Part shown: positions 1-32,050 of the stretch, in pieces | How positions within the stretch are numbered: position 1 is the first letter of the stretch | Layout of the letters: each line of letters begins with the position of its first letter | Source of the DNA: Patescibacteria group bacterium | GTDB taxonomy: Bacteria > Patescibacteriota > Patescibacteriia > JAHIZJ01 | Length of the DNA: 32,050 bases | Direction of reading: 5' to 3' | Assembly (NCBI GenBank): GCA_018814765.1 | Contig: JAHIZJ010000086.1 | Span: 1-32,050, forward strand | The notes under the pieces: generated by a model | Seen by the model: only the letters and a program-made list of their open reading frames with translations | The model's database searches: none | Told to the model about the DNA's origin: nothing | Program-made: the position numbers and the translations under genes

Positions 1-408
1 CTTTGAAAAAAGTTCACCATATTGTCTAGCAATATCAGCCGCTGTCCAGCCCTCTAACACTTGAAACTCCGTTTCGCTGGCTACCACCTCCCCTTCTGAT
101 ATTATACTAACTATAGTGCTTACCTCCTGCCCTGTATTTAAACTATATTGACCTGCAATTATCTTAGCTGATAAACCTTCAATCCAGATATAAGTCTCAA
201 ATGCCCTGGCGCTTCTGATAACCCCTTCTTCTTCCAGCATAGTTGCTATTTCTTTAACCCCCTGACCAGACTCGATCACAATAACTACGTCTCTTGCTTC
301 ATTGCTTTTATCTGGTGCTTTTATTAAACCCGTGAAATACCAAAAAACCATTCCAGCCAATATGACCAGTACGATTAATAGTCCGATAATAATGTTTAGT
401 ATTCTCAT
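1..408 (-). CDS. mltG: Endolytic transglycosylase MltG/YceG-like, N-terminal part (3' end outside window)
   Basis: Own translation of the minus strand from ATG at 408: MRILNIIIGLLIVLVILAGMVFWYFTGLIKAPDKSNEARDVVIVIESGQGVKEIATMLEEEGVIRSARAFETYIWIEG... TM anchor followed by a YceG-like region. Not in the ORF track because it runs off the edge. Confidence 0.8.
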   Translation of the reverse strand, partial: MRILNIIIGLLIVLVILAGMVFWYFTGLIKAPDKSNEARDVVIVIESGQGVKEIATMLEEEGVIRSARAFETYIWIEGLSAKIIAGQYSLNTGQEVSTIVSIISEGEVVASETEFQVLEGWTAADIARQYGELFSK

Positions 409-1484
409 TGTAGATACTGATATTTTCTTTGTTTTTCTATTTGTTCAACAATTTTTTTCACATCTTGAGCTTTGTCCTTGTGGCAAACTAGTAAGGCATC
501 TTTAGTATCTACGATCATCATATTTTCAACACCCGATGTTGCGATCAGCTTTCCTGCCAGACTATATATCAGATTACCTTTTGTATCAATCCCAATGTGC
601 TTTCCTTTAATGACATTGTCAGTCTCTGTTTTACTTAACACATCTTTAATCGACCGCCAATGGCCAATATCCTGCCAAATAAAATCGGCTGGTACAACAA
701 GCATTTTTTTTAACTTTTCCATAATTCCGTAATCTATAGATATGGGTTTAATTTTATGAAACTCAGTCTTTAATACTTTATGTTCATTAGGCCTACCAAG
801 ACTATCTTGTATCTTCATTAAAATTTTATATATATTGGGAATGTGTTTCTTGTATAATGACAATAAATGATCCGCCCGCCAAAAGAACATAGCGGGATTC
901 CAGAGGTATTCCCATTGTCTTAAAAATTTCTGCGCAGTCTTCAGGTCTGGTTTTTCTACAAACTTTTCAGCATTAAACACCTCATCTTTTCCATAAACCG
1001 CTTTCTGGCTACCCATTTTTATATAGCCAAGACCTGTGTCTGGATAAGTTGGATTAATACCAATTAGCACGGTATGGGCTGGATTCTCTTTTATTGTTCT
1101 ACCAGCCAATTTTATAAACCTTGAATATGTCTTGTCAGGACTTATATAGTGATCTGTATTAGCAGTAAATACTATTTCTTTGGGGTGTTTTTTGTGAATC
1201 ATTGTAGCCGCCAGACCAATCGCTGCGGCTGTGTCTTTTCGCTCTGGCTCAATAGAAAAATTCTTAATGCCAAATTTTGCAACTTGCTTTTTGATCATCG
1301 AATATTGAGAACTTCCAATCGCTAGATAAATGTCTTCTTTTTTTAAAAAACGTAAAAGGCGCTTCAATGTCATCTCCAGAAGCGTCTCTTTGCCAATAAA
1401 TGGCTGAAGCTGTTTTGGGTGGTTTTTTCGTGATACTGGCCAAAGCCTGGTACCACTCCCACCTGATAATACAATTGCTTTCAT
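405..1484 (-). CDS. manC: Mannose-1-phosphate guanylyltransferase
   Basis: N-term MKAIVLSGGSGTRLWPVSRKNHPKQLQPF; FVEKPD; WNPAMFFWRA motifs of the family. Confidence 0.93.
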   Translation of the reverse strand: MKAIVLSGGSGTRLWPVSRKNHPKQLQPFIGKETLLEMTLKRLLRFLKKEDIYLAIGSSQYSMIKKQVAKFGIKNFSIEPERKDTAAAIGLAATMIHKKHPKEIVFTANTDHYISPDKTYSRFIKLAGRTIKENPAHTVLIGINPTYPDTGLGYIKMGSQKAVYGKDEVFNAEKFVEKPDLKTAQKFLRQWEYLWNPAMFFWRADHLLSLYKKHIPNIYKILMKIQDSLGRPNEHKVLKTEFHKIKPISIDYGIMEKLKKMLVVPADFIWQDIGHWRSIKDVLSKTETDNVIKGKHIGIDTKGNLIYSLAGKLIATSGVENMMIVDTKDALLVCHKDKAQDVKKIVEQIEKQRKYQYLQ

Positions 1485-1538
1485 TGTTTATATTCTAACA
1501 GAATAATGTAAATTTGTCTTTTCAGTTTTCAACATCCA

Positions 1539-2177
1539 TTATTGCTCTTCAATTAATGGTACAAAGGCAAAACCTGGTGTACGTTCTTTGGAAATACTGC
1601 CTGACTTTGATTTACTTAACAATATCATTTCCTGCGTACCTATACCAACAGGAATTACCATTTTACCGCCATTAGCTAATTGCTTTATCAATATAGACGG
1701 CACGTTCTTTGCAGCAGCCGCAACATGTATCCTATTATAGGGGGCTTGTTCTGCAAATCTCTTAGCTCCATCACCACAGTGAAATTTCAGATTCCTGTGT
1801 TTATATTTCTTAGCATTTTGCTCTCCAAACTCTTTCAGCTCGGGAATTCTTTCAACCGCCACCACCTTCCCCCCTGGTCCTACTATTTCAGCCAAAAGAC
1901 AAGCAGTCCAACCAGAGCCTGATCCAACATCGAGAACTTTATCACCTACTTGTGGTTGAAGCATTTCTAGCATTAGCGCTACTGTTAACGGTTGTGAGAT
2001 AGTTTGCCCACAAGCAATCGGGAGCGGAGCATTAATCTCTGACTGTTGCTCACGCTTTTCTTCGTTTAATTCCCTATTGTTTAAAAAATCAGTACGATTA
2101 ATTTTATAAAACGCACTTATTATCTCTGGTGTCTTGAGATAGCCTTGTTCAGTTAAATGCTTGATTAAATTCTTCAT
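1539..2177 (-). CDS. pcm: Protein-L-isoaspartate O-methyltransferase
   Basis: PIACGQTISQPLTVALMLEMLQPQVGDKVLDVGSGSGWTACLLAEIVG is a PCMT signature. Confidence 0.93.
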   Translation of the reverse strand: MKNLIKHLTEQGYLKTPEIISAFYKINRTDFLNNRELNEEKREQQSEINAPLPIACGQTISQPLTVALMLEMLQPQVGDKVLDVGSGSGWTACLLAEIVGPGGKVVAVERIPELKEFGEQNAKKYKHRNLKFHCGDGAKRFAEQAPYNRIHVAAAAKNVPSILIKQLANGGKMVIPVGIGTQEMILLSKSKSGSISKERTPGFAFVPLIEEQ

Positions 2178-2236
2178 GGTTGATTTTTTTAAACAAATGT
2201 GCTATACTTATAATAACAAAACAAAAACAAAAACAA

Positions 2237-3058
2237 ATGCTAACAGCTAAAAACTTCTATCTTGGAATTGGCACCAAGCTAATGGTGTTAGTGGTAGGTA
2301 TTATTTGCCTGCTTTTTTTATTGCCAACTCATGTATCTGCTGAAGTCATTCACCCCACACAAGATATTGTTTATTTAACGAACCAAGAGCGTATTAATAA
2401 TGATTTACTACCCCTGTCACTTAACTCGAAATTAATTGAAGCTGCCAACAAAAAGGCACAGGATATGTTAACCAAGAATTACTTTAATCATAATAGCCCG
2501 GATGGACACGAACCTTGGGATTTTATTACTGACGCCGACTACCCCTATATATATGCAGGTGAAAATCTGGCCATTAACTACCCTGATTCTCTTTCTACAT
2601 TTAAAGGTTGGCTCAACAGCCCATCACATTATGAAAATATCGTTTTTCCCAGTTTCCAGGAAATTGGAGTTGCTATCCACAGTGCTGAAATCAATGGGCA
2701 AGTGACCACTGTTACAGTACAGCTTTTTGGAAGTCGAAACGACTTTACTCCCTTTAATACTTTTCTGTCAGATGCCACAACCCAACCAAAGGTTTCCGAA
2801 TCAATAATTGATCAAACATCTCTGGATAGAGAGGGTAAAAGCGGGTATGTGGCATCTTCTGTAACTACCAGCTTACAGCGTCCTCCGGTAGATAGCAATT
2901 CTAGCTCCCATATTCTAATCTGGGCTATACTTATCACCTATCTGGCAATAATAATAGGTCTGTTATTCTATCTTACCCAAAAACAGTTTTTTTACATTTT
3001 CATTAAAAAGATTGCAATAATGTTTTGGGTAATATTTATTGTAGTAATCCTAACTTAA
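2237..3058 (+). CDS. CAP/SCP domain (PR-1-like) secreted protein with C-terminal TM segments
   Basis: LTNQERINNDLLPLSLNSKL...NYFNHNSPDGHEPWDFI...GENLAINY...WLNSPSHYENIV. Start moved from 2180 to internal Met at 2237, next to the signal/TM segment. Confidence 0.85.
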   Translation: MLTAKNFYLGIGTKLMVLVVGIICLLFLLPTHVSAEVIHPTQDIVYLTNQERINNDLLPLSLNSKLIEAANKKAQDMLTKNYFNHNSPDGHEPWDFITDADYPYIYAGENLAINYPDSLSTFKGWLNSPSHYENIVFPSFQEIGVAIHSAEINGQVTTVTVQLFGSRNDFTPFNTFLSDATTQPKVSESIIDQTSLDREGKSGYVASSVTTSLQRPPVDSNSSSHILIWAILITYLAIIIGLLFYLTQKQFFYIFIKKIAIMFWVIFIVVILT

Positions 3059-3874
3059 TACTCCGAAAATAATTAAGGTAGCCAAAACAAGACTGAGAAT
3101 TATTCTATAATAGGCGAAGGGGTTCAAAGAATTACTCTTGAGATATCTCAAGAAATACTTGATACACAAATATCCACTAACAAAACTAGACACAAACCCC
3201 ACTACATATATCAACCAATTCTGAGTAAAAGCACCAATCTCAACTAATTCAGCTGTTTTTTTTACCCCCGCACCCAGAACTATGGGTATGGATAGAAGAA
3301 AGGCAAACTTAGCTGCCGCCTCTCTCTTTAAGTTAAATAATAAACCTGTTATAATAGTACTGCCCGATCTTGAGACTCCTGGTATAAGAGCAATGGCCTG
3401 AGCCAAACCAATAACTATGGCCCATCCGATCTTTATATCGCTTAGTTCTTTAACCTTTCGCGCATGTTTTTCTGAAATAATAAACACTATAGCCCCAACA
3501 AATAAAGCAACTACAATTACCCAAAGAGTTCTAAGGCTATCCTCAATATAATTCTCTATTAGATAGCCAATCACTGCAGCCGGAATCGTACCCATGATAA
3601 CCAACCAAGACATACGCTGTTCCAAGTCATTACTAAAATTCCAGCACCGTAAACTTCTGAAAAAGCCGGACATATACTTCACTAGATCATCCCAAAAATA
3701 AACCAGCAAGGCAAATAAAGTACCTCCGTGCAGTACCACATCAAAACCCAAGTCAGAAGCAATATCCAGAGACCAAATATTGTGGAATATCGCTAAATGA
3801 CCTGTACTAGAGATTGGTAAAAACTCTGTTAGTCCCTGAATTAAACCAAATAGAATTGTATATATTATAATCAT
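3050..3874 (-). CDS. uppP: Undecaprenyl-diphosphatase UppP/BacA
   Basis: GLIQGLTEFLPISSTGHLAI and ALIPGVSRSGSTI motifs. Likely start at internal Met (MIIIYTILFG), not the ORF-track start 3952. Confidence 0.93.
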   Translation of the reverse strand: MIIIYTILFGLIQGLTEFLPISSTGHLAIFHNIWSLDIASDLGFDVVLHGGTLFALLVYFWDDLVKYMSGFFRSLRCWNFSNDLEQRMSWLVIMGTIPAAVIGYLIENYIEDSLRTLWVIVVALFVGAIVFIISEKHARKVKELSDIKIGWAIVIGLAQAIALIPGVSRSGSTIITGLLFNLKREAAAKFAFLLSIPIVLGAGVKKTAELVEIGAFTQNWLIYVVGFVSSFVSGYLCIKYFLRYLKSNSLNPFAYYRIILSLVLATLIIFGVLS

Positions 3875-4310
3875 GGAATTTCCAAAAATATTATTATCAG
3901 CACTAATCGCTGGGCTGGCCACACAGCTTTTCAAATTTATCAGAGAGGCCACGCGTGGTCATATCAAATGGGACCTTCTAAACTCATATGGAGGAATGCC
4001 CTCAGCTCATACTGCCTTTGTAGCTGCCCTGACAACCGCTGTCGGTGTTAGCGAAGGAATTGATTCAGCCGCTTTTGCCATCTCTTTCATTTTATCAATC
4101 ATTATAGTACGTGATGCGATCGGTTTTCGCAGGTATTTAGGTACTCATGGTCGAGTTATCAATATGCTTATGCGAGAACTTCCGGAAGGAGAAGACTTGA
4201 AATATCCATTGAGACTACGTGAGAGAGTTGGCCACACACCCCTAGAAGCACTGGTGGGCACATTAGTGGGCGTTTCAATCAGTCTTATTTGCTTATTAGT
4301 GTTTTTTTAG
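3873..4310 (+). CDS. Divergent PAP2 family protein (DUF212)
   Basis: GGMPSAHTAFVAALTTAVGV...DAIGFRR; start overlaps uppP head to head. Confidence 0.88.
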   Translation: MEFPKILLSALIAGLATQLFKFIREATRGHIKWDLLNSYGGMPSAHTAFVAALTTAVGVSEGIDSAAFAISFILSIIIVRDAIGFRRYLGTHGRVINMLMRELPEGEDLKYPLRLRERVGHTPLEALVGTLVGVSISLICLLVFF

Positions 4311-4314
4311 ATAT

Positions 4315-5187
4315 TTATTGCTGACACTTAGGACAGTAATGACTCGATCGGCTACCCTGCCGAATTCTTTTTATTTTTGAGGTTTTACACCTCAAACATT
4401 GTTTGTTTTCTCTACCATAAACTTTTAGGAATTTTAGCATATCACCGGTACGTCCGTCACCCCGACGAAAATATTGCATCGTGGTACCGCTTTTTTTAAT
4501 TGCTAGCTTAAGTATTATTGGGATGTTTAGGTATATTTTCTTTAGCTCTTTCCTTGATAAGGACTTAATTCTTCTAGTAGGCCGAATGCCAGCTTTAAAA
4601 AGAACTTCATCAACGTATATGTTACCTAAGCCCACTACAGCTGTTTGGCTTAATAGTATTTGTTTTACTGATGAGTTTTTATGAGATGACAGCTTTTTTA
4701 AGAATATTTCAAAGGTGAATGATTTATCAAAAGGTTCTGGGCCCAGCTTTTTTTCAGTATAAAATTTTTCCAACGATTTATTAGCTATTATCGTCATATA
4801 GCCAAACTGCCGAACGTCATTGAAAAATAGATTTCTCCCGCCCCTAAACTTAATTGTTATATGTGTGTATTTGTTTGGTAAGTCATGAATATCATGATTT
4901 ATAGGATGGCCTCCTCCCCTATTAACATCTTTCGAAGATTGATATATTAGCTGACCAGACATCTTCAAATGTACAATCAGGGTATAACCATTGTCTAGTT
5001 TAAATAAAAGCATTTTTGCCCGTCTTCCAATTTGGACTACTTTACTTCCAATGGCTAACTGTCGAAACTTAAGCAAAGACAATTGTATCATTTTTTCTAA
5101 ACGTACATCCACGTCACAAATTACCTGGCCCTTTACATGCGGTCGTAGATCATTTACAACTGTTTCGACTTCTGGTAATTCGGGCAC
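4315..5187 (-). CDS. mutM: Formamidopyrimidine-DNA glycosylase
   Basis: MPELPEVETVV N-terminus (GTG start); C-terminal zinc finger CLRCKTSKIKRIRQGSRSSHYCPKCQ. Confidence 0.97.
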   Translation of the reverse strand: MPELPEVETVVNDLRPHVKGQVICDVDVRLEKMIQLSLLKFRQLAIGSKVVQIGRRAKMLLFKLDNGYTLIVHLKMSGQLIYQSSKDVNRGGGHPINHDIHDLPNKYTHITIKFRGGRNLFFNDVRQFGYMTIIANKSLEKFYTEKKLGPEPFDKSFTFEIFLKKLSSHKNSSVKQILLSQTAVVGLGNIYVDEVLFKAGIRPTRRIKSLSRKELKKIYLNIPIILKLAIKKSGTTMQYFRRGDGRTGDMLKFLKVYGRENKQCLRCKTSKIKRIRQGSRSSHYCPKCQQ

Positions 5188-5192
5188 TTGAT

Positions 5193-5230
5193 TTAATTAA
5201 GAATTAATAATTTAGAATTAACAATTAAAA
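5193..5230. repeat. AT-rich dispersed repeat, copy 1
   Basis: TTAATTAAGAATTAATAATTTAGAATTAACAATTAAAAA; inverted near-copy at 9611-9653. Confidence 0.6.
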
Positions 5231-5253
5231 ATAATATAGTATGGATTAACAAA

Positions 5254-5904
5254 CTAATTTATTATCAGTTTCATGTTTTTAATTACTCTCCGTGCTTCTT
5301 GACTGACTGACTTCTTTGAATCCTTTTCCATGTCTTTCATTAACAACAAGGCTCTGGAAATATATTCGTTATTATTTCTACAGAATTCTGACATAGACAT
5401 TATTGCCTTTTTTCGTACTATCAGATTATCATCCCTCAGTCCTACAGATAATGACCTAAAAGCTAAGTCTTGCACGGATTTTTGTTCATAATTTATCCGG
5501 CCGATGGCCACTAGAGCTGATTCACGCACACAAACACTATCGCTACTTAGCAATTCAGTTAGTTGTTGAATAGTATCTTGTCGATTAAACACTTTTAGTC
5601 TGGGAGCAATATGACTAATAGCTTCCGTTGTATAGCGAACTACCTGAAAAGTTGAATCAAAAAGTTTTTTTACCAAGCGCCGATTAAAATTCTGAAACAT
5701 TTTAGGATTAATTTTTGCCGCTAAAGCAATGGACTTAGCTGCTTTAGATCTGATTCCTTCACGTTTGTCATTTAACAAATCGACCACCAGTTTGGCGGTT
5801 TTTTTGCTTTTTAGCATCAACCCTACCACTTCTGATGTCCCGTTGCTTTTGCGTGCACCTTTTTTCTTATATTTTTGTATTATCTCACTTTTTGATGTGG
5901 TCAT
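5254..5904 (-). CDS. HEAT-repeat-like helical protein
   Basis: Repeated helical units (KRxGIRSKAAKSIALAAKI; VRESALVAIGRINYE; VRKKAIMSMSEFC). Start likely at internal Met MTTSKSEI. Confidence 0.65.
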   Translation of the reverse strand: MTTSKSEIIQKYKKKGARKSNGTSEVVGLMLKSKKTAKLVVDLLNDKREGIRSKAAKSIALAAKINPKMFQNFNRRLVKKLFDSTFQVVRYTTEAISHIAPRLKVFNRQDTIQQLTELLSSDSVCVRESALVAIGRINYEQKSVQDLAFRSLSVGLRDDNLIVRKKAIMSMSEFCRNNNEYISRALLLMKDMEKDSKKSVSQEARRVIKNMKLIIN

Positions 5905-6236
5905 GCCGTATAAACCAAATATAATAATAGGGTTATACAAAGCAATATCAACAGGGTAGACAGAGTAACAACCAGACATAATACGGCGTCGCGCAGACTG
6001 CCATTTTTTAGCAACTTCATTGGGTAGCCAAACACTATTAACCCTGAAATCCCTGCACTGAAAACAAAAAGTAATAAAAAGGAAAATATTGATAATGCTG
6101 GAGCCTTATCTGAAGAAAATATACTTTCAACATTTATCATAAATAATCCCACAAGTATAACGTAGACTCCCTCTAGAATACCTGCCAAGGCACCATACTT
6201 CAATATGTTTTTTTCTATTTTCATAGTTTTAATCAA
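5901..6236 (-). CDS. Small membrane protein, ~3-4 TM helices
   Basis: Hydrophobic segments; 4-nt overlaps with neighbours suggest an operon. Confidence 0.6.
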   Translation of the reverse strand: MIKTMKIEKNILKYGALAGILEGVYVILVGLFMINVESIFSSDKAPALSIFSFLLLFVFSAGISGLIVFGYPMKLLKNGSLRDAVLCLVVTLSTLLILLCITLLLYLVYTA

Positions 6237-6562
6237 TCATTTAATAGAGATTCGCCGTCGACCTTTACCCAAGTGTCCGTTTCTTCTTCATATCTGAAAG
6301 CCTTCAAAGTATGGACTGTTTCAGTGTCTGAATATTTTTTCTGAATTGTTTTATCAGAACCAATACGTCTGGAGCCAAGTGCTTTTTCTCCAACCACTAA
6401 AGGTATGCTGGTTCTGACCAGTTTCATTTTTCCCAAAGGACCATTGAATAATATTGTTTCAACTGTACCAGGAGAGTCATTTAATTCTGCCATATCCTCT
6501 TCCAGAACTTCAAACGAGTCTTTAATTTGACCTTTTGTTTCTTGCCATTTTTCGTCAGTCAT
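6233..6562 (-). CDS. Conserved hypothetical protein
   Basis: ORF overlapping the next gene by 4 nt, same strand. Confidence 0.6.
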   Translation of the reverse strand: MTDEKWQETKGQIKDSFEVLEEDMAELNDSPGTVETILFNGPLGKMKLVRTSIPLVVGEKALGSRRIGSDKTIQKKYSDTETVHTLKAFRYEEETDTWVKVDGESLLND

Positions 6563-6581
6563 AGTGGTTTTACTCTATCAA

Positions 6582-6606
6582 AAAACAGGCTTAATGTAAA
6601 CCTGCT
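6582..6606 (-). terminator. Rho-independent terminator
   Basis: minus strand GCAGGTTTACATTAAGCCTGTTTTTT after the DUF1003 gene. Confidence 0.6.
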
Positions 6607-6612
6607 TCAGAA

Positions 6613-6975
6613 TCACTTTTTTCTTTTTATGTCTTTTATATCTTTACGTAAATCAATTATCATACGTTTTACCTTAATCAGCTGTTCTTCGGTGCGAATG
6701 TCAGCTTGTAGATCCGCTTCATCCCGCACATCATCGCGACTGGCCAAGTTATTTGAATACATTAATAATATGACAACTAGAAATATTGCTTCCAATGATA
6801 CTATCAGGGTTAATAAATCAATGTCCCACCCGAAATACAACCATGCGGTAAACCATACAGCATGTATTAATATCGCCCACCAAGATCCGAAAAATCCGCT
6901 TATTTCCAAAGCTACTTTCTCACCAAGCGATGTATCAAAGATAAACCTTTTTTTGTATTTTCCCTTGGACATAAG
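6613..6975 (-). CDS. DUF1003-like membrane protein
   Basis: SLGEKVALEISGFFGSWWAILIHAVWFTAWLYFG...LVVILLMYSNNLASRDDVRDEADLQADIRTEEQL; likely start MSKGKYKKRF. Confidence 0.75.
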   Translation of the reverse strand, partial: LMSKGKYKKRFIFDTSLGEKVALEISGFFGSWWAILIHAVWFTAWLYFGWDIDLLTLIVSLEAIFLVVILLMYSNNLASRDDVRDEADLQADIRTEEQLIKVKRMIIDLRKDIKDIKRKK

Positions 6976-7002
6976 TTTATTATAACTCTTTTTGAATAAA
7001 AA

Positions 7003-7033
7003 GAAAAATCCCGTCATCATTAATGACAACGGG
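7003..7033 (-). terminator. Rho-independent terminator of the 7048-7842 gene
   Basis: minus strand ACCCGTTGTCATTAATGATGACGGGATTTTTCTTTTT. Confidence 0.75.
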
Positions 7034-7047
7034 TATGTGCTATCGCT

Positions 7048-7842
7048 TTATCTGGGTGAATGGGTTAATGATTTGCTTCGCAGTCTACGCTTCCGTACAT
7101 GTTTGTTCAAATCGTCTATCAACGAAATGAACAAGATTACAGTTGTGATTGGGAGGACAAGAAACATCCAAAAGATCGTACGATTTCTACTCTTGAGTAG
7201 CCCATCTAGCGGATTGTCAAATCCACCTAGAAAATGGTACTCGTAAGTATATCCGAGTAGAAGGCCTAATGAAACGATGAACCAGAACACGACGTACCAC
7301 CAAATACTCAAGCTGAATTTAGTCGCCTCATAGAAGGCATATCTGGATAGATATGTACGATAGATGCACTCTGTACCCAGGTCGATCTCAGATGGCCTGA
7401 AGGGTGCCTCAGTTGACTCAAGTATGCTAAATTTCGTCGTCAGGCTGTCGGCTGGGATGTTTGTTCTGACGGCTAGCTGCTTGAGATTCTCGTCGAATCC
7501 ATACGGCGCTGTCCATATAGCCGGGCCTCCTTTTCCGCGCATTGAGTGCCACAGATCCAGGGTTGTTGTGATAACAAATCGTAAGGAAGAGGGGTCTTGA
7601 GGGCTAGACCTCAACAGATCACACAACAAGTCCGCTGCTTTCTCATCATCCGTCTCCGGCTCCAGTGTCTGATCAACCCATTGCTGAACAGAACAGATGA
7701 ATGCAAATTGACGCCACCGTACCATCTCCGCAGGCCTATAAGAAAGTTGATAGATAGCTTGAACTACGATTGAGACAATCACCAGTCCGATGATTAGACC
7801 GACCATCGCTCTCCAAAAGTTCGGTCCCACTGATACGAACAT
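7048..7842 (-). CDS. Orphan hypothetical protein with TM helices
   Basis: 264-aa ORF preceded by AAGGAGGGG and by a TTGACA-N17-TAAGAT promoter; followed by terminator. Confidence 0.75.
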   Translation of the reverse strand: MFVSVGPNFWRAMVGLIIGLVIVSIVVQAIYQLSYRPAEMVRWRQFAFICSVQQWVDQTLEPETDDEKAADLLCDLLRSSPQDPSSLRFVITTTLDLWHSMRGKGGPAIWTAPYGFDENLKQLAVRTNIPADSLTTKFSILESTEAPFRPSEIDLGTECIYRTYLSRYAFYEATKFSLSIWWYVVFWFIVSLGLLLGYTYEYHFLGGFDNPLDGLLKSRNRTIFWMFLVLPITTVILFISLIDDLNKHVRKRRLRSKSLTHSPR

Positions 7843-7899
7843 TGTACCCCTCCTTTATCAGAACTCACCACTAAACGACCAATATCAAAGAACAAAAAA

Positions 7900-7928
7900 A
7901 TCTTATCAGATAAGATAGAAGTTGTCAA
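7900..7928 (-). promoter_or_regulatory. Sigma70-type promoter for 7048-7842
   Basis: minus strand TTGACA (7928-7923), 17-nt spacer, TAAGAT (7905-7900). Confidence 0.75.
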
Positions 7929-8054
7929 AATATTGTTGTATCTAAAACACTTCGTTTGCTGGCGCACTTCCCTGTCATTCGACGGGGCAGGAAAGGTGCT
8001 TGCTGATGGAATAAATATTTATTGTACTAAGAACAAAATCTTTAGCCAGGGCTT

Positions 8055-8657
8055 TTATGGCACAAATGGCACAATATAACCATTAAGCCATTCCGAATCC
8101 CAATAAGTCGGATGATGTGGACACTCGGGCTTTGGTCCACGATTAGGTAAATCCGCTTCTGAATAACCAAAAAATAAATAAGCTCGACCGGCATATTCCG
8201 CATCGGGTATCCATTCTCCTGCTAAACCATCCCATACACAGACACCACACAAGCACCCTTTCTCATCTATTGCATACCTATAATCATAATACCCTCCTCC
8301 CGGTAATGGGGCATCAATCGGATCGTGAGGGACATTAGGCATTAAACCTTCATCAGATAAAACAGGTAGAAAGGAATCTCCATTAAACGAGTAATCAAGA
8401 TATGTACTAATAAACAATGTGGAATCACTATCAAATGAATAGCCATGACTAGGTGTAGGATACTCGCCATGATTGCTATAAAACAAGTGTAAAGCAGTAG
8501 CTATACTATTTAGATCAGACAACCTCTTTGAGTCTCTACTTTTTAATCTGACGTCCTTTAAGCTTATCATGGCCAAGGTGCTTAACAGTGCAATGATAGC
8601 TATTACCACTAAAAGCTCAATTAGAGTAAAACCGTTTGATTTGTTTTTATTACACAT
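8055..8657 (-). CDS. Type IV pilin / type II secretion pseudopilin-like protein
   Basis: Class III prepilin leader KSNGFTLIELLVVIAIIALLSTLAMISL. Confidence 0.9.
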   Translation of the reverse strand: MCNKNKSNGFTLIELLVVIAIIALLSTLAMISLKDVRLKSRDSKRLSDLNSIATALHLFYSNHGEYPTPSHGYSFDSDSTLFISTYLDYSFNGDSFLPVLSDEGLMPNVPHDPIDAPLPGGGYYDYRYAIDEKGCLCGVCVWDGLAGEWIPDAEYAGRAYLFFGYSEADLPNRGPKPECPHHPTYWDSEWLNGYIVPFVP

Positions 8658-8716
8658 ATATTAATTCCTCCAGCGCTATCTTCTGACAATATATTATTAA
8701 TAGTACATTACTCCTC

Positions 8717-9604
8717 TTATGTAATCAAGAATATCCCACCTATTATAAGTATGATCGCAATTATTTTTTGAAGGGAAACCATGCGCGTAATTTCTTCATT
8801 AATCCAACCTGACTTAAGTCTGGTTAATATTATTGTCCATAAAAATAGAAAAAGATATTGTATCGTTACAACAGCCGAAGCCAACGAAACATACCAGAAC
8901 GATATAGCAACCACATAAAAAAAAACAGCAATCTGTGAATTTGATTCTGAAATTGAGTAAAGCACTACACCTTTCCAGCCTCGTTCCTTAATAGTTTGTC
9001 TTAATAATGGAATTAAATGCGCAAACACAATCATTCCAATGATGCCTACGAAAAAAGTAAACCAAGCGTATATTGTCCAATAGGAATAATAATCCAGTAA
9101 ATATTTACTAACAATGGACTGGGCAGAAGCAGTAAAAGCAGATATAATCATCAATCCAAATGCTCGACTTTGCAATACCGCCTTAATACTGTCCCGTAAC
9201 ATTATTAAAACTGAACCTGCTACCACAATAGCAATGCCAAAATATGTTTGTAAAGAAAATATTTCATTTAGAACTATGGCGCTAATGACTGCAATAAATA
9301 CTGTAACTAAAGAAAAAACAGGCACCACACGAGAAATCTCCTCTATACGTGCAGCCATAAAATATGTATAGCCCATTATTATCCACATTATAGCTGCGCC
9401 TACTAGTAATAATAAATGCCCCATCTCAACAGATTCTCTGAAAAATATAAAAACTCCCCCGCCAAAAACAATATGTACAACACTTAAAGGAATATAAATA
9501 AGACCTGGGTTCGATAAATGTTTCGATATAACATATTTATCCGCAATGTTGGTTACCGACCAGATTAATCCAGCTAATAGCGCTAGTCCAATTCCAATTG
9601 TCAT
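8717..9604 (-). CDS. EamA/DMT-family transporter-like protein
   Basis: ~10 hydrophobic segments; two-halves EamA-like architecture. Confidence 0.75.
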   Translation of the reverse strand: MTIGIGLALLAGLIWSVTNIADKYVISKHLSNPGLIYIPLSVVHIVFGGGVFIFFRESVEMGHLLLLVGAAIMWIIMGYTYFMAARIEEISRVVPVFSLVTVFIAVISAIVLNEIFSLQTYFGIAIVVAGSVLIMLRDSIKAVLQSRAFGLMIISAFTASAQSIVSKYLLDYYSYWTIYAWFTFFVGIIGMIVFAHLIPLLRQTIKERGWKGVVLYSISESNSQIAVFFYVVAISFWYVSLASAVVTIQYLFLFLWTIILTRLKSGWINEEITRMVSLQKIIAIILIIGGIFLIT

Positions 9605-9610
9605 TTCTGC

Positions 9611-9653
9611 TTATTTCTAATTTTTAATTCTTAATTATTAATTCTTAATTAAT
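9611..9653. repeat. AT-rich dispersed repeat, copy 2 (inverted relative to copy 1)
   Basis: reverse complement TTAATTAAGAATTAATAATTAAGAATTAAAAATTAGAAATAAG. Confidence 0.6.
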
Positions 9654-10184
9654 ATAATAATCCCATCCTGGCTGCCAGGACTTTGTCTTGCGCCAATCCT
9701 GATCAATCGCTTGTTGCCAGGTTTTTTTGTTTAGTATTACTTCAATGGCCAATTGTGGTGCTTTGTGAGCCATAATAGCAATCTGCTTATTATCATATTC
9801 TTTTTTCAAATATTCTAAAAAGTCGCTTACCCTTTGCTCAACATCTTTCATACTTTCACCACTGGGAAATGGAGTGTCGATATAGTTTTTGTAAATAACA
9901 ATCGCCTCACTAGCTTGAGTTATGTCCCCGTAATTACACTCGCGTAATCGATTATCCTGAATAAACTCATATTTATCTCCGAAACCAAGCTGGGCAGAAT
10001 CAGTAGCTCGTTTTAAATCAGACGTAAAAAACGCATCAAACTTTTTATCGTCCACTTGTTGGCCTAACTCCTTGGCTTGCTGAATTCCCAGTTCTGATAA
10101 ATCACCCGGAGCCCAGCCAGTACAAAGATCCTGCTCATTGTCAGTTGTGGTTCCATGGACTAGATATGTGATCTTTACGCTCAT
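9645..10184 (-). CDS. Histidine phosphatase (phosphoglycerate mutase-like) family
   Basis: LVHGTTTDNEQDLCTGWAPGDLSELGIQQAKELG...FTSDLKRATDSA...RECNYGD. The usual RHG is VHG here. Confidence 0.8.
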   Translation of the reverse strand: MSVKITYLVHGTTTDNEQDLCTGWAPGDLSELGIQQAKELGQQVDDKKFDAFFTSDLKRATDSAQLGFGDKYEFIQDNRLRECNYGDITQASEAIVIYKNYIDTPFPSGESMKDVEQRVSDFLEYLKKEYDNKQIAIMAHKAPQLAIEVILNKKTWQQAIDQDWRKTKSWQPGWDYYIN

Positions 10185-10196
10185 AATTAATTACTA

Positions 10197-10224
10197 TTGA
10201 CAAATATATATAGTATGCTATCAT
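10197..10224 (+). promoter_or_regulatory. Sigma70-type promoter driving the 10230-10358 RNA
   Basis: TTGACA (10197-10202), 16-nt spacer, TATCAT (10219-10224). Confidence 0.65.
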
Positions 10225-10229
10225 ACATC

Positions 10230-10358
10230 GATGGCTAAACGATGGCCTTTCCGGTAAGACTCGAGTCATTTGACCTAGTCGTGAAAGACCTACCCATTAA
10301 GCCATTAGCTGTGCAGTTAAACCTGGTTCAAAAACCTGGTTGCACAGCTTCTTTTTTT
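10230..10358 (+). ncRNA. Putative orphan structured non-coding RNA, ~130 nt, unidentified family
   Basis: Promoter upstream; ATGGCT...AGCCAT closing stem (10231-10236 / 10299-10304), inner CTTTC/GAAAG and GACU/AGUC pairings; ends in GCTGTGC...GCACAGC hairpin plus TTCTTTTTTTT on + strand; neighbouring genes are both on the minus strand. Confidence 0.55.
10308..10358 (+). terminator. Rho-independent terminator of the orphan RNA
   Basis: GCTGTGC-AGTTA-AACCTGGTT-CAAA-AACCTGGTT-GCACAGC followed by TTCTTTTTTTT; no U-tract on the opposite strand. Confidence 0.75.
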
Positions 10359-10362
10359 TCTA

Positions 10363-11628
10363 CTATTTGTGATAATACTTTTTATTTTTCAGCGATTTGG
10401 GTAAATAATCCTGTTCCCCTTCCTCTACTGAAAAATCATGTGAATATTTATATTCTTTGCCGTAACCCAAATTTTTCATCAAGTCGGTTGGAGCGTTACG
10501 TAGATGAAGCGGTACCGGTTCGTTTAATGTATCCTTTACATCTTTATGGGCTGACATAATTCCTGTAATAACCGCATTTGACTTTGGGGCCAATGCTAAA
10601 TAGATGGCTGCTTGTGCTAAATTAAGCTGTGCTTCAGGAAAACCAATAAAATCAACTGCGTGAGCTGCTGCATTTGCGATTAACAAAGCTTGAGGATCAG
10701 CATTGCCTATATCTTCTGATGCTAGTATCACCATTCGGCGGGCAATGAAACGAGGATCTTCACCGGCTTGAATCATTCGAGCCAGCCAATAGAGCGCGCC
10801 ATCTGCACTCGAGCCTCTTAACGATTTAATAAACGCTGAAATAACATTATAGTGCTCATCTCCCTTTTTATCGTACATAAGAGCCTTGTGCTGAAGTGCA
10901 TCCTCTATTATCTGCTTCTGGATGTGGCGAACTCCGTTCTTGTCCGGCTTGGTGCTTTTAACAGCTATTTCAATTGCATTAAGGGCAGCTCGCGCATCTC
11001 CATTTGAAGCTTTAATTATCAAATCAAGGGCTTGTTTTCCAATTTTTACTTTGTACTCCCCTAGCCCAACTTTCTTGTCCTGTAATGCCTTCTTTAGTAT
11101 TTTACCGATGTGTTCCGGTTCCAAACGGTTAAGCACGTACACCCGGCTACGGGAAAGAAGCGGAGAGATTACTTCAAATGATGGATTCTCTGTTGTCGCG
11201 CCAATCAGAACTATTGTGCCATTTTCAACGTATGGTAAAAAAGCATCTTGCTGTGCCTTGTTCCAACGATGGATTTCATCAACAAATAGGATTGTTCGCT
11301 TACTGTGGAACTTTCTTAAATCCTGAGCTTTTCTTACTACTTTGCGTAGCTCTGCCACCCCTGATGCTACTGCAGACATCTGTACAAATTCTGATTTTGT
11401 CAGCTGGGCAATAATTCGAGCCAGTGTTGTCTTGCCCGACCCGGGTGGACCCCATAGAATCATCGAAAACAGCTCATCGTTTTCGATCGCCTGACGTAAA
11501 ACCTTGCCTTCGCCGACAATCTCATTCTGACCAAAGAAATTCTCCAGCTTATCGGGTCTAATTCTATCTGACAAAGGAGCTTCTTTTGAAAGCTCTTGGT
11601 TCATTTTATTTTCGAATAAGTCGGTCAT
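10363..11628 (-). CDS. rarA: Replication-associated recombination protein A (AAA+ ATPase)
   Basis: LSDRIRPDKLENFFGQNEIVG...ILWGPPGSGKTTLARIIA...TILFVDEIHRWNKAQQDAFLPYVE. Confidence 0.96.
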   Translation of the reverse strand: MTDLFENKMNQELSKEAPLSDRIRPDKLENFFGQNEIVGEGKVLRQAIENDELFSMILWGPPGSGKTTLARIIAQLTKSEFVQMSAVASGVAELRKVVRKAQDLRKFHSKRTILFVDEIHRWNKAQQDAFLPYVENGTIVLIGATTENPSFEVISPLLSRSRVYVLNRLEPEHIGKILKKALQDKKVGLGEYKVKIGKQALDLIIKASNGDARAALNAIEIAVKSTKPDKNGVRHIQKQIIEDALQHKALMYDKKGDEHYNVISAFIKSLRGSSADGALYWLARMIQAGEDPRFIARRMVILASEDIGNADPQALLIANAAAHAVDFIGFPEAQLNLAQAAIYLALAPKSNAVITGIMSAHKDVKDTLNEPVPLHLRNAPTDLMKNLGYGKEYKYSHDFSVEEGEQDYLPKSLKNKKYYHK

Positions 11629-11726
11629 AAAGATATAATATCACAAATTAATATCGTAAGCGAGGATAATATTCCTTTGCACCAAACAAGATTTGGTGCT
11701 TGTTCGCCTACCTAAGTATAAAAAAA

Positions 11727-11751
11727 GGCGCAGATTTTTTAAGCCTGCGCG
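11727..11751 (-). terminator. Rho-independent terminator of 11758-12858 gene
   Basis: minus strand GCGCAGGCTTAAAAAATCTGCGCCTTTTTTTAT. Confidence 0.8.
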
Positions 11752-11757
11752 TTGACT

Positions 11758-12858
11758 TTACCGATTCTTCGGCTGAACGAGGGTAATACCCACCTGACGA
11801 ACCAACAGAGCACCCAGCTGATGTCCTATAAACTCGTACTTATCAGTCCCGTCGAACAAGAGATACGGGTCCAAGCCCGGTGGACAATGCCACAGTTCTT
11901 TCCTGTCTGTCTGGACTACAAGGTTGTGAGTGGGTCCTTGGCTAACGCTAACGACTTTGCCGTGCGTACCAACCCCTAGAATCAGCTGTACCTCACTATC
12001 ATCAAACGGGACAAATTGAATACCAATGGCTTCGTCGTACACATAGATGCCACTTGGATTGTAGGAATGGTAGAAAAGGATATCTGCAGACTCGTCCGCT
12101 CCAAACGCATGTGTTGTACCTTCCCAAATCTGCCTATTGCTATCTGGAGTGCAGAGATACAGGCGGTCATTATCGTCCTGTACAATCAATCCCAACGGGT
12201 ATACCCATGATCTCCGAATACACGATGGAGTATTGAGCCTACAAGACTTACCACCTTTAATAATATAATATGCACTTCCAGATTTCACCACGATCGTTCC
12301 ATCTTGAACTCTGATATTCGCTGGATCAAGAGCGGTGTGTGTACTTAAGAGGTCCTGGTGATCATCGGCCATTATCCGTCTGATTCCCTTGCTGAATAGG
12401 GCAACGACTCCGCGAGGATCTGGCCAAACATGTAGAAGCTCACCAAGCGAATCGGGCCACTCCATGAAGATATGTCCATCAGTTGTACACCAAGCAATCT
12501 GCCTTTCAGATGGAATTATCACGCCTCTGTCGCTCAGGATATAGCCTTCTCTCATTCCACGAGGAAACTGTTTAGGAGCACCACTAAAAATTGTGGTTAT
12601 CCCCATTCCCTCAGTATAGATAAAGTTACTCCCAATACGCACCATCACACCATTACCAGCAGGCCAGCAATCATCCCATTTCCCGTCGTGGAGAAGGCTT
12701 GAAAGAAATGGATTACCTAGCGTTCCTAGCTCCTGAATACTGTCCAGGACAACTTTGGGATTTATTTCTCCCAACAGAAACCGTCCTTCGACATGCCGCC
12801 ACTTCTTAGTTAGAGTTGCGATCAGGGGATCTGTGACACGATATGTTCCTCGCGCCAT
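11758..12858 (-). CDS. Orphan hypothetical protein, possibly beta-propeller-like
   Basis: Start MARGTYRVTD placed behind GAAGGAGGTAACGTT; many short beta-rich repeats with WxDxxG-like spacing; strong promoter and terminator. Confidence 0.7.
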   Translation of the reverse strand: MARGTYRVTDPLIATLTKKWRHVEGRFLLGEINPKVVLDSIQELGTLGNPFLSSLLHDGKWDDCWPAGNGVMVRIGSNFIYTEGMGITTIFSGAPKQFPRGMREGYILSDRGVIIPSERQIAWCTTDGHIFMEWPDSLGELLHVWPDPRGVVALFSKGIRRIMADDHQDLLSTHTALDPANIRVQDGTIVVKSGSAYYIIKGGKSCRLNTPSCIRRSWVYPLGLIVQDDNDRLYLCTPDSNRQIWEGTTHAFGADESADILFYHSYNPSGIYVYDEAIGIQFVPFDDSEVQLILGVGTHGKVVSVSQGPTHNLVVQTDRKELWHCPPGLDPYLLFDGTDKYEFIGHQLGALLVRQVGITLVQPKNR

Positions 12859-12934
12859 AACGTTACCTCCTTCATTTGAATGAACCACCCATCTAGATTA
12901 TCCGCGGTGGACAATCAAGGCGATAGGTCGTATT

Positions 12935-12963
12935 AAGTTATCGCACTAATATTTTTTTGTCAA
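12935..12963 (-). promoter_or_regulatory. Sigma70-type promoter for 11758-12858
   Basis: minus strand TTGACA (12963-12958), 17-nt spacer, TAACTT (12940-12935). Confidence 0.7.
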
Positions 12964-12979
12964 GGCAAAAAACAAATCT

Positions 12980-13100
12980 AGTGCACCGCCACCCTAAAGA
13001 CCAAAAGTACCACTGTCATCCCAGGCTTGACCTGGGATCCCGTTACTCTTGCTACAGCGGGATTCTGAATAGATTTCAGAATGACGAGTGGCGGCGCACT
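12980..13100. repeat. MITE-like / repetitive palindromic element with ~13-bp terminal inverted repeats
   Basis: AGTGCACCGCCAC ... GTGGCGGCGCACT (12/13 inverted match) enclosing CCCAGGCTTGACCTGGG, GATCCCG/CGGGATTC and TCTGAATAGATTTCAGA palindromes. Confidence 0.65.
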
Positions 13101-13163
13101 TATGACAATAGAATAATAATAATTAAAAAAACGAACCGTTCAATCCGCATTGTTGTTAATCTG

Positions 13164-13823
13164 CTATTTGGATAATTTAATTTTTTTAATCAACCTAGTT
13201 TTATTGGTATCTAAAGTTTTATCTGCTTCCACTAAGTCTATTTCTTTTACTGAAAATAATCCATACTTCGTTTCATTATTATTTTCTATATAATCTATTA
13301 TTGCGCGATCAGCCGCTTTGCTAAATCTAGTCAATACTATCCACCATAGACGCGTGTGAATATCATCATATTCATTTATTGATATATTACTCTCCTTAAA
13401 CAATTGGCGCATTTTAAATACATACTTCGACAAATTTCCACCAGTATCTAGAATCATGGCCATAATTGAATTTCCTAGAGTCAATCCCCTTGCTTCAATC
13501 TCAATTCTTGAAATATTTTGACTGGCATTTTGACAAGCTTCAATTATTCGATCTTTGTAATCCTTTATTTCACTCACTCCACCTATACCTGACATAGTAA
13601 CGTGAAAATAATCAGGCCGATAATATATATGTTCGGGCCATTTCTGTTCCATTTCTGAAATTGCACTACTAAGGTTATCAGTAATTTCTTTGTTTGGGCG
13701 AATTATCAATGTCCAGTAAAGCTTACCAGAATAGTCTTCATATTTAAAAACAGGCGGTGGCCAATGCTTCACCGTCTTGTTCATTATTTTATCAAAAGCC
13801 ACTTGTTGTGCAGTAATCGACAT
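13164..13823 (-). CDS. 2H phosphoesterase / LigT (2'-5' RNA ligase)-like protein
   Basis: FHVTMSG first HxTx motif; second site IHTRLWWIVLTRF. Confidence 0.55.
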   Translation of the reverse strand: MSITAQQVAFDKIMNKTVKHWPPPVFKYEDYSGKLYWTLIIRPNKEITDNLSSAISEMEQKWPEHIYYRPDYFHVTMSGIGGVSEIKDYKDRIIEACQNASQNISRIEIEARGLTLGNSIMAMILDTGGNLSKYVFKMRQLFKESNISINEYDDIHTRLWWIVLTRFSKAADRAIIDYIENNNETKYGLFSVKEIDLVEADKTLDTNKTRLIKKIKLSK

Positions 13824-13828
13824 AAATA

Positions 13829-14521
13829 CTATCTCCCAAACCTCCGTTGTCTGGATTGAAAATCTTTTATCAGTTTATCGATATCTTTTTCTTTAAAGTC
13901 AGGCCAGTGCTTATCAACAAATGCATACTCGGCATATTCTAACTGCCAGGGTAAAAAACCAGAAGTTCGCTGCTCTCCTGACGTCCTAACAACCAAATCT
14001 ATATCGGGCAAACCAGGATTGTATAAATTTTCATCAATAATCTGCCTATTCACTTTTAGAGGGGATATTTTCTTCTTTATTATTTTTTTTACCATATCAA
14101 TTATTTCTGCACGGCCGCCATAGTTTAAACATAGGTGTACAATCCCGCGAGTATTATTCTTGGTTTTGTCTACTGCTTTTTTTATATAATTCTGGAGCCT
14201 ATCAGGAAATTCATCAATCCGCCCAGAAACGACTAACTTTACGTTCTCACTATTAAACTTATCTAATCTGTTTATAAAAACTTCTTCGAATAGTTTTAAA
14301 AGGTAGTTCACCTCTCGTTTAGCTCGTCTCCAATTCTCTGTTGAAAAAGCCCAGAAAGTCATGACCTTAACCCCCCGATCAATAGCTGCATAACAAACTT
14401 TTTCCATTACATCAACGCCTCTTTTGTGACCTAAAAGCGCGGGCAAATGTTTGGATTTTGCCCAGCGTCGATTTCCATCAGGAATTATCGCGATATGTTG
14501 AGGCACCGCAGCTTTGGCCAT
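13829..14521 (-). CDS. uppS: Isoprenyl transferase (undecaprenyl diphosphate synthase)
   Basis: PQHIAIIPDGNRRWAKSKHLPALLGHKRGVD; TFWAFSTENWRR; DIDLVVRTSGEQRTSGFLPWQLEYAE. Confidence 0.97.
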   Translation of the reverse strand: MAKAAVPQHIAIIPDGNRRWAKSKHLPALLGHKRGVDVMEKVCYAAIDRGVKVMTFWAFSTENWRRAKREVNYLLKLFEEVFINRLDKFNSENVKLVVSGRIDEFPDRLQNYIKKAVDKTKNNTRGIVHLCLNYGGRAEIIDMVKKIIKKKISPLKVNRQIIDENLYNPGLPDIDLVVRTSGEQRTSGFLPWQLEYAEYAFVDKHWPDFKEKDIDKLIKDFQSRQRRFGR

Positions 14522-14525
14522 ATTA

Positions 14526-15605
14526 TTATCGATTTCTAGATACTAAATAATCAGCTAAATATAACAATATACTACCACTTCTGGCCGAAATCTGTCTAGT
14601 ATTAACTATTGCACGCTTAGCTGAGTTGGAATATTTTTGTATTAGCTGTTGTGACTTCTCTGGTGATTTTGATTTTATAAACAATCTCCTGATTTTTGAT
14701 ATTTGTACGGAGCTAAATCCTGTTTTACCATAATGGCTTAACAGCCACTTTTTATCATTTGCTTTCAATTGTTTCACGGCATAGTAATACAACAATGTAC
14801 GCTTACCTTGTTTAATGTCTGAGTCAACGGGTTTTCCTAGCTCCTTTTTGCTACCAAATACTCCGAGGACATCATCGCGTATCTGAAAAGCCATACCAGC
14901 CGGCAGGGAAAATCTACTAAGCAGGTCTAACTGTTTTTTATTTGCTCCACCCAAAATTGCTCCCAAGTGCAAGGGCGTTTCAAATGAATATTTCGCTGTT
15001 TTGTATTTTTGAACTAACCTTATGTCCGACTGTGTAACATTTTTCTTGACGTCTTTGTAAACATCTAAGGCTTGACCAAAATTAGTTTCTGTCATTAAAC
15101 GATTCACCCTATCGATGGCCTGAGCTTTCTTTTTATCCGGGAGCTTTGATTGAGAGATTAATGTATTAGCCATATTGCATCCGATATTACCGGTTAAGAT
15201 CGCCATTGATATTCCGAAATGATCAGCGTCACCTTTTCTAAATTTCTTTTTGTGGTATTTTGAAAAATACTTATGGACAGTCAATCCTTTTCTGCGCCAC
15301 TCATCCTGATCGATAATATCATCATGGATCAGTAAATAACTATGGATCAGCTCTATGGCTGCAGAAATATCAACCATCAAATTAGGATTAGTTCCACCCA
15401 CCGCTTCATAACCCACTTTAACCAGCCACGCCCTGATGCGTTTACTCGAACTACGCAGTGTAAATTCTTCTAGCCTATTTACTAGCTCCACTAAGAAAGG
15501 CGATATCTTTCTGGCTTGTCTTTTTTCAATACTAAAATATTTTTCAAGCCTCTGCTCGACTTTCTTTTTGTATTTATTTATATCAGTTGTATACGAAGTG
15601 TTCAT
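14526..15605 (-). CDS. Polyprenyl synthetase family protein
   Basis: ELIHSYLLIHDDIIDQDEWRRKG (first DDxxD region) and FQIRDDVLGVFG (second). Confidence 0.93.
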   Translation of the reverse strand: MNTSYTTDINKYKKKVEQRLEKYFSIEKRQARKISPFLVELVNRLEEFTLRSSSKRIRAWLVKVGYEAVGGTNPNLMVDISAAIELIHSYLLIHDDIIDQDEWRRKGLTVHKYFSKYHKKKFRKGDADHFGISMAILTGNIGCNMANTLISQSKLPDKKKAQAIDRVNRLMTETNFGQALDVYKDVKKNVTQSDIRLVQKYKTAKYSFETPLHLGAILGGANKKQLDLLSRFSLPAGMAFQIRDDVLGVFGSKKELGKPVDSDIKQGKRTLLYYYAVKQLKANDKKWLLSHYGKTGFSSVQISKIRRLFIKSKSPEKSQQLIQKYSNSAKRAIVNTRQISARSGSILLYLADYLVSRNR

Positions 15606-16441
15606 TTTACTAGTATCTCTGCATCTTTTTTTATTCTGACAATTTGGCGTTTTTCATGATGAGTAAATTTTCGAAAGTCTGAAAATTTAATCAAGTCAGG
15701 CAATGTAACAACTTCAAACTTGAACAGCTTCCTTTTTAGGTGCCGACTAAGATTGGGTAAAACTGTTATAGGATATAGGCCGGTTTTTTCGATAATCTTT
15801 TGAAGACTCTCCCCTGCCGGATAGTTCCAGCTAATAATATTTACTCCGGCACACTTACCATATTTTTCTGCTTCTGAAGTATGCTTTGTATTTGTGACCA
15901 GCCAAATCTGATGTATCTTTTTTTTGGGAGCCTGCCTGTTTGTGTTAATGTTTTCTTTTATGGCTTTATCAATATCATCAAATCTTGCCTTGACGTATAG
16001 TATTGTTTTTACATTTGATTTACGACCTCGGTGAGTATGATATTTACATTCAAATAGATGTACCTTATTTCCCTTCTTGGCTAGTACGTCCACCTCATGT
16101 GAAACACAATATCCTTGCACATAAACATTTGTCTGCGTTTGATAACCCATTCGATCAAGTAGTCTGGCAACGTACTGCTCAAATGGGAATCCAGTAGGAC
16201 CAAGTTCAAAAACCGCCTTTTTCAGATTGTACCTTATAGCAGCTTTTTTATCTTGGCGGAATAGCTTCTCCTCGGCAAATTGATGGATCTGGTCTGACGA
16301 CTTAAAGCGCGACTCCATTTTTGCTGCTTGCTTACTTAAACTAAGAACAAAACGCTCAGACGCACCACTTTTCATAAGAGAATCCTGGAACTTTTCTCGT
16401 TCAAATGGCTGATAATCCCCTGTTGATTTTTTTATCGGCAT
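15602..16441 (-). CDS. ATP-cone domain plus PD-(D/E)XK restriction-endonuclease-like fusion
   Basis: N-term ATP-cone-like (KKSTGDYQPFEREKFQDSLMKSGAS); FEQYVARLLDRMGYQTQTNVYVQGYCVSHEVDVLAKKGNKVHLFECKYH gives D...ECK core. Confidence 0.75.
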   Translation of the reverse strand: MPIKKSTGDYQPFEREKFQDSLMKSGASERFVLSLSKQAAKMESRFKSSDQIHQFAEEKLFRQDKKAAIRYNLKKAVFELGPTGFPFEQYVARLLDRMGYQTQTNVYVQGYCVSHEVDVLAKKGNKVHLFECKYHTHRGRKSNVKTILYVKARFDDIDKAIKENINTNRQAPKKKIHQIWLVTNTKHTSEAEKYGKCAGVNIISWNYPAGESLQKIIEKTGLYPITVLPNLSRHLKRKLFKFEVVTLPDLIKFSDFRKFTHHEKRQIVRIKKDAEILVK

Positions 16442-16503
16442 ACTATTATGATAGCTCTTTTTATGAATTATAACAATTAAAGCATATAACCCTTTCTCTT
16501 CTA

Positions 16504-16830
16504 CCCCACTTTAGTGGGGGTGGAAAAGGCTTTCCCGCCACCTTATTATCAGATTAATGGAGGCGGGATCCGCCGTATGGCGTGATAGCCTGGTTGTTGT
16601 TAAGTAACAACGAACCCCGCCATTCGCTCACAAGAGTGATGTCGCGGGTTTAGAACTTGGCTCCGGCGGCCTTTCCCGCAAAGCGGGAGATTCTTTATCC
16701 TGCTTCGCAGGATCTGGCATAGCCAGACAGTAGCTAAAGAGTATAGTTAGATCCGCTTGCGTCTTATTTAACTAATGTCATTGGATAATTTTAGAACTTC
16801 GGCGGATTATTTACTGTGACTTAAGATAAT
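16504..16830. repeat. Hairpin-dense intergenic cluster (serial palindromes, no supported ORF)
   Basis: CCCCACTTTAGTGGGG; GGTGGAAAAGGCTTTCCCGCCACC; GGCGGGATCCGCC; GTTGTTGTTAAGTAACAAC; TCACAAGAGTGA; TCCCGCAAAGCGGGA; ATCCTGCTTCGCAGGAT; TCTGGCATAGCCAGA; TTTAGAACTT..CGGCGG present twice. Confidence 0.7.
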
Positions 16831-16966
16831 GCTTGCCCCTTTTATTTAATGTTACTAAGGTGCTTTGATAGTAGGCTCTATGTAAATAAAAAAAGACGGC
16901 TCTAGGTTAGACCATCATTGCACATTTTTGTCGTATTGGAGGAGGACAATGAATACAGAAAGCATG

Positions 16967-17353
16967 TTACTGCCATCTCGTGCTCCTTATTCTTTCTAAG
17001 GAATCTCTTAACTCGCGACTAGGTGTATTACCATTTGCTACAGGATCGGGCCTTGGTATGAACAATCGGAATATACAGTACTCAATCAATAACACGACGA
17101 GTACTGCTAAGAAGTTCAAACAGCTGAACAGAAGACTCTTTTCAACCTTTGATCCAATCGTGTTATTCACCACAATGGCCAGCACTGCCTGTATGATACA
17201 CGCTAAAGCACCGAAAATATAACGGTCCTCCTTTGAAGTCTTGCCATAGAAAGATTCAGCTCCTTCCACTGCCCTAGATCGAAGGTTGAAGAAATAAAGG
17301 ACAACAACGATGATAAATGTCGACAATGCATGCAGAATGTTTGTACCTGTCAT
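16967..17353 (-). CDS. Orphan small membrane protein
   Basis: Start MTGTNILHA after GGAGGATGGT; 3 hydrophobic segments; promoter upstream. Confidence 0.7.
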   Translation of the reverse strand: MTGTNILHALSTFIIVVVLYFFNLRSRAVEGAESFYGKTSKEDRYIFGALACIIQAVLAIVVNNTIGSKVEKSLLFSCLNFLAVLVVLLIEYCIFRLFIPRPDPVANGNTPSRELRDSLERIRSTRWQ

Positions 17354-17417
17354 ACCATCCTCCATATTTGTGGCTGAAGCCTTGTTAAAGAGCTAGTTAC
17401 CTTTTGTCATCGACTGA

Positions 17418-17445
17418 ATAGTATCAGAGATTTTCTACTTGTCAA
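17418..17445 (-). promoter_or_regulatory. Sigma70-type promoter for 16967-17353
   Basis: minus strand TTGACA (17445-17440), 16-nt spacer, TACTAT (17423-17418). Confidence 0.7.
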
Positions 17446-18301
17446 GTAGCTGTTCGCAAGCATACCCATCTTCATCCCCATCTATCAAATGAAGGTCTTG
17501 TTGGATTTTTTCCCAGCAACAGTCATAAAGACTTTGAGCGTCTTCCTGAGATGCAAAATCACGACAATCATAAAAGTTGTAATCACAAAAACACTCAGGT
17601 GCATCTTCTAATATATCCTCATCCGCAGTTGCTTGAAATTCTGCAGTTTCAGCTCTTTCAGAGGTATTCTGCTCCCAAATATTTAATAATGATTCATCAC
17701 AACCACCCCACAAGCCATTTTTTGATTCCCGGGCCTCCTGCTCTGCTATTAGTAGATCTTCCTCATAAGCGATATCTGGCGGGACGGTAAAAGCACGTGC
17801 ATAGCCTTGTTTTACCAGCTCAAGGTTCACAAAGGTGTCATCAACATACACATAACGTAATAGACGACCGTACCTGTCCCTATCACGAACATCTTTTATT
17901 ATCCTGACTGTCTGGCCTTCTACCATTTCCCTGTTTTTTTCCGATGCTTCTTTTGCATAACAGTCAGGTGGTTTATGTGAAGGCTCCGGAGTATCCATAC
18001 CTAGATACCTTATAGTAACGCCACCTTCAATCTTTATGGTATCTCCGTCTATAACCTCAATAACAAGGGCTAGGTCTCCAATAATTGATTTACCTGATTC
18101 GGTGCTTTGTTCGGTGTTATTTGTTATCTCAACACTATCATTCTGTTTCTCTTCAGTACTACTTGTGTTTATTATTGACCACAATATAAACAAAACAAAC
18201 ACTACCACGATAACAACATCTTTCTTGGTGTTTCCTGATATATTCTTTCTATATATTGAAGAAATAATACTCATGATCTCTGTTCTTTTATCACAAAACA
18301 A
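17435..18301 (-). CDS. Thermonuclease (SNase-like) with C-terminal excalibur-like Ca-binding motif
   Basis: VIDGDTIKIEGGVTIRYLGMDTPEP...DRYGRLLRYVYVDDTFVNLELVKQGYAR...DGDEDGYACE. Confidence 0.93.
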   Translation of the reverse strand: MFCDKRTEIMSIISSIYRKNISGNTKKDVVIVVVFVLFILWSIINTSSTEEKQNDSVEITNNTEQSTESGKSIIGDLALVIEVIDGDTIKIEGGVTIRYLGMDTPEPSHKPPDCYAKEASEKNREMVEGQTVRIIKDVRDRDRYGRLLRYVYVDDTFVNLELVKQGYARAFTVPPDIAYEEDLLIAEQEARESKNGLWGGCDESLLNIWEQNTSERAETAEFQATADEDILEDAPECFCDYNFYDCRDFASQEDAQSLYDCCWEKIQQDLHLIDGDEDGYACEQLLDK

Positions 18302-18334
18302 CTATGTGGTGGTTGTCCAGAAATATTTTTAAAT

Positions 18335-19774
18335 TTATTGGTGTATTAACACCGGCACCCCCACATAAGCCCAGTTATATAGCCACTCAGCATTTGGTCG
18401 ATCAATATTGACACAACCGTGGCTCATTTTATGACCCCAGTTATTGTGCCAATAGGCATAGTGAAGATAATAATGCGAAGTAAATCTTAGATTGAAATCG
18501 ACATCTTCTAGATCGTAATTATCCGGGTGATCAGGTCCATACTCCCACTCATAGTCCATCTTTTCTATTTTTGCCAGCACTTCAAAGTCGCCTTCAGGTG
18601 TCGGGTATTTTTCTATCCCGGAAGATATGAGAAATGTTTTGTCCAGCATTCCATTTTTGTAAGCATAAAGCCGTTGTTGTTTCAAACTTACTTCTATGTA
18701 TTTATAATAGTCTGTTCTACCTTGAATAGTTTTTCGTCCGGGAGCTGTAATAATCTCTGTTCTACCGTCATTGTCAACGTCACCTATGGCTAGGTTAACT
18801 CCTCCGCGAAAATCCTGTTCATAAGGAAAGAAATTCTGGGGCATTATTTGGCCGCTGGCCTCAAAAGCCCTTACTTGCGGTCCGCCACCAGCCGCCACAG
18901 ACACTAACAATTCATCAAAGCCATCGTTATCTATGTCTCCACTGGCAATTTGAAAGCCGGTTTGTACTTCTTCGGGCCAGCCCTCAAACATTGCTACTAT
19001 AGTCCTGGCTGTATCAGCCCTATAAACTTTTATCCTGGAACGTCCAAATCGATATATGGATGTCATAATTTCAGATTCAGCGCCACCGTCAACATTACCT
19101 ACAGCCACATCAACCCCTCCCTGATCTCTGTCGGCATAAGGATAAATATCTAAGTTTTTAGTTACACCAAAACGATTAAAGACACGGACATGTGGCTGAG
19201 CCCCAACTCCAACACCGGTCACTATGTCATCTTTACCATCTCCATCAACATCACCACAGTCAATGTTTATTCCTCCTCGAAAATCCTGATGATAAGCATA
19301 AAAACCCGGAGTAAAAATTGCCTCACCTTGATAAGTTAATGTACGAACATGCGGTCCGCCACCTTCACCCGCCCCTGTTATAATCTCGTCAATTCCGTCA
19401 TTATTCAAATCACAGCTGGCAACTTTCACACCACCTCTAAAACTTTCAGGATAAACAAAAAAACTGGATATCTGATTTCCATCTTGATCCAGCACACGGA
19501 TGTTTGGTCCTCCGCCGGGACCTGCCCCGACTACTATCTCTTTCTCACCATCTCCATCCACATCCCCAACTGCCAAATAAGCACCTCCCTTAAAACCCTC
19601 ATTATATGCTAGCCAGGTGTTTTCTTGAATTAGCTTCTTGCCATCGTAGATCTTGACTTCAGGAGAACGATAATCAGCTGCCCCTGCCGGATATGAAAAA
19701 ACAAAGAAACCAGCAATTGTTATGGACGTTATAAATATTAGTTTATTCATTTGAGCAGTCTTTAATACAGTCAT
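18335..19774 (-). CDS. FG-GAP/VCBS repeat protein fused to C-terminal L,D-transpeptidase (YkuD) domain
   Basis: Repeated DVDGDGxxEIVxGxGxGGGPxVR units; C-terminal YIEVSLKQQRLYAYKNG...HYAYWHNNWGHKMSHGCVNI. Confidence 0.93.
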   Translation of the reverse strand: MTVLKTAQMNKLIFITSITIAGFFVFSYPAGAADYRSPEVKIYDGKKLIQENTWLAYNEGFKGGAYLAVGDVDGDGEKEIVVGAGPGGGPNIRVLDQDGNQISSFFVYPESFRGGVKVASCDLNNDGIDEIITGAGEGGGPHVRTLTYQGEAIFTPGFYAYHQDFRGGINIDCGDVDGDGKDDIVTGVGVGAQPHVRVFNRFGVTKNLDIYPYADRDQGGVDVAVGNVDGGAESEIMTSIYRFGRSRIKVYRADTARTIVAMFEGWPEEVQTGFQIASGDIDNDGFDELLVSVAAGGGPQVRAFEASGQIMPQNFFPYEQDFRGGVNLAIGDVDNDGRTEIITAPGRKTIQGRTDYYKYIEVSLKQQRLYAYKNGMLDKTFLISSGIEKYPTPEGDFEVLAKIEKMDYEWEYGPDHPDNYDLEDVDFNLRFTSHYYLHYAYWHNNWGHKMSHGCVNIDRPNAEWLYNWAYVGVPVLIHQ

Positions 19775-19857
19775 ATTTTACCAAATTTTCACTAAAAGTA
19801 AAAGTCTGTTTAAATAAGGCATAAGACTTTTTAGATGAGCTTGGTAGCAGTATTTAT

Positions 19858-19933
19858 CTCACCGAGCACGGAGACTCGGCAAGCTATTTTTAATAAAATC
19901 ATCCTCGCCTATTAAGAAATAAAAAGGGTCCAG
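19858..19933. repeat. 76-bp direct repeat, copy 1
   Basis: Matches 20445-20520 with ~3 mismatches; 67-bp core 19867-19933 has one mismatch. Confidence 0.9.
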
Positions 19934-19956
19934 TCGACTTCATGCCAACTGGACCA
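19925..19956 (-). terminator. Terminator of 19997-20269 gene
   Basis: minus strand GGTCCAGTTGGCATGAAGTCGACTGGACCCTTTTTATTTC. Confidence 0.8.
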
Positions 19957-19996
19957 TTTCTTCGTGCTAATTTCATTTGATACACAACCGGCCTCC

Positions 19997-20269
19997 TTAG
20001 ATTGAGTTCAGGGTTTCGTTCAAAATAGATAGGACAGGTTTTAAATACCAGTCCAATGATGAAGGAATCATAGTAAGTTTGTCGTGCAATATTTGCAGCT
20101 CATCACTCACCATTGCCTTGGTTGTCGGATTAAGTGTTAATCCAACTAACGACTGACATAGGTACTTGAGCATAGACAGCAAACAGAAATACTTGAGATA
20201 GTGTTCAACTGAGGAGTCATTACACTCCCCTAAATATCCCAGTAGATCGTTAACCACCTGCTCAATCAT
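19997..20269 (-). CDS. Orphan hypothetical protein, helical
   Basis: 90-aa ORF with promoter and terminator. Its ATG is not the one behind the strong SD (see findings). Confidence 0.5.
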   Translation of the reverse strand: MIEQVVNDLLGYLGECNDSSVEHYLKYFCLLSMLKYLCQSLVGLTLNPTTKAMVSDELQILHDKLTMIPSSLDWYLKPVLSILNETLNSI

Positions 20270-20351
20270 ACCGACCGCTACCGACTGCGTCCCAGGTCCA
20301 TCGTACTCCTCCTTTCTTTGGAAAGAACATGGTCCACCTGCTTAACTACTA

Positions 20352-20380
20352 CTATTAACAAATACCATATATATTGTCAA
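20352..20380 (-). promoter_or_regulatory. Sigma70-type promoter for 19997-20269
   Basis: minus strand TTGACA (20380-20375), 17-nt spacer, TAATAG (20357-20352). Confidence 0.7.
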
Positions 20381-20444
20381 GACACAGCATTCAACTGGCC
20401 CTCATTTCAATTGCCGGAACCTCTGTGTTCTGGTAACTTTAACA

Positions 20445-20520
20445 CTCACCAATCACGGAGACTCGGCGAGCTATTTTTAATAAAATCATCCTCGCCTATT
20501 AAGAAATAAAAAGGGTCCAG
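20445..20520. repeat. 76-bp direct repeat, copy 2
   Basis: See copy 1 at 19858-19933. Confidence 0.9.
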
Positions 20521-20547
20521 CTTACCTTAGGTCAACTGGACTTGTTT
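20514..20547 (-). terminator. Terminator of 20532-20828 gene, overlapping its stop codon
   Basis: minus strand AGTCCAGTTGACCTAAGGTAAGCTGGACCCTTTTTATTTC. Confidence 0.7.
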
Positions 20548-20828
20548 TTTGTGCTTACTCTGGTTGATACGCTTAGCAGACCCTCAGGATCAACCGAAAT
20601 CGTTAGGCGCGTCGTAGCAATACATCCGGATGCTTCTAGTTCATCTACTTCGGCTTGAGCGGCTCTGAGATTTTCGAGCAACTGCTTCTTCTGTGTACTA
20701 AATGCAGTGCTCTGTGGTTTCACAAAGACAGGCAACTCTGGATCTGGAGTTTTTAGCATAGATGACATTTGAGGTGCTGACTTCTGTCTCTCTTGAATCA
20801 CAGGATCATCTGCAATCAATGGCTCCAC
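20532..20828 (-). CDS. Orphan hypothetical protein, coupled to upstream ORF
   Basis: GTG start abuts the upstream stop (TAAGTG). Confidence 0.5.
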   Translation of the reverse strand: MEPLIADDPVIQERQKSAPQMSSMLKTPDPELPVFVKPQSTAFSTQKKQLLENLRAAQAEVDELEASGCIATTRLTISVDPEGLLSVSTRVSTKNKSS

Positions 20829-21158
20829 TTATCCTACAGCCACCTTAGAAGAAAACGGAACCCTTTTCCTGATAATGCCTTTTCTAGCACTCGTGATTGG
20901 CATGGCTTGTCGTAGCCTAGGCACAGGCTTAGCCCTCGCTGACGTAACATTATCATCAACAACATTTTGGATACCTGCTTTTTTGAGAGCTGAAGCGATT
21001 TCCTGAGCCATTGAGTGAGTAGGTCGAATATTCGTTAATGGCTCAACAATAATAGTTTGGCACCTACCTTCCTCATAACATGTCACCATGACGTGCACAG
21101 AAGTAATGCTAATTGTTACCGGCTCCATCTTACTCCCAATTTGACTACCACTCCTCAT
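20829..21158 (-). CDS. Orphan hypothetical protein
   Basis: ORF MRSGSQIGSKMEPVTISIT...; start may be the internal Met at 21128. Confidence 0.5.
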   Translation of the reverse strand: MRSGSQIGSKMEPVTISITSVHVMVTCYEEGRCQTIIVEPLTNIRPTHSMAQEIASALKKAGIQNVVDDNVTSARAKPVPRLRQAMPITSARKGIIRKRVPFSSKVAVG

Positions 21159-21189
21159 TTACCCGGCCTTCTTCACGGAGATCGATCGA

Positions 21190-21792
21190 TCAGGACGCTT
21201 TACTAAGGCGTCCTATTTTCATACCAATATGCTCCTTAATATGTGACAAAGCATCGACTATCATTTTCACAACAACAAATACAACCAATCCACCCGTACT
21301 AATACCCCAAGCAAAATACATTAATACGCCACCAATCAAAATAGTTAGTTGCATAACAACAATCCTGGAATATGGAGCAAAAAATAAACCTCTTACAGTC
21401 TTGTTTAAATACTCCTCCCTACCGATATAGTTTTTTTCATACGATATGCTGTGGCTGATAATAAAAAAGATAGTCCCAATAATGCCACTTATTATGCCGT
21501 TATATAACGACCCAATTGATGACCAAAACAACGCCATCACAAAAATCAAATGAACAAACATAAACATGCCATAATGTAAAATAAAAAAAGCAATAAATAA
21601 TTTCTGACCGGTATGTCCCCTGGCGGCTTTATTCATTTTGAGAATATTATAAAAACCAATCACAGCACTCTCAAACCAATATAACAGTATTAAGGTAAAA
21701 AATTCCCAACCAAAAAACGCCACACCTATCAAAGGTATAATGTTGGCAATTACTAGCGCAACTAAAGATGGAAAAAACGCTTTTTTCCTCAT
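21190..21792 (-). CDS. Membrane protein, DUF6498-like
   Basis: IANIIPLIGVAFFGWEFFTLILLYWFESAVIGFYNILKM. Confidence 0.7.
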   Translation of the reverse strand: MRKKAFFPSLVALVIANIIPLIGVAFFGWEFFTLILLYWFESAVIGFYNILKMNKAARGHTGQKLFIAFFILHYGMFMFVHLIFVMALFWSSIGSLYNGIISGIIGTIFFIISHSISYEKNYIGREEYLNKTVRGLFFAPYSRIVVMQLTILIGGVLMYFAWGISTGGLVVFVVVKMIVDALSHIKEHIGMKIGRLSKAS

Positions 21793-21794
21793 AC

Positions 21795-23012
21795 CTAGTC
21801 CTTAAATAATACTCCCTCTTTTTGGTATATCTTACTGGCGATAAAGATTGCAATTACAGAAAATATCGCTAATGAGATCATACTCAATCCTATGTGGCTC
21901 CAGTCATATGTACCTATTAGAATTTCTTTGAACAATAGTACCGAGTTTACTGCCGGCAGACTAAAGAACCAAAGTGCCGGTTCAAATCCTGGAATAGTGT
22001 TTATAATGGTAACGGGAAGAATCACGATCAAATATGATGGGCCGATATAGCTTTGCGCTTCTTTATAGCTCTTGGCAAAAATAGCAATCGATAAAATCAC
22101 AGCCGAGAACATTAAGACCATTAAAACGCTCACGGCTAACATTATCAATATGGCCTGAGGTTCAATAGTAAAATCAGCAATAAATCCAAATGTATTCATG
22201 CCGCTATCACTGTCCTCCATACCAAACAAACCAAATGACTTGATAGCGAAATACATACTGGTAAGAGATATGACTACCGATATCAGAGCTGAGGTGGAAA
22301 CCGCAAAGAATTTTCCGAAAACTATTTCCAATCTTTTGGCTGGTGTGAGCAACAATGATTCTAGAGTTTTTCTTTCCTTTTCGCCCGCTGAAATGTCAGT
22401 CGCAATGTATTGACCACCTACAATAGACCACATAACAATAAATAACGGTAAAATAAATCCCAAACCGAAGCCCCCGATTTCTTGGTCTGTGGCCACTTCT
22501 TCTTGAGTTATAGTGATGACTGAAAGTATCTTAGGATCAACATCTTCTGCCACCAGCCTAGTATTAATCACTTGCTGATTGTACATTGACAAGGCCACAC
22601 TAACCCGTCCGACTGCTTGTTCAGAACGGTCATTCACAGAGTATTTCACCAGCTCAAGCTGAACGGGTAGATAAATATCAATTGATTCTTGGAAATCTTC
22701 TGGAATAACAATTCCTGCATCTACCTCTTTGCTTTTTATCGCCTCCCTCAAATCCCCTGTAATTTCTACAACCTCAAGCTTTTCCTGTTCATTAATGTAC
22801 TTTACTAAATCGATTGAAGTATTTTCACTAGCTACACCGATCTTAGCTGTTTCATCTTGTACTTGCTTTATCTGCATTTCAGTTAATTTTCCCATGCCAA
22901 TAATTATTATGGGCATCAATAACATAGGCATGACGATCATTGCCATCAATGTACGCTTATCTCTAATGGCGTCTTTTAGTTCCTTTTTCCAAATTGTAAC
23001 TATATTACTCAT
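21795..23012 (-). CDS. ABC-2 type transporter permease (NatB-like)
   Basis: IWKKELKDAIRDKRTLMAMIVMPMLLMPIII...SAGEKERKTLESLLLTPAKRLEIVFGKF. Confidence 0.93.
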   Translation of the reverse strand: MSNIVTIWKKELKDAIRDKRTLMAMIVMPMLLMPIIIIGMGKLTEMQIKQVQDETAKIGVASENTSIDLVKYINEQEKLEVVEITGDLREAIKSKEVDAGIVIPEDFQESIDIYLPVQLELVKYSVNDRSEQAVGRVSVALSMYNQQVINTRLVAEDVDPKILSVITITQEEVATDQEIGGFGLGFILPLFIVMWSIVGGQYIATDISAGEKERKTLESLLLTPAKRLEIVFGKFFAVSTSALISVVISLTSMYFAIKSFGLFGMEDSDSGMNTFGFIADFTIEPQAILIMLAVSVLMVLMFSAVILSIAIFAKSYKEAQSYIGPSYLIVILPVTIINTIPGFEPALWFFSLPAVNSVLLFKEILIGTYDWSHIGLSMISLAIFSVIAIFIASKIYQKEGVLFKD

Positions 23013-23677
23013 CTTAGTTCTCTTAATATCTCACGCAGATCATTAATAATATAATCAGGATCTGTCTCTACTTTATGATTCTTGTTATATTTTGTTCTCA
23101 AATAATACGTAGTTCCGTTTAACGCTTTACCGACCAGTATGTCACTATCACGATCTCCTATTTTTACTATTTTATTAAACTTATTATCTTTAATATATTT
23201 TTTCAATGCTCCGATCTTTTCTCTAGAGACGTCTTTACCTTCCCGTGTGAAATTATGTAAATCTACGGCAATGTAGTCATCAATATATTTGTCCAGATTA
23301 ACCATCTCAACAAAACCCTTGATCAATCTTGACTGTGTGTTCGAAAGTATAATATTAGAATGACCAGCTTTCTTTGTTTTGGCTAACACTTCATCAGCAT
23401 GATCCATCTGTTTAATATATTTCTCTACAATACACTCCCTGGCTTGAATTTCCACCGCCTTATCCTTCATCTTTCTCCATAATCTTAGATCACCTTCTGG
23501 ATAGGCATACTTGAAAAAATCAATCCAGCTAAGTCCATATAATACCGTTGTTTCATCCAGGTCTAACTGTTTGTTAACGTTAAACGCCCTTAACGCTTGG
23601 TTGGTTAGAATCTGACAAGCTAAGACATTGTCTTTTTCTAAAGTACCATGAAAATCCCAAACGAAAAGAGTCTTCAT
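23009..23677 (-). CDS. HAD-superfamily hydrolase
   Basis: FVWDFHGTLEKDN; NIILSNTQSRLIKGF; KIVKIGDRDSDILVGKALN. Confidence 0.88.
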   Translation of the reverse strand: MKTLFVWDFHGTLEKDNVLACQILTNQALRAFNVNKQLDLDETTVLYGLSWIDFFKYAYPEGDLRLWRKMKDKAVEIQARECIVEKYIKQMDHADEVLAKTKKAGHSNIILSNTQSRLIKGFVEMVNLDKYIDDYIAVDLHNFTREGKDVSREKIGALKKYIKDNKFNKIVKIGDRDSDILVGKALNGTTYYLRTKYNKNHKVETDPDYIINDLREILRELR

Positions 23678-24627
23678 TCTTTTTCCTTTTTCTCTTTAAA
23701 TGCATATTTGCCAATAAATGACATTACAATACCTAGAGCTAAGAAGATGTAAAATACAACCCGGCTTATTTCTAAAAAGCTGAATAAAAACCCTACAGCA
23801 ATTAAGACAATCGCACCGATCCTTACAATCCAGCCAATCTTTTTTTTGTTCGATTCTTTTGATTGTTTCTCTCTGGTGGTTTGGGTAAGTGTGGAAATAT
23901 TACTACCGTGAACTAATTTTACAAATGCTTCTTCTAAGTCGTTAGCTTGAGTTTTTTCTTTTATTGAATCAACCGTATCAACGGTAACTATCTTTCCTTG
24001 ATGGATGATAGCTACGCGGTCACACAGTTTCTCCGCATCGGTCATTTCATGGGTTGATAGAATCACCAGCTTACCAGCGGTTTTTTCTTTTTTCATGAAG
24101 CGCATAATATTTTGAGATGCCAACACATCCAATCCAGCAGTTGGCTCATCAAATATAACAACCTTAGGATCATGGATAACAGAACGCGCTATAGCGAGCT
24201 TTTGCTTCATGCCCGTAGAATACTTGCTGGCTCTACGATCAACAAAATCTTCCATATCTAACAAACGAGATACTTCATTTATCTTTTCATCAAGCTCAAC
24301 ATTGCTCATACCGTTCAACTGACCATAATATTTTAAATTTTCACGACCACTCAGGCGCTCATAGACTCCAATGTCAGTAGTCAATACTCCAATATTGCTA
24401 CGCACTTTTTCAGGTTGCTTTTTTATATCAAAACCAGCCACTGTCGCTGTTCCACTGCTAGCTGTTAAAGTAGTAGCAATTACTCGAATCGTCGTTGTTT
24501 TACCAGCGCCATTTGGTCCGAGTAAACCAAAAACTTCACCAGCATATGCTTCGAAACTGACATTGTTAACCGCCTTAAATCCGTTGAATTCTTTTGTTAG
24601 ATTTTTAACCTCCAATAAAGACTTCAT
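23674..24627 (-). CDS. ABC transporter ATP-binding protein (NatA-like)
   Basis: LLGPNGAGKTTTIRVI; YSTGMKQKLAIARSVIHDPKVVIFDEPTAGLD. Confidence 0.96.
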   Translation of the reverse strand: MKSLLEVKNLTKEFNGFKAVNNVSFEAYAGEVFGLLGPNGAGKTTTIRVIATTLTASSGTATVAGFDIKKQPEKVRSNIGVLTTDIGVYERLSGRENLKYYGQLNGMSNVELDEKINEVSRLLDMEDFVDRRASKYSTGMKQKLAIARSVIHDPKVVIFDEPTAGLDVLASQNIMRFMKKEKTAGKLVILSTHEMTDAEKLCDRVAIIHQGKIVTVDTVDSIKEKTQANDLEEAFVKLVHGSNISTLTQTTREKQSKESNKKKIGWIVRIGAIVLIAVGFLFSFLEISRVVFYIFLALGIVMSFIGKYAFKEKKEKE

Positions 24628-24672
24628 AGATAAATTATATTCTTATAACAGCTAAAAATCAAATATATTTCT

Positions 24673-24701
24673 TGACAAAGTAATAATGTTATGTTAATTT
24701 C
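24673..24701 (+). promoter_or_regulatory. Sigma70-type promoter for 24789-26218 operon
   Basis: TTGACA (24673-24678), 17-nt spacer, TAATTT (24696-24701). Confidence 0.6.
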
Positions 24702-24788
24702 ATTAGTCGTTCTTTTACAAATTGCGCTCCTATTGCGTTCCATTGGGTGGACGCTGGGAAATCATGCGCGGGAAGGAGGTGATTTAAG

Positions 24789-25628
24789 ATGTACTTGAAG
24801 AATCGATGGTATGTGAAGCTTTCTGTGGTCCTGATGGGTGTTCTGTTCATGGCCATGTGCGTTGTGAGCTCAAAGGATACCCGCACCGTAATCGCAGAAG
24901 CATTCGAAACGATCAAGGTCTATCGGGAAATCTCCAAGCTCGACCCTCAATCCGAGGCAGAGTTCTGGGTAGCTTACGAACTAGCGATGAACATCCGAGT
25001 TGGTCATTGGTCGCGGTTTGGGCCTGATTCCGATACTATTGTCGGTCTCCTCACTCGAAGCATGGATGAAGGTGATGGTAAGGGTACCTGGACCCCCAGA
25101 CCTTACTATTGGGCACCTGATAATCCGCGCCAGGGCTTAGTCTATCGAGCCAATGAATATGTGCGTTGGAGTACGCTTCGATTTGACCCTATGTTTGACG
25201 AACAGACAACGCACGCCTGGGGAGTCAACAGCTTTACCTTCTGGGTCAAGCTGGGGATTTCTGTCCTGGCAGGTGGTGGGTTCATCGCTCTCGGAATCAT
25301 GTTTCTGCCCTACTTCGTTTGCCTGTTGATCATTGGATTGGTATTAGTCGGACGACTCAACGTTCTTCCGGCTGACCTACCTTTCCTCAGCGCGACAACG
25401 GAGAAACCAGTCACCAACCTCGTTAATAGCGATGGTGGTGACGACCTGTATCCCGATGACCAGGGTGATGTGGCTGATATCGTTCAGATTTTCAGCCTCT
25501 GCCTCGTACTACTCGTATGTTGGGTCCGCCTGCCTCATGATCTGCGGCGGACACTGGAAGTTGTCCGCTGCGGTTTGAGCCGAGCGCCTCCGCAGTTTGA
25601 AAGGAGACTCTCATGTTGCGCACTCTAA
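24789..25628 (+). CDS. Orphan membrane protein
   Basis: SD GGAAGGAGGTGATTTAAG upstream; N-terminal and central TM segments. Confidence 0.75.
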   Translation: MYLKNRWYVKLSVVLMGVLFMAMCVVSSKDTRTVIAEAFETIKVYREISKLDPQSEAEFWVAYELAMNIRVGHWSRFGPDSDTIVGLLTRSMDEGDGKGTWTPRPYYWAPDNPRQGLVYRANEYVRWSTLRFDPMFDEQTTHAWGVNSFTFWVKLGISVLAGGGFIALGIMFLPYFVCLLIIGLVLVGRLNVLPADLPFLSATTEKPVTNLVNSDGGDDLYPDDQGDVADIVQIFSLCLVLLVCWVRLPHDLRRTLEVVRCGLSRAPPQFERRLSCCAL

Positions 25629-26218
25629 TCCTTCTGGCAATCCTCTCAATTTACCTGCCGATATCTGCTCAGGCGGGCGACTCAATTTACCTCCAGTTCG
25701 GGGAGTGGGCTAATTCGAGTGGTGGTGGAGCGAGTTTTCACCATATCACTGATCGGTTCCACCACAACCCGTTCGTGAAGTTAAACGGTAAGGTGGTCGA
25801 CTACATGGTCCTCTATCATGTAGCCAAATCAGATCGTTTCACCTTCTCGCTCGGTCCTGTGGCTGGCTTCCAGTCCAAGGAAGACGGCGTAGTCCCCCAC
25901 TGTGGATTCGAGGTCCGGAGTCGTTGTCAGCTTGGTTCATTCGAGCCTTCATTCCGATTCGCAACCCGTCACACGCACAAAGAGAGACTGCATCATTTAT
26001 TCAAGGTTTGGGTAATGCGAAATTGGGACTCGTTTTCTTTAGGGCTCGGTTACCAGCCGATCCGGAAAGACGGGCTCAACGACTACTGGAACGATAGAGT
26101 CGCTGTGACAGTCAAGGTCCCATATAAGGGCATTTCATTTTTCCTTGAGGGTCGCACCTCACTTCGAGAGGGGCATCGGACGTCGATGAATTTCGACATA
26201 AAGATACCTCTCAACTAA
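25613..26218 (+). CDS. Secreted protein with signal peptide and beta-barrel-like strand pattern
   Basis: MLRTLILLAILSIYLPISAQAGDSIYLQF...; alternating amphipathic strands; overlaps upstream ORF by 16 nt with GGAGACTCTC SD. Confidence 0.7.
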   Translation: MLRTLILLAILSIYLPISAQAGDSIYLQFGEWANSSGGGASFHHITDRFHHNPFVKLNGKVVDYMVLYHVAKSDRFTFSLGPVAGFQSKEDGVVPHCGFEVRSRCQLGSFEPSFRFATRHTHKERLHHLFKVWVMRNWDSFSLGLGYQPIRKDGLNDYWNDRVAVTVKVPYKGISFFLEGRTSLREGHRTSMNFDIKIPLN

Positions 26219-26221
26219 CCC

Positions 26222-26260
26222 AAACGCCCAGAGTAACTCTATGTTGCTCTGGGCGTTTTT
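26222..26260 (+). terminator. Rho-independent terminator of 24789-26218 operon
   Basis: AAACGCCCAGAGTAACTCTATGTTGCTCTGGGCGTTTTT. Confidence 0.9.
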
Positions 26261-26376
26261 CTACCCGACTTTCCTGTTTCGAGCCAGGTCGAGAGAAGTC
26301 GGGGTGAGTAGAGCTTTAGCTCGAAACACCTTCAAGGCTATAGCCTTTTCAACCGTGAGCTAAAGCTCCGTAGAAG
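26259..26376. repeat. REP/BIME-like repeat copy 1
   Basis: TTCTACCCGACTT...AAGTCGGGG...GTAGAGCTTTAGCTC...AAGGCTATAGCCTT...CCGTGAGCTAAAGCTCCGTAGAA. Confidence 0.75.
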
Positions 26377-26377
26377 T

Positions 26378-26953
26378 TTAAATTTTTTCTAAAAACTCTC
26401 TCAATTTCCTAAACGCTATTCCCCGATGACTGATCTGGTTTTTTTCTTCATCGGTCATCTCACTAAACGTTCTTTTCTCTCCATCTGGTATAAAAACTAA
26501 ATCATACGGCAATTTTGGTCGTGATTTTCCTATTGCCTTAAGTGAAATTGTTCCGTCTATTTTACCCCGAAATATCCATTCTTTTCCTTCAGGAGATACT
26601 AGAGCAGAGACTGTTTCAAAATATGCTTGTCTTTCTCCAACAGGGACATCTTTCATTTTATCCAAAGTATATTTCGCTTTATCACCATCAAACCAACGAG
26701 AGCACCTTATTCCCGGAGCTCCATCAAGCGCTTTGATAAATATTCCTGTGTCATCAGCAACTGCCCACTCCCCTATTTTTTCAGAAACATACCGTGCTTT
26801 GATAAGTGAGTTCTCTTCTAGTGTTTTTCCGTCTTCAATTGGTTCTTCTAAGCCCAGATCATAAGCGCTCTGAACTTCAATATCTAAATCAGACAGAAGC
26901 GCTTGCATTTCTATAAGTTTGCCTGGATTGTGTGTGGCGAAAATTAGTTTCAT
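26378..26953 (-). CDS. rdgB: XTP/dITP diphosphatase (HAM1/RdgB family)
   Basis: MKLIFATHNPGKLIEMQALL; WAVADDTGIFIKALDGAPGIRCSRW. Confidence 0.95.
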   Translation of the reverse strand: MKLIFATHNPGKLIEMQALLSDLDIEVQSAYDLGLEEPIEDGKTLEENSLIKARYVSEKIGEWAVADDTGIFIKALDGAPGIRCSRWFDGDKAKYTLDKMKDVPVGERQAYFETVSALVSPEGKEWIFRGKIDGTISLKAIGKSRPKLPYDLVFIPDGEKRTFSEMTDEEKNQISHRGIAFRKLREFLEKI

Positions 26954-26961
26954 TTTTCCTT

Positions 26962-27079
26962 TCTACCCGACTTTCCCGTCTTGAGCCATGTCGAGAGAAG
27001 TCTGGATGAATAGAGCTTCAACTCGGAACATCTTTCAGGCTAAAGCCTTATCAATCGTGGACTAAAGTTCCGTAGAATT
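26962..27079. repeat. REP/BIME-like repeat copy 2
   Basis: Collinear diverged copy of 26259-26376, same orientation. Confidence 0.75.
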
Positions 27080-27197
27080 GAGCTGCGTCTTTCTACTAGG
27101 CTTCAGCCGAGGGTTCCATGGGCTTTAGACCTGATAATTTATTAAAATCTATCCGACCTTTACTATCCTCGCCAACATCAATAACCGAGTAAACCAA

Positions 27198-27677
27198 TTA
27201 CCGTGCAAATTCTTCACCATATTTATCATCAATCTGCCGATAACTTGAAAATGGATTATCTCTCAATTCCTGAAAAGTATTTACCTCTTTATGCTTGAGT
27301 AGATTACCAATGATATATCCAGTTACTCTCCAATCCATATCATCCGAAGTTACCTGCAACGATTTCGTGCACTGCCACATCTCCTGATATTTCATTTTAA
27401 ATGACTTCCTATATTCATATGAAGTTCCACCATTAATTATCTGTTTGATTTTTGCTAAATCAGTATCATTCTTTGAATGACACTTTAAGTGATAGTGGTT
27501 TGATGCAATACTGAAAATAATATCCGATGCTGAGTAATTTTTTGTTGCCCTTTTGATCTGATTTAGCAGGATCTTTTTCTTCATACATTCACTAAAATAT
27601 GGAAAATACAACGAAGTCACTCCTGTAATGAAATATATCGTGTTATCAGGCCAATATCGTTTTGATTTATTTATCAT
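27198..27677 (-). mobile_element. REP-associated tyrosine transposase (RAYT / TnpA-REP, Y1 HUH superfamily)
   Basis: NTIYFITGVTSLYFPYF...LLNQIKRATKNYSASDIIFSIASNHYHLKCHSK: HUH-type HYH; WRVTGYIIGNLLKHKEVNTFQELRDNPFSSYRQ C-terminus typical of RAYTs. Confidence 0.85.
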
Positions 27678-27716
27678 ATATCCTCTTCCCAAATCTCCCT
27701 GACACTGTCTTTATAC

Positions 27717-27808
27717 CACAGAGCTAAAGCTCTATCAACCGTGAGCTAAAGCTTTTTAGAATTAAGTCATCTTTAAAACTAAAGCCTTTTAATAAAGCTC
27801 GGTAGAAT
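27717..27808. repeat. REP-like repeat copy 3 (partial/diverged)
   Basis: AGAGCTAAAGCTCTATCAACCGTGAGCTAAAGCTTTTTAGAATT. Confidence 0.6.
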
Positions 27809-27814
27809 AAAAAT

Positions 27815-27842
27815 CGGGGCACCAAGCAAAGCTCGGCGCCCC
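27815..27842 (-). terminator. Terminator of the structured RNA
   Basis: minus strand GGGGCGCCGAGC-TTT-GCTTGGTGCCCC-GATTTTTATTC; 12-bp stem including two G.U pairs. Confidence 0.85.
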
Positions 27843-27920
27843 CAGAAATCAAACGAAGCGTTAATTTAGGCATGTGCCACTACGTACTGCCAGTCTCCAT
27901 TCAGGAGAAGCACCCGGTTA

Positions 27921-27993
27921 AGGGTGGGTGGGATTAGAACCCAGCACGCATCAGGTTGCCAACCTGCTACACTACCAGCTATTGCACCTCCCC
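27921..27993 (-). other. Degenerate tRNA-like domain (anticodon-loop position reads GGC)
   Basis: GGGGAGGTGCAATAGCTGGTAGTGTAGCAGGTTGGCAACCTGATGCGTGCTGGGTTCTAATCCCACCCACCCT: U8, A14, G18G19, A21, U33, U54U55C56, A58, C61 in register, but mismatches in acceptor, D and T stems and no CCA. Confidence 0.35.
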
Positions 27994-28116
27994 TTGCCTT
28001 CTAGCTTTCGCCCGGAATCATGGCGAAGCTGTAGCTCGTTTGTAGATCGTCATGCTCGGACTAATCCGCCCGAGCGACCACACGATGATGCCATAGGCCT
28101 CCCTACGGCATTCACT

Positions 28117-28144
28117 ATTTTACACAATATAAATTATATGTCAA
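28117..28144 (-). promoter_or_regulatory. Sigma70-type promoter for the structured RNA
   Basis: minus strand TTGACA (28144-28139), 16-nt spacer, TAAAAT (28122-28117). Confidence 0.75.
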
Positions 28145-28207
28145 ATATAAAAAACCAAAGCTATTTTATGTACTGTGTTGCTTTGTTTTTATTGGTATTG
28201 TGTACTA

Positions 28208-28561
28208 TTATCCATCCAATCCATTCACTAGCTGCATCATTTCGTTGTAATGCTTTTTTATAATTTCAGGATCACGGAATTGCTTGGAGAATTCCTGTAA
28301 GACATTCATTACTTTTACAATTACCTCTTTAGTTGGTTTTTCAAAATCACCGTCCACCTTTTTAAAGGCTCGTTTTAACAGAATTTCAATGTTGGCTCGA
28401 GTCAGTTTATCCGCTGACATTTCATCCATCCCTTGAGTTACATCTTCTAATTCTTTAGCCTGGTCTTCTCGATGAGCTTCTAAAAAACATCGCATTAAAG
28501 CCCTGCGCACATCAATAGCATCATATTTTTTGTCTGTATCGACTCCGTAAATAATAGACAT
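28208..28561 (-). CDS. Conserved hypothetical helical protein
   Basis: ORF MSIIYGVDTDKKYDAIDVRRALMRCFLEAH... Confidence 0.7.
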   Translation of the reverse strand: MSIIYGVDTDKKYDAIDVRRALMRCFLEAHREDQAKELEDVTQGMDEMSADKLTRANIEILLKRAFKKVDGDFEKPTKEVIVKVMNVLQEFSKQFRDPEIIKKHYNEMMQLVNGLDG

Positions 28562-28620
28562 TTTTTATCATTTAATTGGTTATTCTCTGTTGTGGTCGGG
28601 CTGCCCGCCTGCCATCGCCT

Positions 28621-28697
28621 TGGTCGGGGTAGCCGGACTTGAACCGGCGACCTCAGCGTCCCGAACGCTGCGCGCTAGCCAACTGCGCCATACCCCG
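28621..28697 (-). tRNA. tRNA-Pro (anticodon CGG), CCA encoded
   Basis: CGGGGTATGGCGCAGTTGGCTAGCGCGCAGCGTTCGGGACGCTGAGGTCGCCGGTTCAAGTCCGGCTACCCCGACCA; complete cloverleaf. Confidence 0.96.
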
Positions 28698-28735
28698 TAC
28701 TTCTTATTATTAACATAATTTTGTCGATAAATAAA

Positions 28736-28767
28736 GAGCCGTCAGTTTTCCAAAACAGACGGCTAAA
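28736..28767 (-). terminator. Rho-independent terminator of 28763-29434 gene
   Basis: AGCCGTCAGTTTTCCAAAACAGACGGCT hairpin. Confidence 0.7.
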
Positions 28768-29434
28768 AAAGTGGCTGAAAAGCATCAAGCAATGACTCCA
28801 CTGACTTAAATTCACTAGGCCTCTGTCCTCTCCGAACAAGTTTCAAATGATTCATCACCCGCCGCAATTGAACACTTTGAGTCCTATGCATCAGCTGACA
28901 AAAAGTAATAGCGCCCTTATGATGAGACATATAATAACGCGCAAACTCTAGATAAGAAAGAGCGAAAGAGAGGTTAGCTATGGCTAGTTCCAGTGATTGG
29001 CTAGGTGAACCATTTGTTCTAGTAATGGTTACATATGCAGCGTGTGCTAAGTATTCCCTAGCATATTTATAGTTTCTCAAGCTACGTTCTCTCAATGTCT
29101 CTATTGCTGAACTGTCTAATGAGTGGGTCCTTAGGAATTGCACATGTTCTACTACCGCAGTTGAATCACCCCATATCAGTTGGCCGGTCAGAACTGCTTC
29201 CGTTATAGCAGGATCAAAAATGCTCAATCCTGTCTCAAAATCCTGGCTGCTTATTTCAGTCATGTCCAGATGACCCACCGGTCCATGATATGCTTTGGGT
29301 TGAACACTATCTAGCACTACCAGCAAATCAATATCACTATCTGGTCTGCGTGATCCATAATGCCAGATAAATCTAGCCAAACCACTATGTGCCCCCAGTG
29401 AATTTTGTACTAAACGTAACAGTTCGCGTCTCAT
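28763..29434 (-). CDS. MNT-type nucleotidyltransferase with C-terminal helical, possibly HEPN-like, region
   Basis: HYGSRRPDSDIDLLVVLD (GSx..DxD); C-terminal LRNYKYAREYLAHAAYVTIT...LELAIANLSFALSYLEFARYYM; SD AGGAGGGACGACT. Confidence 0.7.
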   Translation of the reverse strand: MRRELLRLVQNSLGAHSGLARFIWHYGSRRPDSDIDLLVVLDSVQPKAYHGPVGHLDMTEISSQDFETGLSIFDPAITEAVLTGQLIWGDSTAVVEHVQFLRTHSLDSSAIETLRERSLRNYKYAREYLAHAAYVTITRTNGSPSQSLELAIANLSFALSYLEFARYYMSHHKGAITFCQLMHRTQSVQLRRVMNHLKLVRRGQRPSEFKSVESLLDAFQPLF

Positions 29435-29541
29435 AGTCGTCCCTCCTATAAAGAAAATGGGAGGAACGCTTTCACGCTCCTCCCGTGTAATTGGCAGCTC
29501 CTAACCCCCTCCTTAGCATTAGGGTCTACCAAGTGAATGGC

Positions 29542-29736
29542 TTACCGCGGATTCCAATCCATGCGGATCTTCTGGCCGCCCGGAATCTGGGCCGTGGTGT
29601 GACCGTTGAAGATGTTGCCACCCGGAGTCACATTGAACGTGTCGTGGATCTGACCGCCCATCGGTGTGGGACCCATCGGCTGAATACCGCAGTTGTGTCC
29701 AATGGGTCTGAATACGGGATTTGCTGGACCTGACAT
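29542..29736 (-). CDS. Orphan Gly/Pro-rich small protein (64 aa)
   Basis: Start MSGPANPVF behind GAGGAGGATACGATC. Confidence 0.6.
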   Translation of the reverse strand: MSGPANPVFRPIGHNCGIQPMGPTPMGGQIHDTFNVTPGGNIFNGHTTAQIPGGQKIRMDWNPR

Positions 29737-30072
29737 GATCGTATCCTCCTCTACCTTTGAGAGTGATTGGAGCCAGAGTAAATCATGACATAATCCTGAC
29801 CCCAAATTGGAACAACTTACCTACCTTTAACCAAACGATTAAAGGTACAGATCGACCACTAATTATCAGTGATCGTTAAGCCATGTATACCACAATCACC
29901 TCCCTTCAGATTCTCTGAGTTTGAGGCCAAGAACAGGTTAACGAGTCTTTCGCAAACCTGGCTACCCCCCCCTTCTACGCCAGTTGCTTCTAGGTGGAAT
30001 TTAGAACAGTCAGTGAATTCTCGTTATTCATGGATCACTCTCTTAAAAGACGTTTGATGACCTGGTTCGGGT

Positions 30073-30270
30073 TTAAAAAACCGAGGGAAAAGGTAGCGTT
30101 GGTCCTACCGGCACTGGGTAAGGTTGACGCGGACCCGGATAAGGCGGTCTGGGGGGAATCAGAATAGGCGGGAGACCAAACCCGACCATGGCACCACAGT
30201 GAGGGCAGTGACCACCCATGGTACAGTTCAGTGTGTAGCCGCATTCCGAGCAGATTCTAGGATAGCTCAT
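30073..30270 (-). CDS. Zinc-ribbon microprotein with proline-rich tail (65 aa)
   Basis: MSYPRICSECGYTLNCTMGGHCPHCGAMVGFGLPPILIPPRPPYPGPRQPYPVPVGP; SD AAGGAGGTGCCA. Confidence 0.7.
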   Translation of the reverse strand: MSYPRICSECGYTLNCTMGGHCPHCGAMVGFGLPPILIPPRPPYPGPRQPYPVPVGPTLPFPSVF

Positions 30271-30327
30271 TGGCACCTCCTTGTTGTAGGTTTTGAATGT
30301 GCTACTAAACTTCTACTTGCATAATAA

Positions 30328-30353
30328 AAAAATCCCCAAAGACAGCTAGGGAC
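30328..30353 (-). terminator. Terminator of the 30380-32050 gene
   Basis: minus strand TCCCTAGCTGTCTTTGGGGATTTTTTT. Confidence 0.6.
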
Positions 30354-30379
30354 AATAATAGGACAAATAATGCAAAAAA

Positions 30380-32050
30380 CTACATAATGGGCTTGATTAC
30401 AGCTATTTTCAAATCATTTGGCTTAATTTTTATGGAATAGTTTTTTCCTAGTTTACCAGTAATTTCAATTGGTAGATTGACTAACAATTTTTTACGGGCA
30501 ACTTTTTTTAAAGGCCCAATAATCTTACTTTGTAGCTCATTTCTATCTCTGTATGCCTCAACTGGGATATCTGAGCCATTGACTATCCTTCCATATTTAC
30601 TCAATAAGCACTCTAAGATCTCTTTGGTAGCACTGGTTGAATGAATTTGCTTTGAAGTGAGTGCTTTACCTTTTATAATTATTTTATGATCTTCGAAATC
30701 TATTGCAATATCCATATAATGAATAAAGGCCTCTTTTAACCTTGGAGTAAGCAAGTACTGCTTTGGTTGCAACTCTCTTTTCCAAACCAGCGACTTAGTC
30801 ATCCCAACTGGCAATATCGGTGATGACTTAGCTTCATTCAACGACTGTTCTATTCTCAAGCCATCCGGCTCAAGTCCGTCTACCCAGCTAATATAGTCGA
30901 GTGATACTTCTTTTGAATATTTTTTCTTTAGCTGTGCTAATAATTCCTGCATAATTTGTTGTGGCTGTCCTCTCTCACCAACAAAAACCAGTTTGCGGTT
31001 CAATGAGTAAGAATCCGTAAAAACATCAAACAACTCTTCCCTTTTATTAAAATAATCCTTAATATGCTTGACAATATCATCAAGCTTGCCCGACTTCCAA
31101 TCAAACAGTCTTATAAAAAGAGATTGATTTCCAAAAAGGCGTAATAGCTCTTTTGCATTACCCTCATTAAAGCCATAGTAAAAACATTTCCTTAGAGCAT
31201 ATAAAATCATCAAATCGTTCATTATCCAGCTGGACAAATGATGTTTCCAGAGAAACTTTCTATCAGCATTATTGACCAGCTTGTAGAAAAGCGGTGGCCT
31301 TTTTAAATTAACTGATAACTTTTTATCAAATATTTGCCTATTATAACTTACACTATGTGCTAGGTAATTCCCTACCTGATCAAGCCTAAACCACCTATCA
31401 CATTCATCAGAGAATGATCCTGTAAAAATTAGACCGAAGTCAAATGGCCAATTTGACAGTCCTTTATTAAACATTTCCTCAAAACGATAAAACTGTATTG
31501 GCGGATCAAATAGCCGTTCAGACTGTTGCGGTTTTTCATATGTGTTCTGATATTGTATTCGAAATTCCGGCAGTTCCTCTTTAGGGAATAATACAATGGG
31601 ATATTTTGAATTTAAAAAACTAACAACTAGCGAACTTCCCATAATAATCCATGGTGATACCTTAGCATGAAAGTTTACAACTAATCGTAAATATTTGAAA
31701 AAATCCGAAGAAGTGTTGAATAATTTTTTTGAAGGTAGTTTTTTCCAATTTTCAATATCTTGCATTTTCAGTCTGCCAATATCTACCAACACAGCACTGA
31801 AAAGAGAATTTAGTACTCCGCTCTTTGATGATCCGGCACGATCATCGGGTAACTCTTGAATAATATAGACAGAATATCCATGGTCTAAATGAATCTGGTT
31901 TTTTCTAAAATAAGAAAAAAGCTCTTCTTCAATAATACTGTGCATACGCGGACTGATAGCCTCATTTACAAACTTCTTTAAATGGGGCAGATATTTTCGT
32001 ATTTGTTCAATTTTAAATTGCTTCCTTCTGATTGGTTCCAGACCGACATA
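30380..32050 (-). CDS. Hypothetical protein, possibly degenerate GHMP-kinase-like domain plus C-terminal winged-helix-like domain (5' end outside window)
   Basis: ORF track starts at 31945, but the frame stays open to the window edge (YVGLEPIRRKQFKIEQIRKYLPHLKKFVNEAISPRMHSII...). C-term KGKALTSKQIHSTSATKEILECLLSKYGRIVNGSDIPVEAYRDRNELQSKIIGPLKKVARKKL. Confidence 0.6.
   Translation of the reverse strand, partial: YVGLEPIRRKQFKIEQIRKYLPHLKKFVNEAISPRMHSIIEEELFSYFRKNQIHLDHGYSVYIIQELPDDRAGSSKSGVLNSLFSAVLVDIGRLKMQDIENWKKLPSKKLFNTSSDFFKYLRLVVNFHAKVSPWIIMGSSLVVSFLNSKYPIVLFPKEELPEFRIQYQNTYEKPQQSERLFDPPIQFYRFEEMFNKGLSNWPFDFGLIFTGSFSDECDRWFRLDQVGNYLAHSVSYNRQIFDKKLSVNLKRPPLFYKLVNNADRKFLWKHHLSSWIMNDLMILYALRKCFYYGFNEGNAKELLRLFGNQSLFIRLFDWKSGKLDDIVKHIKDYFNKREELFDVFTDSYSLNRKLVFVGERGQPQQIMQELLAQLKKKYSKEVSLDYISWVDGLEPDGLRIEQSLNEAKSSPILPVGMTKSLVWKRELQPKQYLLTPRLKEAFIHYMDIAIDFEDHKIIIKGKALTSKQIHSTSATKEILECLLSKYGRIVNGSDIPVEAYRDRNELQSKIIGPLKKVARKKLLVNLPIEITGKLGKNYSIKIKPNDLKIAVIKPIM

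Follow-up and report, generated by a model that had tools for sequence, protein, structure and literature searches.

YrlA, a bacterial Y RNA of 90-150 nt, binds Rsr (Ro60) through its 5′/3′ stem (PMC8394870). It is a stand-alone non-coding RNA, as is the RNA described here, and bears a tRNA-like module with a T-loop (PMC8394870). The present RNA differs in length (295-350 nt), and no conserved 5′/3′ closing stem was seen in it. Of the YrlA-type module, the T-loop and an acceptor-like pairing are partly present, and the D arm is not conserved. The TROVE protein (Ro60/Rsr, PF05731) was found in none of the three genomes of the family, and the idea of a Y RNA is therefore unsupported. A second comparison is with tmRNA (RF00023), which is likewise stable and combines an acceptor-like stem with a T-loop-like hairpin; the predicted fold of the homolog described below has a long helix in the anticodon position. 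The likeness to RNase P RNA (RF00010) is limited to size and stability.

The RNA lies in a window of 32,050 nt, by which we mean the whole stretch of DNA analysed; it is one contig (C58) of a 1.38 Mb Patescibacteria genome in 139 contigs. The initial annotation had suggested Rfam as a check. Rfam 15 at gathering scores gave a tRNA-Pro gene (28624-28697) as the sole match in the window, and no family reaches threshold at the RNA locus. A permissive scan of 551 nt returned the tRNA model at 25.0 bits, the remaining matches being due to chance. RF00023 and related tmRNA models show no match at the locus up to E 10, no tmRNA-type tag reading frame with an Ala-rich end occurs, and CCA is absent. 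The genuine tmRNA of this genome is located on contig C83 (91.4 bits, with CCA), and a tmRNA identity was rejected. An RNase P RNA identity was rejected likewise: neither RF00010 nor the other RNase P models match here, and all three family genomes carry RNase P RNA at a separate locus. The absence of tmRNA and RNase P signatures in the initial annotation thus agrees with both RNAs being accounted for at other loci. A literature search on non-coding RNAs of Patescibacteria/CPR returned no paper from the collection searched.

The RNA gene and its homolog

The minus strand very probably holds a stand-alone RNA gene that is conserved in a little-studied lineage. Its sigma-70-type promoter, TTGACA (28144-28139)-N16-TAAAAT (28122-28117), matches 11 of 12 positions, with no second promoter-like site within 1 kb and a predicted transcription start near 28110. 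The intrinsic terminator, GGGGCGCCGAGC-UUU-GCUUGGUGCCCC, spans 27842-27816 on the same strand and was found by terminator scan. It forms 12 pairs and is followed by a U-rich tail; the sequence after the stem reads GATTTTTATT. Between promoter and terminator lies a non-coding, structured RNA of ~295 nt. Shuffled sequences give 3.3 promoter and 1.0 terminator sites, and the real counts do not by themselves exceed these, so the weight of the two signals comes from their position and their conservation in the homolog. The fold z-score is -4.37 with the terminator and -2.82 without it, the RNA folding better than every dinucleotide shuffle. No ATG/GTG/TTG open reading frame is conserved between the two known copies on either strand. 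The promoter, the 12-bp terminator and the lack of a credible coding sequence, all named in the initial annotation, are thus borne out.

The same annotation regarded the RNA as an orphan, which no longer holds, as a syntenic homolog occurs in a second genus of the family. DNA similarity searches with BLAST against 94 relatives, and against 380 genomes from the phylum, returned only the window itself and chance matches of 20-30 nt. The BLASTN comparison with related genomes proposed earlier thus gave no homologous match, and the homolog came instead from a search with the neighbouring transposase. The transposase search pointed to position 56142 on contig C2 (JAQTMH010000002.1) of Patescibacteria group bacterium isolate STA_36 (G002), extracted as sequence L070. 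The order on the L070 minus strand is syntenic with the window: tRNA-Pro(CGG) at 6974-6900, promoter, RNA, terminator and a transposase remnant. The homolog promoter, TTGACA-N16-TATGAT at L070 6849-6822, has the same geometry, and the RNA is about 350 nt long with a fold z-score of -4.71. Its terminator, recognised by inspection as its loop exceeds the limit of the terminator scan, has the homologous stem GGGGC..ACCGAG/CUCGGU-GCCCC and a T run.

MAFFT alone shifts the core alignment by one base, and the two sequences of the first joint covariance model were each one base short. A second model, R2, was built from the window core alone to remove the circularity of the first joint model. R2 scores the G002 locus at 50.3 bits, with an E-value of 4.1e-11 (851 kb searched, including most of the third genome), and the second-best match has 16.7 bits. 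Since R2 was built from the window only, this is non-circular evidence of homology. The locus represents a new RNA family, anchored by synteny, with a second member and a covariance model that works.

The RNA is known so far from one Patescibacteria family only, and no existing RNA family model finds it. The R1 covariance model placed it in 2 of 381 relatives, both of this family. Among sub-threshold covariance-model matches in relatives (18-25 bits), all rejected, the two best-scoring are tRNA-Ser genes, another lies within a tRNA cluster and most of the rest lie inside open reading frames. A pattern scan of GTDB r220 gave 27 stretches, of which the G002 contig is the only true member. Phage and plasmid collections searched with both copies contained no match, and viral contigs gave 4 chance matches and 0, with no member. 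The genome of a third genus of the family (G001), read almost completely, contains neither the RNA nor tRNA-Pro(CGG) nor an orthologous neighbourhood. A 117-residue protein without a Pfam match is encoded between tRNA-Pro and the RNA (28208-28561, minus strand) and is absent from that place in the homolog. In two distant genomes of the class it has homologs (50% and 43% identity); used as a synteny guide, it led to these genomes, both of which lack the RNA.

Conserved helices and the tRNA-like stretch

The core of the RNA (27966-27891, minus strand) contains four hairpins common to both copies. The anticodon-like hairpin CAGG-UUGGCAA-CCUG (27966-27952) carries CAGGUUGGC, which is identical in the homolog. 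The T-loop-like hairpin CUGGG-UUCUAAU-CCCAC (27944-27928) corresponds to GGAGG-UUUAAAU-CCUCC, with two compensatory changes. Hairpin H5, CACCC-UUAACC-GGGUG (27926-27911), has become CUCCU-UUAACC-GGGAG, with an identical loop and one compensatory A-U to U-A change; it had rightly been noted initially as a possible alternative pairing, and it is real and conserved. H6, UCUCC-UGAAU-GGAGA (27908-27894), appears as UCCCG-CAAAU-CGGGA, again with two compensatory changes. In total, 5 of the 19 core pairs are changed on both sides with pairing kept. No core pair shows a compensatory double change when the partners are slid by 1-3 columns, and 18 of 500 shuffles reach the same core covariation, a frequency to be read with only two sequences in the comparison.

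Three further hairpins precede the core on the minus strand. P1, UGCCGUAGG/CCUAUGGCA (28110-28089), has a pair probability of about 1 and shares UGCC-UAG/CUA-GGCA with the homolog in a hand alignment. P2, GCUCGGGC/GUCCGAGC (28075-28054), has a probability of 0.95 and one compensatory change by hand alignment. P3, AGCU-UCGCC/GGCGA-A-AGCU (28030-28003), keeps its 3′ bulge and shows two compensatory changes by hand alignment; in the window its probability is 0.3-0.5 and it is not part of the minimum free energy (MFE) fold. When P1-P3, the core and the terminator are hand-aligned together, 53 of 55 pairs are formed in the window and 54 in the homolog, against 39.5 expected there from random placement of the same substitutions. 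All eight double changes among the 55 pairs are compatible with pairing. P1-P3 are weaker than the core: structure guided the hand alignment, and a window-only model of the 5′ domain does not find its counterpart significantly, the homolog scoring 9.8 bits, second to a match on the opposite strand. The stems that the initial annotation named are all present in the window; one of them, AUCGU/ACGAU, was not recognised in the homolog. Compensatory changes between two copies, five of them in the core, are a first sign of the covariation that it had proposed to look for. A discrete, promoter-driven and terminator-ended structured RNA outside Rfam is thereby supported, now with an independent homolog.

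The middle of the RNA does resemble a tRNA, as first described. ARAGORN calls a tRNA-Ala(GGC) at 27919-27994, and the stretch 27993-27920 on the minus strand, with GGC at the anticodon position, keeps U8, A14, G18G19, A21, U33, UUC and A58. The evidence for a tRNA is mixed: alongside the ARAGORN call, the Rfam tRNA model (RF00005) gives 25.0 bits, below its gathering score of 29, with E-values of 0.0067 in the permissive 551-nt scan and 0.004 over the whole genome. The alignment confirms the reported defects. In the acceptor there is one A5xA68 mismatch along with a G1.U72 pair, 2 of the 4 D-stem pairs form, a CxC interrupts the T stem, and the 3′ end reads CCACCCUUAACC with no CCA. Position 57 is U and not a purine. 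Unlike a tRNA, the stretch is embedded in a 295-nt transcript. The remaining tRNA genes of the genome score 53-79 bits and mostly encode CCA, and a canonical tRNA-Ala(GGC) of 66.4 bits is found at C8:36652 (L026). The best alignment score of the stretch to any tRNA of its own genome is 9 (tRNA-Cys), compared with 26-53 for most real tRNAs and their nearest neighbours, which excludes a recent copy of a tRNA of this genome.

In G002 the corresponding stretch is no tRNA. The tRNA model gives no match to it at a threshold as loose as E 5, and two additional hairpins take the place of the D arm and the anticodon arm; the likeness to tRNA seen in the window is therefore partly local. What the two copies share is the T-loop-like hairpin, CAGGUUGGC and the acceptor-like pairing, which is damaged in the window. 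A degenerate tRNA-like domain accordingly does not serve as the defining feature of the RNA. A first-look resemblance to tRNA can mislead, the conserved part here being different from the tRNA-looking part. Of the earlier proposal of a new RNA class or a tRNA-derived regulatory RNA, an unclassified structured RNA gene remains, with the tRNA reading only partly upheld. Separately, the same genome (G000) carries a degenerate tRNA-Val(TAC) copy of 25.7 bits at C102:11114-11211 (L038 about 5115-5212), between tRNA-Val and tRNA-Ala; the tmRNA that ARAGORN calls over it is spurious.

Two predicted folds and a 16S-complementary strand

H5 and the acceptor-like stem use the same 3′ strand and are mutually exclusive. 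The acceptor-like pairing is perfect in the homolog, where it and the T-loop stem have pair probabilities of about 1; in the window it contains an AxA mismatch and its probability is near 0. A forced fold with H5, the T-loop-like hairpin and H6 lies 1.4 kcal/mol above the MFE in the window and 4.3 kcal/mol in the homolog, and the forced acceptor form lies 7.0 and 0 kcal/mol above it. These energies and the conservation of H5 indicate that both folds are available in both copies, the choice between them resting on few changes as two sequences are known.

The 5′ strand of the acceptor-like stem, AGGGGAGGUG (27994-27985, minus strand), is complementary to the 3′ end of 16S rRNA. Its counterpart AAAGGAGGUGA stands at the homologous position. 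The 16S genes of both genomes end in GGATCACCTCCTTT, and the two strands pair with CACCUCCUUU. Ten contiguous pairs can form in the window and 11 in the homolog, G.U pairs allowed; shuffles show such complementarity at frequencies of 0.027 and 0.01. GGAGGUG is unchanged between the copies although its intramolecular partner has changed, and no conserved open reading frame follows the strand in either copy. On these three grounds, binding to the 30S subunit is proposed as the likeliest single mechanism.

Our best guess is a novel regulatory RNA specific to this lineage, which may be bistable and may bind 30S subunits. In the acceptor-like form, the strand that follows the T-loop-like hairpin on its 3′ side would pair with the 16S-complementary strand and hide it. 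Folding of the same 3′ strand into H5, with its UUAACC loop, would free it, and the freed strand could let the RNA, if expressed as predicted, bind 30S subunits. The bound RNA might then damp translation initiation. As a whole, a gene for a trans-acting structured RNA whose 16S-complementary strand is hidden or freed is our leading account, held tentatively and somewhat short of an even chance. The mechanism taken by itself is possible but doubtful: the predicted fold of the homolog has the strand paired along its whole length, which counts against the mechanism, and the conservation of the strand could serve intramolecular pairing alone. That the RNA is a bistable device which hides and exposes a near-full-length anti-Shine-Dalgarno-binding strand, giving a reduced-genome lineage a dedicated control of its ribosomes, is quite unlikely. 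If the complementarity is functional, the RNA would be a ribosome-directed regulator in cells with genomes of about 1.2-1.4 Mb.

The loops suggest another, rather unlikely role, that of a small RNA pairing with mRNAs through exposed UUAACC (H5) and UUGGC (anticodon-like hairpin), with the GGAGG strand acting only in the structure. UUAACC and CAGGUUGGC are identical in both copies while the surrounding stems have changed, and the promoter and terminator make the RNA stand alone. The loop identity may also reflect tertiary contacts or protein binding, however, and mutual GGUU/AACC pairing within the RNA would account for it too. Were the acceptor-like stem and T-loop to recruit RNase P, TruB, PNPase or EF-Tu in the manner of tmRNA or YrlA, the rest of the RNA serving as effector or tether, a functional T-loop module would add a route of tRNA mimicry besides tmRNA and Y RNA. 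The 25.0 bits in the window, the well-predicted acceptor-like and T-loop stems of the homolog and the retained A58 and T-loop UU are consistent with this. We consider it unlikely, given that the homolog is unmatched by the tRNA model, the window acceptor stem is broken and disfavoured by 7 kcal/mol, the T loop has U57 in the window and a C56-to-U change in the homolog, and both CCA and, in the three family genomes, a Ro60/TROVE protein are missing. That the stretch is a decayed, functionless tRNA gene within a longer transcript is barely credible. The tRNA-like positions are in register, a good tRNA-Ala(GGC) exists elsewhere and another degenerate tRNA copy occurs at C102:11114, but the stretch is unlike any tRNA of the genome, its counterpart in the homolog is no tRNA, and the other genus retains the promoter and the terminator and shows compensatory changes.

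The GGAGG-containing strand could also be read as a strong Shine-Dalgarno sequence in an mRNA for a small protein, translation starting at a codon other than AUG: AUA in the window and CUG in the homolog. By inspection, an open frame follows the AGGAGG-like strand in both copies through GGT TGG .. CCT, up to which the length difference is a multiple of three. The frames end differently, however, after about 38 and 25 codons, no ATG/GTG/TTG frame is conserved on either strand, and the differences alter amino acids and, by inspection, track base pairing rather than codon position, making a coding function very improbable. Equally improbable is that the RNA is a cis element or guide-like RNA belonging to the IS200/IS605-type transposase next to it (27198-27692). 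A transposase or its remnant does lie downstream of the RNA in both genomes, with 200 nt of its end 86% identical. Yet the genome of the window has several related transposase copies and one copy of the RNA, a terminator separates the RNA from the transposase gene, and in the homolog an intact RNA stands beside a transposase remnant that carries an internal stop.

Elsewhere in the window, a minus-strand gene at 28763-29434 encodes a protein that carries a nucleotidyltransferase-like GSRRPDSDIDLLVV motif and whose C-terminal half looks helical. It has no Pfam or PADLOC match and resembles an MNT-HEPN pair fused in one chain. The 86%-identical stretch (window 27091-27290, L070 6033-6232) comprises the end of the transposase gene and ~107 nt downstream; its identity is far above that of the RNA, and it is probably the end of a mobile element. 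Upstream of the transposase gene, at 27714-27765, repeated palindromes (GAGCTAAAGCT) perhaps represent transposon-end hairpins.
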